From Dendronalium phyllosphericum CENA369 (GTDB lineage Bacteria; Cyanobacteriota; Cyanobacteriia; Cyanobacteriales; Nostocaceae), in contig NZ_JAECZA010000016.1 of the NCBI RefSeq assembly GCF_016056275.1, positions 1-64,000 of the forward strand: a stretch of 64,000 nucleotides of DNA, written 5' to 3'. Shown here in pieces: positions 1-64,000 of this stretch. The notes under the pieces were generated by a model. That model saw nothing but the letters and a program-made list of their open reading frames with translations, had not been told where the DNA came from and did not search any database. Positions within the stretch are counted from its first letter, which is position 1; each line of letters begins with the position of its first letter. A program made the position numbers and the translations under genes.

Positions 1-153
1 GGGAGCAGGGGCATGAGGGAGCAGGGGGACAAGGGGACAAGGGAGACAAGGAAGAGATAATAGCTACTCCTACCTACTGACAAATGACTCTTGTACAGAC
101 GCGATTAATCGCGTCTCTACGACAACTGACAACTGACAACTGACAACTGACAA
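1..153. repeat. Low-complexity and palindromic repeats upstream of ispF
   Basis: No gene is visible. Bases 1-55 are purine-rich degenerate repeats of the type gggagcagggg and ggggacaa. Bases 93-120 form a 28-base near-palindrome centred on gcgattaatcgc, with one mismatch; a perfect copy lies at 5320-5347. Bases 121-148 are four tandem copies of the heptamer gacaact. Heptamer tandem repeats are typical of heterocystous cyanobacteria. The ispF promoter must lie in or upstream of this DNA, but I see no convincing box. Confidence 0.8.
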
Positions 154-639
154 ATGACTAACATTCGTATTGGTAACGGCTACGATATCCACCGACTGGT
201 GAGCGATCGCTCTTTAATTTTAGGAGGAGTGCAAATTCCTCACGAACTGGGTTTATTGGGTCATAGTGACGCTGATGTATTAACACACGCCATTATGGAT
301 GCCATGCTGGGCGCGTTATCTTTGGGGGATATAGGACATTATTTCCCTCCCAGCGATCCCCAATGGCAAGGGGCTGATAGTTTAGTACTACTAACTCAAG
401 TAAATCAGTTAATTCAAAATCAAGGTTGGCAAGTAGGTAACATTGACTCGGTGGTAGTTGCTGAACGTCCAAAATTGAAACCGCATATCGAGAAAATGCG
501 TGACAAATTAGCGGCTGTTTTAGAATTGCAACCAAATCAAATTGGCATCAAAGCAACTACCAATGAAAAATTAGGCCCCGTTGGACGAGAAGAAGGCATC
601 TGTGCTTATGCTGTTGTCTTGCTATTGGCAGCTAACTAA
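154..639 (+). CDS. ispF: 2-C-methyl-D-erythritol 2,4-cyclodiphosphate synthase
   Basis: IspF cyclises CDP-ME 2-phosphate to MEcPP with release of CMP. This is a step of the MEP pathway that supplies carotenoids, phytol and quinone side chains; the enzyme is a cytosolic homotrimer with a metal site. The 161-residue protein has the usual full length. Visible motifs are YDIHRL at residues 10-15 (metal ligands D11 and H13), [11 protein letters not shown] at 36-46 (third metal ligand H45), and [15 protein letters not shown] at 135-149, the nucleotide-contacting segment. The ATG follows directly on gacaact heptamer repeats and has no good Shine-Dalgarno sequence. The next gene starts 38 bases downstream on the same strand. 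Confidence 0.97.
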
Positions 640-677
640 TTTCATTGAATTAAATTGACTATTCATTTATTAAAACT

Positions 678-2459
678 ATGAATTTCAGTAGCATCATTAC
701 CAGAATTAAGCGTTTTTGGTTACTCATAATTTTGGCTTTTGCAACAGCAATTACAGTTACCGCTTGCAATCCATCAGAACTGAAAAGTTCTGCTGCTCAA
801 TTACCGCAATTAGTAACTACTATTCTCAGCGATCCCAAAACTTTCAATCTTGCTCTCAGCCAAGAATCTCCTAATATTTTTAGTTTGACTTATGAAGGAT
901 TAGTTACCCAAAATCCAATTACTGGTAAAGTTGAGCCAGATTTAGCCGAGTCATGGCAAATTTCTGAGGACAAATTACGATTTATTTTTACTTTACGTGA
1001 AGGCTTAAAATGGTCTGATGGGCAGCCACTCACCGCTGATGATGTTGTATTTACTTACAACGAGATTTACTTCAATGAAGCGATTCCCACAGATACTAGA
1101 GACGGTTTCAGAATTGGTGTCAGTCGTAAACTACCTACGGTACGAAAAATCGACGAACGTCGGGTAGAATTTGCTCTACCAGAACCCTTTAGACCTTTCT
1201 TATTGAATACAGGCACTTCTATTTTACCTGCACATGCACTACGGGAATCTGTAAAAAAGAAAGATACAGAAGGAAAGCCGATATTTTTAAGTAAGTGGGG
1301 TGTAGATACACCTGCCGAACAAATTATCGTCAACGGCCCTTACAAACTTGAGCGCTATGACACAAGCGAACGCGTAGTATTTCGACGCAATCCCTACTAC
1401 TGGCGCAAAGATAACCAAGGTAAAGCAGAACCTTATATTGAACGCATAGTTTGGCAAATCGTTGAAAATACAGATACTTCTTTGCTGCAATTTCGCTCTG
1501 GTGGATTAGATACTGTAGGAATATCACCTGAATACTTTTCCTTGCTAAAAACGCAAGAAAAACAAGGAAACTATAAAATTTACGGTAATGAACCTGGAAC
1601 TGGTACAACATTCGTTTTATTTAATTTAAATAAAGGGAAAAGAAACGGAAAACCATTAGTCAATCCAATTAAATCACGCTGGTTTAATACAGTTGAATTT
1701 AGGCAAGCAGTAGCTTATGCTATCGATCGCCAAACGATGATTAATAATACTTTCCGGGGATTAGGTGAGCCACAAAATTCACCAATTACAGTACAAAGTC
1801 CTTATTACCTTTCGCCAAAAGAAGGCTTAAAAAGCTATACTTACGATATAAAAAAGGCAAAACAACTATTAACTAAAGCTGGATTTAAATACAATCAACA
1901 AGGTCAATTATTAGATGCTGATGGAAATCGCGTTCGTTTCACATTGCTTACCAATTCTGGAAACAAAATTCGTGAGGCCATAGGAGCGCAGATTAAGCAA
2001 GACTTGAGTAAAATCGGTATGCAAGTCGATTTCACACCATTGGCATGGAATACTTATACAGATAAGCTTTCTAATACCTTAGACTGGGAAGCCTCTATGT
2101 TAGGTTTGACTGGTGGTTTAGAACCGAACGATGGGGCTAATGTCTGGGCCCCTGAAGGAGGATTACACATGTTTAATCAGAAACCACAATCAGGACAAAA
2201 ACCGATTGAGGGTTGGGAAGTCGCTCCTTGGGAAGCAGAAATCGGCAAGCTTTACATTCAAGCCGCACAGGAATTTAATGAAGCCAAAGTTAAAGAAATT
2301 TATGGAGAAACGCAGCGAATTACCCAGGAAAATTTACCATTTATTTATTTAGTGAATCAGTTATCAATGTCAGCAGTTCGCAATCGCTTTGAAGGCATTC
2401 AATACTCTGCTATTGGTGGCGCATTCTGGAACATTCATGAAATTAAAATAACGAATTAG
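678..2459 (+). CDS. ABC transporter substrate-binding lipoprotein, peptide/nickel type (SBP family 5)
   Basis: This is the extracytoplasmic solute receptor of a DppA/OppA/NikA-type ABC importer. It should bind an oligopeptide or a similar ligand and deliver it to a membrane permease. The 593-residue protein starts with basic residues and a hydrophobic stretch (about 13-28) ending in the lipobox TVTAC, so C30 is the probable lipidated cysteine. The family 5 fold follows from about residue 40 to the end, including PDLAESWQISEDKLRFIFTL near residues 97-116. No permease or ATPase genes are nearby, so this is an orphan receptor, as is common in cyanobacteria. The ligand cannot be told from sequence. 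Confidence 0.9.
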   Translation: MNFSSIITRIKRFWLLIILAFATAITVTACNPSELKSSAAQLPQLVTTILSDPKTFNLALSQESPNIFSLTYEGLVTQNPITGKVEPDLAESWQISEDKLRFIFTLREGLKWSDGQPLTADDVVFTYNEIYFNEAIPTDTRDGFRIGVSRKLPTVRKIDERRVEFALPEPFRPFLLNTGTSILPAHALRESVKKKDTEGKPIFLSKWGVDTPAEQIIVNGPYKLERYDTSERVVFRRNPYYWRKDNQGKAEPYIERIVWQIVENTDTSLLQFRSGGLDTVGISPEYFSLLKTQEKQGNYKIYGNEPGTGTTFVLFNLNKGKRNGKPLVNPIKSRWFNTVEFRQAVAYAIDRQTMINNTFRGLGEPQNSPITVQSPYYLSPKEGLKSYTYDIKKAKQLLTKAGFKYNQQGQLLDADGNRVRFTLLTNSGNKIREAIGAQIKQDLSKIGMQVDFTPLAWNTYTDKLSNTLDWEASMLGLTGGLEPNDGANVWAPEGGLHMFNQKPQSGQKPIEGWEVAPWEAEIGKLYIQAAQEFNEAKVKEIYGETQRITQENLPFIYLVNQLSMSAVRNRFEGIQYSAIGGAFWNIHEIKITN

Positions 2460-2525
2460 TCAATAGTCATTAGTCATTAGCAAAAAACTACTGACTACTG
2501 ACTACTGACAAAGGATAAATGACAA

Positions 2526-3314
2526 ATGACCGATGAAAAAGCTTTGCGATCGCTTCTAGAAGGAGTTGCCAATGGTAAAGTTACTCCAGATGTGGCGTTA
2601 GACTCACTCAAAGACTTAGCCTATGAATCTGTAGGTGAGTTTGCCAAAATTGACCACCATCGCCAACTAAGAACTGGTTTTCCAGAGGTAATTTGGGGGC
2701 CGGGAAAAACGCCCGAACAGATTGCTCAAATTATGGAAGTGATGCGCCAACGCAACCCAGTAGTAATGGCAACGCGCATTGAACCAGCAGTTTATGCAGC
2801 CCTACAATCAAAAGTTAAAGGTTTATACTACTACGAACTGGCGAGAATCTGTGCTATTACTCCTCCAAGCATTGAGCCACAGTTTAGGGGAGAAATCGCT
2901 ATTCTTTCAGCTGGTACTGCTGATTTAGCGGTTGCAGAAGAAGCAGCAGTCACAGCTGAACTTTCTGGTTTTCGCGTACAGCGACTTTGGGATGTCGGCG
3001 TTGCTGGAATTCACCGTTTACTAAATAATCGCCATGTGATTGAATCGGCATCGGTATTAATTGTTGTAGCAGGAATGGAAGGCGCTTTACCCAGTGTTGT
3101 TGCGGGTTTGGCAGATTGTCCAGTGATTGCCGTTCCTACCAGCATCGGTTATGGTGCAAGTTTTGGCGGTTTAGCACCACTATTGACAATGCTCAATTCT
3201 TGTGCTGCTGGTGTAGGCGTGGTGAATATTGATAATGGTTTTGGTGCAGCAGTTTTGGCGGGGCAAATTTTGCGAACAGCCGAGAAATTGCGGTTGGCAT
3301 CATCTGCATCTTGA
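2526..3314 (+). CDS. larB: Nickel-pincer cofactor biosynthesis protein LarB
   Basis: LarB carboxylates the pyridinium ring of nicotinic acid adenine dinucleotide and hydrolyses it. This is the first step towards the nickel-pincer nucleotide cofactor of lactate racemase-type enzymes. The 262-residue protein has the family N-terminus with RTGFPEVIWGPGKTPEQI at 49-66. A PurE-like (AIR carboxylase) C-terminal domain spans about 122-250, with AILSAGTADLAVAEEAA and the glycine-rich IGYGASFGG at 207-215. The ATG at 2526 keeps the standard start; an overlapping ATG at 2519 is out of frame and stops at once. No larA, larC or larE is in this window, so its present substrate pathway is uncertain. Confidence 0.92.
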   Translation: MTDEKALRSLLEGVANGKVTPDVALDSLKDLAYESVGEFAKIDHHRQLRTGFPEVIWGPGKTPEQIAQIMEVMRQRNPVVMATRIEPAVYAALQSKVKGLYYYELARICAITPPSIEPQFRGEIAILSAGTADLAVAEEAAVTAELSGFRVQRLWDVGVAGIHRLLNNRHVIESASVLIVVAGMEGALPSVVAGLADCPVIAVPTSIGYGASFGGLAPLLTMLNSCAAGVGVVNIDNGFGAAVLAGQILRTAEKLRLASSAS

Positions 3315-3329
3315 GTTAAGACATTCAAG

Positions 3330-3475
3330 AGGCTGGGGATTAGTGACTGGGGATTGGGGACTAGGTACTGGATACTGGGAAAAATATTATAGGTATAAAT
3401 TATTTCTATCCTCAAGCCTAAATTCTCAATCCCCAATATTTAATACCCAGTCCCCAATCCACTGCTAACCATTAA
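3330..3475. repeat. Complementary low-complexity arms between larB and the next gene
   Basis: The left part (about 3333-3380) is made of degenerate ctggggattgggga-type heptamers. The right part (about 3420-3462) is made of their complements, such as ccccagt and ccccaat, so the transcript could fold into one long imperfect hairpin. The same design recurs in other spacers of this window. No gene is visible. Confidence 0.75.
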
Positions 3476-3484
3476 TTATCAAGT

Positions 3485-3691
3485 ATGAACTATTACAATG
3501 TTTTGATGTCTCAGTTATTTTGGCATTTGCCTGCTAACGTGACGCTACTAGCTCAAGAAATTCACGATCCAGACCTTATAGGTCAAATCTCCAAAGCTTG
3601 GAGTCACTTTGTACAAACAGGACAAATCTGGGCGCTATTGATTGGTTTGGTCATTGGTTATATCATTCGGAATCTAACAAGCTACGGTTGA
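3485..3691 (+). CDS. Small single-span membrane protein, function unknown
   Basis: The 68-residue protein has an N-terminal half with mixed polarity and one probable membrane segment near the C-terminus (about residues 48-61, WALLIGLVIGYIIR), leaving a short basic tail. I do not recognise the family; small proteins of this shape are common next to housekeeping genes in cyanobacteria. Translation could begin at the ATG at 3485 or at the in-frame ATG at 3506, which would remove seven residues. It is flanked on both sides by low-complexity spacers, so co-transcription with larB or argH is not obvious. Confidence 0.6.
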   Translation: MNYYNVLMSQLFWHLPANVTLLAQEIHDPDLIGQISKAWSHFVQTGQIWALLIGLVIGYIIRNLTSYG

Positions 3692-3693
3692 TG

Positions 3694-3823
3694 TCGGGGC
3701 TAGATATTAGGGATTAGGGATCGGGGATTGGGTATTGACTATTAAGAAGAAAAAGCAATTTGGCGAACTAAATTCCTCCTAGTCCTTAGTCCCTAGTCCC
3801 TAGTCCCCAGTACCCAGTACCTA
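3694..3823. repeat. Complementary heptamer-repeat arms upstream of argH
   Basis: The left arm (about 3695-3740) consists of gggattaggga and ggggattgggta units. The right arm (about 3776-3820) consists of agtccctagtccctagt and ccccagtacccagta units. The arms are largely complementary, with about 35 bases between them. This is the second example of this arrangement within 500 bases. Confidence 0.75.
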
Positions 3824-3827
3824 AATT

Positions 3828-5222
3828 ATGACCAAAGAACAAACTTGGAGTCAGCGGTTTGAATCAGCGTTGCATCCTGCGATCGCTCGTTTTAATGCCA
3901 GTATAAGTTTTGATATTGAATTAATCGAATACGACCTGACTGGTTCCCAAGCTCATGCCCAAATGTTGGCTCACACTGGTATCATTTCCCCAGAAGAGGG
4001 AGAGCAACTAGTTGCAGGTTTAGAACAAATTCGCCAAGAATACCATCAGGGTAATTTTAATCCTGGCATAGATGCTGAAGATGTACATTTTGCTGTAGAA
4101 CGGCGGTTGACAGAAATTGTTGGCAATGTCGGTAAAAAATTGCATACGGCGCGATCGCGTAACGACCAAGTTGGCACTGATACCAGACTCTACCTCCGCG
4201 ACCAAATCCAACAAATCAAAAGCCAATTGCGGGAATTTCAAGGTGTTTTATTAGATATAGCCGAACAGCACGTTGAAACTCTGATTCCTGGTTATACACA
4301 CCTGCAACGCGCCCAACCTCTAAGTTTAGCTCATCACCTTCTGGCATACTTTCAGATGGCACAGCGCGACTGGGAACGTCTGGGAGATGTGTATCGCCGA
4401 GTGAATATCTCGCCACTAGGGTGTGGGGCTTTGGCTGGAACTACTTTCCCCATCGACCGCCATTACACAGCCCAAATATTGAACTTTGACAGCGTTTATG
4501 CTAATAGCTTGGATGGAGTCAGCGATCGCGACTTTGCGATCGAATTTATCTGCGCTGCCAGCTTGATTATGGTTCACCTCAGTCGCCTCAGCGAGGAAAT
4601 CATTCTGTGGTCATCAGAAGAATTTCGCTTTGTCACCCTCAAAGATAGCTGTGCTACTGGTTCCAGCATTATGCCCCAAAAGAAAAACCCCGACGTGCCA
4701 GAATTAGTCCGGGGGAAAACAGGGCGTGTCTTCGGTCATCTTCAGGCGATGTTGGTAATGATGAAGGGGCTACCTCTGGCATACAATAAAGACCTGCAAG
4801 AAGATAAAGAAGGTCTATTTGATAGCGTCAAAACAGTTAAAGCTTGTTTAGAAGCAATGACAATTTTGCTGCGAGAAGGTTTAGAATTTCGCACCCAGCG
4901 TTTGGCGCAAGCGGTGACAGAAGATTTTTCCAATGCCACCGATGTAGCAGATTATTTAGCTGCGCGGGGTGTGCCTTTCCGGGAGGCTTACAATCTCGTA
5001 GGTAAAGTAGTAAAAACCAGTATTGCCGCAGGTAAACTCCTGAAAGATTTGACATTGGAGGAGTGGCAACAAATACACCCAGCATTTGCCGCAGATATTT
5101 ATGAAGCGATATCTCCTAGTAAAGTTGTAGCTGCCCGTAACAGTTATGGTGGTACTGGCTTTGCTCAAGTAAGCAAAGCAATCCTTCATGCCCGCACTCA
5201 AATTGCGGAACACAGAGATTAG
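3828..5222 (+). CDS. argH: Argininosuccinate lyase
   Basis: ArgH splits argininosuccinate into arginine and fumarate, the last step of arginine synthesis; it acts as a cytosolic homotetramer. The 464-residue protein has the usual length. The fumarase/aspartase superfamily signature [12 protein letters not shown] starts at residue 278, in the mobile loop that carries the catalytic serine. Two further conserved blocks are visible: [20 protein letters not shown] near residue 106 and [18 protein letters not shown] near residue 157. The ATG at 3828 gives the standard N-terminus. The gene stands alone between repeat spacers. Confidence 0.97.
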
Positions 5223-5347
5223 GGAGATGAGGGAGTGAGGGAGATGAGGGAGTGAGGGAGAATAACTTGCAACCTGCAACTTGCGACTTGCGACTTCTAC
5301 CTTTTGCCTCCTGACTCTTGTAGAGACGCGATTAATCGCGTCTCTAC
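5223..5347. repeat. Tandem low-complexity repeats followed by a 28-bp perfect palindrome
   Basis: Bases 5223-5262 repeat gggagatgagggagtga units. They are followed by cttgcaac and cttgcgac repeats. Bases 5320-5347 form a perfect 28-bp palindrome centred on gcgattaatcgc and bounded by gtagagac/gtctctac. Near-copies occur at 93-120 (one mismatch) and, degenerate, near 32535-32560. Confidence 0.8.
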
Positions 5348-5369
5348 GACAACTAACAACTAATAAATA

Positions 5370-5395
5370 AGGGCGTACAGCTAACTGTACACCCT
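5370..5395. terminator. Hairpin between convergent argH and the small basic protein gene
   Basis: The arms agggcgtacag and ctgtacaccct pair over 11 positions with one mismatch around a four-base loop. AT-rich DNA flanks it on both sides. The position between two converging genes fits a bidirectional terminator. The T-runs are weak, so this is an inference from structure and position. Confidence 0.55.
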
Positions 5396-5437
5396 AAAAT
5401 TTCATAAACTCAAAGAATTAGAATTTCGGGAGGCAAT

Positions 5438-5602
5438 TTATTCAGCATCAACTGCTGCTGCGCCCTCATCTTCCTCATTCTTCGGCGGTCTTTGTTGGAA
5501 TCTTCTCTGCATTCTTCCTGTCGTAGTTCGTTTACGAAACTTTCTGGCATATGCCTGGTTCCGTAGCGCCTTTTCTTTTTTCGGGTTACGGCGCTTGGCC
5601 AT
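5438..5602 (-). CDS. Small highly basic conserved-type protein, function unknown
   Basis: This 54-residue reading frame begins MAKRRNPKKEKALRNQAYAR and ends in an acidic tail (ENEEDEG-like, with NEEDEGAAAVDAE as the last residues). The N-terminal two thirds hold about 16 Lys/Arg, as in nucleic-acid- or ribosome-binding proteins, but I cannot assign a ribosomal protein family. Support for a real gene comes from the coherent basic/acidic segmentation, the ATG, and the hairpin at 5370-5395 just downstream. It lies convergent to argH. I recall similar short proteins in other cyanobacteria but could not verify this. Confidence 0.75.
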   Translation of the reverse strand: MAKRRNPKKEKALRNQAYARKFRKRTTTGRMQRRFQQRPPKNEEDEGAAAVDAE

Positions 5603-6347
5603 GTTCACCTCATTAAATAAACAACAAAAAATGGTAACTAGGCATCAAGTAGGCAATATCAGCTACCAATATTATTGATATAATTTTAGCCTAGTTTAGC
5701 AGCCTACATACTTTGAACAGCTTATAATCCTATCGCATTCAATTTGAATATGTCAATAGCAATTCAGCATTATTTCTAGAATGCCAAGGTGTTTGTATAC
5801 TAATGTAGCGAGTAGAAAACAGGACAATCCTTAATAAAGCAATTTATATAGTTAACTGTAAAAATCTGCGATCGAAGGAAATAATTAATTTTTCGGCTTG
5901 AAGGTTTGTACTATTAACTCGGAATAAAATTTATAAGTTTTATGGAAATGGATTTTGGCAATCAACTAACATTTAATAGAGCCAATTATTATCGTAGAAT
6001 TTCTGTATATAGGCATTAATAATCATAGTATTGTAAGCTATTAAGCTGATAATAAACATATTTAGATATTATATTCTCTGCTATTGAATAATATTAATTA
6101 TTGCTATCGGTCAAATTCATGCTATGTTTAATTGGAAAACTCTTAGTGTCTCAAAATAATTTATGTATATAAAATAACAAAAATTTTCTGTTAACAGAAT
6201 CCTAAAATTGATATATTTTCCAAAAATCGTTTAGAATAAAATCCCAAACCACGAACATGTTTGTAAAATACAAATCTTAACTCTGAAGTAGTTAAGCCGA
6301 TGTTAGGTGGTAGGGCACTTAGATAATACAACACAGACATTTTAAGA
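5603..6347. other. 745-bp gene-free AT-rich region
   Basis: The region is much richer in A+T than its neighbours and has stops in all frames. No tRNA, repeat array or credible terminator was seen. It must hold the promoter of the minus-strand small gene and that of the NUDIX gene. I see no confident regulatory box; an unrecognised small RNA is possible. Confidence 0.5.
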
Positions 6348-6842
6348 TTGAACGTTCTTGCTTTTTTTGCAGCGGCTATCCAGTCTACACGTAGCTTATG
6401 GCGCGTTGGACAAACGGTACTGGGTATTATCTTCCGTCATCCTATTCCTGGTACTAGTATCATCCCGATATTACCTGATGGTCGAATTGTGCTAATCCGG
6501 CGGCGCGACGACGGTTGCTGGGCATTGCCTGGAGGTATGGTGGATTGGGGAGAGGATATTCCTAACACAGTCCGCCGAGAGTTAATGGAAGAAACTGGAC
6601 TAGAGTTGGTAGAAATTAAGCGTTTGGTTGGAGTTTACTCTGCACGAGATCGCGATCCCAGAATTCATTCAATTTGTGTTGTGGTTGAAGCCCAAGTGCA
6701 GGGAATAATGGCAGTTCAGGATACTTTGGAAGTAATGGACATTCAAGCTTTCCCTCCCAATTCTCTACCTCCAGGAAAAATGTCTCACGACCACTCTCGA
6801 CAATTACAAGATTACTTGAATGGCTTGACCACATTGGCATAA
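6348..6842 (+). CDS. NUDIX hydrolase
   Basis: NUDIX enzymes hydrolyse nucleoside diphosphates linked to another moiety, often for housecleaning of damaged nucleotides or cofactors; the substrate here is unknown. The 164-residue protein has a complete NUDIX box from G63 to L85, matching GX5EX7REUXEEXGU with E69, R77, E78, E81, E82 and G84. The N-terminus (about 1-28) is somewhat hydrophobic. No in-frame ATG or GTG exists after the upstream stop at 6324-6326, so TTG at 6348 is the only common start codon. If real, this is a rare start and hints at low expression. Confidence 0.88.
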   Translation: MNVLAFFAAAIQSTRSLWRVGQTVLGIIFRHPIPGTSIIPILPDGRIVLIRRRDDGCWALPGGMVDWGEDIPNTVRRELMEETGLELVEIKRLVGVYSARDRDPRIHSICVVVEAQVQGIMAVQDTLEVMDIQAFPPNSLPPGKMSHDHSRQLQDYLNGLTTLA

Positions 6843-6940
6843 TAATATTTTGTTACTAGTCATTTGTCATTTGTCAGTAGTTGGGTACTATTGACTATTG
6901 ACAAGTAGCTAATATTCTAAAAGTTAATTCTTCAATTAAG

Positions 6941-7756
6941 ATGGATACCCTATTTCGTAACTCCCGGAGGAAACTCTCTCAAGGGCTATTATTCTGGCGC
7001 GAGGCTGGTGAAGGTATTGCTGTAATTTTTTTACATGGTGCTTGGGAAGATAGCAGCCAATGGCTATCAGTGATGGAGACGTTATCTGAGAATTTTCATT
7101 GCTTTGCACCAGATTTATTAGGTTTTGGTGAGTCAGAAGGTCCGAAAAATCATTACTCTATTGATTTGCAGGTAGAGTGTATAGCTGAGTTTGTGCAAGC
7201 TTTGAAGTTAGAAAAGGTATATTTAGTAGGACATTCTCTAGGGGGTTGGATTGCTGCTAGTTATGCTTTAAAGTATGCAGAGCAAGTTCGCGGTTTAGTG
7301 CTGCTAGCGCCAGAAGGTGTAGAGGTGGAAGGACAGAAAAAGTATTGGCAAAATATGCGCCAGTTAATCAATCGTTCGTCACTATTTTATAAACTATTGC
7401 GATCGCTTCGTCCTTTAACCAAAGTTTTGGGCTTTAGCGAAAAAATTGAAAAAGATTGGCAGACGCGCCAAGAACTGCTGCAATACCCTACAGCTTGTCA
7501 GCTACTATTTCAACGACAGCAGCCAGAAATTGAGGCAGAATTACTGCAAAATCGATTGCAGTTGATGGAAGTGCCAGTTTTAATTTTGCAAGGCGGTCAA
7601 GATTTACTTGATGCCGTGGTTAAAAGTCAAACTTATACTCAACTAACTCCTAAAGTTGAGTTTAAAATGATTCCTCATGCAGGAAACGATTTACCAAAAT
7701 CTTGCGCTAGTATTGTCGCTGGAGATATTAAGGACTTTATTAAGCAATTAAACTAA
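6941..7756 (+). CDS. Alpha/beta hydrolase
   Basis: This 271-residue protein belongs to the alpha/beta hydrolase fold family (esterases, lipases, C-C hydrolases); the substrate is unknown. The oxyanion-hole HG is at 32-33. The nucleophile elbow GHSLGG spans 97-102, with S99 as catalytic serine. A late aspartate (ILQGGQDLLDA) and a histidine (IPHAGND) complete a plausible triad. No signal peptide is seen, so it should be cytosolic. Its 3' end overlaps the convergent PIN-domain gene by nine bases. It may be co-transcribed with the NUDIX gene about 100 bases upstream, but heptamer-like repeats lie between them. Confidence 0.88.
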   Translation: MDTLFRNSRRKLSQGLLFWREAGEGIAVIFLHGAWEDSSQWLSVMETLSENFHCFAPDLLGFGESEGPKNHYSIDLQVECIAEFVQALKLEKVYLVGHSLGGWIAASYALKYAEQVRGLVLLAPEGVEVEGQKKYWQNMRQLINRSSLFYKLLRSLRPLTKVLGFSEKIEKDWQTRQELLQYPTACQLLFQRQQPEIEAELLQNRLQLMEVPVLILQGGQDLLDAVVKSQTYTQLTPKVEFKMIPHAGNDLPKSCASIVAGDIKDFIKQLN

Positions 7757-8212
7757 TTTATTCAGAGTTTGCTGCCAATCTACTACGAATATTCCCTCAC
7801 TTTCAAATCGTGATATGTGTTTCAAGTTGGTTGTCACAACTGTGACCTCATCAAAACTTCTTAATTGAAGGATTGCTTGAGCAGTAAGAATTACATCACC
7901 ATCTAAGCTATCATCAGTTGCTGTGGGCTTTCCTTGGTTTCGTACCCATGCCCATAACTCGGCTGCTTTTTGCATTGTTTCATGAGTCAGTGGTATTAGA
8001 CAAATCTGGCTCAGTTGGTTGAGTCGGTCTATACTTTTTTGCTTTCCTTGTCTCAATAGTTCACGCCGCAACTCATAATCAGCTATTTCTGGAACGCCTA
8101 TGTTAGTTTCAGATTTATCTAAAGATTGTAACCACTGTTTTACTTTTGGTTCTGCTTTAGGATGCGTTACTTGACTCAATGGATGAGTATCCAACAATAT
8201 AACTCTACCCAT
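7748..8212 (-). CDS. PIN-domain ribonuclease, VapC-like toxin
   Basis: PIN-domain toxins are Mg-dependent RNases, normally held inactive by a partner antitoxin. The 154-residue protein starts VILLDTHPLS with the first acidic residue D8. E47 is the likely second acidic ligand. DSLDGDVILTAQA at 101-113 supplies D104 and D106, and TTNLKHISRF at 127-136 resembles the C-terminal PIN motif with N129. This matches a complete active site. The upstream gene on the same strand ends eight bases before this start, the usual antitoxin-toxin layout. The target RNA is unknown. Confidence 0.8.
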   Translation of the reverse strand: MGRVILLDTHPLSQVTHPKAEPKVKQWLQSLDKSETNIGVPEIADYELRRELLRQGKQKSIDRLNQLSQICLIPLTHETMQKAAELWAWVRNQGKPTATDDSLDGDVILTAQAILQLRSFDEVTVVTTNLKHISRFESEGIFVVDWQQTLNKLV

Positions 8213-8220
8213 CTGAGTAC

Positions 8221-8706
8221 TTATAAAGATGGTTGATTTTTGTTCAAAGATACTTCAATTTGATGATAAGTTTCGTCATCATAATTTGATTCATCAGCCA
8301 TCCATTCGTCAATTAGTTCTGTAACCTTTTCTAAAGAATTAGCTCGGTTTTTTTCTGATTCAAGGAATTGGACAATTTTATTTTGTTCTAATTCTTCTAA
8401 CTTAAGCTTATCTAAAATATCAAATATTGTAATTTTTCTTTTGTTTGGGCTTGGTCGTATAGTAAGTAAATCAACATCTCTATTTTCGCTGGAAATTACT
8501 GTAAAACTACTGTAACTTCCAAAAGATGGAAGTTTTTGGGCGAGCCAGTCCTTATGCAAACTAACTAAAGGTGATTGAATTTTCTTAAATGGTGACGAGT
8601 AATTCTCAATCAATGCATCAACTCTCACTCTCACTGCTAGCAGTTCCGCTAAAGATAGGACTTCTATTTGTTGCATAATCACATCTAGCTGTGATGTTTC
8701 AGGCAT
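8221..8706 (-). CDS. Unknown protein in antitoxin position upstream of the PIN toxin
   Basis: The 161-residue protein has a leucine-rich, predicted helical N-terminus (LDVIMQQIEVLSLAELLAVRVRVDALIENY). A middle part with few clear motifs follows, then a charged helical region with KITIFDILDKLKLEELEQNK. I do not recognise a DNA-binding fold such as AbrB, RHH or Phd, and at 161 residues it is longer than most antitoxins. The eight-base gap to the PIN gene and the shared strand suggest an operon and an antitoxin role. That is inference from position only; GCGATCGC-poor AT-rich codon use is similar in both genes. Confidence 0.55.
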   Translation of the reverse strand: MPETSQLDVIMQQIEVLSLAELLAVRVRVDALIENYSSPFKKIQSPLVSLHKDWLAQKLPSFGSYSSFTVISSENRDVDLLTIRPSPNKRKITIFDILDKLKLEELEQNKIVQFLESEKNRANSLEKVTELIDEWMADESNYDDETYHQIEVSLNKNQPSL

Positions 8707-8794
8707 ATGATTACTGGAAACAAGGTTGTATCTACATTATATCCTATCGTTACTTTGATATACCTCTACAAGTTGCGATCGCCTTCAAATCACG

Positions 8795-9625
8795 TTAACT
8801 CATAGCTATTTCTCTCATTCCCCAAAAGGTTAAATTTAATTCTACTATCAAATGTGATGCGATCGCAGGATATAAAGTTTGCAGATAATTGAATAGTAAA
8901 GTGCGATCGCCTCCTTTAATTGCAATCTTTCCTTCAGGAAATAAACACCACCACGCTTCAATAAAATCTTTGATTCCAGCGATTAAAGTGTAAATAATTC
9001 CACTTTGAATTGCTTCTGGTGTATTGAGTGCAAAGCGTGTGGGTAAAGAGGCAGAATTTGGCGTTTCTACTAATGGTAATTGCCCTGTTTTTTGACCGAG
9101 AGTTGCAATTTGCAACCCTAATCCTGGTAAAATTGCGCCTCCTACCAAACACTGATTATCATCTGCACCTGTAAAAGTTAGCGCTGTTCCAGCATCAATT
9201 ACTAGCATTGGAAAACCCCAAGTTTTCCCAGCACCCCACAAAGCTAAAGCCCGGTCGATTCCTAGAGTGGGATACACACCTCGCAGCGGTATTTGGTCTA
9301 AGGTAATAACGCGAATATTAGGGTAGGTTTGCCACAATGTTGTTTGGCTAGGAACTACGGAAGCTAAAAACAGAGGAGGAGATGAGAAAAATGCTTCTGC
9401 GAGAATTTCCTTTTGTTCCCTCTGTACCTCCGTTCTTTGATGGAGTGGAAAAATTGCTAGTAATAAATTATTGAGTGTTTGACATTGAGCTAGCTGAGAT
9501 ATGACAGACTCAGGTAAATACTCAGTATCCCAAGTAAAATCAAGAATTTCGCCGTTAAACAACGCCCAATGCAGCTGAGAATTTCCAATCTCCAAAGCTA
9601 GCCAAATTTTTTTTATATTGCACAT
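8795..9625 (-). CDS. coaX: Type III pantothenate kinase
   Basis: CoaX phosphorylates pantothenate, the first step of coenzyme A synthesis; unlike type I it is not inhibited by CoA. The 276-residue protein has the ASKHA phosphate-1 segment [15 protein letters not shown] at 9-23, with E12 in place of the more usual aspartate. Further family blocks are [25 protein letters not shown] (metal/ATP site) and [11 protein letters not shown]. Its length matches cyanobacterial homologues. The gene stands alone; the 129-base gap to flv3 holds divergent promoters. Confidence 0.93.
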
Positions 9626-9739
9626 ATTCCTTTGCCTCTACAGTGTCACTATATTTTTTAAATAAAATAGAAAAATCTTAATAAAAATTAACATTCAATA
9701 CGTGGCACAATAAGACAAGAGGAATAAATACTCAATTTT

Positions 9740-9748
9740 TCAAGGAGG
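9740..9748 (+). promoter_or_regulatory. Strong ribosome-binding site of flv3
   Basis: The sequence aaggagggg lies seven bases before the ATG at 9755. It is one of the best Shine-Dalgarno matches in the window and fixes the flv3 start. Confidence 0.85.
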
Positions 9749-9754
9749 GGAGTT

Positions 9755-11479
9755 ATGGTAGCGCTCACCGAAAAAACTGAAAAACGGCTCACCATACAGA
9801 CTGCGGAAATTGCTCAAGAGACGACGGCAATTCGCTCTCTGGACTGGGATCGCGATCGCTTCGATATTGAGTTTGGTCTGCAAAACGGTACTACTTATAA
9901 CTCGTTTCTGATTCGCGGTGAGCAAACTGCCTTGGTAGATACCTCCCACGAAAAGTTTCGCAAGTTGTATTTTGATACGCTCACCGGACTAATTAACTTA
10001 TCTGATATTGATTATCTGATTGTCAGCCATACCGAGCCAGACCATAGCGGTTTAATCAAAGATTTATTGCAAATGGCTCCCGAAATCACTGTTGTCGGCT
10101 CGAAAGTGGCAATCCAGTTTTTAGAGGATTTGGTACATCAGCCATTTAAACGCCAGATTGTGAAAAATGGCGATCGCTTAGATTTGGGCAACAGTCACGA
10201 GTTTGAATTTGTGATTGCTCCAAATTTACACTGGCCGGATACCATCTTTAGTTTCGACCACAAAACGCAAATTCTCTACACCTGCGATGCTTTCGGGATG
10301 CACTATTGCTCTGATAGCACCTTTGACGAAGACTTAAAAACTCTGGAAGCAGATTTTCAATATTACTACGAATGCTTGATGGGGCCGAATGCGCGCTCAG
10401 TGCTATCTGCCCTCAAGCGTATGGATGAACTGCCAACAATTAACACGATCGCCACTGGTCACGGGCCGCTATTATCCCATCATGTGGAAGAATTAACCAA
10501 GCGTTACCGAACTTGGAGTCAAAAACAAGCCAAGCCAGAAACAACTATTGGGATATTTTACGTTTCTGAATACGGCTATGGCGATCGCCTCGCCCAAGCG
10601 ATTGCTAACGGCATCAGCAAAACTAATGTTGGTGTGGAAATAGTGGACTTGGGAGCAGAAATAGACTTACAAGAGTTGCGTGAATTAGTTGGGCGTTGTG
10701 CCGGACTTGTTGTGGGGATGCCTCCAGCTTCTAGTACTGCAAATACTCAAGCTGCCTTCAGCACCATTTTAGGTTCTGCCAAAGAAAAACAAGGTATAGG
10801 CATATTTGAAACTGGCGGCGGAGATGACGAACCAATAGATCCGTTGTTGAGTAAATTCCGCAACTTGGGTTTGGCAACAGTTTTCCCAGCAATTCGGATA
10901 AAACAAACACCCACAGAAAATATCTACAAACTCTGTGAAGAAGCGGGTACAGACTTAGGGCAATGGGTGACACGCGATCGCAGCATCAAAAACATGAAAT
11001 CCTTGGGTGCTGACTTAGATAGAGCATTAGGTAGAATCAGCGGCGGATTATACATCATTACTGCCAAAAAAAGCGATGTCTCCAGTGCGATGTTAGCTTC
11101 TTGGGTTGCTCAAGCAAGCTTTAAACCCTTGGGATTTTCCATTGCGGTAGCCAAAGACCGGGCTATTGAATCGCTGATGCAAGTAGGCGATCGCTTTGTC
11201 CTCAACGTTTTAGAAGAAGGTAATTACCAAAAACTGATGAAACACTTTTTGAAGCGATTTGCTCCTGGTGCAGATCGTTTTGAAGGTGTGAGAACTCAGC
11301 CAGCCGAAAATGGTGCGCCCATCCTGACCGATGCTTTGGCATATGTTGAGTGCGAAGTCGTTAGTCGCATGGACTGCGGCGACCACTGGGCAGTATACAG
11401 CACCGTTTACGCCGGACGAGTTTCCGATCCAGATGCCCTAACAGCAGTCCACCATCGCAAAGTTGGCAACCATTATTAA
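9755..11479 (+). CDS. flv3: Flavodiiron protein Flv3 type
   Basis: Flv3 works with Flv1 as an electron sink that reduces O2 to water downstream of photosystem I (Mehler-like reaction), protecting it under fluctuating light. The 574-residue protein has the three cyanobacterial modules: a metallo-beta-lactamase-like diiron domain (about 25-260), a flavodoxin-like FMN domain (about 265-410) and a C-terminal flavin reductase domain (about 425-574). Diiron ligands are intact: HTEPDHSG gives H92, E94, D96 and H97, with CDAFGMH and ATGHGPLL following. Canonical ligands together with RSLDWDRDRFDIEFGLQNGT point to Flv3 rather than Flv1. The gene order flv3-x-y-flv1 resembles the vegetative-cell flv3A/flv1A locus I recall from Nostoc. 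Confidence 0.94.
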   Translation: MVALTEKTEKRLTIQTAEIAQETTAIRSLDWDRDRFDIEFGLQNGTTYNSFLIRGEQTALVDTSHEKFRKLYFDTLTGLINLSDIDYLIVSHTEPDHSGLIKDLLQMAPEITVVGSKVAIQFLEDLVHQPFKRQIVKNGDRLDLGNSHEFEFVIAPNLHWPDTIFSFDHKTQILYTCDAFGMHYCSDSTFDEDLKTLEADFQYYYECLMGPNARSVLSALKRMDELPTINTIATGHGPLLSHHVEELTKRYRTWSQKQAKPETTIGIFYVSEYGYGDRLAQAIANGISKTNVGVEIVDLGAEIDLQELRELVGRCAGLVVGMPPASSTANTQAAFSTILGSAKEKQGIGIFETGGGDDEPIDPLLSKFRNLGLATVFPAIRIKQTPTENIYKLCEEAGTDLGQWVTRDRSIKNMKSLGADLDRALGRISGGLYIITAKKSDVSSAMLASWVAQASFKPLGFSIAVAKDRAIESLMQVGDRFVLNVLEEGNYQKLMKHFLKRFAPGADRFEGVRTQPAENGAPILTDALAYVECEVVSRMDCGDHWAVYSTVYAGRVSDPDALTAVHHRKVGNHY

Positions 11480-11489
11480 AGCATTCTTA

Positions 11490-11592
11490 GTGTCTTGGTT
11501 TTATGGTTAAAAAATAAATTTAATTAACCACCAAGAAGAGCCAGCGCTGTGCAGAGGTTCCCTCCTTTAAGGCGACTGGCGTACCAAGACAC
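11490..11592. repeat. MITE-like inverted repeat with a nested dispersed element
   Basis: The ends gtgtcttggt (11490-11499) and accaagacac (11583-11592) are inverted repeats, and an inner ggttaa...ttaacc pair strengthens the fold. Inside lies a copy of the GAGCCAG...ACTGGCG dispersed element (11538-11581). It is flanked on both sides by accaag (11530-11535 and 11583-11588), which looks like a target-site duplication. The element sits between flv3 and the next gene and could affect transcript continuity. Confidence 0.7.
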
Positions 11593-11636
11593 AGAGAAAG
11601 CTTACAATAATGGTCAGGGAAGGGAAGTAGCCAGCT

Positions 11637-12029
11637 ATGGATGAGATTCGGGTACTGACTGCCTTGGAACGACGACCCTTAACAGTTGAAAACCTTGCTT
11701 ATGCTTTAGGCTTGCCATTAGAAGAAACGCGGGAAGTCATAATGAGGCTGTGGAATGAAGGTTACATTGATACCACCACTAGCGTTAGTTCTGGGGCAAA
11801 AATTCGTGCAATAACTGGCGGTACAATCGTTGGTGGTGTACTCGGTGCGATGACTGCGGGTATATTTGGTGCTGCAATTGGTGCTGTATTAGGTAACACC
11901 GTAGGCGATCGCATAGTACCAGCAGGAAGCCAAGAAAAAAAACAAAAAACAGTACTTTCTGATTCTCAGACTTATTTTATACTAACTTCCAAGGGTCATT
12001 ATCATCTGCATCCCCCTACTTCCCTATAA
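11637..12029 (+). CDS. Unknown protein with winged-helix-like N-terminus and glycine-zipper segment
   Basis: The first ~48 residues (LTALERRPLTVENLAYALGL, then EETREVIMRLWNEGYI) resemble a winged-helix DNA-binding fold. Residues about 61-91 are a glycine zipper with repeated GxxxG spacing (GGTIVGGVLGAMTAGIFGAAIG), typical of membrane-inserting or oligomerising segments. A short tail of about 40 residues follows. The 130-residue protein has no assigned function. Its place between flv3 and flv1, nine bases before the next gene, suggests a role tied to the flavodiiron pair, for instance membrane recruitment or sensing; this is inference. Confidence 0.75.
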   Translation: MDEIRVLTALERRPLTVENLAYALGLPLEETREVIMRLWNEGYIDTTTSVSSGAKIRAITGGTIVGGVLGAMTAGIFGAAIGAVLGNTVGDRIVPAGSQEKKQKTVLSDSQTYFILTSKGHYHLHPPTSL

Positions 12030-12038
12030 CTCATTAAA

Positions 12039-12713
12039 ATGAGCGAATTGTTCAAATGGCTACCTTGGATTTTAGTGGCGCTGATTCCAGGATTGTTAAA
12101 CCTTCTAGTAGCTTTTAAACAATTAGCTGATGATTGCAAATTTCTACCTTTTTTTGACCCTGAAAAAACTCCAGGTGTTTGGATTTGGGCAATTGCTCAA
12201 TTGACTTTTCCTTGCGTGCTTTTTTGGCTGACAGATTCTTTCTACTTACAACCAGAAATAAATTTTAATCTGATTGGTAGAGCAATAAGTTTTGGATTGG
12301 GATTTATTGCAATTATGAATGCCAGAACAGAAACAGGCTTTTTTACGGTGGATATTAAAACTTTTTACACTCGCCTTGTGCGTTTAGCCTATGATTTAAT
12401 TGCTTCGCAAGAAACTGCTCGGACAGCAGGATTTTGGGTTGATGTAGAACAAGAGTTATTGAAAAGAATTACAGACTTTACAGATGGTTTGAATTTTTTA
12501 GAAAACTATTTTAAAAGAGACGTATCTTTATCACCGGAGCAGATAGAAGACCGCTTAATAGAAATCGATGAAGCTCGAATCAAACCTTTAAAATCAGAAC
12601 AAGTTAAAGCAATAGTAGCCTTAATGGATGTCAGAAGGATGGACTTACCTAGCTTATTGCAACGGTTCGGATTCAGCGACGAATTTATGAAAAAATACTT
12701 CAAACAAAAGTAA
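12039..12713 (+). CDS. Unknown membrane protein in the flv3-flv1 cluster
   Basis: The 224-residue protein has about three membrane spans in its first half: roughly residues 7-28, 47-66 and 80-95 (WILVALIPGLLNLLVAF, IWAIAQLTFPCVLFWL, AISFGLGFIAIM). The second half is soluble and helical, with DVEQELLKRITDF and a C-terminal FGFSDEFMKKYFKQK. No known enzyme motif is visible. It lies nine bases after the glycine-zipper gene and six bases before flv1, so the three genes are almost certainly co-transcribed. A membrane anchor or assembly role for Flv1/Flv3 is possible but unproven. Confidence 0.75.
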   Translation: MSELFKWLPWILVALIPGLLNLLVAFKQLADDCKFLPFFDPEKTPGVWIWAIAQLTFPCVLFWLTDSFYLQPEINFNLIGRAISFGLGFIAIMNARTETGFFTVDIKTFYTRLVRLAYDLIASQETARTAGFWVDVEQELLKRITDFTDGLNFLENYFKRDVSLSPEQIEDRLIEIDEARIKPLKSEQVKAIVALMDVRRMDLPSLLQRFGFSDEFMKKYFKQK

Positions 12714-12719
12714 GGTATT

Positions 12720-14432
12720 ATGCCAGAAACTAAACCACGTGACGTTCAAGTTTTCCCTGTTGCTACAGATACAAAAGTACTGCGATCGCGCACTTGGACA
12801 AGACTCAGATTTGAAATTGAATACGCTCTTGCTAAGGGTACAACTGCCAACTCCTATTTAATTGAAGCAGATAAAATTGCTCTCATCGACCCTCCAGGGG
12901 AAACGTTTACGCAAATTTATCTAGAAGCACTGCAACAGCGGATTGATGTGACAAAGCTGGATTATATAATTTTGGGACACATCAATCCCAACCGCGCCGC
13001 CACTTTAAAAGCATTACTGGAAATTGCCCCGCAAATTACTTTTATTTGTTCTAATCCGGGGGCAAAAAATCTTCGAGGGGCGTTAGAAAACCCAGATTTA
13101 CCAATTATCGTGATGCGCGGGGAAGAAACCCTAGATTTAGGCAAGGGACATTATCTGCAATTTATTCCCACACCCAACCCCCGTTATGCAGATCACCTTT
13201 GCACCTACGACCCGCAAACGGAAATACTCTATTCAGATAAGCTATTTGCAGCCCATGTTTGTGGAGATCAAGTGTTTGATGAAGGTTGGGAAATCTATAA
13301 CGAAGATCGGCACTATTATTTTGATTGCTTGATGGCTCCTCATGCCCGTCAAGTTGAAACGGCGCTCGATAAACTTGCCGATTTGTCTGTGCGAATGTAT
13401 GCTACCGGACACGGGCCTTTGGTGCGTTATGGGTTAATCGAACTCACACGCGCTTATCGGCAATGGAGTCGGCAACAAACATCTGCTGACTTGACAGTGG
13501 CATTAATATATGCATCAGCGTATGGGAACACTGCAACCTTAGCCCAAGCGATCGCTCGTGGCATCACCAAAGCTGGTGTCGCTGTAGAATCAATTAACTG
13601 CGAGTTTACTGACCCAGAGGAAATTCGCGCTGCGGTGGAAAAAGCAGATGGCTTTGTTATGGGTTCCCCTACCCTTGGCGGACACGCACCCACACCCGTA
13701 CAAACAGCTTTAGGAATTGTCCTAGCTACCGCTACTAATAATCAGCTGACTGGTGTCTTTGGTTCCTTTGGCTGGAGTGGCGAAGCCGTCGATTTAATCG
13801 AAAGTAAACTCAAAGATGCTGGCTATCGTTTTGGTTTTGACACCATTCGCGTTAAATTCAAACCCGACGATGCCACCTTGCAGTTGTGCGAACAAGCTGG
13901 AACTGACTTTGCCCAAGCACTGAAGAAAGGTAAAAAAGTGCGATCGCCAAGTGTTCCTGCTACCAGTGTAGAACAAGCAGTCGGTCGGATTGTTGGTTCG
14001 CTGTGTGTTGTCACAGCCAAGCAAGATGATATATCCAGTGCAATGTTAGCCTCTTGGGTATCTCAGGCTAGCTTTAGTCCTCCTGGTTTAACCATTGCTG
14101 TTGCCAAAGACCGCGCTGTTGAAAGTTTGACACACTCAGGAAATCAATTTGTCCTCAACATCCTCAAAGAAGGCAATCACTTAGGCTTGATGAAGCACTT
14201 CCTCAAACCCTTTGGCCCCGGACAAGACCGATTTAGTGATGTTGCTACTCAAGAAGCTGAAAACGGTTCTCCCATATTGAAAGATGCTTTAGCTTATCTC
14301 GAATGTTCCGTACAAAACCGCATGGAGTCTGGCGACCATTGGCTCGTTTATGCAACTGTGGACAATGGTCAATTACTAGATAATAGTGGAGTAACAGCCG
14401 TGCATCACCGCAAGTCGGGAACTCATTATTAA
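12720..14432 (+). CDS. flv1: Flavodiiron protein Flv1 type
   Basis: Partner of Flv3 in light-dependent O2 reduction at photosystem I. The 570-residue protein has the same three modules as Flv3: diiron-like domain (about 20-260), flavodoxin-like domain (about 262-400) and flavin reductase domain (about 420-570). The ligand block reads LGHINPNRAA, so H87 is kept but N89, N91 and R92 replace the canonical E, D and H. Loss of these ligands is the hallmark of cyanobacterial Flv1 and Flv2. RSRTWTRLRFEIEYALAKGT matches Flv1. Catalysis is therefore expected from an Flv1/Flv3 hetero-oligomer, not from Flv1 alone. Confidence 0.94.
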   Translation: MPETKPRDVQVFPVATDTKVLRSRTWTRLRFEIEYALAKGTTANSYLIEADKIALIDPPGETFTQIYLEALQQRIDVTKLDYIILGHINPNRAATLKALLEIAPQITFICSNPGAKNLRGALENPDLPIIVMRGEETLDLGKGHYLQFIPTPNPRYADHLCTYDPQTEILYSDKLFAAHVCGDQVFDEGWEIYNEDRHYYFDCLMAPHARQVETALDKLADLSVRMYATGHGPLVRYGLIELTRAYRQWSRQQTSADLTVALIYASAYGNTATLAQAIARGITKAGVAVESINCEFTDPEEIRAAVEKADGFVMGSPTLGGHAPTPVQTALGIVLATATNNQLTGVFGSFGWSGEAVDLIESKLKDAGYRFGFDTIRVKFKPDDATLQLCEQAGTDFAQALKKGKKVRSPSVPATSVEQAVGRIVGSLCVVTAKQDDISSAMLASWVSQASFSPPGLTIAVAKDRAVESLTHSGNQFVLNILKEGNHLGLMKHFLKPFGPGQDRFSDVATQEAENGSPILKDALAYLECSVQNRMESGDHWLVYATVDNGQLLDNSGVTAVHHRKSGTHY

Positions 14433-14512
14433 CTGGGGACTAGGGACTGGGGACTGGGGATTAGGTATTAGCAAATTCTTCTCCAGTTCCTAGAAGCGAA
14501 GCTTCGGCATCT
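14433..14512. repeat. Heptamer-type repeats after flv1
   Basis: Bases 14434-14462 repeat ctggggactagggactggg units, members of the CCCCAGT-type short tandem repeat family. A short hairpin, gcgaagcttcg (14496-14506), follows just before the 21-bp array. No clear flv1 terminator was seen. Confidence 0.6.
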
Positions 14513-14701
14513 CGACGTTTGGAGTTCTAAGCTTGAAATTCCGAGTTCAGAACTCGACGTTTGGAGTTCCAAGCTTGAAGTTCCGAGTTTAGAACTCGAC
14601 GTTTGGAGTTCCAAGCTTGAAGCGCCGAGTTTAGAACTCAACATTTGCAGTTCTAAACTTGAAGCGCCGAGTTCAGAGCTTGAAGTTTCGAGTTCTAAGC
14701 T
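14513..14701. repeat. Tandem array of nine 21-bp units
   Basis: Nine head-to-tail 21-bp units cover exactly 189 bases. The consensus is close to ygamgtttygagttcyaarct, and adjacent units alternate between two sub-types, giving a 42-bp higher-order period. Unit junctions create ttcaagctt-like palindromes on either strand. The array is non-coding, and 21 bp equals two helical turns. There are no spacers, so it is not a CRISPR. Confidence 0.85.
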
Positions 14702-14932
14702 AAAAACTTGAACTTAAAAGAGCGATCGCGTATCATCTTGTTTTCACGAACCGCCTATTGGTAAGCTTGTTTGGAGAGAAGCGATCGCTTAATTCATGAC
14801 TCTATTTGTAGCTGTATATTTCAAGTTATTTAGTATAAAAATTCAATCCCAGCTTTCAGCTTTGATCATAAGCTGACAAAAACTCCTCTCTGAGATACCT
14901 GCTTGAGTACAGATGGATCTCAGTGTAGAACC

Positions 14933-15111
14933 TAGGACTAGCCCTTTCAAGGTGACTAGTAAAATAAGATTGTTTTTTCTCGGCGTTCTCTGTGCCTCTG
15001 CGGTTTAAAAGTAATTTATTTAACCACAAATACACAGAGAAAACAGAGACTAGAGGTTAAAGAGGAATTTATTGACCAAAATTTTTACCCACCTTGAAAG
15101 GGCTAGTCCTA
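14933..15111. mobile_element. MITE-like element with 22-bp terminal inverted repeats
   Basis: The 22-bp end at 14933-14954 (taggactagccctttcaagg and two more bases) is repeated in perfect inverted form at 15090-15111. The 179-bp element has an inner imperfect hairpin in which ctctgtgcctctgcggttt pairs with aaccacaaatacacagag. It encodes nothing. Exact termini, small size and inner palindrome are the marks of a non-autonomous miniature element; no flanking duplication beyond TA is clear. Confidence 0.7.
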
Positions 15112-15698
15112 ACTATAACTCTTGTGTGCCTGGGCGAGTAAGAACAATTAGATTTAACCAATGGGGCTTCAGTGAGATTCTAAAAAAGGATTTATCGTCA
15201 TTAAATCCTGTGGTAGCTTTAATGGATCTGCCGTCTGGAGTGGGGGAGCAATTTCAAGATTTTGATTAATTTCCTCTATCAATAGAGGTATCTAGATAAT
15301 CTAACTAAAGACTCATTAAATCATTTTTTTTCTTTTATATAAAGGAAAATCATAAGTTTTTGAAAGAAGAGTTTCAGGTTTATGAAATACAGCGATAAAA
15401 CTATACAGAGATAAAACTAAAAGTGACTCTGCTAATTTATGCAACGATGATTTAGTGAGCAAATTAACTGTATATTTATAAGAATTTGAATTTCTTCAAT
15501 TTCTTATAAATTGTTATGACTCATAAGGATTTTTACCGCAATTTTGTTCAAAAAAGCTGAACCGTTATAGAAGTTATATCTCTTTTTTTTAAGAGCGTAT
15601 TAAATCATGCCTTTTTGAAAGAGAAAAATTATGCCATGAATTGCATAAGTTGCTCAGAGTATTAACTAGGAAAAACGCATCTTATTATTTTCAAAATG
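15112..15698. other. Gene-free region, part of the 1.4-kb gap after flv1
   Basis: A 65-codon frame with a TTG start begins inside the MITE-like element (15072-15269) and shows no family signature. I do not call it a gene. The rest is AT-rich, with stops in all frames. I see no RNA gene here. Confidence 0.5.
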
Positions 15699-15770
15699 CT
15701 TGCCCATTAAGAGTTTTAGCTATTATTTAGTTTTACTAATAAATAATGGCTAAAACTCTTAATGGGCAAG
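15699..15770. repeat. Very long stem-loop upstream of the arylsulfatase
   Basis: Bases 15699-15729 and 15740-15770 are 31-base complementary arms with one G-U pair and a 10-base loop. The arm starts cttgcccattaagagtttta. It ends 57 bases before the sulfatase ATG. No T-run follows on the plus strand, so it is not a standard terminator. It may be a palindromic mobile relic or a 5'-UTR structure. Confidence 0.8.
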
Positions 15771-15827
15771 GTTTACGGAATTTAGATGCCTTTGCCCTAG
15801 GAAAAACCTCAACTCAAGGAAGTTCAA

Positions 15828-18503
15828 ATGGCTAAACAATTCAACGGTACGATTGCCCTAGATATTCGTGATTCCGTACCCGACTGGGAACCCTACGCCG
15901 AACCGAAAGCCCCCGCAGGTTCGCCGAACATTCTTTACATCGTAATTGACGATACGGGATTTGGTGCTTGGGAGATGTTTGGCGGCAAAATTAAAATGCC
16001 CAATTTAGACCGTATTGCCAAAAAAGGCTTAATTTATACCAACTTCCACACCACCGCCCTCTGTTCTCCCACTCGTTCATCCTTGTTAAACGGACGCAAC
16101 GCCACCAGTAACGGGATGTCCTGTATTGAAGAAGCGACAACGGGTTTCCCCGGTAATAATGGTCGCATTCCCTTTGAAAATGCCATGATTCCTGCTGTAT
16201 TGAGTGAGCGAGGCTGGAGTACCTTCGCCCTTGGCAAATGGCACTTACTCCCCGAAGAAGAGGCAAATATGGCATCTAGCAAGCGCCATTGGCCGCTTGG
16301 TCGTGGTTTTGAACGCTATTATGGCTTTTTAGGCGGAGAGACGGATCAATGGTATCCCGATCTTGTCTATGACAACCATCTGTTTGAACCGCCCTATGAA
16401 CCCAATATGGAGGATACAAAGAACGGCTATCACCTCTCCAAAGACTTGATCGATAAGGCCATTTCCTTTATCCAAGATACAACAGCGATCGCTCCGAATA
16501 AATCTTGGATGATGTACTTCTCTCCAGGAGCAAACCATGCGCCTCATCAAATCTGGCCTCAGAAGATTTTAGATTACGAATACAACACAACATTGGATTA
16601 CTCCGATAATCCCAAGGACGTTTCCTTTGAGATAACTAGCGTCTTTAAAGATGGGTATCAAGCTTATCGCACAGAAGTCCTTGCCAAAATGAAAGAATTA
16701 GGCATCTTTGGGGATGAAGTGACAGAACCCTCAGTGATTAATCCTCATGGTGAGGGCGAACTTGCAAAAGACAACCCTGACCACACTAAGATCCAAGGAG
16801 TTCCTAAAGATAAGAAGTGGCCTCAAACTGATTGGGTAAGACCTTGGGATAGCTTAGAGAAACAAGAAAAAGCTTTATTTGTGCGTATGGCAGAGATTTA
16901 TGCCGCTTTTTCCACCTACACTGACGAACAAATCGGTCGTCTGTTAGACTTTCTTGAAGAAACTGGTCAAATGGATAACACTATCATTATTGCAGTAGCA
17001 GATAATGGTGCAAGTGCGGAAGGGGGTCCTAATGGTTCAGTTAATGAAAACCTGTTCTTTAACGACATTCCTGATAATTTTGACAAAAACTTTGCATTTC
17101 TCCAAGATTTAGGAACACTCAAGACCTATAATCACTATCCTAGCGGTTGGGCTTGGGGATTTGATACTCCTTTCAAATACTGGAAACGTTGGTCAGGTTA
17201 TGAAGGTGGTGCTGCTACTCCCTTTATGATGTGTGGGCCTGGTATTAAGGAGTCACGAGTGGCAGATACTGGTATTCGCAAACAGTATATTCACGCAGTT
17301 GACGTAGTGCCGACCCTTTACGAAATGTGTGGCATAGAACCGCCAGAAGTGGTCAAAGGCTATACCCAAAGTCCCATTGAGGGTATTAGCTTTGCCTATA
17401 CCTTCGATCCGAAATATGCTCAACCTGAGTATCAATTTGCCTATAAACTGTCTGACGAGCAAAAACCCAAAGACAAACATGGAAAACCCAAAAAAGTGCG
17501 AGAAACTCAGTTCTACTCCATGTTAGGCACACGGGGAGTCTGGTATAAAGGCTGGCACGCTTGTACTGTCCATGCTCCTGCACCTTCTGATTGGAGCAAT
17601 TTTGATCGGGATATCTGGGAATTGTACTGTATGGATGGCGATGAGAAATTAGGATTAGCTGCCGATCCAACTCAATCTCGCAACTTAGCTAAAGACTACC
17701 CCGACAAGCTCGAACAGATGAAGAATCGGTGGTTCGTGCAAGCAGGTATATACAATGGTACTCCCCTAGACGATCGCTGTGCGGCTGATATATTGGGTGG
17801 AGAACGTCCTCATTTAGCTGATCCTCCTGATTTTAGTGGAGAAGGCATTTGGAATCAGGGCGAATTTGGATACATCTACTATCCTGGTGGCTCAGAAATT
17901 CCTGAAGCTGTTGCTCCGAATATCCGTGGTCGTTCTTACGCGATCGAAGCGATCGTTGATTTCTCCAAAGCTGAGGGAGACTTACAAGGTGTTCTGGTCG
18001 CACATGGAGGACGTTTTGGTGGACATAGTTTCTATATCCATGACTATATCCATGAGGGGAGGAAACTCTGTTATGTCTATAACTGGCTAGGACAGCAGCA
18101 ACAGAAGATTACTTGTTCACTCCCCAATCTTACTGGCAACGAAGAGAAACTCAAAGTTGCATTTGAGAAGAAGCCAGATCAACCAGATAGCAAGTTTGGT
18201 GGTAGCACTATAGGAGAAGTAAAACTCTATATCAATGGTATTGAGCAAACAAGTGCCACTATTGAGGAAGCTTTCCCAGAATATCCTGATACATTCCTGA
18301 CTCAACCTGGTAAGTTTGCCCTATGTGGTGAAGGCTTCAATATTGGTCGAGATCCAGGCCAACCCGTGTCAACAGACTACGAACACGAGATTCCTTACGA
18401 GTTTGAAGGCGCAAAGCTGAAAAAAGCGATCGTCACCATTAAGAATGATGCTGGTGCGATCGATTACGAAAAAGAACTCAGAGGAATGTTGATGCGCGAC
18501 TAA
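15828..18503 (+). CDS. Arylsulfatase (formylglycine-dependent sulfatase)
   Basis: The enzyme hydrolyses sulfate esters and needs a cysteine converted to formylglycine. The 891-residue protein has the N-terminal alkaline-phosphatase-like fold (about 33-520): NILYIVIDDTGFG holds metal ligands D41 and D42, and C79-S-P-T-R83 is the CxPxR modification site. The metal-site block TIIIAVADNGASAEGG and ALGKWHLLP are also present. A C-terminal region (about 700-885) looks like a beta-sandwich of LamG/ConA type. No signal peptide is seen, so it is probably cytosolic, as in Pseudomonas-type arylsulfatases. The formylglycine-generating enzyme lies 278 bases downstream. A role in sulfur scavenging is likely; the substrate is unknown. 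Confidence 0.93.
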   Translation: MAKQFNGTIALDIRDSVPDWEPYAEPKAPAGSPNILYIVIDDTGFGAWEMFGGKIKMPNLDRIAKKGLIYTNFHTTALCSPTRSSLLNGRNATSNGMSCIEEATTGFPGNNGRIPFENAMIPAVLSERGWSTFALGKWHLLPEEEANMASSKRHWPLGRGFERYYGFLGGETDQWYPDLVYDNHLFEPPYEPNMEDTKNGYHLSKDLIDKAISFIQDTTAIAPNKSWMMYFSPGANHAPHQIWPQKILDYEYNTTLDYSDNPKDVSFEITSVFKDGYQAYRTEVLAKMKELGIFGDEVTEPSVINPHGEGELAKDNPDHTKIQGVPKDKKWPQTDWVRPWDSLEKQEKALFVRMAEIYAAFSTYTDEQIGRLLDFLEETGQMDNTIIIAVADNGASAEGGPNGSVNENLFFNDIPDNFDKNFAFLQDLGTLKTYNHYPSGWAWGFDTPFKYWKRWSGYEGGAATPFMMCGPGIKESRVADTGIRKQYIHAVDVVPTLYEMCGIEPPEVVKGYTQSPIEGISFAYTFDPKYAQPEYQFAYKLSDEQKPKDKHGKPKKVRETQFYSMLGTRGVWYKGWHACTVHAPAPSDWSNFDRDIWELYCMDGDEKLGLAADPTQSRNLAKDYPDKLEQMKNRWFVQAGIYNGTPLDDRCAADILGGERPHLADPPDFSGEGIWNQGEFGYIYYPGGSEIPEAVAPNIRGRSYAIEAIVDFSKAEGDLQGVLVAHGGRFGGHSFYIHDYIHEGRKLCYVYNWLGQQQQKITCSLPNLTGNEEKLKVAFEKKPDQPDSKFGGSTIGEVKLYINGIEQTSATIEEAFPEYPDTFLTQPGKFALCGEGFNIGRDPGQPVSTDYEHEIPYEFEGAKLKKAIVTIKNDAGAIDYEKELRGMLMRD

Positions 18504-18557
18504 TCTCTAGAGTGTTGCTTGACAATCTAAGTAGTCTGACAGAATTAATTACACAAC

Positions 18558-18630
18558 GTCATTGCGAATGGAGCGAAGCGAAATGAAGCAATCGCAAGGG
18601 TTGGGATTGCTTCGCTTCGCTCGCAATGAC
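18558..18630. repeat. REP-like palindrome
   Basis: The ends gtcattgcga and tcgcaatgac frame an inner pair, gcgaagcgaaatgaagcaat and attgcttcgcttcgc, giving a long imperfect hairpin. Palindromes with GTCATTGCGA ends are widespread dispersed repeats in bacteria. It lies between the sulfatase and its maturase gene and could act as a processing or attenuation signal in a shared transcript. Confidence 0.75.
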
Positions 18631-18781
18631 TGTAAATATTTTTGTCGAACTACTTGGGGCGAAAGTAGCGAAGCTGCTATCAACCGCCACACAACGGCTA
18701 AAAAAGTTGCTCTAGGTAAGTTTCAGAAAAATTTTTTAACTTTGTACCCAAAAAATGAGATTTTCTCACTGATAACTCACG

Positions 18782-19768
18782 ATGACTGCCTCTTCACAAG
18801 TATCTCAAAACCCCTCATCTGATCCCAGTATCTTTAAACCTCCCCACAAGGATATGGTATGGATTCCAGGGAGAACATTTGAAATGGGATCAAACAGTCG
18901 TAAATATCCCGAAGAAGGCCCCGTCCACACCGTAACAGTGAATGGTTTCTGGATGGATCAATATTTAGTCACCAACAAGCAATTTAGAAAATTCGTCAAA
19001 GAAACGGGATATATTACCTTTGCTGAGAAACCCCCAAAAGCAGAAGATTATCCCAATGCAGATCCCGAAACGCTAGTCCCTGGATCTGCCGTATTCGTGA
19101 AACCCGATCGCCCTGTCGATCCTCGTACTCTATGCTGGTGGCACTATATCCCTGGGGCGAACTGGCGACACCCCGAAGGCCCAGGAAGTTCAATCAAAAA
19201 TCGAGAAAACCATCCTGTTGTACATATTGTTTATAAAGATGCCCTTGCCTATGCAAAATGGGCGGGAAAAGAACTACCAACCGAAGCACAGTGGGAATTT
19301 GCAGCGCGAGGCGGCTCAGAGGGGGCAGAATTTGCTTGGGGCGATGAATTTATACCCGATGGTAAACTCATGGCGAATACATGGCAAGGACAGTTTCCCT
19401 GGCAAAATCTGAAATCTCGTTCGCCAGGGACGGAAGCGATTGGCAACTATCCCCCCAATGGCTATGGACTCTACGACATGATTGGCAATGTGTGGGAGTG
19501 GACAAGCGACTGGTATCGGGAACGACATCCCGAAAATCCTACAAAAGCCTGTTGTACCCCTAGAAATCCGCGAGGCGGAACCGAAGAAGAGAGCTACGAT
19601 CGCAAAATACCACCCTCAATGCAGAAACCGCGTAAAGTCCTCAAAGGAGGGTCTTTTCTCTGTGCCCCTAACTACTGCGCCCGCTATCGTCCTGCTGCCC
19701 GATACCCAGAAGATATCGATACTTCAACTAATCACATCGGTTTCCGGACGATTGTTTGTCCTGATTAG
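18782..19768 (+). CDS. Formylglycine-generating enzyme (sulfatase maturase)
   Basis: FGE oxidises the CxPxR cysteine of sulfatases to formylglycine using O2 and copper. The 328-residue protein has the FGE-sulfatase fold: MVWIPGRTFEMGS at 25-37, LPTEAQWEFAARGG, DMIGNVWEWTSDWY, and GGSFLCAPNYCARYR near the C-terminus. The two cysteines C294 and C299 have the spacing of the copper-binding pair of true FGEs (C336/C341 in human SUMF1). That separates it from look-alikes such as EgtB. Position just after a CSPTRS sulfatase supports this strongly. ATG at 18782 or the in-frame ATG at 18854 could start translation; the former gives the full-length family N-terminus. Confidence 0.93.
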   Translation: MTASSQVSQNPSSDPSIFKPPHKDMVWIPGRTFEMGSNSRKYPEEGPVHTVTVNGFWMDQYLVTNKQFRKFVKETGYITFAEKPPKAEDYPNADPETLVPGSAVFVKPDRPVDPRTLCWWHYIPGANWRHPEGPGSSIKNRENHPVVHIVYKDALAYAKWAGKELPTEAQWEFAARGGSEGAEFAWGDEFIPDGKLMANTWQGQFPWQNLKSRSPGTEAIGNYPPNGYGLYDMIGNVWEWTSDWYRERHPENPTKACCTPRNPRGGTEEESYDRKIPPSMQKPRKVLKGGSFLCAPNYCARYRPAARYPEDIDTSTNHIGFRTIVCPD

Positions 19769-19978
19769 AATTATGCCAACGTTCTAAGAGATGAAGCCGA
19801 CTCGTATTAGGGTATCCGCCGAGATAACAGCAAAATGGCACACGTTGTAAATTTTTGTAAAACTAGCAGTAATTGTGCTTTTACCTCCTGGATGACCAAA
19901 TTGTGAATCATACCCTGACCAAAAATTGTCACTTAAAGGATAATGTGGTTCTTGGCAACTTTTGGCGATCTTGGTTGG

Positions 19979-20030
19979 GACAAGGCAGAAGGCAGAGGGC
20001 AGAGGGCAGAAGTCAGGAGGAAGGAAAGAG
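19979..20030. repeat. Purine-rich low-complexity tract before the Uma2 gene
   Basis: Repeats of gggacaaggcagaaggcagagggcagagg type (shown in part) run to within ten bases of the Uma2 start. The tract ends in aggaggaagg, which also provides the Shine-Dalgarno sequence. The preceding bases 19769-19978 hold no visible gene. Confidence 0.6.
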
Positions 20031-20037
20031 TAGTGCA

Positions 20038-20636
20038 ATGAATACAGTTGTGCTAAATCTAGAGTCAATTATTCGCCTTACCGACGAGCAGTTTTATCAA
20101 CTCTGCATAGCGAATAAAGATTTAAGTTTAGAACTCAATGCTCAAGGAGAACTCATTATTGTGCCACCCGTGGGAGGAGAAAGCGGAAATCAGGAAGCGG
20201 AGTTAATTACTGACTTAGAAATCTGGAACCGTCAAACGAAATTGGGAAAAGTTTTTAGTTCCTCTACTATATTTAGGCTACCAAATGGAGCAAAGCGATG
20301 TCTTCGACAAGCCGCTTCGCGTCTACGCCCGATGTTGCTTGGGTAAAATTAGAGCGTTGGGAAGCACTCACCCCAGACGAACGTAAGAAATTTCCACTAT
20401 TAATGCCTGACTTTATAATTGAACTTCGTTCGCAAACTGACAGTCTTAAAACTCTGCAATCTAAGATGCGGGAGTATGTAGAAAATGGTTTGCGCTTGGG
20501 CTGGCTGATTAATCCTCAAGATGGACAAGTGGAAATTTATCGTTCGGAACAGCCGATAGAAGTAGTTAAAATGCCAACTATACTTTCTGGGGAAGAAGTT
20601 TTACCTGGGTTAAAATTACAAGTAGAAATGAATTAA
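20038..20636 (+). pseudogene. Uma2-family (DUF820) endonuclease-like gene, broken by a small repeat insertion
   Basis: Uma2/DUF820 proteins have a PD-(D/E)XK-like restriction endonuclease fold and are very common in cyanobacteria. The first frame reads MNTVVLNLESIIRLTDEQFY and continues through LIIVPPVGGESGNQEAELI and STIFRLPNGAK. The second frame, offset by two bases, carries PDVAWVKLERW, FIIELRSQTDSL and LGWLINPQDGQVEIYR to a stop at 20636. In intact relatives NGAxRSPDxAW is continuous; here about 26 extra bases (near 20298-20323) separate the halves. The first frame stops at 20344-20346. The active-site half is in the second frame, so the product is probably dead unless frameshifting occurs. 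Confidence 0.85.
20298..20323. repeat. Small dispersed repeat inserted in the Uma2 gene
   Basis: Comparing the two reading frames shows about 26 extra bases between the lysine codon at 20293 and the PDVAW codons at 20328. The segment contains gacaagccgcttcgcgtcta, which I recognise as typical of small dispersed repeats in Nostoc-type genomes. Exact ends cannot be fixed without an intact homologue. Confidence 0.65.
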
Positions 20637-20705
20637 ACCAGAGGGTGAGATAAGTTAATTCTTTTTCCCAGATATCATAAATAGACAACTTAAATAAGCC
20701 TCAAA

Positions 20706-21512
20706 TTATTGGTAATTTTCTAACCAAGTGACTAAATCTTGTGTCACAGAAAAATCTAACAAAGCCTCTCCTAGTGCTTCTAATTGCTCGCTCGATAGTT
20801 GCTGAATTTGCGTCTGCAACTTCGGTTCTATATTTCCCAGCTTCCGAGTGAGTAGACGCAGAACTAGTTTTAACTCTCCTTCTTGCAGAATTTCTTGATA
20901 AAGTGGCGATTCTCGCATCAGATCCTCCTGTAAAAATTGCCGAATCAGATTTTTATCAAACTTTAACCTAGCTAAAATTTCAGTACAGGCAGAGATATTT
21001 TGTTGTTGCTCTGGCTCTTCAATCCTACCAATCCTATCAGCTACTTGCTTTAGTAGAACTTCAGGTGTATCTGTTCTAGCTAGTACTGCTAGGGGTAGCA
21101 ACGCTGGATTTTCTAGCAGTGGAGTAAGTTCTTGCTCCCACAAGCGTACTACTCGATAGGGATGAATAGTCCCGCCTACAGCCAATCGCTCGACGTAAAC
21201 TATGGGTGATTTTGTCTCCTTCAGAAAAATCACAACTTGCTCAATTGGACACTCGTATTTTCGGTACAGTCTCACCCAGTAATCCAGCATTCGTAAGGGT
21301 AAGGGTGGGCTAGAGGTAGGTACAGTTTGAAACTCTAGATGGAGAATTTGACCGCTGTTGGGTAATAAATAGAGAGCATCAGAACGAATTGGTTCAAGGC
21401 TTAGTTCTGTGGGTAAAGGCTGAATCTCAATAACTTCAGCATTCAGCAACCAACTAGCAAAAGGTATAGGATAAGCTTGAGCCAAGTAGCGGCAAATGTT
21501 GTCGTAAGCCAA
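20706..21512 (-). CDS. Rpn/YhgA-type nuclease-like protein with DUF4351 C-terminus
   Basis: The 268-residue protein starts with a PD-(D/E)XK-like region: RSDALYLL near residue 44 and ILHLEFQTVP near 56 supply an acidic residue and the ExQ element. Relatives include recombination-promoting nucleases (Rpn) and many cyanobacterial proteins annotated as putative transposases. The last ~60 residues (LRLLTRKLGNIEPKLQTQIQ, then LEALGEALLDF) match the DUF4351 helical domain. No transposon ends were seen, so it is probably not mobile by itself. It is convergent with the broken Uma2 gene. DNA cleavage is inferred from the fold. Confidence 0.82.
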   Translation of the reverse strand: MAYDNICRYLAQAYPIPFASWLLNAEVIEIQPLPTELSLEPIRSDALYLLPNSGQILHLEFQTVPTSSPPLPLRMLDYWVRLYRKYECPIEQVVIFLKETKSPIVYVERLAVGGTIHPYRVVRLWEQELTPLLENPALLPLAVLARTDTPEVLLKQVADRIGRIEEPEQQQNISACTEILARLKFDKNLIRQFLQEDLMRESPLYQEILQEGELKLVLRLLTRKLGNIEPKLQTQIQQLSSEQLEALGEALLDFSVTQDLVTWLENYQ

Positions 21513-21734
21513 GGGTATGATTCTTGAGTGCGAAGTTAGTATCTCACAAATGCAGGTATATCGCCCTTAATAGCTATAACATGATTTCTTGTAGCCGCTA
21601 TGTCTGGTCAATAACTCGCAATTCCTCAAATCTGAGTAGAACTTATTACCTGGTCTATATCTTAAGGTTGTATCTTGTTTGGCAAAAATTTCCTAGCCTA
21701 ATCATAGGTTCACTTAAGCATAGGGAAAATTTCT

Positions 21735-22310
21735 ATGACAAGCAACGTTTCTAATGAATCTAAAGACATTAGTAAAAATATAAATGGATCGCTAGTGATT
21801 GGCGTTCTACTGATTATTTTCGGAATTATAGCGATCGCACTACCTACTGTTTCCACAATTTTCGCTGAAACTTGGTTTGCTTTAATTCTCATCTCTTCGG
21901 GATTTGCCAAGCTGGTTTACGCTACTCAAAATCGCGATCGCGGAGGCTTCGTTTGGCAGCTGTTATTAAGCGCACTATACATTGCAACGGGTGCGATGCT
22001 GTTTGTTTACCCCCGAACTGGTATCTTAACCCTCACTCTCTTATTAGGTAGCTTTTTGCTAACTGAAGGTACATTCGAGCTAATTCTGGCCTTCCGGTTA
22101 CGTCCGCAACAAAACTGGACTTGGGTGTTGGGTAATGGCGTGATTACTCTGATATTAGGTGCAATGATTTGGTTCCAATGGCCCTTTAACGCACCCTGGA
22201 TTCTGGGCACACTTGTAGGTGTTAGCGTTCTGTTTACAGGCGTTTCCCGTACAATGCTGTCGCTAAATGCGCGTTCTTTGTTGAATCAATCTGATGCTAC
22301 TAGCGCTTAA
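21735..22310 (+). CDS. HdeD/DUF308 family membrane protein
   Basis: The 191-residue protein has about six hydrophobic spans from residue 20 on, for example SLVIGVLLIIFGIIAIALP, ETWFALILISSGFAKLV and IATGAMLFVYPRTGILTLTL. Short polar loops and an internal two-fold repeat match the DUF308 pattern of HdeD-like proteins, which are linked to acid or general stress in enterobacteria; the biochemical role is unknown. The N-terminus is polar (SNVSNESKDISKN). The ATG at 21735 lies after a long AT-rich leader. A perfect-stem hairpin at 22381-22410 follows the gene. Confidence 0.82.
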   Translation: MTSNVSNESKDISKNINGSLVIGVLLIIFGIIAIALPTVSTIFAETWFALILISSGFAKLVYATQNRDRGGFVWQLLLSALYIATGAMLFVYPRTGILTLTLLLGSFLLTEGTFELILAFRLRPQQNWTWVLGNGVITLILGAMIWFQWPFNAPWILGTLVGVSVLFTGVSRTMLSLNARSLLNQSDATSA

Positions 22311-22380
22311 AGTAATTGAGTCTGGTGTAGAGCGAGGGTTACTTTAAAACTTACTCTACCACCAAAAATTCAGTTGAAGA

Positions 22381-22410
22381 AAAATTCCGAATTACAGTTT
22401 TCGGAATTTT
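22381..22410. terminator. Bidirectional terminator between convergent genes
   Basis: The arms aaaattccga (22381-22390) and tcggaatttt (22401-22410) pair perfectly. A T-rich run (tcttttgctttt) follows on the plus strand and ttcttcaac on the minus strand. It separates the DUF308 gene from the convergent lyase gene. Confidence 0.75.
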
Positions 22411-22430
22411 TCTTTTGCTTTTGTTCTGTC

Positions 22431-22979
22431 CTAATCAATTCTCTGTTCTAAATACTGACCAATCATCAACTGTTCGCCAGCACGGGAGATGATAGTTTGT
22501 CTGGTACGGTATTTGCGACCAACTAACTTTAACTCTTCCTCAAATACTGAACCGTTGTACTCAGTTCGCAAACATAGAGTTTGGGAGTTGGGGAAATAAT
22601 AGTTGGCGGTGACTGGTTTGGATGTAGCAAAACCGCGATCGCGATACAAAGTATTTCCCAATGCACCAAATAAAGTCGAACCTTGCGACTCTTTTCTTCC
22701 CTTGACTATATCCGAGCTTTCCCAGGTGACTTTTGCACCACAGGTTAGACTCACTGAAGGAGCTAAATCGTGCATCTGAGCTAGCTTGTGCAATTCATTG
22801 CATCCCGATTTTAAATAACAAATCGTGACTATAGTCACTAGTTCCTTAGTTTCTCCTTCTGGCAAAGTATAGTAACGCCTTTGCGATCGCCACTTACCTG
22901 CTGATTCCTGAAAAAATTCTGCAATCTGGGATTCTTCAGTAGTTTGTGCAAATTTGAGCGGTGATGTCACTGGTTGCAT
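22431..22979 (-). CDS. Phycobiliprotein lyase of the CpcS/CpeS family
   Basis: CpcS/CpeS-type lyases attach phycocyanobilin or related bilins to cysteine 84-type sites of phycobiliproteins during phycobilisome assembly. The 182-residue protein has the family start FFQESAGKWRSQRRYYTL (about 22-39). Its middle holds FGALGNTLYRDRGFATSKP, followed by the strand ANYYFPNSQTLCLRTEYNG. Both fit the lipocalin-like ten-strand barrel of this family. I cannot assign it to a subtype such as CpcS-III, CpcU or CpeS, nor say which subunit it serves. The gene is monocistronic and divergent from the efflux adaptor. Confidence 0.82.
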   Translation of the reverse strand: MQPVTSPLKFAQTTEESQIAEFFQESAGKWRSQRRYYTLPEGETKELVTIVTICYLKSGCNELHKLAQMHDLAPSVSLTCGAKVTWESSDIVKGRKESQGSTLFGALGNTLYRDRGFATSKPVTANYYFPNSQTLCLRTEYNGSVFEEELKLVGRKYRTRQTIISRAGEQLMIGQYLEQRID

Positions 22980-23467
22980 TCCTCACACAATGTCTGTCTG
23001 GTAGTTGGCGTTGAGACTCATTACATTATTTATGTCTCAAATAGTAAATTTATTTACTTTTTTTAATCTAAACTAGAAAGTGAAATCATTACTGCCAGTT
23101 TGGCTACAACGGTAAAAATTAAACTTGTGATTTGCTACTTTTTGGAAATCGCAAATTTCTCCTAAAAAAGTCGATTTTACGCAAGTTTCAGTTTATATGT
23201 TGCTTGCAGTAGAGCCGAGAAAAACTAAAAATACCTACACTAAGTTGAAAAGGGATACGAGTGCTATAAACTTCTCTGTGTTTACGTAAGCAGTAAGTAT
23301 AGGGAGTTTTTACGATTTTTATTTAGTTAAACAATACTTTTTATACTAATAAACCCTTTCAAGAGCTGACTGATGCTGTCTTCTACCTGCGATCGCTCAA
23401 ATCTATATAAAAACACTTGGAAGTAAACGGCTGTTTTAGCCAAAAGCGCCCTGTTAGGAGCAAAAAA
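22980..23467. promoter_or_regulatory. Divergent promoter region between lyase and efflux genes
   Basis: This 488-base AT-rich region lies between two divergent genes and must hold both promoters. I see no clear operator palindrome and no RNA gene. The sequence ttaggag (23454-23460) is a good Shine-Dalgarno sequence seven bases before the ATG at 23468. It decides against the upstream TTG at 23417. Confidence 0.5.
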
Positions 23468-24946
23468 ATGATTTTGGACAGAAATAAGCCGCACAAATTG
23501 GTGAAAATGCAAAATTTACCAGATATAGAGCAGCTAATGCATTCTCAGTTAAATGATACAGGTGACACAGAGAATGTAAAAAAGTTGTCCCGCCTCTGGG
23601 GATGGCGATCTAGTTTAACGATCGCTTGTTTTTTGGGTTTTGGATTGATTACAGCAAGTTGTGGATCGCTGCCCAAAGACTCAGCCGACGCACAATCTCA
23701 GAGTCCGAAAGGTGAGCGGGGGGGCGGTGCAACGCCTGTGGATGTAGCGATCGCCCGAACAGGTATAGTACAAAAACAACAGGAATATACAGGTACTACA
23801 GCACCATTGCGGATTGTGTCGCTGCGATCGCAAGTAGAAGCTAGATTATTAGCTTTGAATTTAGATGTGGGCGATCGAGTCCAGCGAGGACAAAATATTG
23901 GGCAGTTAGATGATGCCATTTTGTTAACAGAATTAAAGCAAGCAGAAGCAGAATTAGCAGCCCTCAATTCAGAAGTAGCAAGGGCTAAAACTCAAGTAGG
24001 CAATGCCCGTGCAGCAGTAGAACAAAGACGCTTAGAAGTCATCCAAGCTCAAGCAGACTCACAACGGCAACAGAAACTATTTCAATCAGGAGCGATCGCC
24101 GAACAAACCGCTCAACAAGCACGTACTGAAGCGCAAACAGCCGCTCAAGCACTACGGGCAGCTCAAGAACAAGTCCGTACAGAAGAGCAAGCTGTCGCCG
24201 CCGCTCAAGGTAGAGTAGTTGCCCAGCAGGCATTAGTTGCTCAAACCAAAGAGCGCAGATCCTATGCTCGGCTCACATCTCCAATCGCCGGCGTAGTTAC
24301 CGAAAAGGTGACAGAACCAGGTAATCTTTTGCAAGCTGGTGGCGAAGTCTTGAAGATTGGTGACTTTAACCGCATCAAAGTTGTCGTTCAAGTTTCCGAA
24401 TTAGAACTAGCAAAAATTCAAGTTGGGCAATCCGTACAAGTTCGCTTAGATGCCTTTGCCAATCAAACATTAGTTGGCAGAGTTACCCGCATTTCCCCAG
24501 CAGCCGATTCTACAGCTCGCTTGATACCTATGGAGGTTGTGATTCCTAACAGTAACGGTAAGATTGGTAGCGGACTGCTGGCGCGAGTCACTTTTGCAAA
24601 CCAGACACCACAGCGAGTAGTAGTGTCGCAAACAGCTATTCAAAAAGAACCAAATACTAAACAATCTTCCTCATCTGCGGCAGTCAAGGAATCAGAGCCG
24701 CGTAATGGAACGCTATTTGTAGTTACTGAAGCAGAAGGTAATACTAAGGTAGCGGCGCGTGCTGTTACCCTAGGGAAAACAGTTGATGGCAAAGTGGAAA
24801 TTTTATCTGGCTTGCAATCGGGAGAGCGTTATGTAGCTCGTAGTGGTAAGCCTTTAAAAGAGGGTGACGCTGTCAAGTTATCAATTTTGTCAGAAACAGC
24901 AGAGTCAGTCCCCCAGGAGAATCAAAAATTAAAAATGAACAATTAA
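23468..24946 (+). CDS. RND efflux membrane fusion (adaptor) protein, HlyD family
   Basis: The adaptor links an inner-membrane RND pump to an outer-membrane channel. The ATG at 23468 has an aggag seven bases upstream, giving 492 residues. A long polar N-terminus of about 45 residues precedes a hydrophobic segment ending in the lipobox ITASC (about residue 60), so it may be a lipoprotein or a single-span anchor. Then come the lipoyl half-motif VGDRVQRGQNIGQLDD, an Ala/Gln-rich coiled-coil hairpin (about 150-265), and the second half-motif PIAGVVTEKVTEPGNLLQAG with beta-barrel and C-terminal domains. The RND pump follows after 49 bases, clearly an operon. The export substrate is unknown. Confidence 0.9.
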   Translation: MILDRNKPHKLVKMQNLPDIEQLMHSQLNDTGDTENVKKLSRLWGWRSSLTIACFLGFGLITASCGSLPKDSADAQSQSPKGERGGGATPVDVAIARTGIVQKQQEYTGTTAPLRIVSLRSQVEARLLALNLDVGDRVQRGQNIGQLDDAILLTELKQAEAELAALNSEVARAKTQVGNARAAVEQRRLEVIQAQADSQRQQKLFQSGAIAEQTAQQARTEAQTAAQALRAAQEQVRTEEQAVAAAQGRVVAQQALVAQTKERRSYARLTSPIAGVVTEKVTEPGNLLQAGGEVLKIGDFNRIKVVVQVSELELAKIQVGQSVQVRLDAFANQTLVGRVTRISPAADSTARLIPMEVVIPNSNGKIGSGLLARVTFANQTPQRVVVSQTAIQKEPNTKQSSSSAAVKESEPRNGTLFVVTEAEGNTKVAARAVTLGKTVDGKVEILSGLQSGERYVARSGKPLKEGDAVKLSILSETAESVPQENQKLKMNN

Positions 24947-24995
24947 AAATTAGGTTTTGACATTTTTAATTTTTAGTTGGAGTCAAGCGACACTC

Positions 24996-27900
24996 ATGCA
25001 GCAGGCAAATAATGGCGGATTTAGTATTAGTGCGATCGCCATCCGTCAACACATTGGCACACTCATGCTTACCGTGGCGGTAATTGTTGTCGGGATATTT
25101 TTCCTGACAACTATCCAAGTGGATCTTCTGCCCTCAATTACCTATCCACGAATTGGCGTTCGGTTAGAAGCTCCCGGTATTTCGCCAGAAGTAGCGGTAG
25201 ATGAAATTACTCGGCCCCTAGAAGAAGCTTTATCAGCAACTGAGAATGTAGTGCAAGTTTTCTCCCGTACTCGTGAGGGACAAGTAAGCCTCGATTTATA
25301 CTTTCAGCCAGGGGGCGATATTGACCAAGCCCTCAACGATGCTACTGCTGCTTTTAACCGAGGTCGAGGACAGCTACCCGACACGATAGAGGAACCGCGT
25401 TTATTTAAAGTCGATCCTTCCCAGTTACCTGTTTACGAAATAGCACTGACATCTACCTCACTTTCAGGCAAAGATTTACGCGTATTTGCCGATGAAGAAT
25501 TGACGCGCGAACTTAGTGTAGTCCCAGGAGTTGCTTCAGTCGATGTCGCTGGCGGTGCTGAAGAAGAAGTAAGAGTACTTGTTGACTTAAATCGATTGCA
25601 AGCATTGGGCGTGGGATTAAATGATGTATTAAATGAACTCACAGCTCGCAATCAAGATATTTCTGGCGGCCGGATTCTCGGTCAAAATTCCGAACCATTG
25701 ACTCGTACAGTCGGACGCTTCCGAGATGCCAAGGAAATTGAAAACCTCTCCTTAGAAGTTTCCTCTCCCTCATCTCCCTCATCCCCCTCATCCCCTCCCC
25801 GCCGCGTCTACTTGCGAGACTTTGCCGAGGTAATTGACGATACAGAAGACCAGCGAGTATTTGTTTACCTCAACCGTCAGCCTGCGGTAAAATTTTCAAT
25901 TCAAAAACAGCCGGAAGCTAATACGATCGCAGTTGTAGATGCTGTGAAGCGGCGAATTGAACAATTACGGCAATCGGGTTTAATTCCAGCCGACATGACT
26001 TTTAGTCCTACTACAGATGAATCTATCTTTATCCGCAATTCTCTAAATGATGTCATCTTTTCGGGGATTTCTGGGGCATTGTTAGCAGCGGCAGCAGTGT
26101 TACTATTTTTGGGTTCGTTCAGACAAACATTAATCATCAGTTTAACGATACCGCTGTGTACTCTGGCTGCGATCGCTTTGATGAAAATCTTTGGCTTGAC
26201 TTTGAATGTGTTTAGTTTGGCAGGTTTGACATTAGGAGTCGGTCAAGCAATTGATACATCGGTTGTGATTTTGGAGAATATCTCCGAAAAAGCAGGTATG
26301 ACCCCCAATCAAAGAGAGAGAGAGGAAGGGGAGCAGGGGAGAAATTCCAAATTCTTTATTGACAATGCGATCGATGCTTCTCAAGAAGTAGAATCTGCTT
26401 TAGTTGCTGCCACAGGAGCCAACTTAGTTTCTGTAGTGCCATTCCTCTTAATTGGCGGCTTTATCGCACTACTATTTAATGAACTGATTTTGACAATTAG
26501 CTTTGCAGTAGCAGCCTCCCTTGTCGTTGCAATCACGATAGTGCCGATGCTGTCTTCTCGACTTTTAGGAATTCGCTGGTCTAGCCGCATTAGTGAATTT
26601 TGGCTGCTCAGACAATTTAACCACCGCTTTGAAGATGCTACACGGGGATACGCTGGATTTTTAACTAAAGTTTTACGTTATCGGCTTGTTGTCGTCACAG
26701 TTGCTTTGCTAATTCTGGGCGGCGGCAGCTTCTTTATGTTTGGTCAAATTCCCCAAGAAATTTTACCCCGCATCAGTACTGGTCAAGCCAACTTAAGAGC
26801 GCAGTTTCCTCCCGGTACACCTTTAGCAACTTCTGAAAAAGTTATGCAAATTGTCGATGACATTTTGCTCAAACAACCAGAAACCGAGTCTACTTTCACA
26901 ACTGTCGGTGGTAATTTATTTGGCAGCAATACTACAGAAAATCCTTTACGTGCCAGTAGCACTATCAACCTCAAACCAGGCACAGATGTCGAAGCGTTCG
27001 TTAAAAAAGTAACTCAAGAATTTAACAAACTCAACTTAGCAGGAATTTTACTACGCCTCAATCCCGGTCAAGTGCGGGGTTTAATCTTGAGTAATTCCCC
27101 AGTTCAAGGCTCAGAAGTTGACGTGATTTTACAAGGTGAGAACGAACAAAATTTAACGCAAGCGGGAAATCAAGTACTGCAAGCATTGCAAGAAAGAGCA
27201 ACATTAGCGACATTCCGACCAGATGCCGATGCCAGACAACCAGAAATCCAAATTCGCCCAGACTGGGAAAGAGTTGCAGCTTTAGGACTGAGCGCTCAAG
27301 AAATTGGTGCTACCGTTCAAACAGCAATCGAAGGTTCAGTTCCTACACAAATTCAACGCGGCAACCGTTTAGTTGATGTGCGAGTGCAGCTCGATAAAGA
27401 AGCCATTCAGGGTTCCTCGCAGCTAGAGCAATTACCGCTATTTACAGAAAACAATCAGCTAGTCCGCCTTTTTGATGTTGCTAGCATCGAAGAAGGTCAA
27501 GCTCCTGGTGAAGTGCAGCGGATTAATCAGCGTCAAGCTTTTATAGTTGCAGGCAACTTGAATGAGGGTGTGAGCCTGAGTGAAGCCATAGCAGAAGTGA
27601 ATGAGGTACTCAAAAGCGTAGATTTACCCGATGGCGTTTCAATTGTGCCTAGTTCGGCTCAGGAAACTAATCAGCAGCTTCAGAATGCTTTGAAAACTTT
27701 GGGAGCGTTAGCGACATTCTTAATCTTCGTTGTGATGGCGGTGCAATACAATTCGCTGATTGACCCCTTGGTAATTATGTTTACAGTGCCGCTAGCGTTG
27801 GCTGGGGGGCTTTTTGGACTTTACATTACTCAAACGGCGATTGGTGCAACTGTGATTGTTGGTGTAGTGCTACTGGTAGGAATTGTGGTCAACGCGGGAA

Positions 27901-28328
27901 TTCTGATGGTGGAACTAGCGAACCAAATTCGGGAACAAGAAGATTGTACTCGCCAAGTTGCCATTGTTAAAGCTGCTCCACAACGCTTACGCCCAATTGT
28001 AATGACTACAGTCACTACTATTTTGGGTTTGTTTCCTTTAGCGTTAGGTATTGGCGAAGGTTCAGAGTTTTTGCAGCCTTTAGGAATTGTAGTTTTCTTT
28101 GGGATGGCGATCGCAACTATGTTGACGCTGTTTATCATCCCTTGTTTTTATATTCTGCTGCACGATTTACTAGGCGGAAATTGGACGAAACCAATTTCAA
28201 CGAGGTTAAGTGTATGGAATAAAAAGCTTTACAAATCACGTTTTAATCTAAGAATTCCTAAATTATTTTTACGTAGACGCTTAGGCGACAGGCAACAGCA
28301 AAAGACGCAAAAGGAAAAAAATAAGTAG
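24996..28328 (+). CDS. RND efflux pump, AcrB/HAE1-like
   Basis: This proton-driven inner-membrane transporter pairs with the upstream adaptor. ATG at 24996 (MQQANNGGFSISAIAIRQHI) gives 1110 residues; the TTG 39 bases earlier falls in AT-rich spacer. Two halves each show six spans and a large periplasmic loop. In transmembrane helix 4 the block GVGQAIDTSVVILENI has D420 but T421, where AcrB has two aspartates; in the later block GIVVNAGILMVELAN an Asn replaces the AcrB lysine. Two low-complexity stretches are in frame: a Ser/Pro repeat (25761-25800) and REREEGEQGR (26311-26345), both resembling repeats that elsewhere sit in spacers. The substrate is unknown. Confidence 0.92.
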   Translation: MQQANNGGFSISAIAIRQHIGTLMLTVAVIVVGIFFLTTIQVDLLPSITYPRIGVRLEAPGISPEVAVDEITRPLEEALSATENVVQVFSRTREGQVSLDLYFQPGGDIDQALNDATAAFNRGRGQLPDTIEEPRLFKVDPSQLPVYEIALTSTSLSGKDLRVFADEELTRELSVVPGVASVDVAGGAEEEVRVLVDLNRLQALGVGLNDVLNELTARNQDISGGRILGQNSEPLTRTVGRFRDAKEIENLSLEVSSPSSPSSPSSPPRRVYLRDFAEVIDDTEDQRVFVYLNRQPAVKFSIQKQPEANTIAVVDAVKRRIEQLRQSGLIPADMTFSPTTDESIFIRNSLNDVIFSGISGALLAAAAVLLFLGSFRQTLIISLTIPLCTLAAIALMKIFGLTLNVFSLAGLTLGVGQAIDTSVVILENISEKAGMTPNQREREEGEQGRNSKFFIDNAIDASQEVESALVAATGANLVSVVPFLLIGGFIALLFNELILTISFAVAASLVVAITIVPMLSSRLLGIRWSSRISEFWLLRQFNHRFEDATRGYAGFLTKVLRYRLVVVTVALLILGGGSFFMFGQIPQEILPRISTGQANLRAQFPPGTPLATSEKVMQIVDDILLKQPETESTFTTVGGNLFGSNTTENPLRASSTINLKPGTDVEAFVKKVTQEFNKLNLAGILLRLNPGQVRGLILSNSPVQGSEVDVILQGENEQNLTQAGNQVLQALQERATLATFRPDADARQPEIQIRPDWERVAALGLSAQEIGATVQTAIEGSVPTQIQRGNRLVDVRVQLDKEAIQGSSQLEQLPLFTENNQLVRLFDVASIEEGQAPGEVQRINQRQAFIVAGNLNEGVSLSEAIAEVNEVLKSVDLPDGVSIVPSSAQETNQQLQNALKTLGALATFLIFVVMAVQYNSLIDPLVIMFTVPLALAGGLFGLYITQTAIGATVIVGVVLLVGIVVNAGILMVELANQIREQEDCTRQVAIVKAAPQRLRPIVMTTVTTILGLFPLALGIGEGSEFLQPLGIVVFFGMAIATMLTLFIIPCFYILLHDLLGGNWTKPISTRLSVWNKKLYKSRFNLRIPKLFLRRRLGDRQQQKTQKEKNK

Positions 28329-28359
28329 TTGACTAAAGCTTTGCTCTGACACTTCAAAA

Positions 28360-29304
28360 TCATGTTTCAATCAACACAAATTTTTGAATATGAAGATTAG
28401 AAATTTGTGAGTGGCGCGAACAGATTACGGTCAGCAAAAGCCACCAAGCAAAAAGTGAAAAGAATGATTTATCTAACATTTTCATAAAGCTTGGGAGATT
28501 TCCTTGCTTGAGTGCTACTAAAGTCCAATGCAGTTTTAGGTAATTTTTAATATCTTCAAGAGCAGGGATATGAGAGCGGTGCTTCCCATCAATCAAATTG
28601 TAGATTTTCTCTTTCATTAAAATGTTTGTATCTAGCCGCCGAGACAGAGAAAACTTGTGATTATAAGCACCCGGCCAAATAGTACGGTAGGCGAGGCACT
28701 GGTTGATAAAAATGGCATGGCCAAACTGAGCTATGCGAATCCAAGAATCAATGTCATCACAGTTAGCATCAAGTTGCGAATCCCAACCGCCAGTTTTCCA
28801 AAAAGCTTCACGGTGACAAGCTACTTGTACGGGTGTGCCAAAAGGTACAATTTCTAGGAGCATCCCATAGTGAATGTCTGCTTGGGGAATATAAAAAGCT
28901 AAACCAGGGCCGAGTTGAGGAGTGCGACTGAGTTCAACTTCGTTAACATCCACCTGAGCAGCAATGCAGGAACACATCACAGCATCGGGACAAAGTGCGA
29001 TCGCCTTTGTCATCTGTTCTATACAATTAGGAGCTAAATAATCGTCATCATCTAAAAACTTAATCCAATCGCCACTTGCTTTTTGAACTCCAGCATTTAC
29101 CGTTGCTGCGTGACCTTTATTGACTTGATTACGATGATAAACAACGCGATCGCCTAAGCTTTTGACATATATTTCAGTCTCCTTAGATGAACAATCATCA
29201 GCAACAATTACCTCACAAGGAATTGTCTGGTTGAGAGCAGAGTCAATCGCTCGGCGCAGCAAGTTTAAGCGGTTATAGGTCGTGATGACGACACTAAATT
29301 TCAT
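28360..29304 (-). CDS. Glycosyltransferase family 2
   Basis: GT2 enzymes transfer sugars from nucleotide sugars during polysaccharide or glycolipid synthesis. Starting at 29304 gives the canonical MKFSVVITTYNRLNLLRRAI; an upstream in-frame start at 29325 would add seven residues. The GT-A fold motifs are the nucleotide-binding VIVADDCSS and the metal-binding FLDDDDYLAPN (DxD type). The acceptor region contains GGWDSQLDANCDDIDSWIRI. The 314-residue protein ends in a weakly hydrophobic stretch (FFSLFAWWLLLTVI), a possible membrane association. Neither sugar nor acceptor can be named. It is convergent with the RND pump gene. Confidence 0.85.
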   Translation of the reverse strand: MKFSVVITTYNRLNLLRRAIDSALNQTIPCEVIVADDCSSKETEIYVKSLGDRVVYHRNQVNKGHAATVNAGVQKASGDWIKFLDDDDYLAPNCIEQMTKAIALCPDAVMCSCIAAQVDVNEVELSRTPQLGPGLAFYIPQADIHYGMLLEIVPFGTPVQVACHREAFWKTGGWDSQLDANCDDIDSWIRIAQFGHAIFINQCLAYRTIWPGAYNHKFSLSRRLDTNILMKEKIYNLIDGKHRSHIPALEDIKNYLKLHWTLVALKQGNLPSFMKMLDKSFFSLFAWWLLLTVICSRHSQISNLHIQKFVLIET

Positions 29305-29460
29305 AAATACAGCACATTGCAGCATAGCCTATTGCAATATAACTTCCATACTGAAGCTCCTGTATCAGTAAAATTATCAATATCTGAATCTAAATCAGTA
29401 GACTGAAACAGGATTCTCGATTTATCATTAGTGATTGTGAGTTTTTAAAGCAGATAGGCT

Positions 29461-29823
29461 ATGAGCGCTCAAGAGATCATCCGCTCAATCGAAGCGGAAC
29501 AACTAAAATCAGATTTGCCCCTAATATACGTGGGTGACACCGTAAAAGTTGGGGTGAGAATTAAAGAAGGTGAGAAATACCGCGTGCAACCCTATGAAGG
29601 AGTTGTGATTGCTAAACGTAATGGTGGCATCAACGAAACTATTACAGTCCGCCGCGTATTTCAAGGTGTGGGCGTTGAGCGAGTGTTTTTGTTGCATTCT
29701 CCCCGCATTGACAACATCAAAGTTTTGCGCCGTGGGAAAGTACGTCGTGCTAAACTCTATTACTTGCGCGATCGCGTAGGTAAAGCTACCCGAATCAAGC
29801 AAAGATTTGACCGTTCTTTGTGA
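29461..29823 (+). CDS. rplS: 50S ribosomal protein L19
   Basis: L19 sits at the interface of the 30S and 50S subunits. The 120-residue protein has the signature [17 protein letters not shown] followed by [16 protein letters not shown]. It ends in the basic [19 protein letters not shown]. The N-terminus is slightly longer than in E. coli, as usual in cyanobacteria. It heads the run rplS - tRNA-Trp - secE - nusG - rplK - rplA - rplJ - rplL, an order common in cyanobacteria. A hairpin at 29859-29874 follows, so rplS may be a separate transcript. Confidence 0.97.
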
Positions 29824-29858
29824 TTCCCCGTTTGGCGTATGGGAGACTCTACTAAATA

Positions 29859-29885
29859 AGCGGCATTTGCCGCTAGTTTGTCTTC
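29859..29885 (+). terminator. Terminator after rplS
   Basis: The arms agcggca and tgccgct (29859-29874) form a seven-base stem with a tight loop, followed by agtttgtcttctt. Placement 35 bases after the rplS stop supports termination or attenuation. Confidence 0.65.
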
Positions 29886-29968
29886 TTGACAAAATTAAGA
29901 TACAATAGAGTTCGGATTGCGTTAAACCTAAAAGATTAAGCGTAATTACAGAATCTAAGCCAGCTTGT

Positions 29969-30041
29969 GCGCTCTTAGTTCAGTTGGTAGAACGCAGGTC
30001 TCCAAAACCTGATGTCGGGGGTTCAAGTCCTCCAGGGCGCG
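29969..30041 (+). tRNA. trnW: tRNA-Trp (anticodon CCA)
   Basis: A complete 73-base cloverleaf is visible. The acceptor arms gcgctct and agggcgc are paired, with one G-U pair. The D arm lies around agttcagttggtaga, and the anticodon stem caggt/acctg encloses ctccaaa with anticodon CCA. The variable loop is followed by a T arm with gttcaagtc. G is the discriminator base, as expected for tRNA-Trp. CCA is not encoded. The gene lies between rplS and secE, a common cyanobacterial arrangement. Confidence 0.96.
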
Positions 30042-30350
30042 CTCGGAAGCAAAAAACACAGCCCGGAACAGTAGCACATCTGCTAGCATAGCGGTTAGTG
30101 CTAATGATTTCGGGTATAGTTGTTTTATATATGCAGCTTTTTTTTGCTTCTAGATTTAAAGTAGCCATCACAAATTGCGTATAGCAACAACACCTGAAAA
30201 AAGGGCGCTCAGACTGGTACTAGTATTTTCTACTCAGCATTCAGAACTCAGCACTTAAAACTTTTTTCAGTCAAGATGGAATTTAAAGCTGTAAACCTAG
30301 ACATAAACTAGCAGGGTATAGCTATATAAGAAACGGGGAGAGAAACGACT
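30042..30350. promoter_or_regulatory. Leader of the secE-nusG-rplKA operon
   Basis: This 309-base spacer between tRNA-Trp and secE must hold the operon promoter. The sequence ggggagagaa about ten bases before the GTG of secE is the probable ribosome-binding site. No further gene, and no strong hairpin, is visible. Confidence 0.5.
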
Positions 30351-30572
30351 GTGTCCAAAAAAAATGAAGCAGAAATGCCAGAAACCACAAATGGGTCTAG
30401 CTTGCTTAACTTCTTTCAGGGAACTAGAGAAGAGCTTGAAAAAGTGGTTTGGCCCAGTCGGAAGCAATTGGTAAGTGAATCAGCGGCTGTGTTGCTGATG
30501 GTGACACTCTCCGCCTCTTTGATATATTTGGTCGATGGATTTTTTGGGTGGGTAGCAAAACAGGTGTTTTGA
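30351..30572 (+). CDS. secE: Preprotein translocase subunit SecE
   Basis: SecE clamps SecY in the membrane and is essential for protein export and thylakoid/plasma membrane insertion. The 73-residue protein has the short single-span form: an amphipathic helix FQGTREELEKVVWPSRKQLV followed by one membrane span (about 48-68, AVLLMVTLSASLIYLVDGFF). Translation starts at GTG. Its stop codon overlaps the nusG start (tgatg), so the two are translationally coupled. Confidence 0.96.
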   Translation: MSKKNEAEMPETTNGSSLLNFFQGTREELEKVVWPSRKQLVSESAAVLLMVTLSASLIYLVDGFFGWVAKQVF

Positions 30573-31204
30573 TGACTTCTGCAACAGACGAACCACTTAA
30601 CTCGGCATTGCAACCAGAGGAAACAGCAGAAACAGCGCACAAAGAAGCACGCTGGTATGCAGTGCAAGTAGCCTCAGGTTGTGAAAAGCGTGTCAAGACA
30701 AATTTAGAGCAACGCATTCAAACATTTGATGTTGCTGACAAAATAGTTCAGGTGGAAATTCCACACACGCCAGCAGTAAAAATTCGCAAAGATGGCAGTC
30801 GCCAGCACACAGAAGAAAAGGTTTTTCCTGGCTATGTGCTAGTGCGGATGATGATGGATGATGATTCTTGGCAGGTGGTACGAAACACCTCCCATGTGAT
30901 TAACTTCGTGGGAGCAGAGCAAAAACGTGGCAGTGCCAAAGGTCGCGGTCACGTTAAACCAGTACCTCTAAGTCATTCAGAAGTAGAACGGATATTTAAA
31001 CAGACCACCGAACAAGAGCCGATTGTCAAAATTGACATGGCGACTGGTGATAAGATAGTCGTGCTTTCTGGCCCATTTAAGGACTTTGAAGGCGAGGTGA
31101 TTGAAGTCAGTCCAGAGCGGAGTAAGCTCAAAGCCTTGCTTTCGATTTTTGGACGAGATACACCTGTAGAATTGGAATTTAATCAGGTAGAGAAACAGAG
31201 CTAA
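30572..31204 (+). CDS. nusG: Transcription termination/antitermination protein NusG
   Basis: NusG binds RNA polymerase, raises processivity and couples transcription to translation. The ATG at 30572 overlaps the secE stop; the in-frame GTG at 30548 lies inside secE and is less likely. The 210-residue protein has the NGN domain starting RWYAVQVASGCEKRVKTNLE and containing EKVFPGYVLVRM. A C-terminal KOW domain (about 155-210) carries GDKIVVLSGPFKDFEGEV. rplK follows after six bases. Confidence 0.97.
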   Translation: MTSATDEPLNSALQPEETAETAHKEARWYAVQVASGCEKRVKTNLEQRIQTFDVADKIVQVEIPHTPAVKIRKDGSRQHTEEKVFPGYVLVRMMMDDDSWQVVRNTSHVINFVGAEQKRGSAKGRGHVKPVPLSHSEVERIFKQTTEQEPIVKIDMATGDKIVVLSGPFKDFEGEVIEVSPERSKLKALLSIFGRDTPVELEFNQVEKQS

Positions 31205-31210
31205 ATACAA

Positions 31211-31636
31211 ATGGCAAAAAAAGTAGTAGCGGTCATTAAACTGGCCTTAAACGCTGGGAAAGCCAACCCAGCACCGCCAGTTGGCCCCGCGTTGGGTCAA
31301 CACGGCGTTAATATCATGATGTTCTGCAAAGAGTACAACGCCAAAACAGCAGACCAAGCTGGAATGGTGATCCCTGTAGAAATTTCGGTTTTTGAAGACC
31401 GGAGTTTTACATTTGTACTGAAAACGCCACCAGCATCAGTATTGATTCGCAAAGCGGCGAAAATAGAAAGAGGCTCAAATGAACCCAACAAAAAGAAAGT
31501 TGGGAAAATTACCAGAGCGCAATTGCAAGAAATTGCCCAAACTAAAATGCCCGACCTCAATGCCAATGATATAGAAGCGGCAATGAAGATTGTGGAAGGT
31601 ACTGCTAGGAATATGGGCGTAACAGTTACAGACTAA
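31211..31636 (+). CDS. rplK: 50S ribosomal protein L11
   Basis: L11 forms the GTPase-associated centre of the 50S subunit with the L10-L12 stalk. The 141-residue protein is full length: [20 protein letters not shown] near the N-terminus and the C-terminal rRNA-binding domain with [15 protein letters not shown]. It follows nusG by six bases and is part of the same operon. A spacer with aatccaaa-type repeats separates it from rplA. Confidence 0.98.
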
Positions 31637-31763
31637 AAAAGTCATGGGTTTTAAGTTATGAATTTTTCACTCAAAATTCATAATCAATCCAAAATCCAAA
31701 ATCCAAAATCCAAAATTAAATTGGGGGAGAGGCAAAGCTTCGGAATTACCCCAGGAGAGAAAA

Positions 31764-32480
31764 ATGGGAAAAAAAATATCGCGTCGTTTGCAGGAGCTGC
31801 AAGCAAAAGTAGAAGATAGAGACTATGCACCCTTAGATGCATTGTCCCTATTAAAAGAGACGGCAACAGCTAAATTCCCCGAAGCCGCAGAAGCACATAT
31901 CCGGCTGGGAATCGATCCCAAATATACAGACCAACAGTTACGGACAACGGTAGCACTACCCAAGGGTACAGGGCAGGTTGTGCGCGTGGCAGTAATTGCT
32001 AGAGGTGAAAAGGTAACAGAAGCAAGCAATGCTGGTGCGGATATAGTTGGTTCGGAAGAGCTGATTGACCAAATTCAAAAAGGCATGATGGACTTTGACA
32101 AGCTAATTGCCACACCAGATGTGATGCCACAGGTGGCAAAGCTGGGTAAATTGCTAGGCCCTCGTGGTTTGATGCCATCACCCAAGGGTGGAACTGTGAC
32201 CTTTGACATCGCAAGTGCGATCGCAGAATTCAAAGCTGGTAAATTAGAATTCCGGGCCGATCGCACTGGCATAGTCCATGTTATGTTTGGTAAGGTATCT
32301 TTCTCACCCGAAGATTTGTTGGTAAACTTGAAGGCGTTACAAGAAACTATTGACCGTAACCGTCCTTCAGGAGCCAAAGGTCGTTATTGGCGTACAGTAT
32401 ACGTATCTGCCACAATGGGGCCAGCAATTAAAGTTGATATCAGCGCCCTACGGGACTTAAAACTGGCTGAAGCAGCCTAA
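31764..32480 (+). CDS. rplA: 50S ribosomal protein L1
   Basis: L1 binds 23S rRNA at the mobile L1 stalk and in many bacteria represses its own mRNA. The 238-residue protein has [20 protein letters not shown] at the start, then the signature [15 protein letters not shown] and [15 protein letters not shown], followed by the C-terminal domain I strand. A good ribosome-binding site (aggaga) precedes the ATG. It is normally co-transcribed with rplK. Confidence 0.98.
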
Positions 32481-32580
32481 TTTTAGTCATTAGTCAATGG
32501 TCAGTAGTCAGTAGTTAATAATAAACAACTGACTCTTGTACAGACAAAGGTTAATCGCGTCTCAACCAAACTGAATAACT

Positions 32581-32730
32581 AAAGCCGGAGACAGCAGGTG
32601 CTAATAGCTTAATATCCTGCCTAGGTTGAAACTCTAATTGCTTGAATGCCACCTGTTAAGGTGTAATTATTTTCGCATGAAGAGGCATCGCTAAACCCCG
32701 GCTAACATAGCTGGGGTTTGTTGTTTTTGG
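32581..32730 (+). ncRNA. L10-type ribosomal leader with attenuator upstream of rplJ
   Basis: The non-coding DNA between rplA and rplJ holds a structured leader. Bases near 32594-32624 can pair (agcaggtgc with gcctaggtt-side segments, and caggt/acctg-like segments). It ends in a strong terminator hairpin at 32693-32719, where aaaccccggct pairs with agctggggttt, followed by gttgttttt to 32726. rplJ begins 64 bases later. This is the layout of the L10(L12)4-responsive leader known in bacteria, here probably controlling rplJL by attenuation. The detailed fold is my inference. Confidence 0.75.
32693..32726 (+). terminator. Attenuator hairpin before rplJ
   Basis: An 11-base stem (aaaccccggct / agctggggttt) with a five-base loop is followed by tgttgttttt. 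Lying between the rplA end and the rplJ ribosome-binding site, it should stop part of the transcripts. Confidence 0.85.
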
Positions 32731-32790
32731 TTGGTTAGAACAGAGGGCATAAGTAGGGATGATAATTTTGCCCTTGGAGGTGAAATAAGT

Positions 32791-33342
32791 ATGAGTAGAA
32801 CGATAGAAGATAAAAAAGAGATAGTAGCTGACCTCAAAGAAACTTTGAGTGAGTCAAGTTTGGCACTGGTAATTAATTACCAGGGTCTAACTGTTGCTGA
32901 AATCACTGATTTACGGCGGCGTTTGCGCCCCAGTGGAACTGTCTGCAAGGTGGCTAAAAATACCTTAATGGGCATTGCTATTGAAGGCGACGAAAAATGG
33001 CAACCACTGTCAGAATTGCTGAAGGGTTCTTCTGCCTTTTTGTTGGTCAAAGAAGATTTCTCATCTGCAATTAAGGCTTACCAAGACTTCCAGAAAGTCA
33101 CCAAGAAGACAGAACTTCGCGGTGGTGTGATGGAAGGTCGCCTGCTGAAAGAGCCAGATGTCAAAGCTTTAGGAGACTTGCCATCTAAGGAACAACTCAT
33201 GGGTCAAATTGCTGGAGCTATCAATGCTTTAGCTACCAAAATTGCTGTGGGTATCAACGAAGTTCCAGGTTCGCTGGCTCGTGCTTTGCAAGCCGTGGCC
33301 GAGGCTGAGAAAGACGGTAGTGCCGAAAGTGCTGGTGAATAG
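32791..33342 (+). CDS. rplJ: 50S ribosomal protein L10
   Basis: L10 anchors the L7/L12 dimers of the ribosomal stalk. ATG at 32791 gives [20 protein letters not shown], the usual start, 183 residues, with ggagg 11 bases upstream. A GTG-type start at 32731 would translate the leader and is rejected. Visible blocks are the N-terminal rRNA-binding domain with [20 protein letters not shown] and the C-terminal helix [16 protein letters not shown] that binds L12. rplL follows after about 200 bases of repeat-rich spacer, longer than in most bacteria. Confidence 0.97.
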
Positions 33343-33540
33343 TCATTAGTTAATGGTCACTGGTGAGCCAGTGTGGTCTTGGGGGTTTCCCCCATAAACA
33401 ACTGGCGTTAGCGCAGCGTTAGCGAGCCTGCGAGCGTCACCCGAAGGGTCATTGCTCATAAAACAAAAGACAAATGACAACTGACAACTGACAACTGACA
33501 ACTGACAAATAACTAATCAAACATTACAGGAGTTATATCA
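33343..33540. repeat. Repeat-filled rplJ-rplL spacer
   Basis: The spacer starts with gtcattagttaatggtcac units. It then holds a copy of the GAGCCAG...ACTGGCG element (33365-33407) with a gggggtttccccc inner hairpin. It ends with gacaact heptamers (33477-33505) complementary in type to the first arm. acaggag supplies the rplL ribosome-binding site. Confidence 0.75.
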
Positions 33541-33930
33541 ATGTCTGCTACAACTGACAACATTTTGGAACAATTGAAAGGCTTGACTTTGCTGGAAGCT
33601 GCGGAATTAGTTAAGCAAATTGAAGAAGCTTTCGGCGTGAGTGCTGCCGCACCGGTTGGCGTAGCAGTAGCTGCTCCCACTGGTGGCGGTGCTGTTGCTG
33701 AACCAGTAGAAGAGCAAACTGAGTTTGATGTGGTTCTGGAATCTGTCCCTGCTGATAAGAAAATTGCCGTGCTGAAGATTGTACGGGAATTAACAGGTCT
33801 GGGTCTGAAAGAAGCTAAAGACTTGGTGGAAGCTGCACCCAAAGCAGTTAAGGAAGGTATAGCCAAAGATGCTGCTGAAGATGCTAAGAAGCGGATTGAA
33901 GAAGCTGGCGGTAAGGTAACTGTGAAATAG
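33541..33930 (+). CDS. rplL: 50S ribosomal protein L7/L12
   Basis: The stalk protein recruits translation factors to the ribosome. The 129-residue protein has the N-terminal dimerisation domain ([20 protein letters not shown]) and an Ala/Gly/Pro-rich hinge (about 38-58). The C-terminal factor-binding domain has [20 protein letters not shown] and [20 protein letters not shown]. Normal length for the family. A terminator follows directly. Confidence 0.98.
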
Positions 33931-33961
33931 TTAAAGTTTTCAATTACTAATTTTTGCACAA

Positions 33962-33986
33962 GGAGCCTAAGTCAGGCTCCTTTTTT
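33962..33986 (+). terminator. Rho-independent terminator after rplL
   Basis: A seven-base GC-rich stem, ggagcct / aggctcc, with a five-base loop is followed by six T residues. It closes the ribosomal-protein operon. Confidence 0.92.
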
Positions 33987-33988
33987 AC

Positions 33989-34183
33989 CTCCCCTTCGGG
34001 GCGGGAGTGGGGAGTAGGGAGTAGGGAGTAGGGGAAGAAATTAGCCCCAAAAAAGGTTAAAGCCTCGCCCCTTGTGGCGCGAAAAATCCTTGTATTGCAC
34101 AAGATAGGTTGAAACCCCGCCCCGAAGGGGGCGGCTTAGTTTCCCTACTCCCCAATCCCTACTCCCTACTCCCTACTCCCTTT
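33989..34183. repeat. Long palindromic element, copy 1 (core conserved with 57506-57637)
   Basis: The left end has ccccttcggggcggg and an arm of gggagtagggagtagg repeats. The core includes agcctcgccccttgtgg. The right part has ccccgccccgaaggggg and an arm of ccctactccctactccc repeats. The arms are complementary, so a long hairpin can form. A second copy near 57.5 kb has the same core but different, still complementary, arms. Confidence 0.8.
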
Positions 34184-34192
34184 TATTTTCTC

Positions 34193-35962
34193 TTAGCTGC
34201 ACTGTTTAGCTGACGATGGACTTACAAAATCATGAAAGTCTGCATCCCAAATACTAATGTAAATAAAATCACAATTTTGCCGCACAATTTGACCCTTCAC
34301 TGAGCCTTTGGAAAAACTAAAATTGTCTAACTGACGTTGTTGTATCTGTTGCAATTTTCGCTGAATTTTTTCAGTAGCTTGTCCGCCTAACATGCCATTC
34401 AAGGTAGACTGCATCACCTGTGGATCTACCGATTGAGCAAAAGCTACCTCGGTTTGGCGCAGTACTCCCGAATTCCGGTCAAATAAGTAGCCAAGGTCGA
34501 TTTGGTTCGGTACTAATTTATAGGTGACAGCACGAGTTTTACCCCAAGCGCCTCTTAAATCTTGATTTGGTTTTCCAAGTACCGCTTCCACGCTGCTTCT
34601 TTGCGTGCCTGTGGGAAAGGCGGGAACGCTTTCGCCATTACCTTTTTTTGGTTGCTGTGGCTTTTCTTGGGGTGTTGCACTTGCCTCTGGTATCGGAACT
34701 ACAGGTGTCTGTTGCGGTACTGTTGTAACTTGAGGTGCAGGAGTATCTGAAGTTACAGGCTCGTTGTTTAACGGTGTAGAGGCTTCTGAAGTGGGGTCTG
34801 GTTTACGAGGCAAGGGTGCAGAATTTACTTGCTGCTGTGGCGGTGAAGTCGGTACAACAGAGGTTGGTGAAGGTTCAGAAGTAACAGGCGGACTAGTAGT
34901 TGCTAATTCTGGTGAAGTGGTGGAATCAGTAGCAATTGGTGCTTCAGACTGTTGCTGACCGATAATTTTAGCGATCGCCACACCGCCGATTAAGCCACCT
35001 ACCACCAAACTAGCGACAATCCAAGCAGATTTTTGCCGATTGTTTGATGGAATTGTTTGCGGCGAAGATAACGCCTGGGTTTGTCGAGTGGTGGAATGCA
35101 GGCTAACTGTATTAGCTGTGGGAGAAGACTGTACGGGAATACCAGTAGCAGATTTTAAAGCATGTAGCATTTTACTAGCAGTACTGTAGCGATCGCTGGC
35201 TTGGGGTTTAATCGCTTGATTGATTACCATCGCTAGCTGGGGAGAAACGTTAGGGGCGTAATTTTGCCACAGAATTTCCCCTGTTTGCTGGTTAGTTTCT
35301 ATTTCCTGGGGGTATTTGCCAGTTAGCAGATATATTGCCGTTAAACCTAAACTGTAAATGTCTGTAGCATAAACTGGTCGTCCGATCGCTTGTTCGCCGG
35401 GCATATAACCAGGCGTACCAATCACAAGCGATCGCGTCGGCATTGGCGCACTCACCACCGAACGTATCGTTTCCTTAACTGCACCGAAGTCAATTAAAAC
35501 TGGTTTGTTATCGGTAGAGCGGAGAATGATGTTATCAGGTTTGATATCTCGATGAATGATGCCCTTGCTGTGAACGTAATCCAAGACTGAAAGTAGACTC
35601 AAGAGAATTTCGCGGACAACAGTTTCACTCTTGTACCCTTGAGTTTCGACAATATTTGCTAGGGTTTGACCGTAAATCCATTCTTGAACTAAGTAAAACT
35701 GCCCATTCTCAGAAAAATAAGCATAGAGTCTGGGAATCTGGTCGCTACTTTCGCCCAAATACTCCAACGTTGCAGCTTCTCTCTCAAACCGTTGTTGAAT
35801 CATTTGGTAAGTTTGTGGATCGTTAGCGATCGGTTTGAGTTGCTTGATGACACAGCGACGACGAGAAGGCATGTGCGTATCTTCTGCCAGAAAGGTTTCA
35901 CCAAACCCCCCAGCGCCCAATACTTGGATAACTTGATAGCGATTGTTCAGCAGCGTTGTCAT
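34193..35962 (-). CDS. Membrane-anchored serine/threonine protein kinase
   Basis: A Hanks-type kinase of PknB style. In the 589-residue protein the kinase domain spans about 9-270: the glycine loop GAGGFG at 16-21, lysine K40, HRDIKPDN at 137-144 with catalytic D139, and DFG at 158-160. A Ser/Thr/Gln-rich linker precedes one membrane span (about 312-335). After it come a Pro/Thr/Ser-rich stretch and a C-terminal domain of about 140 residues (AFPTGTQRSSVEAVLGKP onward), which I do not recognise. That domain may sense a signal on the other face of the membrane. The target is unknown. A second kinase gene lies 305 bases upstream. Confidence 0.92.
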   Translation of the reverse strand: MTTLLNNRYQVIQVLGAGGFGETFLAEDTHMPSRRRCVIKQLKPIANDPQTYQMIQQRFEREAATLEYLGESSDQIPRLYAYFSENGQFYLVQEWIYGQTLANIVETQGYKSETVVREILLSLLSVLDYVHSKGIIHRDIKPDNIILRSTDNKPVLIDFGAVKETIRSVVSAPMPTRSLVIGTPGYMPGEQAIGRPVYATDIYSLGLTAIYLLTGKYPQEIETNQQTGEILWQNYAPNVSPQLAMVINQAIKPQASDRYSTASKMLHALKSATGIPVQSSPTANTVSLHSTTRQTQALSSPQTIPSNNRQKSAWIVASLVVGGLIGGVAIAKIIGQQQSEAPIATDSTTSPELATTSPPVTSEPSPTSVVPTSPPQQQVNSAPLPRKPDPTSEASTPLNNEPVTSDTPAPQVTTVPQQTPVVPIPEASATPQEKPQQPKKGNGESVPAFPTGTQRSSVEAVLGKPNQDLRGAWGKTRAVTYKLVPNQIDLGYLFDRNSGVLRQTEVAFAQSVDPQVMQSTLNGMLGGQATEKIQRKLQQIQQRQLDNFSFSKGSVKGQIVRQNCDFIYISIWDADFHDFVSPSSAKQCS

Positions 35963-36267
35963 GAAAAGTTAGAAGCGTTCACCCTTTACAAATGTACATC
36001 AGATACCTAATTAAACAACTTTAGGGACGGGAAATATCAAATCTAACTGTTATTCTTCTAATTTAGATGCCTGTGGTACAGTTTTATAATAAATTGAGAT
36101 TTTTATTACTTATCACTGATACAGGTGTGCTTCAATTTCCTTTCTTCGTAGTTCTGCCAATCTTAATTCTACTTAGCAATCCCATTTTCCTCGTAATCAG
36201 CAAGTTCTAAATAGTAATCATCTTTTTATTTTTGTTTGAGTTTACCTCTATTTTCAAAGTGCAGCAT
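35963..36267. other. Spacer between the two kinase genes
   Basis: About 305 AT-rich bases with no open frame of note, no repeat and no clear terminator. It presumably contains the promoter of the downstream (34193-35962) kinase gene. Confidence 0.45.
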
Positions 36268-37752
36268 CTATTTTTTAAAATATCTCAAGTTGTTGCTATC
36301 TTGATATTTAGCAATATAAGCAACATTTTGCTGCTCTAATTTTGAAAGTAACTTAGAAGGAAATTCTTTTGGCGAATATTGAGGACTATACCAAGGTTGG
36401 TTATCGAAATACTCTTGTAAGCCTGCTGTATCAAAACGCCGACCGTGCCTAGCGAAAATCCAATTTCGCATGATATCTAATGTCTGACCATCTTTACCAT
36501 CCAAATCAGCATCCGTGACAGGTCTTTGGGAAAGCCAGAAATAATCATCTGACTGCGTTGATGTAGTAGCAGGAAGTGGAGAGGGTACAGTCGATTGTGT
36601 AGTCTGTTGGGGACTTTCTACCACTTGAGATGGGACAGTTGGCGATGGTGCTGAAGATGGGATAACTAATGGGGTCGTAACTATTGAAGGTGTATCAGTT
36701 GGCAATGTTATTGAAGGTGTTGTGTTTTCGCTTGCTACAGGTGTTTTTGTAAAAAACTGACTAATTATGACAGCGCCACCGATTAACCCACCAGCAATTA
36801 AACCACCAATGATTAGACCATTTTTACTATTACTTTGAACGCTAGGCTGAGAATTAATTGCAATGGTTGCTGGTGCAAAGACCACAGGTGGTTGCTTAAT
36901 ATGTGGTTGCGTGGGTGGAATTGGATTTGCTACGCTCTGCAAAGCATCTAGCATTGCTCTAGCTGTAAGATAGCGATCGCGTGGATGGTAGGCGATCGCT
37001 CTATCAAGTATTTCTGCCATCATGGGGCTGACATGACTGGCATATTGCTGCCACACGATCTCACCAGTCTGTGAATCTATATCTAACTCTTGTGGCTGTT
37101 TTCCCGTGAGTAGATAAATCGCTGTCACACCTAAACTATAGAGATCGCTAGAATAAACCGGTCTTCCCGCTGCTTGTTCGCTGGGCATATACCCCGGCGT
37201 ACCAATCACAATCGAACTGGTAGGATTTCCTTGGGAATTGACTACTGTTGCCATAGATTCCCGTACTGCGCCAAAATCAATTAACACTGATTTGCCATCG
37301 CGATCGCGCACAATAATGTTGTCTGGTTTGATATCGCGGTGGATAATATGTTTTGAGTGAACGTATTCCAGAACTGGTAACAAATTCACCAATAATTCCC
37401 GGACAGCGGTTTCACTAAATAATCCCTGCTGGTGAAATTTCGCTGTCAGGGTATGGCCTTCAACCCACTCCTGAACTAAATAAAATTGCCCACCCGATTC
37501 AAAGTAAGCATACAAGGATGGAATTTGGTCAGTTGCGCCACCAAGTTCTTCTAGAATCGCTGCTTCCCGTTGAAACCTTTCTTGCACCAATTGATAAATT
37601 TGGGGATTATTTTGAATTGGTCTTAGTAGTTTCACCACGCAACGGCGCTTTGAAGGCATATAGGTATCTTCTGCTAGAAAGGTTTCACCAAACCCACCAG
37701 CACCTAGTGTGCGGATAACTTGATAGCGATCGTTCAGCAGCTGTATTGTCAT
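36268..37752 (-). CDS. Membrane serine/threonine protein kinase with C-terminal YARHG domain
   Basis: The kinase domain (about 10-272) of this 494-residue protein has GAGGFG at 17-22, K41, HRDIKPDN at 138-145 with D140, and DFG at 159-161. A linker and one membrane span (about 310-332, GLIIGGLIAGGLIGGAVIIS) follow, then a Thr/Pro/Ser-rich stretch. The end (about 405-485) is a YARHG domain: LDIMRNWIFARHGRRFDTAG and NQPWYSPQYSPKEF. YARHG is a small, probably extracytoplasmic domain thought to bind cell-wall components. The first ~160 residues closely resemble the neighbouring kinase, so the pair arose by duplication with exchange of the outer domain. Confidence 0.93.
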   Translation of the reverse strand: MTIQLLNDRYQVIRTLGAGGFGETFLAEDTYMPSKRRCVVKLLRPIQNNPQIYQLVQERFQREAAILEELGGATDQIPSLYAYFESGGQFYLVQEWVEGHTLTAKFHQQGLFSETAVRELLVNLLPVLEYVHSKHIIHRDIKPDNIIVRDRDGKSVLIDFGAVRESMATVVNSQGNPTSSIVIGTPGYMPSEQAAGRPVYSSDLYSLGVTAIYLLTGKQPQELDIDSQTGEIVWQQYASHVSPMMAEILDRAIAYHPRDRYLTARAMLDALQSVANPIPPTQPHIKQPPVVFAPATIAINSQPSVQSNSKNGLIIGGLIAGGLIGGAVIISQFFTKTPVASENTTPSITLPTDTPSIVTTPLVIPSSAPSPTVPSQVVESPQQTTQSTVPSPLPATTSTQSDDYFWLSQRPVTDADLDGKDGQTLDIMRNWIFARHGRRFDTAGLQEYFDNQPWYSPQYSPKEFPSKLLSKLEQQNVAYIAKYQDSNNLRYFKK

Positions 37753-37786
37753 AGAAGATTATCTGGAATAACTAGCCTAATATAAT

Positions 37787-38332
37787 TCACTTCAAATCCA
37801 GTAATCCTTCTTCTTTTAATTTGGGATTAAAACGAATTTGCATTTGTAAACCACGATTTTCTAGCACTTTTAAAATTTCTGTTTCTACTCGTCGTGCTAC
37901 ATTCTTAATGATTTTCATTTGCGCCAATTCATCATTAGCTGGATTTTGATAATTTACTTGTTCTTCAGGAGTCATTACTGTTTTAACATCTATGGGTTGC
38001 GTCCATGTTTGCTTATGTTGCCCATTTCCTAAAGGAACGCTACCATTTTCGGCAATCCAAGCATTCTCAATATTTTCTAAAACTGTACGGCTGGGACGCT
38101 CAATTGTTTGAACTTTTACCCAATAGCATTTTTGTGGTTGACGTACTAAATGCTGCCTCAAGCTGAGATAAACATCACGAGAATATCCAACAAATTGCAG
38201 TATTTTATCGCGGTCGAATATAGCATATACGCCTATTTTTCCTTGAAATTGTTCGGGTAATTGACCGCTATCATCAATATAAGCTGTATATTCTAAGGAA
38301 GCTAGAGAAGAAATATTTGTTTCAGTAGCCAT
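37787..38332 (-). CDS. GIY-YIG domain protein
   Basis: GIY-YIG domains cut or bind DNA in repair and homing nucleases. The 181-residue protein carries a divergent copy at about 32-95: IGVYAIFDRDKILQFVGYSR replaces the GIY and YIG motifs with GVYAIF and FVGYS, followed by the helix VYLSLRQHLVRQ. The C-terminal half (AQMKIIKNVARRVETEILKV) is helical and of unknown type. Whether it still cuts DNA is doubtful because the motifs are degenerate. It starts about 190 bases after the next upstream gene on the same strand and ends 34 bases before the YARHG kinase gene. Confidence 0.75.
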   Translation of the reverse strand: MATETNISSLASLEYTAYIDDSGQLPEQFQGKIGVYAIFDRDKILQFVGYSRDVYLSLRQHLVRQPQKCYWVKVQTIERPSRTVLENIENAWIAENGSVPLGNGQHKQTWTQPIDVKTVMTPEEQVNYQNPANDELAQMKIIKNVARRVETEILKVLENRGLQMQIRFNPKLKEEGLLDLK

Positions 38333-38520
38333 ATATTAATTGAAAATTTGCTATTTGCTTTGGTAATCGCTCATCAATAACTGGGTAAGCTATTACGCTT
38401 TGAAATTACGCGATCGCTCATGAAGTTCGTTGACCGCTGACGGTTAATAGTTAACAGTCAACACAAAAAGATGTGTAAATTAAATGCGCGACAGCTTAAC
38501 AAAATCTTGTCCATCAACTC

Positions 38521-38844
38521 TTACCCAATTTTCTTGTAAATCGCACAAAGGCGACTGGGTTTAAAAATTTTTGCACTAAACATAAAGTTTGGCGGCACAT
38601 TAACGATTGTGTAATCATCAGATTCGTGATATTTTTCAAATTCTGCTGGCATTCCTTTGGGAGTAGCTAAACTGTAAGGAACTGGTTGGAAAAGTAGTTC
38701 TGTAAACTCAACTTTCTCCCATTGTAAATGTTGACAAATTTGGTTGATGAAAGCTTCGCTCGTTAATAATTTGAATAGATTTTCTTGTAACTCTGGTTCG
38801 AGAGTAAAACTGCTATCAAAGTTTTGAACAATTTTGAAAGGCAT
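38521..38844 (-). CDS. Hypothetical protein, 107 residues
   Basis: I do not recognise a family. The protein begins MPFKIVQNFDSSFTLEPELQ and has a helical middle (LFKLLTSEAFINQICQHLQW). It ends in a mixed strand region with VNVPPNFMFSAKIFKPSRLC. No signal peptide or membrane span is seen. Codon use is like that of its neighbours, and the frame is open from a good ATG. It lies between the GIY-YIG gene and the end of rpoC2 on the same strand. Confidence 0.55.
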   Translation of the reverse strand: MPFKIVQNFDSSFTLEPELQENLFKLLTSEAFINQICQHLQWEKVEFTELLFQPVPYSLATPKGMPAEFEKYHESDDYTIVNVPPNFMFSAKIFKPSRLCAIYKKIG

Positions 38845-39072
38845 TTTTTTGGCAGGTAATGTAGGGTAAGTGGTTAGGAAGCAAAAGGCAGAAGATAAAG
38901 GTTAAAGGGCAAGAGCTTTGTTTAATTCCTATGCCTCTTTACCTTTGGCCCACATAAAGCCTACTTCCTCTATCAGATCAGCCTATGAGATTGTGTGACT
39001 TCTGTCAGCTATTGGATGAAGCTAAAAGATTAAGAATCGTGAAGGCGAATAGACTTTGAAAATCCCGCATAA
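38845..39072. other. Spacer downstream of the rpoC2 terminator
   Basis: This stretch contains gcaaaaggcagaagataaagg-type purine tracts (part) and no open frame. It presumably carries the promoter of the 107-residue protein gene. With the terminator and the rpoC2 3' end it makes a 346-base gene-free stretch. Confidence 0.45.
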
Positions 39073-39102
39073 GAAAAAGGTAAAAGAAAATTTCTTTTAC
39101 CT
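39073..39102 (-). terminator. Terminator of the rpoB-rpoC1-rpoC2 operon
   Basis: On the minus strand aggtaaaagaaa pairs with tttcttttacct and is followed by tttttctt. It lies about 90 bases after the rpoC2 stop. Confidence 0.8.
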
Positions 39103-39190
39103 CTTTGTTGCTGTTACAGCAGCTTGTAGTTTAGTGCGTTACAGAAATAAAGTTAGTTTGACTTCTGACTTCTCAATCCTACTGTAGTTT

Positions 39191-42100
39191 TTACTCTTCA
39201 TCAAAATCGTCTTCGTCGTCTTCCTCGTAGTCGTCTTCTTCATCGTCTTCTACAAGGTCAATAACTTCATCGGCAATCAATTCATCGTCATCTAAAATTG
39301 ACCTGTCAACACGTCGGCTACCAAATCCAGTTTCTCCAAGAGAAGGAGAATCTAAATTATAGGTACGAGCTGTACGGTCATCCAAAACCATATCCATTGG
39401 GTCATCGACTTCATCCAAGACGCTGGTACTCTCAAGCGCAGCATACTCATCGATCGCCCCAGGTTCGTCGTAAGTATTATACCCAGTACCCGCCGGAATT
39501 AGTCGCCCGATAATTACGTTTTCTTTTAACCCCCGCAGCCAGTCAGATTTACCTTCGATAGCTGCTTCAGTGAGTACCCGTGTTGTTTCTTGGAAAGATG
39601 CCGCAGAAATGAAGCTGTCGGTGTTCAAAGATGCTTTGGTGATACCCAACAATACTGGGGTGTACTGTGCCCTTGCACCGCCAGTAATCGCCATAGCTTC
39701 ATTCACCTGCTCGACTTGGCGTAATTCAACCAACTCGCCAGGAAGCATAGTGGTGTCACCACCATCATCAATCCGGACTTTGTTGGTCATTTGGCGCACA
39801 ATCACTTCAATGTGCTTATCGGCAATATCAATTCCTTGAGATTGATATACCAATTGCACTTCATTTACCAAGAAGGTCTGCACTTTCTGCAAGGCATGGC
39901 TGGCACAAGCATAGACTCCATCTTCAGAACCCAAGCTAAAGAAGATTTCCAAAATTTCGTGGGGGTTGGACGGGCCATCGCTCAACGGTTCGCCTGCTGA
40001 GACAGTTGCCCCATCTGGAACCATCAAGTTTTGTCCGGGACCGAGAGGATAATCGGTGACAACACCATTAGATTCTAGGACTTTAATGGCGATCGCTTCA
40101 TCGCCATCACCGTAAACAACCTTCATCTCTCCCGCACGACGTGCCAAAATACACGCTTCTTTAGGTTTACGAGCTTCTAGAAGTTCTTCAATCCGAGGCA
40201 AACCTTGAATGATATCCCCAGTTTTGGAACGTTCAAAGACCAACAACACCAAGTTGTCACCGCGTTGCACTAAATCGCCATCTTCTATTTGCAACACAGC
40301 ACCAGGACTGACTCGGTAAGGACGACCGACGCGGATACTAACAGAGTAGTTCTGAGTACTGAGAGCAGAATCGCTAGCACCAGAGGGAGCAGCAGCTTTT
40401 TTGATGTTTACTACTTGCCCGGATTCTTCAGCGAAGATTCCCGGAGCAATTTCTGCACCTTCTACCAGCAGACTACCCACCTTCACTTTCGGCTCGGTAC
40501 TGGTATGGGTTGTAATTGTGTCAGTTTGGCGTAACACCAAGCAACGACGCACAGCTTCAGTGCCAGTGCGAATGCCTCGCACAATACCCCCTTCTTTAGA
40601 CAGAATTTGGGTACGCGCGACTACAGCACCAGGGGCAATGGTTTGGCCATCTTGTACTTCCAGACTTGTCTGAGTGCTGCCTTGGGTAGCATCAGCCGCA
40701 ATATCCCGACGAATGACCAAGGACTCCAAAATTACTAACTGCAAGCGTTGTACGTCTGGGTCTTCGGTATCTTGTACCAATTCAATATCTGCTGCCAAAG
40801 GAGAAGCGGTATGGTCTTGTTCGCCTTCTTGCTCAATTTCTAACACCAACTGAGTTCGCAGCAGTTCCACACCTTCAACAGACTTAACGCGTTCGGAATC
40901 TTTGTAAGGTAGGCGCTGTACTGCCCGCAATTCAATGGAACGTCCTGTTTGTTGGCTTACAGATGTAGTTGATGGTACATCAGGATTATTGGGGACAGCG
41001 TACTCCACTACTGGACGACTCAACAAGGCTGGTCCTTCTGGAGACTCCACATACTGGATATAGCGCAATTCTGTGGCAACTGTGCCTTGAAATTCTTCAC
41101 CTGGTTGGACAAAGGTGTTATCGCGCCCAATCACTGCTTCTGGATCGTCTACCATTAGCAGTTCTCCTGGCTTAATCACCACTTCCCGCAAGATGTCGTT
41201 TTTCTGGGTGACTTCTACTACACCGCTGGTTTGACAGAAGATATCCTTAACTACCTCGGTGCCAGCTTCAACAAACTGTCCATCTTCCACCAACAGTAAG
41301 GAAATATCTTTATTGACTTCGTGGGTTTCTTCGGGAATCCACAGCAGAGTACCACCTTGCACCACTTCGTAACCGAGTTTGGCTTTACCTTTTTTCTGGA
41401 CTTCAACACCAGCAAATTTCAGGAAACCACCAGTGGTTGTGCGATAGTGGTCATCGATTAACTCAGCTACTACTTGACCATTTTGCACTTTTGTGCCTGG
41501 AGTAGCTCGAAGGTTAAATACTTGGTTGTTGCCAGTGGAAACTAAGTAGCTATTGCGTCCTTGACCGCTTTGCACTGTGACTGTTGCTTGGTCTAAGACT
41601 ACAGAAGCAGTGATAATCTCAATTTCTCTGGTACTCTTACCAGGGGTAGCTTCTGGCAAGCGGACTACACCACCGTGTAAAGTCGTTAATTTGGTTTCTG
41701 CCAAAACCCCATTTGAGACAATGGCATCACCATTTTTCACTACCAACTCTGCACCAGGCGGTAAGTTATAAACTTCTCCAGACAAAATCCAAATCAAACC
41801 ACCGCGTGCTGCTGTAGTCGTGGTGTTACCTTGACGGTCTGTTTTTTGTTCTGGAACTACCTCGGCAAACTGTACTTCTCCTGCTAAGTCGGTGGCCACA
41901 TCTTTCACCGCTTTTTCTGTATTAGCACGAGCTGTACGTCCGCCAAGGGCAACTTCTGCCAATAGCTGACCTTGTTTTACCTGCTGTCCGTCAACTACAT
42001 AAAGTGTGGAACCTTGAGTAACATGAATCTCCTGGTTAGCTGGAGTTTCAGAACCTTCTTTTTTCGGTTCCAAAATCATGATCCCGTTGGCTTCAACATA

Positions 42101-43246
42101 CAAGGCATCTTCACCGTGGCGGGTGCGATAGGCTCTGGTGCGTAATTTACGCGGCAAACGCATAGTACCATCTGTTTTAGAACGTACTTGTTGCGCTACT
42201 TCCCCAGTAAACACACCACCTGTGTGGAATGTCCGCATGGTTAGCTGGGTTCCGGGTTCGCCGATACTTTGGGCGGCAATAATTCCCACAGCTTCGCCTA
42301 AGTCTACCATTTTGGCATGGGCTAAGCTCCAGCCGTAGCAGTGTTGGCAAACAGAACGCGCTGCTTCACAAGTCAAGGGACTCCGCACGACGACTTCCTT
42401 CACGCCAGCTTTTTGAATTGCCATAGCTAAGTCATCGGAAACCGGAGTATTGCGTGGTGCAATTACTTCTTTAGTGGTTGGATGTACTACATCTTCTCCA
42501 ATGACGCGTCCCATCAAGCGTGTTGCTAAAGGAATTAAGGTTTTTGCACCTTCTGTCATTGGACGGATGTTAATGCCTCTGGTAGTACCGCAGTCGAATT
42601 CCCGAATAATCACATCCTGGGATACATCCACCAAACGGCGGGTAAGATAACCAGAGTCAGCCGTTCGTAAAGCTGTATCAACCAATCCTTTTCTCGCCCC
42701 GTAAGACGAGATAATATATTCTGTAACGGTGAGTCCTTCGCGGAAGTTGGTTTTGATCGGCAGACCGATAATTTCCCCTTGAGGATCTGCCATTAGTCCT
42801 CGCATCCCCACCAATTGCCGCACTTGGGAGATATTACCCCGCGCTCCCGAAAACGCCATCATGTATACGGAGTTCAGGGGATTGGTTTTTTTGAAGTGAA
42901 CGACTACTTCATCTTTGAGAGCTTCGCTAGTACCGTTCCACGTGTCAATTACTTTTTGGAAGCGTTCCACTTCCGTGATTTCTCCCCGTTGGTAACGAGC
43001 TTCTGTAGCGCGAATTTCCTCTTCGGCGGCATCTAGGAGCGATCGCTTGCTAGGTGGTACCATCAAGTCATCTACACTGATGGAAACCCCTGCTTTAGTA
43101 GCATAGCGAAATCCCAAATCTTTCAACTTGTCCGCCATTACTGCGGTACGCGCTGTCCCATAGTGCGTAAACGCCCAAGATATTAATTTTTGCAGTTGAC
43201 CTTTGTTAACTACGCGATTGCGAAAAACGGTATTTTCGTTAGTCAT
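39191..43246 (-). CDS. rpoC2: DNA-directed RNA polymerase subunit beta' (C-terminal part)
   Basis: In cyanobacteria the bacterial beta' subunit is split; rpoC2 encodes the C-terminal part. The 1351-residue protein opens with [20 protein letters not shown], where the trigger-loop-containing region begins. It has [20 protein letters not shown], the bridge-helix neighbourhood ([20 protein letters not shown]) and the zinc-type cysteine block [15 protein letters not shown] large insertion (about residues 380-1000) of repeated sandwich-barrel hybrid motifs is characteristic of the cyanobacterial enzyme. The protein ends in a strongly acidic tail. It follows rpoC1 after a 147-base repeat-filled spacer. 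Confidence 0.98.
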
Positions 43247-43393
43247 TAGTCCTTAGTCCTTAGTCATTAGTTATTGGTCAGTGGTCAGTGGTGAGCTAGC
43301 GCGGTCTTGGGGGTTTCCCCCATGAGCGACTAGCGAACCCCGAAGGGGTCAGTAGTCAGTGGTAAGAAACAACTGACAACTGACAACGAACAA
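43247..43393. repeat. Repeat-filled rpoC1-rpoC2 spacer
   Basis: It has arms of tagtccttagtcattag/ggtcagtggtcagtg units on one side and gtcagtagtcagtgg plus gacaact heptamers on the other. Between them is a GAGCTAGCGCGG...GACTAGCG copy of the dispersed element (43293-43334) with a gggggtttccccc hairpin. It is transcribed within the rpo operon. Confidence 0.75.
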
Positions 43394-45271
43394 CTAACTT
43401 GCTAGTGCTTCCTGAATCGCTTTATTGTAAATAACACGACCGGGTGTTGTGCGTACATACTGAGAAATTAAATTACCTTGAGCGTCTTCTCTAACTCGGC
43501 GGTAATTGTAGAGCAAAGTCCGGCTACCATCGCCGTTTTCATGTACCTCAATTGGTTCTGTATCTGGCTGGTCAGATTCAACTTCACCGTCAAATCGCAC
43601 GTAGATGTAGGCGTGCAAGTCAATTTCTTCTTGCTGGAAAGCCATAATTACATCGTCTAGGGAAGCAAAGTACTTGCCTGCCCCCCTTGTAGCCTGGGGA
43701 TTTTCTGCTGTTAAGTAATATGCTCCCAACACCATATCCTGGCTAGGTGTAACAATCGGTTTACCTGTAGCTGGAGACAAAATATTGTTGGAAGCCAACA
43801 TTAACAATCGTGCTTCAGCCTGACTTTCCAATGACAGAGGAACGTGTACCGCCATTTGGTCGCCGTCAAAGTCCGCGTTAAACGCCGGACAGACCAAAGG
43901 ATGTAGTTGAATTGCTCTACCTTCCACCAAAATCGGTTCAAAAGCTTGAATACCCAAACGGTGCAGCGTCGGCGCACGGTTCAGCATAACTGGATGTCCT
44001 TCAATTACTTCTTCCAGCACATCCCAAACACTAGGGTCGTTGCGCGATATCAACTTTTTCGCTGCTTTAATGTTGTTCACCATCCCACTGCGAATCAGAC
44101 GATTGATCACAAACGGTTGAAACAGTTCAATTGCCATTTCTCTTGGCAAACCGCACTGGTGAATTTTCAGCTTTGGCCCGACTACAATTACGGAACGCCC
44201 GGAGTAGTCAACTCGTTTACCCAACAAGTTTTGCCGGAAACGTCCTTGCTTACCCTCAATAATGTCGGACAAAGATTTCAGAGGTCGGTTATTTGCCCCT
44301 ACTACCGTGCGTCCCCGACGACCGTTATCAATCAAAGCATCCACTGCTTCTTGCAGCATCCGCTTTTCGTTCCGCACGATAATCTCTGGTGCTAAAATTT
44401 CTTGCAGGCGTGCTAAACGATTGTTGCGGTTAATGACTCGCCGATACAAATCATTCAAGTCGCTAGTGGCAAACCGTCCACCATCCAACTGCACCATTGG
44501 GCGCAAGTCCGGCGGAATCACGGGAATTACAGCCATGACCATCCACTCTGGTTTAGAACCAGTGGCGATAAAGTTGTCAATTACCCGCAGACGCTTAATT
44601 AGTTTTGCCCGTTTTTGCCCTTTAGCATTGCCAATTTCTTCTCGCAGAGTTTCAGCTTCTTGCTCTAAATTAATATCAGCAAGCAAGCGCAGCAAAGCTT
44701 CCGCACCAATGCCTACCTCTACCCCTTGCAAAGTAGAATCTTCGCTATAAATTTGGTCTTCAATTTCCAACCACTGGTCTTCACTTAGTAGTTGTTTGTA
44801 GGTTAAAGTTTCGGCATTCCCTGGACTAAGGACAACATAAGAGTTGAAATAAACTATTTGCTCTACATCCCGCAAAGGCATATCTAGCAGGATGGAAATA
44901 TAGCTGGGAATGCCTTTGAGATACCAAACATGCGCTACTGGGGCCGCAAGTTTTATATATCCCATCCGGTGACGGCGCACGCGTGACTCGGTGACTTCTA
45001 CACCACAGCGCTCGCAGACAATTCCTCTGTGGCGGACTCTTTTATACTTACCACAGTGACATTCCCAGTCTTTAGCAGGGCCAAAAATCCGCTCACAAAA
45101 CAAGCCGTCCATCTCCGGCTTGAGAGTCCGGTAATTAATTGTCTCTGGCTTGGTGACTTCACCTACTAGTTGACCGTTAGGTAATGTTCGCTCACCCCAC
45201 TGCCGAATGCGTTCTGGCGATGCCAAGCCGATTTTTACGTAGTCAAACTGATTAGTTTGGGCTGGTCTCAT
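43394..45271 (-). CDS. rpoC1: DNA-directed RNA polymerase subunit gamma (beta' N-terminal part)
   Basis: rpoC1 encodes the N-terminal half of beta', including the catalytic magnesium site. ATG at 45271 gives 625 residues and the standard start [20 protein letters not shown]; the open frame runs 33 codons further upstream, but only through spacer repeats. The zinc site is C71, C73, C86 and C89. The active-site motif NADFDGDQM lies near residue 462. [20 protein letters not shown] is also typical. It sits between rpoB and rpoC2, separated from each by repeat spacers. Confidence 0.98.
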
Positions 45272-45276
45272 ATTTA

Positions 45277-45408
45277 AGTGCTGAGTGCTGAGTGCTGAGT
45301 AGTAAATGTTGAGTGATGAGTGTTGAGTAATGAGTGTTGAGTTGTAAGTTATGGGTGAAGAATTCTTCACTCATAACTCTTAACTTCTCACTCACAACTC
45401 AGCACTCC
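45277..45408. repeat. Intercistronic inverted repeat arms between rpoB and rpoC1
   Basis: The side near rpoC1 has tgctgagtgctgagtagtaa and gttgagtgatgagtgttgag units. The side near rpoB has the complementary style (actcataactcttaacttct, actcacaactcagcactcc). The centre gttatgggtgaagaa / ttcttcactcataac (about 45346-45380) is a nearly perfect hairpin. In the mRNA this should form one long stem just before the rpoC1 start. Confidence 0.8.
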
Positions 45409-48400
45409 TTACTCGTCTTCTTCCAAAGATTCACGGGAGAGAGATTCGTAGGTTGGTCGAGGAGGTGTGCGACGTGCTGCTTGGTCAGCCATCAAATCGA
45501 CTTCTACGTCCAAAGAACTACCGTCTGTCTGGGTTTCTACTTTGTGTACGGCAATATCTAAACCTAAAGATTGCAGTTCTCGCATTAACACCTTAAAGGA
45601 TTCTGGCGTTCCGGGTCGGGGAATTGCCTTGCCTTTAACGATCGCATTTAATGCTTCATTTCGTCCTTGCATATCGTCAGATTTAACTGTCAGCAATTCT
45701 TGCAAGGTGTAAGCAGCACCAAAGGCTTCCAATGCCCACACTTCCATTTCTCCAAATCGCTGACCGCCTTGTTGCGCTTTCCCACCCAAGGGTTGCTGTG
45801 TTACTAAGGAGTACGGCCCTGTAGACCGAGCGTGAATCTTGTCATCCACCAAATGCACTAGCTTCAGCATGTAAGCCACACCCACGGTAACCGGTCGGTC
45901 AAAGGGTTCGCCTGTGCGACCGTCAAATACCATGATTTTGCCGGGATCGTCTGGGTTATATACCCAATTTTTGCCTGTTTCGTCCCTTGCTTCTTGCAAT
46001 TTGCCGTGGACAATTCTGCGGGATGACTCTTCCCCATACATTTCGTCGAAGGGGACTATTTTAAACCGCACTCCTAAAGTTTGACCAGCCCAACCCAATA
46101 GACATTCAAACACTTGTCCTACGTTCATCCGGCTGGGTACGCCCAAGGGGTTGAGTACGATGTCCACTGGCGAACCATCAGGCAAATAAGGCATATCTTC
46201 CGCTGGCAATATCCGCGAAATAATTCCCTTATTGCCATGTCGTCCTGCCATTTTGTCGCCAACTTGGATTTTGCGCTTCTGGGCTACATATACCCGAACT
46301 ACCATGTTGGCTCCTGGTGGCAGTTCATCACCTTGTTCGCGGGTAAATAAGCGCACGTCAACTACGCGCCCTTTTTCACCGTTAGGTACTCTCAAGGAAT
46401 TGTCCCGGACATCTCGTGCTTTTTCCCCGAATATGGCACGCAACAATTTTTCTTCTGGTGGTTGGTCAGATTCACCTTTGGGTGTGACTTTTCCTACCAA
46501 GATATCTCCCGATTCTACCCAAGCCCCGATGCGAATGATTCCTTGTTCGTCTAACTGGCGCAAGGCATCTTCCCCGACGTTGGGAATTTCTCTGGTAATT
46601 TCTTCTGGCCCCAGTTTGGTTTGTCTAGCCTCAATTTCATATTTTTCGATGTGAATTGAGGTGTAGATATCATCTTGTACGAGTCGCTCGGAAATTAAAA
46701 TTGCGTCTTCGTAGTTATAGCCTTCCCAAGGCATATAAGCGACGACAATATTTTGCCCTAAAGCCAATTCTCCACCTTCGGTAGAAGAACCGTCAGCTAG
46801 TACTTGACCAGCAACAACGCGTTCGCCAATCCGGACGAGGGGTTTTTGATTGAGACAGGTATCTTGGTTAGAACGTTGGTACTTGGAAAGGTAGTACTTA
46901 ATCTCTGAAGCATTGGCTTTGGGACGGACGCGAATTTCTGTAGCATCCACGTAAGTGACATCACCATCAGTCCGGGATACAATCACCATCCCGGAGTCTC
47001 TTGCTCCTTGTGCTTCCAAACCAGTACCTACCAAAGGACGCTCTGGTTTGAGTAAAGGTACTGCCTGCCGTTGCATGTTCGACCCCATTAGTGCTCGGTT
47101 AGCATCGTCATGTTCCAAGAAGGGAATCATGCTTGTAGCAACAGACACTATTTGTACTGGGGATACGGCTACGTAGTCTACTTGTTCTGGGGTTGTGGTA
47201 GCCCAATCTTGGCGATAACGAACTGGCACTTGCGGCCCCTTGATGTAGCCATTTTCATCTAATGGCACGTCTCCTGTAGCAGTCCGGAGGTCATCTTCTT
47301 CGTCGGCTGTCATGTACACGGGCGTTACGTCAAATCGCACCCGTCCGTTTTCTACAGGTCTGAATGGGGTTTCTAAGAAGCCGTACTGGTTGACTCTTGC
47401 ATGAGTTGCTAAGGAGCCAATCAAACCAGCATTGGGACCTTCTGGTGTTTCAATCGGGCAAATTCGTCCGTAGTGACTTGGATGAATATCTCGCACTGCA
47501 AACCCAGCGCGTTCGCGGGTTAAACCACCAGGGCCTAGGGCACTGAGACGGCGTTTATGGGTCAGTTCTGCTAGGGGATTGGTTTGATCCATGAACTGAC
47601 TTAATTGGCTGGAACCAAAGAATTCTTTAATGGCGGCAACCAATGGTTTCGGGTTCACCAAGGAGGCGGGGGTTAGCACTTCCGCATCGGATACGGTCAT
47701 CCGTTCTCTAATAATTCTCTCTAAACGGTTGAGTCCGACCCTGACTTGGTTTTGCAGTAATTCACCAACACTTCTTACCCGACGGTTGCCTAAGTGGTCA
47801 ATGTCATCGATATTACCGATGTCATATTCCAGGTTGATCAGGTAGTCTACTGCTGCTAAGATATCGCTAGGAGTTAGAACGCGCATAGTTTCCGGAACTG
47901 ACAGCCGCAATTTCTTGTTGAGCTTGTACCGTCCAACGCGACCTAAGTCATAACGTTTGGGGTCGAAAAACCGCGAATCTAAAAGTTGCTGTCCGCCCAA
48001 GACTGTCGGTGGTTCGCCAGGACGCAGTTTGCGATATAACTCCATCAGAGCTTCTTCTTCAGAAAACTGCCCTTCTTTTTCAATGGTTTTTTGAAAGTAC
48101 TCTGGATGGCGTAAAGCGTCAAAGATTTCGTTGTCTGATAGACCTAAAGCTTTGAGTAGTACCTGTGCTGAAAGTTTGCGGGTTTTGTCGATGCGTACCC
48201 ACACCAAATCGTTACGGTCTGTTTCAAATTTCAGCCATGCCCCCCGGTTGGGAATTAAGCTAGCTGAATAAGTACGCCGCCCGTTTTTGTCGATTTCTGA
48301 TTTGTAATATACTCCCGGCGATCGCACGATTTGATTGACAATTACCCGCTCGGCTCCGTTAATAATAAACGTGCCGCGATCGGTCATCAAAGGCAAATCT

Positions 48401-48708
48401 CCAATGAATACTTCTTGCTCTTTGATGTCTCCTGTTTCTTTATTCAGCAGACGTGTAGGCACGTACATCTGTACGGCATAGGTACTATCTCGACGCTTGG
48501 CTTCTTCAACGCTGTATTTCGGCTCCTTGAGTTTGTAGTTCTGACCTAAAAAGTGCAGTTCTAGTTTGCCCGTATAGTCTGTAATCGGACTAAAGGAGTT
48601 TAGTTCTTCTATCAGCCCTTCTTCTAAAAACCAGCGAAAGCTTGAACGCTGGATTTCAATCAAGTCGGGCAACAAAAAGGCGGGTTCAATATAATTTTCG
48701 CTAATCAT
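45409..48708 (-). CDS. rpoB: DNA-directed RNA polymerase subunit beta
   Basis: RpoB forms the second half of the active cleft and is the rifampicin target. The 1099-residue protein is full length for cyanobacteria. Landmarks include the rifampicin region [20 protein letters not shown], then [20 protein letters not shown], the active-site stretch [18 protein letters not shown], and [19 protein letters not shown]. The C-terminus has [20 protein letters not shown]. It begins the rpoB-rpoC1-rpoC2 operon. Confidence 0.99.
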
Positions 48709-49518
48709 GCCTCTACCTTAGTCAACCTGGTTAAACTTATTAGAGAACACTGAATTTAGACGGTTTCCACCGCAAGCCAGTGTTCGTAGCTATTAGGGAA
48801 ATTCTCCTTACGCCGCCTGCTGTTTACAGGTGCAGGCAAACGCAGCAATTTAAACTGGAAAAAGCGATTTTGACAAGGGGGGTAATCGCCCTTGATATAA
48901 ACTGAGCCAACGCGGTGAAGCAGTGTTTTTTGCCGAACGACTGGCGAACCCCGTTAGCTTTAGCGTCTCCAAAGGAGAAGGGATAATCGCTACAATCCAG
49001 TTATTAGGTTGATTCCTTATTAGCAAATAATTGAGATATTCCTGAATTTGATTTGCTTTCCTCACTTCCCCTCCCAAAAGCGCGTGAATTAGTCTCCGCC
49101 GCGGCTCTAGACTATTGGTCTTGAGTTCACCACTAGACTCACGGTGATATCTTAAGACCAAGGGAACGAGCCGTACTTTGTCGGCTCTGAGGTGGAATGG
49201 CTTTATTTTGCTGGATTGTTCTCACAAGACAATTACTTTTAACAATTTTCTATAGGTTAAATACACAGCAGGCAGCTTTTTGCCAAAGTATAACTCGCGT
49301 TCGGTTATTTGAGTTGGTTGGGTATCGAGAGTATCCTAATGTAGAGACTAGGAGAATGGTCAAGTTGATAACATTACAATATCAAGCTTAGGAGTTCTCA
49401 GAATCCTTCCTTTTTTATTATGACGCAAGCAAAATGTTTTGGAGGGAATAATATTAACATAATTTTGTCCTCCTGAGGTTTTATTTTTTCGATTGCCAAC
49501 GACACGACCGGGAAAATT
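48709..49518. promoter_or_regulatory. 810-bp upstream region of rpoB
   Basis: The region must hold the rpoB promoter. Near rpoB, gcctgc/gcaggc forms a small hairpin (about 48816-48840). A copy of the dispersed element lies at 48904-48946. Bases 49127-49160 form an imperfect hairpin (tggtcttgag...cttaagacca). Two weak frames (48850-49161 minus, TTG start; 49197-49391 plus) are not called as genes. No tRNA was found. Confidence 0.5.
48904..48946. repeat. Dispersed GAGCCA...ACTGGCG element upstream of rpoB
   Basis: The sequence runs from gagccaacgcggtgaagcag to cgaacgactggcg. The outer ends gcca and tggc are inverted. It is the fourth of six copies seen in the window, and taatcgc occurs on both sides at some distance. 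Confidence 0.65.
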
Positions 49519-50304
49519 TTATAAAGCTAAACCAAATAATTCGCAAGCATTTTGGGTAGTTTGATGGGCGATCGCTTCTACTGTTTCCCCTCGCAATTGA
49601 GCAACTTTTTCCGCCACATGTCGGACATAAGCAGGCTCGTTACGCTTTTGACCGCGTTTGGGCACGGGAGCCAAAAAAGGACAATCTGTTTCAATCAGTA
49701 AGCGATCGCTTCTCACCATCGCTGCTGAGGCTTGAATGTCTTTAGCGTTTTTGAATGTTACAGTCCCGCTAAAGCTAATATAAAAGCCTAAGTCAACGAA
49801 CCATTGTGTTTCTTCTGGCGTTCCGCCCCAACAATGCATGACACCCCGCAGGTTTGCTCCTTTGACATTCTGCCATTTTTGCAATATCTCCCTGACTTGG
49901 TTAGCCGCGTCACGACAGTGGATAATCACTGGTAAATTCAATTGTGAAGCGATCGCTAATTGTGCCTCAAATACTATTTGCTGTTGCTCGTAGTTATCGG
50001 CTTTGTAATAATCCAACCCCATTTCACCAATTGCTACAACTTTCGATTCTAAACTAGCCAATGACTTGATGTTTTCGGCTGTTTCGTTCTGCCATTTCTG
50101 GGCATCTAAAGGATGCAATCCAACAGCAAAGCTCAGTTCGGGAAATTGGTGGGCGATGGCTTGAATGCTGGAAAATTCTGCTGGCTCGACGCAGGAATGT
50201 ACTAAACGCACTACACCTGCTTGTTGCCATCGCGATCGCACTCCGGCTAAATCCGGTTGAAAAATGTCAAAGTTAATATGAACGTGGGTGTCAATCAGCT
50301 GCAT
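49519..50304 (-). CDS. tatD: TatD family metal-dependent hydrolase (deoxyribonuclease)
   Basis: TatD proteins are TIM-barrel, two-metal nucleases with DNase activity linked to DNA repair and quality control. The 261-residue protein has the metal-binding DTHVHINF (H7 and H9) and the catalytic-site blocks [26 protein letters not shown] and [17 protein letters not shown]. Full length for the family. It lies between rpsT and rpoB on the same strand; this neighbourhood is common in cyanobacteria, but repeat spacers on both sides suggest separate regulation. Confidence 0.95.
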
Positions 50305-50478
50305 TGTTGTTAAAGGTCAGTTGTCAGCAGTCATTGGTCAGTTGTTAGTGGAAAAGCACAAACAACTGACCCTTCAGGTGATGCCCCTGCGTCGCAGGTC
50401 GCTGGTTCTATTTAGTGAGCCACTGCGGTGAAGCAGACTGGCTCCTGAAGAAAACATTGGCTCACCAATAACAACTGA
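50305..50478. repeat. Repeat-filled rpsT-tatD spacer
   Basis: Arms of ggtcagttgtcagcagtcat type and aacaactgacc type flank the middle. A compact copy of the dispersed element, gagccactgcggtgaagcag to actggctc, lies at 50417-50444 and forms a hairpin by its gagcca/tggctc ends. Confidence 0.7.
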
Positions 50479-50775
50479 CTATTTAGCAGTTTGTGTAACT
50501 GGCTTAAGTTTGTTAGCCAATCTTGACTTTTTCCTCGCCCCATTATTGGGATGAAGAACACCCCGTTTTACAGCTTTATCGATTTTGCTATAAGCCTCAG
50601 ACAGCCACACTTGTACTTCTTGTTCGGCTTCTGAGGTAGGATTAGCCGTATAGGTTTCTACAGCATTCAGGTATTTCTTCATCAGCGTTTTGACTGCTGA
50701 TTTGTAAGCTTTGTTACGCAGTCGGTTGCGTTCTGCAGTTTGGGCGCGCTTAAGAGCAGACTTTGTATTCGCCAC
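50479..50775 (-). CDS. rpsT: 30S ribosomal protein S20
   Basis: S20 binds 16S rRNA early in 30S assembly. GTG at 50775 gives the family start [20 protein letters not shown] and 98 residues; the open frame has a TTG four codons upstream, which would be non-standard. The protein is highly basic and helical, ending in [20 protein letters not shown]. It is the most upstream gene of the rpsT-tatD-rpo cluster. Confidence 0.96.
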
Positions 50776-51476
50776 AGTCAATTCCAAATAAGACTATTAA
50801 TGATGTACACACACTACTAGATTTACTAATATAGCACCCATATTGCTAATGTTAAGACTTGTGCAAAAAATTTGATATCGAGTCAAGGCTCTTGGGTAAG
50901 GTTAAACAAAGTTTTTTCCTTTGCGCTTTCAGCTTTTGCCATCTTGCCCAGCCTTGATTTAGTGTTTGCTCAAACAAAGAAATGCGTTAGAATGAGGTGC
51001 TGCGATAAATCGCAACTTTAATTACTCACTACCTGACCCAGCGGTGTGACTGCAATAAATCGCAGTCAATAACTGTAGGTGTACAGACACGTTATCATTG
51101 TATCTGTACATAAATTAACTACTAAAGTAGAAAAATCAGTAAAAATTATACTCAGATTCTATTTCTCACCCAAGATCGGGGGAAACTTGGATGCGATCGC
51201 ACGCCATTTATATCCCACAGGGAGTGAGGAATAGAGACATAAGGACGGTGGGAATTGGCGCGCCCACTCCCTGCCGCAAGCCCTCACAGGCAAGTCGGAC
51301 TGAGCAATTTAGTAGCCTTCTCAAGCAACCCAGATGCTGGCAGCCTTGGGAGTATCAAAAAAATCCAGGTTAAGCTAGAGAAGAGAATTAGGGTTGGCTT
51401 GACACCCCTTGTGGGTCAAGAGCAAGACTGAATTCTCAGGCGGGAATATTTTAAACTTTGGCATTGTCCTTACTCC
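50776..51476. promoter_or_regulatory. 700-bp divergent region between rpsT and hisD
   Basis: It contains the promoters of rpsT and hisD. Two small hairpins share gcgataaatcgc-type cores (about 51002-51015 and 51049-51068). Closer to hisD, cagggagtg (51218-51226) pairs with cactccctg (51265-51273) around a GC-rich loop, and gacacccc/ggggtc-like segments follow. GC content rises in 51180-51470 as in a structured RNA. I cannot match it to a known RNA family. Confidence 0.5.
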
Positions 51477-52778
51477 ATGCTGCGAATCATTACTCAGCAG
51501 GCAGACGTTAAAGCAGAACTACAACGGATCTGCGATCGCACCCATGACGAACAGGTGCTTCACAAAGAAGCTACGGTGCGGGAAGTGTTGCAAGCAGTGA
51601 AGCGCCAAGGCGACAAAGCTGTGTTGCATTATACAGCTGAATTTGACAATCAAACCTTGAAACCTGAAGAACTGCGTGTTACAGGTTCAGAACTAGATGC
51701 AGCCTACCAACAGGTATCCAAGGATTTGCTCCAGGCAATTCAGCTAGCTTGCCGTCAAATCGAAGCATTTCACCGTCAGCGAGTCCCGAAAAGCTGGGTA
51801 CACTTTGGCGATGATGATGTAGTGCTGGGCAAACGCTACACCCCTGTAGACCGAGCAGGGTTATACGTACCTGGCGGTCGTGCTGCCTATCCTAGTACGG
51901 TACTGATGAATGCAATTCCAGCCAAGATAGCTGGCGTACCTCGCGTGGTGATGGTGACACCGCCAAGAGCAGGAAAAGCGATAAACTCAGCAGTTCTGGT
52001 GGCTGCCCAAGAAGCTGGAGTGCAAGAAATTTATCGCGTTGGAGGAGCGCAAGCGATCGCAGCTTTAGCTTACGGTACAGAAACGATTCCCAAAGTGGAT
52101 GCGATCGTCGGGCCGGGCAACATTTATGTCACCTTAGCGAAAAAACTGGTCTACGGGACTGTGGGTATCGATTCTTTAGCCGGGCCGAGCGAAGTATTAA
52201 TTATTGCCGATGAAAATGCAAATCCCGTTCACGTTGCAACTGATTTGCTGGCACAAGCCGAACACGATCCGATGGCAGCAGCAATTTTGTTGACAACAGA
52301 TACTGCTTTGGCAAAAAACGTACAAGTAGCTGTAGAAAGACAGTTAGTAGATCACCCACGGCGAATAGACACGGAAAAAGCGATCGCTCACTACGGTTTA
52401 ATTGTCCTTGTAGAATCCCTAGAAGCAGCGGCAGAACTCTCAAATGAATTTGCTCCCGAACACCTAGAGTTAGAAATTAAAGATCCTTGGGCACTTGTGC
52501 CACACATTCGCCATGCTGGGGCAATATTTTTAGGTTACTCTACACCACAAGCAGTAGGAAATTTTTTAGCAGGGCCTAACCATATTTTGCCAACTTCTGG
52601 CGCAGCCCGCTATGCCTCGGCATTAGGGGTGGAAACGTTCCTCAAACATTCCAGTATTATTCAGTATTCACAAACTGCATTGCAAAAGGTGGCTGGTGCA
52701 ATTGATGCCTTAGCAACAGCTGAAGGCTTACCTTCTCATACCGATTCAGTACGACGGCGAATTCAGCAAGAAGAGTGA
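51477..52778 (+). CDS. hisD: Histidinol dehydrogenase
   Basis: HisD makes the last two oxidations of histidine synthesis, from histidinol to histidine with NAD and zinc. The 433-residue protein has the usual length and motifs: YTPVDRAGLYVPGGRAAYPS, IVGPGNIYVTLAKKLVYGTV and LAGPSEVLIIADENANPVHV. The zinc/active-site segments DLLAQAEHDPMAAAILLT and AGPNHILPTSGAARYASALG are also present. It is monocistronic here, as is normal in cyanobacteria, where his genes are scattered. A structured leader may precede it. Confidence 0.97.
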   Translation: MLRIITQQADVKAELQRICDRTHDEQVLHKEATVREVLQAVKRQGDKAVLHYTAEFDNQTLKPEELRVTGSELDAAYQQVSKDLLQAIQLACRQIEAFHRQRVPKSWVHFGDDDVVLGKRYTPVDRAGLYVPGGRAAYPSTVLMNAIPAKIAGVPRVVMVTPPRAGKAINSAVLVAAQEAGVQEIYRVGGAQAIAALAYGTETIPKVDAIVGPGNIYVTLAKKLVYGTVGIDSLAGPSEVLIIADENANPVHVATDLLAQAEHDPMAAAILLTTDTALAKNVQVAVERQLVDHPRRIDTEKAIAHYGLIVLVESLEAAAELSNEFAPEHLELEIKDPWALVPHIRHAGAIFLGYSTPQAVGNFLAGPNHILPTSGAARYASALGVETFLKHSSIIQYSQTALQKVAGAIDALATAEGLPSHTDSVRRRIQQEE

Positions 52779-53112
52779 TTTGCAATGTTTAATTTTTTCC
52801 TAAACTAGGGACAAAAGTTACTCAGTGGCATCACACTGAAAGTTTGGACGATAGTTGTTACCCTGCGGAAAGCTGCCCTCTGAGCGTCTACAACAAAGAA
52901 ACTATTTGCCTAGTAAGCAAAGTTGGATAGGGTTAGTTGAATTTAGGCAAGTGGCATAGAGCTTACCTAAATCAAGCAAAATGGCAAGATTCCGCACGGT
53001 GCAACTTCGATAATACAGACTAAGTGTCGATCTGGAGAATTATTTGGTGTCGTAGCCAATAAACTCTTGAGGCACTGATGTCAGGTGTCTACTCTTTTAG
53101 GAGGCGAGAGCA
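52779..53112. other. Spacer between hisD and the stress-protein gene
   Basis: This 334-base region has no open frame of note. The sequence aggagg at 53099-53104, eight bases before the GTG at 53113, is the ribosome-binding site of the next gene. No terminator with a T-run after hisD is clear, and no RNA gene is visible. Confidence 0.5.
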
Positions 53113-53538
53113 GTGCTAAAAAATATTTTGGTAGCTCTGGACGGTTCGGAAATTGCAGAACGAGTCATTCAGACTATAGAGGATTTGGTGTTTTCACCAG
53201 AAACAAAACTCATTCTTTGCCATGTCTTTCCTACACCAGAGTCAGAGTTAGAACTACCTGCCGATCGCCCTCATCCAGATTCTCCAACACTTTCTTTTTT
53301 TCAAATTGAAAAATTGCTGCAATCTTATCAAGAGAAGTTATCAGTTGAAAGTGAATTAGAACTGGTGACAGGCGATGCAGCGGACGAGATTATTCGCCTT
53401 GCTAATATCTACAAAGCTGACTTGATTGTAATTGGCAGTCGCGGGCTGACTGGTATGAAACGAATTGTTCAAGGTTCTGTTAGCAGTCAAGTTGTGGAAG
53501 AAGCTAATTGTTCGGTGTTAGTGGTTAAGCCAACTTAG
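53113..53538 (+). CDS. Universal stress protein (UspA family)
   Basis: UspA-fold proteins bind ATP or other nucleotides and act in stress survival. The 141-residue, single-domain protein starts NILVALDGSEIAERVI with the first-strand Asp. It ends with the ATP-binding signature IGSRGLTGMKRIVQGSVSSQ (G-2x-G-9x-G-S), so it should be of the ATP-binding class. The GTG start is supported by aggagg. It is convergent with the next gene. Confidence 0.92.
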   Translation: MLKNILVALDGSEIAERVIQTIEDLVFSPETKLILCHVFPTPESELELPADRPHPDSPTLSFFQIEKLLQSYQEKLSVESELELVTGDAADEIIRLANIYKADLIVIGSRGLTGMKRIVQGSVSSQVVEEANCSVLVVKPT

Positions 53539-53626
53539 AGCGGGTAATACCAATTTAAAAACTTTAAACTACTGCGATCGCCCGATTGGCATGTTGTACT
53601 CTTGCGCGTCAGGGGTGCATTTTTAA

Positions 53627-53657
53627 AGGGAAAAGGTTGTTCTTATTCCTTTTCCCT
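53627..53657. terminator. Hairpin between convergent genes
   Basis: The arms agggaaaagg (53627-53636) and ccttttccct (53648-53657) pair perfectly around 11 bases. T-runs are weak, but the place between two converging genes supports termination. Confidence 0.55.
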
Positions 53658-53672
53658 GCTTCTGCAAGAAGT

Positions 53673-54059
53673 CTAACGTCTTTGAGTTGCTAAAAATTGA
53701 CGCAAGCTAAACAAACTTAGGGTTTGACCTAAATTCAAAGGTAAAGCAGAAACTCCTTCTAAGCGAGATTGCACCCAACCTTCTCCCCAATACCACTCGT
53801 GAAACCCATCAATACCTCCACTGAGTAGCAAACGCAGACAGTTAGGTTTGACCACCTCAACTTGATGATGAATTGGCACTGGACCAGTCCAGCTTGTAAA
53901 TTGAAATCCTGTATGCAATTCTTCTGGCATTCCTGGAGCAAAACGTTGCCATGTGAGCCATTTTCTTAGTTGTTCCGGATGCAACAGGCTGTCACGAATG
54001 GCATCGGGTGATGCTTCAATCTCTATTCGCAGTTGGCTTTGTTGAAAATTACCCAGCAT
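53673..54059 (-). CDS. SRPBCC/START-like small protein
   Basis: The 128-residue protein looks like a SRPBCC (Bet v1-like) ligand-binding fold. It begins SQLRIEIEASPDAIRDSLLH and then LRKWLTWQRFAPGMPEELHT. The strands PIHHQVEVVKPNCLRLLLSG follow, with a C-terminal helix LGQTLSLFSLRQFLATQ. Such proteins bind lipids, polyketides or other hydrophobic ligands; its ligand is unknown. It is convergent with the stress protein and divergent from hslO. The family call rests on overall pattern, not on a short motif. Confidence 0.7.
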   Translation of the reverse strand: MLGNFQQSQLRIEIEASPDAIRDSLLHPEQLRKWLTWQRFAPGMPEELHTGFQFTSWTGPVPIHHQVEVVKPNCLRLLLSGGIDGFHEWYWGEGWVQSRLEGVSALPLNLGQTLSLFSLRQFLATQRR

Positions 54060-54303
54060 TTTTTGAGGATTATTTATAAAGTTAAGTTGCCATAAATTAA
54101 AGTTAACTCGTTAAAGTAATTAGTTGTTGGGAGGCAAAAGTAGGAGAAAACAAGAAGATGAGGGAATAGAGTCTTTTTCCCTTTAGTTCTCAGCTTTCCC
54201 TAATCTCCCTACTTTTTTGTACTGATGATGACAGCATCACTTTTCTAGCTGATGAGAACCTAGAATAGAACAAATGGACTTGTTAAGAAATGTAAGGTTT
54301 TTC

Positions 54304-55209
54304 ATGGCAGATCAGTTAATTCGTGCCACAGCAGCTGAAGGTGGAATTCGTGCAGTAGGCGCAATCTCCACACGTTTAACAGAAGAGGCACGGCAACGCC
54401 ATCAGCTTTCCTATGTGGCAACAGCAGCCCTGGGTCGGACGATGACAGCAGGCTTGTTGATGGCTTCTAGTATGAAGCGAGTTGGCTCTAGGGTTAACGT
54501 CAGGGTGAAGGGTGACGGTCCCTTGGGTGGTATATTGGTTGATGCAGGCTTAGATGGGACAGTACGCGGCTATGTAGGAAACCCAGCTATAGAATTGCCT
54601 CCTAATGCCAAAGGTAAGCTAGATGTTGGTGGTGCAGTAGGTCAAGGCTACCTTTATGTAGTACGAGATATTGGTTACGGCTACCCTTACTCTAGTACTG
54701 TAGAACTCGTTTCCGGCGAAATTGGTGATGACGTAGCTCATTACCTAGTGAATTCCGAACAAACACCTTCAGCAATAGTTCTTGGGGTGTTTGTGGGAGC
54801 AGATGGTGTAACGGCGGCTGGAGGTCTGTTGGTGCAAGTTTTACCTAAAGCTGCTAGAGATGAAGCCCTAGTAGCAAAGTTGGAATCGCGGGTAGCTGCT
54901 TTATCAGGATTTACACCGTTGTTGCAAGCTGGCAAGACTTTAACGGAAATCTTCAACGATCTCTTGGGAGACATGGGGCTGACAATTTTTCCAGAAAGCC
55001 AAATGCTCCGCTTTCACTGTGGTTGCTCTTTCGATCGCGTTTTGGGAGCGCTTAAGATCCTCGGAGAAGCCGAACTGCAAGACATGATTATTAAAGATGA
55101 TGGTGCTGAAGCAACTTGTGATTTTTGTGGCAAAGTTTATCAAGCAAGTAGCGATCGCTTAGCTCAGTTAATTGTTGATTTGCAGACAGAAGCTGCTATT
55201 AGCGATTAG
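54304..55209 (+). CDS. hslO: Redox-regulated chaperone Hsp33
   Basis: Hsp33 is activated by oxidative unfolding and binds unfolding proteins. ATG at 54304 gives MADQLIRATAAEGGIRAVGA, the family start, with aagg a short distance upstream; the ATG at 54274 would add ten atypical residues. The 301-residue protein has the C-terminal zinc/redox switch: C239-x-C241 (FHCGCSFDRV) and C272-x-x-C275 (TCDFCGKVY), all four cysteines present. It fits an organism with strong photosynthetic oxidative stress. Confidence 0.96.
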   Translation: MADQLIRATAAEGGIRAVGAISTRLTEEARQRHQLSYVATAALGRTMTAGLLMASSMKRVGSRVNVRVKGDGPLGGILVDAGLDGTVRGYVGNPAIELPPNAKGKLDVGGAVGQGYLYVVRDIGYGYPYSSTVELVSGEIGDDVAHYLVNSEQTPSAIVLGVFVGADGVTAAGGLLVQVLPKAARDEALVAKLESRVAALSGFTPLLQAGKTLTEIFNDLLGDMGLTIFPESQMLRFHCGCSFDRVLGALKILGEAELQDMIIKDDGAEATCDFCGKVYQASSDRLAQLIVDLQTEAAISD

Positions 55210-55361
55210 GTATAAAACAACACTATTTTTTTAAGTAATTAATGGTATTTTGGGAGAAAGATAATGTAAAAAGTAGCTTTTTAATGACGAGAAAGTTACT
55301 ATAACAAAAACGGAATTATCATTCTAGAACAGATCGCTATTCAATTATTTTGGTGTGAGAG

Positions 55362-57404
55362 ATGACACAGCGGGATATTCCAGACGGTTGGTCGCCAACC
55401 AAAGCAGGAGAGCCAGATCAAATGGAAGGATCGTCCCGAACGCCCCAATTAGGGGAACCTCAAGCATTTGGTGTCCCAGCTACTGGTTCTACCTCTAAGT
55501 CAGTGAAGCAGCGAAAAAAGAAAAATTCCGCAGACACTAATTTACCCAGCAAAATTTCTCGGAAACTGCCAGGCTGGACAAAAAGTTGGGTATTGTGGTC
55601 AGCATTATTAGCTTTAATTCCTGGCAGTGTAGGTTTCTTGGCAATGGCAATGCTGCTGAAATTGCCAGCTGCGCCAAATTGTCCATCAATTTTTTGGCCC
55701 TTGGCTAGTGCTTCGGTGCGGTTGCATTGCGCTCAGTTGGCAGCCTCCAAGCAGGATGTGAATGACTTACTGCAAGCGATCGCCTTAGTCAAAGAACTGC
55801 CACAAGATCACCCACTGCGGGGAGAAATCAATCGTTTTATCGAAGAATGGTCAAAGGATATCTTGCAGCTAGCCGATCGAAGTTTCCAAGCAGGGAATTT
55901 AGATGAAGCGATCGCTACTGCTCGTAAGATACCCGAAGACCTCGCGGCTTATAAATTAGTAGACGCTCAAATTTCCCAGTGGCAATCAATTTGGTCTAAG
56001 GCAGATGACATCTACCGCAAGGCAGAAGACGAATTGGCCCGAGGAAACTCGCAATCAGCATTTATGTTATCGTCGAAATTGCTGCGCGTAGACAATAAAT
56101 ACTGGGCAAGTACCAAATACGACCAGTTAAATCGCATCATTGCCTCAGCTAAAGAAGATGGCGAAAAATTGGCAAAAGCTCAAGGTTTAGCAGACAGTAA
56201 AGTAGTAGATAATTTACTCGAAGCAATCAAAATAGCTGAGGGCATTGAGCAAGACAGTTACCTTTATCAAAAAGCTCAAGAGCTAATCCCCGCGTTTGGA
56301 CACAAGATGCTGGAGTTAGCACAGGCAAAGTTAGACCAACGGGATGCAGATACAGCCTTAGATATTGCCAGGCAAATTCCAGATAATACCCGCCTGCAAG
56401 GGGAAGTTGAAGACTTTATCGCGATAGCTGATGCTCAAAGGAGTGCGTGGACGGGTAGTATTGATGGTTTACAAGCAGCAATCTCCCAAGCACAACAAAT
56501 CGATCCCTCTAGACCAGTTTATGACAAAGCACAACAGTTAATTGCTCGTTGGCAGTTGGAAATTGAAGATGTAGCGCGTTTAGACAAAGCGCGAACGCTG
56601 GCTAGTCAAGGGACAATTAACGATTTAACAGCAGCGATCGCCGAAGCACAGCTTGTCCCCGTGAATAACCCTCGCGGCTCAGAAGCTAGGCAAGAGGCGG
56701 GTCGTTGGCTGGGCCAAGTGCAAACTATCGAAGACCAACCGTACTTAGACCGTGCCGAACAAATTGCATTGCTAGACGATATCAACTCTTTACAAGCTGC
56801 GATCGCTGAGGCTAGTCAAATCCGTCGAGGTCGGGCGTTGTATCCAGAAGCACGTAAAAGAATTCGCCTTTGGACAGCTAAGGTTGAGCGAATTCAAGAC
56901 CAACCGTATTTGGATCGAGCCAGAGAACTAGCTCAAAGTGGAGATTTACCCGCTGCTATTAATACAGCTCAAGCAATTGCATCTTCTGGGCGATCGCTTT
57001 CTAGTGAAGCACAAGCAGCAATAAATGACTGGGACGGGCAAATCCAGGCTAGAGAAAACTGGAAGAAAGCACGAGAAGTAGCAGTTGCCGGCACGCCAGA
57101 TGCTTTAGCAGAAGCGATACGGCTTGCAGATAAGGTATCAAACAGTAGTGTTTTGCGCTTAGATGTGAATGTGGCTATCGACCAATGGAGTCAGCAGTTA
57201 TTTGACATCGCACGCTCTCAAGGCGAATCTGATATTGCTAGAGCCATTGAGACTGCAAGGTTGATTCCCCGCGCTAGTGCTGTTTACAGTACGGCACGAG
57301 AGCAAATTAAGACTTGGCAACAATTTCTCAATCCTCAGCCTCCACCTCCACCTCAGCCTGATATTCAACCATCTCAGCCCTCAACTACTATTAATGGGCT
57401 GTAA
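55362..57404 (+). CDS. Membrane-anchored helical repeat protein of unknown function
   Basis: The 680-residue protein has a polar, lysine-rich N-terminus (1-75), one membrane span (about 77-100, LWSALLALIPGSVGFLAMAM), then about 560 residues of helical repeats. The repeat period is about 57-60 residues with a core like DLPAAINTAQAIASSG...A...INDW, each ending in a W. Examples start near SLQAAIAEASQIRRGR and DALAEAIRLADKV. The tail is proline-rich (PQPPPPPQPDIQPSQP). It resembles TPR-like scaffolds; related cyanobacterial proteins are sometimes labelled chromosome segregation ATPase, but no nucleotide-binding motif is seen here. Function unknown. Confidence 0.85.
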   Translation: MTQRDIPDGWSPTKAGEPDQMEGSSRTPQLGEPQAFGVPATGSTSKSVKQRKKKNSADTNLPSKISRKLPGWTKSWVLWSALLALIPGSVGFLAMAMLLKLPAAPNCPSIFWPLASASVRLHCAQLAASKQDVNDLLQAIALVKELPQDHPLRGEINRFIEEWSKDILQLADRSFQAGNLDEAIATARKIPEDLAAYKLVDAQISQWQSIWSKADDIYRKAEDELARGNSQSAFMLSSKLLRVDNKYWASTKYDQLNRIIASAKEDGEKLAKAQGLADSKVVDNLLEAIKIAEGIEQDSYLYQKAQELIPAFGHKMLELAQAKLDQRDADTALDIARQIPDNTRLQGEVEDFIAIADAQRSAWTGSIDGLQAAISQAQQIDPSRPVYDKAQQLIARWQLEIEDVARLDKARTLASQGTINDLTAAIAEAQLVPVNNPRGSEARQEAGRWLGQVQTIEDQPYLDRAEQIALLDDINSLQAAIAEASQIRRGRALYPEARKRIRLWTAKVERIQDQPYLDRARELAQSGDLPAAINTAQAIASSGRSLSSEAQAAINDWDGQIQARENWKKAREVAVAGTPDALAEAIRLADKVSNSSVLRLDVNVAIDQWSQQLFDIARSQGESDIARAIETARLIPRASAVYSTAREQIKTWQQFLNPQPPPPPQPDIQPSQPSTTINGL

Positions 57405-57702
57405 TTGTTAATCTGTCTCAATCAATCTCTTACAAAAAAGCAATTTATTTTGTGGAGATAATTGTCAGGGCGAACGGCTGTTCGCCCCTACTTCATTTAC
57501 TCCAAGCCCCTTCGGGGCGGGTGTAGGGTGTGGGGTGTTGGGTGTAGGGGAAGAACTAGCCCCGAAGTAAGGTTTAAAGCCTCGCCCCTTGTGGGTGGCT
57601 TAATTTCCCTACACCCCACACCCTATCCCCTACACCCTGTTCATCTGAAAAACGCTGTATCTATTGGCGATGAAGGTTTTTTCCTTGGACTGCCTGGAAA
57701 TC
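57405..57702. repeat. Palindromic repeats: gggcgaac hairpin and long element copy 2
   Basis: Bases 57468-57487 form a perfect hairpin, gggcgaac-ggct-gttcgccc. Bases 57506-57637 are the second copy of the long palindromic element. It shares ccccttcggggcggg and gcctcgccccttgtgg with the copy at 33989-34183. Here its arms are gtgtagggtgtggggtg and the complement cctacaccccacaccc instead of gggagtaggg units. Confidence 0.8.
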
Positions 57703-59505
57703 TTAACTCCTCTGCCAAATTTTAATCGTTTTATCTAAACTGCCGCTCACCAACATCTCGCCTGAAGCTGTGAAAGCTAATGCTGTGACTATGTTGCTAT
57801 GACCTGTAAAAGTGGCTAGCAGTTCTCCTGTCTCTAAATGCCATAGCTTAATAGTTCGGTCGCCGCTGGCACTGGCGATAACTTGCTCGTCTGGACTGAG
57901 GGCGATCGCATATACTCGATCTGCATGTCCTTTGAGAGTGCGGATTAATCTTCCCGTTTCCAAATACCAAATTTTAATTGTGCAATCCCAGCTACCACTA
58001 ACTAGCAGTTGACCATCTGCACTCATCGCCAAAGAACTAACAATGTGAGAATGACCCATGAGGGTGTGTAGTGGTTGAGCATCCTTTAAATTTTTAGTCT
58101 TTGTCTGAAGAGGATTATGCCAAACTTTGATTTTGCGGTAACTACCTGTGACCAAAGTTTGACCATTTCGACTTAAAACTAAGGAATGAGCAGCTGTATC
58201 ATCCAAGGAAAGAGCGATCGCTACCTGACGGCGCATTAAATCCCAGAACAGAATTTTTCTATCATCTCCCCCAGTTGCGATCGTCCGTCCATCTGGGGTG
58301 AAAGCAACGCAACGCACCATACCGTTATGCTTGTGCAGGATATCTATCAAGTCTAGTGCGCCTACGTGCCAAATCTTAATTGTTGAATCTGCGCCAACAG
58401 TTACTAGAGTCTGTCCGTCTGCACTAAAAGCTAGAGAATTCACTTCATCTACTAGCCCAGAGACTATCCAAGGATATTCCGACAATGTATCGATTAGTTC
58501 ACCCTTGGTTAAATCCCATAGCTTCGTTTCTCCACGACTGCCACTTGCCAATATGGGCGAGGTTTTACCATTCTGATACCTGGAACTAAAAGCAAGGCAA
58601 TTAATTCCTTTAGTGTGTCCTTTTAAAGTTTGCCAGCATTCCCAATCACCAATTATTTCTTTACGGGGATGCTCTGGTGGCAAAGTTTGAATTGTCTCTG
58701 CCATCATTTTCTCATCAACTAATGGCAATACATCTTTTTTAGCAATTTTTTTAGTACTAAATGATTCTAAATACCAACTCAATCCCCCTGCATACAATAA
58801 GTTACTTGGGTTGACATACAGTTTTGCCTCGCTCGATTCAATTTGATTAGTTGGGAGAAATCCTGTAATTACTGCATGTTTTTCGTATCCTAGCTTGCCA
58901 TTAGATGGATAAAACAAACAGAGAAAAATTAATACTTGATGATTTCTCAAATCTTCTTGAGCTATTGACCATCTAACTTTATCTTTTTTAATACCGTTAA
59001 AACTTTCTCCATCTGCTACATAAACTTGAATACTGACTTTTGGATTATCTGCTAGTAAATAAGTAAATTTGCTTTCGCCTCGCAAATTGCCTTCGTCATC
59101 TAAAACAATATTTTGCAACGTGTCTTGTGGCAACTTTCTCACCAACTTGCCGAGACGTTCAGCCATGACTCGTTCAACAATTTGTTCTCGCAACAGATAA
59201 TCTTCTGCTTGCTGCTGGAAATATTTGGGAAAGGGAATTACCCAGTCAGGAGGTTCTGGATATTCAGGCGGTATTGGCGGCGGATTTTTAGCGAGTATTT
59301 CGGCTTGCTGGCGAGAAAAATCAAGAATTCTAGCCAAAGGCTCGCCCCAAAATCCCATAATTTCACTGTGACAACCTTTAACTTGACTTTCCAGCAAAGA
59401 GAGATCGTAAGTCTTAGGTTTTTTTACACGTTGAAGGAAGTCAGCTTGTTGAGCTTTGAGTAAGCTAATCCAATCCATCTGCATTCCAGCGGCACAATCT
59501 TGCAT
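57703..59505 (-). CDS. WD40 repeat protein with unknown N-terminal domain
   Basis: The 600-residue protein has seven C-terminal WD40 repeats (about 290-600), enough for one beta-propeller. They carry GHTKGINCLAF, then VDEVNSLAF, HNGMVRCVAF, TAAHSLVL, GHSHIVSSLAM, GHADRVYAIAL and GHSNIVTALAF, each ending in WD-like dipeptides. The first ~290 residues are not a kinase or protease I recognise; EPPDWVIPFPKYFQQQAEDY and helical stretches are visible. WD40 propellers are protein-binding platforms, so a scaffold role is likely. Two Met codons in MQDCAAGMQMDWISLLK leave the exact start uncertain. Confidence 0.88.
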   Translation of the reverse strand: MQDCAAGMQMDWISLLKAQQADFLQRVKKPKTYDLSLLESQVKGCHSEIMGFWGEPLARILDFSRQQAEILAKNPPPIPPEYPEPPDWVIPFPKYFQQQAEDYLLREQIVERVMAERLGKLVRKLPQDTLQNIVLDDEGNLRGESKFTYLLADNPKVSIQVYVADGESFNGIKKDKVRWSIAQEDLRNHQVLIFLCLFYPSNGKLGYEKHAVITGFLPTNQIESSEAKLYVNPSNLLYAGGLSWYLESFSTKKIAKKDVLPLVDEKMMAETIQTLPPEHPRKEIIGDWECWQTLKGHTKGINCLAFSSRYQNGKTSPILASGSRGETKLWDLTKGELIDTLSEYPWIVSGLVDEVNSLAFSADGQTLVTVGADSTIKIWHVGALDLIDILHKHNGMVRCVAFTPDGRTIATGGDDRKILFWDLMRRQVAIALSLDDTAAHSLVLSRNGQTLVTGSYRKIKVWHNPLQTKTKNLKDAQPLHTLMGHSHIVSSLAMSADGQLLVSGSWDCTIKIWYLETGRLIRTLKGHADRVYAIALSPDEQVIASASGDRTIKLWHLETGELLATFTGHSNIVTALAFTASGEMLVSGSLDKTIKIWQRS

Positions 59506-60239
59506 ACCTACGGTAAGCTATACCAACGTAATTACTCAAGTTTATAACCTATAGTTAATTAAAAATTCAGTGATAATCGCAGTCTAATAGAACACATTTA
59601 AAAAACTGTATTTGTTGCCAGCATTCAACTATATAGCATTCAAACAGTTTATTGAATCATGTGATTGAGGTATAGAGAATTAAATGATGTCAGTCAATTC
59701 TAACTAACCTAGAGAAGAAGATACTGTTTCCCTAGAAACAGTTCTATCAGCGAATTATCCTGTGGGTGACGCTTCTTCTCTCAAGAAATACAGTTGTAGG
59801 GATGTAATATCGTGTTCGGTTAAAGACTTATTATTAAGACCGCAGGGGGGCAGAGGGGAGCCAGTGCGTTGGGCGGCTCTGCCGACTTGAAGCAACTGGC
59901 GTGCAAAGGTACAGAGGGGAGGGGTTTTCAGGCTTTCTGCATAGATTCGGGAATTATAACTAATTAACCGAACTTGATATAAGAGTGTCTGATTAAGGAT
60001 TTTATATATAGCCGTCGCCAGTAGTGTTAGGACATCAACAGACGATCAAACCTAGACACAAAAAGACTTTTCACCCAGTCCCCAGTCCCCAGTCCCCAGC
60101 TATACATAAATAAAATTTATGCTGTTGAGAGGGCGGCTCAATCGGCTAGCCACACTCATAACAGCATCTGCATTAAATTATTGACTTACTCTGTTAGTTG
60201 TTGACAACTAACAGAGTAAGCTTTTTATTTAGAAGTTCC
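59506..60239. repeat. 734-bp repeat-bearing gap between WD40 gene and hemA
   Basis: The gap contains a dispersed-element copy running from ccagtgcg to actggcg, flanked by the direct repeat cagaggggag at 59851-59860 and 59912-59921. ccccagt heptamers lie at 60078-60098. A 17-base perfect stem with a two-base loop (60185-60220) is made of cttactctgttagttgt and its complement. No gene was seen. Confidence 0.65.
60185..60230. terminator. Long perfect hairpin downstream of hemA
   Basis: Arms at 60185-60201 and 60204-60220 are fully complementary, followed on the plus strand by ctttttattt. Lying just past the hemA stop (minus strand), it probably ends the hemA transcript or insulates it from plus-strand reading. 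Confidence 0.65.
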
Positions 60240-61526
60240 TTAACTATATTGCTCGCTTGCATCTAAGTTAAACAATATTTGTAAGGTTTGCATACATCGC
60301 CGCCTAGCATCAACATCCTGCTGCGATCGCAATTGCACCATCGGGTCGTGTAAAATTTTATTAACTATTCCTCTTGTTAAAGCTTCAATCACTTCTTGAT
60401 GTTTTTCGCCAAATTCTGAACCTAGGCGCGACAAAGCTTTTTCTAATTCTTGTTCGCGGATGTTTTCGATTTTATTCCGCAAACAGCTAATAGTGGAGAC
60501 AGTTTCTAGACTGCGCCACCAAACATCAAAAGCTTCCACTTCTTCTTCTAAAAGTCTCTCAGCTTCTTGGGCCATCTTGCGGCGGCTTTCGTAGTTTTGC
60601 GCCACTACTGCCTTCAAATCATCTACGTTAAACGCTTGCACGTTTGCTAGTTCGTTTACGTCTGCATGAACGTTACGCGGCACGGAAATATCAAATAACA
60701 TCAGAGGGCGATTCGGCTCTAAAGCTATTTCTAACTTAGCGCGGTCGAGTATCGGCTCAGTTGCAGAAGTGCTGGTAAAGACTATATCGCTTTCGGTAAT
60801 TACTCTCATCATTTCCGAAAGTGGATGAATGTGGATCGGCTGTTCGGGAAATTGTTTTGCTAGTTCTTGAGCGCGATCGCGAGAGCGATTTACAATACTA
60901 ATTTGTGCAGCACCTTTAGAAATTAAGTGTTGTACCAGCAACCGCGACATTTTGCCAGCACCTAAAATCAATACGCGGCAAGCAGCTAAATTGGCTACTT
61001 TAATCTGCGCCAACTCCACAGCTGCCGAACTAATAGAAACAGCACCCGTACCAATGCTGGTTTCCGTGCGAACTCGCTTCCCAGCTGTAATTGCTTGTTT
61101 AAATAATCGATTCAAAATCGTTTTTATACCGTTGTATTGCTGTCCTAGTTTGTGAGTAGTCTTTACTTGAGCAAGAATTTGACCTTCGCCCAATACGAGA
61201 CTATCTAAGCCAGCAGCCACGCGCATGATATGCATAACGGCATCATCATGCAGCAACATAAATAGGTGTTGTCGTAAAGAATGCACGGGCAGTTTACTGT
61301 ATTCTGCAAGAAACTGCGTTACTTCGCGGATACCATATTCTGTTTCGCTGGTGACGATGTAAATTTCCAGGCGATTACAGGTGCTAACTATTGCCACTTC
61401 GTCAATATGGGGATAGCTACCCAGATGAGCGATCGCGTTTTCAGTCTGTGGTTCTGGAATACTGAGCTTTTCCCGGATTTCAACTGGGGCTGTTTTATGG
61501 CTTAACCCCACCACTGCAATATTCAT
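60240..61526 (-). CDS. hemA: Glutamyl-tRNA reductase
   Basis: HemA reduces glutamyl-tRNA to glutamate-1-semialdehyde, the first committed step to chlorophyll, heme and bilins. The 428-residue protein starts [20 protein letters not shown]. It has catalytic C50 in [10 protein letters not shown], the active-site stretch [18 protein letters not shown], a Rossmann NADPH site [17 protein letters not shown], and the dimerisation helix at the C-terminus. Length is typical. glpX lies upstream on the same strand, separated by a repeat spacer. Confidence 0.97.
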
Positions 61527-61529
61527 TTC

Positions 61530-61655
61530 TTATCGGTAATTGGTAATGGGTACTGGGGATTGGGTACTGGGGATTGGAGATTGGGCAGAAAGAATTAAAA
61601 ATTTTTAATTTTTAATTTTTAATTTTTAATTGATTTATCCCCAGTCCCCAGTCGC
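61530..61655. repeat. Complementary repeat arms between glpX and hemA
   Basis: The left arm has ggtactggggattgggtact units. The middle is a run of aatttttaatttttaattt. The right arm is tatccccagtccccagtc, complementary in type. No gene. This matches the two-arm design of other spacers. Confidence 0.7.
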
Positions 61656-61658
61656 TAA

Positions 61659-62699
61659 TTACGAATGCAATTGCACGATTTTGGGCTGCTCAAACATATG
61701 AATGGTATCCACAAAACGAGCAGTTTTTGATTGGCTGGAAATAACCAAGCTTTGAGTTCTTGCGCCGCCGTTGAAGAAGCGTACACCTTGCATGAGATTA
61801 CCACTGGTAATACCGCTAGCTGCAAACAGAACTGTGTTACCAGATGCCAGTTCATGAGCATCATAGACCTTATCGGGGTCGGTGATGTTCATCGACTTCA
61901 GACGTTCGAGGTTAGCTTCTTTACTTTCACCAATCAAACCTGTTTTCACTACTTCTGGATCGTAGATCAATTGACCTTGGAAGTGTCCACCCAAAGCACG
62001 CATCGCTGCTGCGGATATTACACCTTCTGGGGCTGCACCAATACCCATTAACGCGTGAATATTAGTACCAGCAAAACCACAGGATATAGCAGCACCCACA
62101 TCACCATCCGAAATCAGTTGCACTCTTGCCCCTGCTTGGCGGATTTCTTTGATTAAATCGTTGTGGCGATCGCGCTTCATGACAACTACTACAAGTTCGT
62201 CAATACCACGGTCTAGAGCCTCAGCAAGAATCTTCAGGTTTTCTGTGGCTGATTTATTGATGTCTACCTTGCCCTTGGCTGCTGGTGGTGCTGCTAACTT
62301 CTTCATGTAGAAGTCAGGTGCAGCAAATAATCCACCTTTTTCGGAAATTGCCAAAACAGCCATAGAACCAGGTTGCCCGTATGCAACCAAGTTTGTACCT
62401 TCGCAAGGGTCAACGGCAATGTCAATTTCAATTAATTCATCAGGGTTACAGAAGTCTTTGGCATCTGGTTGGGTACAGATACCGACTTCTTCGCCGATGT
62501 ACAGCATAGGGGCATCATCGCGTTCGCCTTCGCCAATCACAATGCGACCGCGCATGTAAATTTTATTCATCCGCTCCCGCATAGCTTCCACTGCTACTTG
62601 GTCTGCGGTGTTTTTTTCGCCTTTACCCATCCACTTTGCGGATGCGATCGCGGCTTGCTCTACTACCTCAATAATCTCTAACCCAAGTGTATTTTCCAC
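61659..62699 (-). CDS. glpX: Class II fructose-1,6-bisphosphatase / sedoheptulose-1,7-bisphosphatase
   Basis: This bifunctional phosphatase of the Calvin cycle removes the C1 phosphate from fructose-1,6- and sedoheptulose-1,7-bisphosphate. The 346-residue protein has [20 protein letters not shown] and the metal-site DPCEGTN, the GlpX forms of the lithium-sensitive phosphatase motifs. Also present are [20 protein letters not shown] and [20 protein letters not shown]. In cyanobacteria this enzyme is the essential F/SBPase and is redox- and AMP-regulated. It is convergent with nothing and divergent from the DUF981 gene. Confidence 0.96.
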
Positions 62700-62956
62700 A
62701 GAGTCGCCCTCTCAACTGCTTGACTTTGCGTCGTTTTATCTGGCTATTTCAGTCTTTAAGTCTACCAGAAGGGCGTACACCCGTGGGAATATAGTCTCTA
62801 GAGGTTGCTGTGTTAAGTTTTGCTGCTAACAAATTAATGCGATTGTGACTGATTTTACTAATACTATTGTATTACTGTAATTTTCATACATTTTGAGAAA
62901 CTTACAGAGAAAATGCGATCGCCTTAGATAAACCCAGAAACAACAAGAGGTAAATC

Positions 62957-63529
62957 ATGTTTATCGACTACATCACATTAATGTTGATTAATATGGTAGC
63001 TGGGTTATTTATACTGGCTGATTATGTATATCGGGGCTTAGATAAGCCTTATCAAAAACAGTGGATTCCGGGATTTGGAATTACGGGGGCGATCGCCTTA
63101 ACAACAGGTTTGCATACGATCTTCACTTGGCCAATTCGTGGTAGCTTTAACATCGCTTTTGGTGAAACAACCGTTTTATTCGGAATCCTGTTTATCGCCG
63201 CGGCGATCGCGCTTGCTGTAGGCTGGGAACTGTTGACAGTAGCAATTTATGCTTTCTTTGCGGGTTTAGTGGCGATTGTGGTGGGAATACGCATTATTAA
63301 CCTGAATATGACACAACAGCCTTTGCTGTCAGGAATTGGCTTTATTCTCACTGGATTGGCTGGTATTTGTGCCGCACCAACTCTTTATTGGAAAACTAAC
63401 CGTACTTGGCGTTTAATTGGTGCAATCGTGTTGATAGTTGCTGCCTTAATTTGGGCATTTACTGGTTATCTAGCTTACTGGAATCATCTAGAAAGTTTCC
63501 AGAAGTGGGTTCCAGCCCCAATGCGGTAA
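62957..63529 (+). CDS. DUF981 family membrane protein
   Basis: The 190-residue protein has about six hydrophobic spans, starting at residue 4 (IDYITLMLINMVAGLFILAD) and including AIALAVGWELLTVAIYAFFA and LIGAIVLIVAALIWAFTGYL. The N-terminal MFIDYITLMLINMVAG with RGLDKPYQKQWIPGFG and the later WPIRGSFNIAFGE match the DUF981 pattern. The role is unknown. A clear ribosome-binding site (agaggt) precedes the ATG. Fifty-seven bases later comes the glutaredoxin gene on the same strand, so co-transcription is possible. Confidence 0.82.
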   Translation: MFIDYITLMLINMVAGLFILADYVYRGLDKPYQKQWIPGFGITGAIALTTGLHTIFTWPIRGSFNIAFGETTVLFGILFIAAAIALAVGWELLTVAIYAFFAGLVAIVVGIRIINLNMTQQPLLSGIGFILTGLAGICAAPTLYWKTNRTWRLIGAIVLIVAALIWAFTGYLAYWNHLESFQKWVPAPMR

Positions 63530-63586
63530 TTCATACCAGAAACGATCTAGGCTAGAGATAATTCACAAAAATCCATAGATTAAAAT

Positions 63587-63901
63587 ATGTTGGACTTCCT
63601 TAACCCTCTTCTCGGTCGCCATCCAGAACGCGTCAAAGCCAACGTTGAAATCTACACTTGGCAAACTTGTCCTTTCTGCATCCGTGCCAAGATGTTACTG
63701 TGGTGGAAAGGTGTAAACTTCACTGAGTATAAAATCGATGGTGACGAAGCAGCCAGAGCGAAAATGGCAGAACGCGCTAATGGTCGCCGTACAGTACCGC
63801 AGATTTTTATCAATAATCAACACATTGGCGGTTGTGATGACCTTTATCAACTAGATACAAAAGCTCAACTCGATCCGCTGTTATCGCAAGTAACTGCTTA
63901 G
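63587..63901 (+). CDS. grxC: Glutaredoxin 3
   Basis: Glutaredoxin reduces disulfides and glutathionylated proteins with glutathione. The 104-residue protein has the dithiol active site TCPFCIRAK (C28 and C31), the cis-proline segment GRRTVPQIFI and the glutathione-binding HIGGCDDLYQL. The N-terminus is about 18 residues longer than in E. coli Grx3, as in other cyanobacteria. The dithiol form distinguishes it from monothiol CGFS glutaredoxins. The remaining bases to 64000 hold no called gene. Confidence 0.94.
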   Translation: MLDFLNPLLGRHPERVKANVEIYTWQTCPFCIRAKMLLWWKGVNFTEYKIDGDEAARAKMAERANGRRTVPQIFINNQHIGGCDDLYQLDTKAQLDPLLSQVTA

Positions 63902-64000
63902 AATTCCAATTAGTAGTGGTGTTGGTGAGAACCCTACCGATTGGGTGAAATCGGATTAGTTAAAAACAAATATTAAATTTTTTAGCCCTAGACTTTTAGT

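Follow-up and report, generated by a model that had tools for sequence, protein, structure and literature searches.

Two palindromic elements lie between convergent open reading frames

The window, which is the whole stretch of DNA analysed (64,000 nt of contig NZ_JAECZA010000016.1 of Dendronalium phyllosphericum CENA369), carries two palindromic copies of a short element, each situated between convergent open reading frames. As judged by reading, the frames next to copy 1 are rplL and a kinase-like gene, and those next to copy 2 are a long plus-strand frame and a WD40-type gene. The original prediction had placed the copies at 33989–34183 and 57506–57637. Both are present there, and we redrew their limits using the ends of other copies:

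33984–33988, plus strand: TTTAC target motif kept 5' of copy 1 (sequence; rule from the empty sites of other copies)
33989–34186, plus strand: element copy 1, family A (other copies in the genome are nearly identical and have like ends)
33991–34001, plus strand: left-end hairpin CCCC-TTC-GGGG of copy 1 (sequence, folding)
34003–34034, plus strand: left arm of copy 1, GGGAGTN heptamers (sequence, unit analysis)
34035–34142, plus strand: conserved core of copy 1, core-1 (core comparisons)
34143–34180, plus strand: right arm of copy 1, TACTCCC heptamers complementary to the left arm (sequence, folding)
34181–34186, plus strand: right end TTTTAT of copy 1 (equal to the end of L001, whose junction is fixed by empty sites)
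57496–57500, plus strand: TTTAC target motif 5' of copy 2 (sequence)
57501–57644, plus strand: element copy 2, with core-1, GGGTGTA arms and a shortened inner core (sequence, genome search)
57507–57517, plus strand: left-end hairpin CCCC-TTC-GGGG of copy 2, preceded by AAG (sequence, folding)
57519–57550, plus strand: left arm of copy 2, GGGTGTN heptamers (sequence, unit analysis)
57551–57606, plus strand: shortened core of copy 2 (sequence, core comparison)
57607–57637, plus strand: right arm of copy 2, TACACCC heptamers (sequence, folding)
57638–57644, plus strand: right end TGTTCAT of copy 2, closing with TTCAT (equal to the end of L041, whose junction is fixed by empty sites)

The arms of both copies are built of 7-nt units: GGGAGTG or GGGAGTA units stand opposite TACTCCC units in copy 1, and GGGTGTA-type units opposite TACACCC units in copy 2. 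About 50 nt of the inner core are missing from copy 2. The match between the arms is not exact. The right arm of copy 1 has one unit more than those of its close sisters, such as L001 and L002, and its left arm is equal to theirs. Folded as single-stranded DNA, both copies were far more stable than their dinucleotide shuffles (z −6.1 for copy 1 and −5.5 for copy 2, with 0/200 shuffles as good in each case). The window also contains a ribosomal protein L10 leader (Rfam RF00557) at 32567–32731, upstream of genes that we read as rplJ-rplL.

The element is dispersed in the genome in several families

The source genome is an 8.38 Mb draft in 338 contigs. It was searched with copy 1, copy 2, the core pattern, and family-B and family-C queries, and the output examined comprised stretches L001–L050 and L052–L083. 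Among the fetched matches we counted by eye 79 places with a full or partial element, both window copies included, although several of these lie at contig ends and may be two halves of one copy. Such repeats break draft assemblies, as the copies stopping at contig ends illustrate. The possibility, named in the original prediction as one that would speak against it, that the genome holds only the two copies is thus removed. The places fell into family A, with GGGAGTA arms (23/79), other GGGTGTA-armed places, most of them A-like in the core or the right part and including copy 2 (13/79), family B, with a CCCC-GTT-GGGG left hairpin and mostly GGGTGTA arms (36/79), and family C, with AGTGCTG arms (7/79). 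Stretches with heptamers only or unrelated to the element (L029, L031, L036, L038 and L080–L083) were left out of the count.

The element is about 110–230 nt long and has no gene inside. Read from the left, it starts beyond a T(T/G)AC target with a short leader, which is CAAG in family B. The CCCC-NNN-GGGG hairpin follows, then the left arm with some 1 to 6 heptamers, the branched core and the right arm. The right end is TTTAT, TTCAT, TTCAA, or TGAC a few bases past the arm. Family C is without the CCCC hairpin, and its left end begins within the AGTGCTG array. The arms are complementary throughout the genome, as the original prediction required, with the reservation that an arm is lost in L017 and L018.

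Several copies are altered. One arm or much of the core is lost in L017, L018, L063 and L067, and short foreign segments lie in or beside the elements of L027, L028, L030, L040, L053, L075 and L078; in L027, L028 and L030 the segment sits at one shared point, after GCCTC of the core. These segments are perhaps nested small dispersed repeats. L025 and L026, which looked like the ends of a parent transposon next to transposase genes, are judged from the open reading frames to be copies that other insertion sequences have cut.

Insertion occurred 3' of TTTAC without target duplication at three sites

Three insertions have empty counterparts in relatives (L001, L041 and L104), and all three are placed exactly 3' of TTTAC, without target duplication, and have TTTAT or TTCAT as their right end. 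They come from 14 sites probed in 25 relatives; among the matches listed, only the L001 and L041/L104 sites were resolved. In L001, a transposase-like gene, IS630-like by reading, is split by a family-A element with ATTTTAC on one side and AGG on the other. In four sequences from three relatives, the empty site has ATTTTAC running straight into AG or AA. In L041, an internally shortened hybrid element lies 3' of TTTAC, and at the empty sites of five relatives (L088–L091 and L103) CTTAC, TTTAC, TTTAC, CTGAC and GTTAC, respectively, abut the right flank; in a sixth relative (L106) the motif is not clear. A seventh relative (L104) has at this site a family-C element 3' of the next TTTAC, ending in TTCAT. 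The element of copy 1 is absent from its site in five relatives, at a divergence too great to place the junction.

The same left motif recurs at other copies. T[TGC]AC was found within 9 nt in 43/47 de-duplicated left ends of this genome (TTAC 22, TGAC 18, TCAC 3), as compared with 6.8% of random 9-mers, and in 19/29 left ends of other genomes, a set that includes pattern hits lacking an element. A single right-end pattern fitted 39/92 place rows, partial and heptamer-only rows being included in the 92 (TTTAT 17, TTCAT 13, TTCAA 7, TTTAC 2); the TGAC right ends of family B were read from the sequences. AAG stands directly 5' of the hairpin in 26/26 family-B left ends of this genome and in 12/16 of other genomes, but precedes a TTC- or TTT-loop hairpin in only 4/21 of this genome's copies. 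Among the three bases before the hairpin in 76 left ends, AAG occurred 49 times and TAG once, the latter within CTAG. No separate right-end hairpin was present in nine folded elements; their right arm pairs with the left arm.

Arm types are exchanged between families on a shared core

Four types of arm unit occur on one homologous core, GGGAGTA, GGGTGTA, GGGAACA and AGTGCTG, each opposite its own complement. Across this and other genomes, the units read GGGAGTN, GGGTGTN, GGGAANA and AGTGCTG, and are tandem heptamers in the sense used to define STRR arrays; octamer-like units appeared in two cases (L126, L133). Homology of the cores was assessed by local alignment scores, given here with the highest score of 300 shuffles in brackets. 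The family A core scored 71 (25) and 73 (24) with GGGAACA-type cores, 92 (28) with a GGGTGTA hybrid core, and 48 (26) with the family C core of L049. With three other family C cores it scored 21 (23), 15 (22) and 22 (20), and those three scored 33–67 with L049 (22–27 at maximum by shuffling). This homology across arm types indicates that the arm type was exchanged under a shared core; single copies drift freely.

The original prediction held that both arms of a copy had changed together, apparently by selection for a long hairpin or by a copying mechanism that enforces it. Arm pairing was scored in those 57 of the 79 left-end rows, taken from this genome and others, that had a clear unit type and 230 nt of following sequence (the 79 rows are a set distinct from the 79 places); some of the 57 are without a right arm, and family C was left out. 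The score of own left with own right arms was 15.29, as compared with 12.98 when partners were permuted across all types (sd 0.43; 0/5000 as high). Within types, where non-redundant left arms were used, own arms paired no better than permuted ones: GGGTGTN (n = 39) scored 15.03 versus 15.01, with 2399/5000 permutations at least as high, GGGAGTN (n = 5) scored 17.5 versus 18.8 (4515/5000 as high), and GGGAANA (n = 6) scored 10.2 versus 11.0 (4224/5000 as high). Thus, complementarity is a trait of the family and not the outcome of ongoing repair in each copy. Moreover, the numbers of left and right units in GGGTGTN copies were not correlated (rho 0.06, p 0.71). In L114, the left arm is of GGGTGTA type and the right arm mainly of GGGAGTA type. 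Between the two arms, the unit's fourth base agrees in 47/49 copies, which are not independent events; of the two discordant copies, L114 is a real mismatch, and L028 probably owes its discordance only to nested inserts that push the right arm beyond the counted stretch. The joint change of arms therefore stands between families, where arm types differ as pairs, but not within a type. The hairpin has remained long under changing arm sequences, but the within-type pairing, the uncorrelated unit numbers and L114 argue against the idea that a copying mechanism works on each copy. Clearly, arms were exchanged between families, whereas arm copying inside each copy is not supported.

Compensatory changes, which the original prediction proposed to look for in the arms, were found by a covariation test in the core of family B. 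RNAalifold was run on a choice of 24 family-B elements, some from this genome and some from others, and gives a consensus with 25 pairs. In it, 93.8% of cells are paired versus 41–58% for slid partners, although part of this excess is expected, since the structure was derived from that alignment. Double changes occurred at 11 pairs versus a shuffled mean of 6.7, and the covariation score was 0.295 versus 0.189 for shuffled alignments (0/500 as high). The reverse strand folds into a different and more stable consensus. Wobble pairs favoured the plus strand, but on a structure predicted on that strand, and as the reverse consensus is better, we do not claim an acting strand. The elements had no match in Rfam 15 at gathering score. 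At a lax threshold, applied to 14 of 50 loci, the only matches were to the microRNA-precursor family MIR2670 in L001 and L002, with E values of 0.024 and 0.026 and 28 bits against a cut-off of 117, and a known RNA family was therefore rejected as an identity of the element.

The richest carrier is nearly free of Y1 transposase

The exact left-hairpin pattern has 72 occurrences in this genome, where family A copies mostly count twice, and is found in 44/145 genomes of the taxonomic family, this one included. The next richest genomes have 11 and 10 occurrences, and some hits outside this genome are not elements (e.g., L117 and L125). The Y1 transposase profile PF01797 matched 141/145 family genomes; in this genome, the match is no more than a remnant in a 68-residue frame at C154 (E 7.5e-5). 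Since 140 of the other 144 have a match, a remnant-only state is unusual in the family. By profile search, we found in this draft genome this one fragment and no intact Y1 transposase, as well as no match to the TnpB domain PF07282 or to Y2 (IS91) transposase; control genomes gave no Y2 match either, so that the Y2 result carries no weight. Thus, where the copies are most numerous, the transposase expected to move them is all but missing. Either the transposase was lost after the spread of the element, or it is absent from the draft, or another enzyme does the work.

Y1 loci of relatives were inspected by eye over 260 nt to either side. The 20 loci, 19 of which belong to genomes with the hairpin pattern, revealed no autonomous element with these ends. 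Seven true multi-copy Y1 sets were available in relatives. Those of genome G006 and one of G043 end in GTTCAA in all three copies, and that of G036 ends in GTTCA, with A next in 2/3 copies. The G112 copies all start after TGAC, their right end not being defined, and the sets of G113 and G098 and the other set of G043 have right ends that differ from GTTCA(A).

A plasmid of Nostoc sp. UHCC 0870 carries an element, and two plasmids of Nostoc sp. C057 carry identical elements with common flanks, which, being shared, indicate that these are not two insertions. The family-B query matched 12 Nostoc plasmid records, five over at least 80% of the query; five of the 12 are rated conjugative. The copy-1 query matched four cyanobacterial plasmid records, two of them over only 40 nt, and no phage record. 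The exact core pattern was abandoned as too short, as it occurred in at least 115 stretches of named genomes, many of them non-cyanobacterial.

The elements resemble non-autonomous IS200/IS605 elements

In our judgement, the palindromes are rather likely to be non-autonomous IS200/IS605-like mobile elements that move, or have moved, by the Y1 single-strand route. In this mechanism, a Y1 (HUH) transposase would excise one folded strand, which would then be pasted 3' of a TTAC/TGAC-type tetranucleotide. The long arm–arm helix would bring both cleavage sites together, replacing the separate right-end hairpin of IS200/IS605. Each family would have received its arm unit type from its founder and passed it on by transposition, with drift of the old copies afterwards, and the transposase would have been supplied by an element since lost from this genome. 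As described in part of PMC5934647, IS608 inserts 3' of TTAC, has TCAA as its right cleavage site, and has the left guide AAAG 5' of its hairpin. As in IS200/IS605 (IS608, ISDra2), our element stands 3' of a tetranucleotide kept on its left, without duplication, has a related motif at its right end, and has a left-end hairpin, preceded at its foot by AAG in family B. Unlike those insertion sequences, it is without transposase, tnpB and an own right-end hairpin, its arms pair with one another and are made of heptamers, and an intact transposase was not found in the draft genome of its host. A related but less probable reading is that these are an undescribed class of single-strand elements of Nostocaceae, in which one long heptamer helix joins the ends, arm types switch in pairs, and a mobiliser other than Y1 works in this genome; we regard it as having some, although limited, plausibility.

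Template switching in the hairpin at replication could, without any selection, continually correct the arms of each copy against one another. Part of PMC8794818 describes such switching as a way to create or mend stems, and it would agree with arm types that differ as pairs between families. However, GGGTGTN own arms that pair like shuffled ones, uncorrelated unit numbers and the mismatched arm types of L114 make it unlikely as a continuing process; a rare founder event by template switching is possible. Spread through an RNA intermediate and reverse transcription, with the conserved fold being that of an RNA, could account for the covarying core structure, and would sit well with the failure to find an intact Y1 or a TnpB domain match in this genome and with the short foreign segments inside several copies. 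Such spread was reportedly proposed by Elhai in 2008 for small dispersed repeats of Nostoc. Still, a fixed T(T/G)AC on the left with a related motif on the right and no duplication is unexpected for target-primed insertion, and no Rfam family matched above its cut-off, so that we give this route little credence. A classical MITE, moved by a DDE transposase acting through terminal inverted repeats, would likewise be short, non-coding, multi-copy and bounded by inverted arms, and for Anabaena 90, part of PMC3542288 reports type II MITEs that have no matching insertion sequences, but target duplication occurred in 0/3 sites with an empty counterpart, the inverted arms start inside the ends, and their sequence varies among families under one insertion rule, which makes a MITE very improbable. 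An immobile regulatory or terminator hairpin, maintained by the host and selected for its fold, would suit the position of both window copies between convergent frames and their extremely stable fold, but near-identical copies in unrelated sites, one inside a transposase-like gene, and the absence of the element from comparable orthologous sites in relatives leave it with hardly any likelihood.

The reading as IS200/IS605-like elements also has to be set against other dispersed hairpins and repeats. Part of PMC6006769 describes REP/REPIN sequences as short dispersed hairpins tied to Y1 enzymes, TnpA-REP (RAYT). In the element, by contrast, GT[AG]G is absent from the foot of the hairpin (the 76 left ends tallied above), the length is about 110–230 nt, the branched core is conserved and the insertion motif is fixed. 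Its arms of G-rich or AGTGCTG heptamers are like the STRR and G-rich heptamer repeats of Nostoc, but here the arrays are inverted complementary pairs flanking a core; for PCC 7120, a section of PMC4692102 gives only few paired repeats. Like the small dispersed repeats (SDR) of Nostoc and the type II MITEs of Anabaena 90, as judged from their descriptions, the element is short, non-coding, structured and dispersed in cyanobacteria. SDR of Nostoc are 21–27 nt long and thus differ from it in length, but the short inserts in some copies may be SDR-like. Heptamer arms paired around one core were not described in the literature searched, a set without Elhai 2008, and within that scope the anatomy is new. 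The element connects a mobile hairpin, inserting by a rule like that of IS200/IS605, with the G-rich heptamer repeats known for long from heterocystous cyanobacteria. If the reading as an undescribed class of single-strand elements is true, the heptamer repeats of cyanobacteria would in part be a working component of mobile hairpins. One core with four complementary arm types forms a natural series, by which it can be tested whether a single-strand transposase requires a given arm sequence, pairing alone, or neither of them.

Heptamer blocks occur in other dispersed repeats

Solo AGTGCTG arrays were considered as decayed family C elements, but 20 further arrays, inspected by eye, had no family-C right end within 110 nt, and the idea was rejected for these. 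Many of them are part of other dispersed repeats, among which the heptamer block seems to be a common module. L178, L181, L183, L184, L186, L188, L189 and L192 represent one such repeat with four or five AGTGCTG units, which mostly follow TATAGCAA or a variant and are succeeded by AGTAA, in several cases up to GTGGCTACGGCTATA or a variant. In L179, L180, L182 and L190, the AGTGCTG array after ACTTGAA is joined to AGTAAAAA(T/C)ACTAGTCTCTAG, and in L179 and L180 a ATTTTCATGCATGGCGATGAAAA stretch comes after that repeat. The reverse complement of the AGTAAAAA(T/C)ACTAGTCTCTAG repeat adjoins the family-A element of L016 in its left flank. The reversed control pattern GGGCGGGGYTKCCCC was abundant in genomes G106, G080, G042, G039 and G154, in up to 141 places on one strand, and is probably another high-copy repeat.
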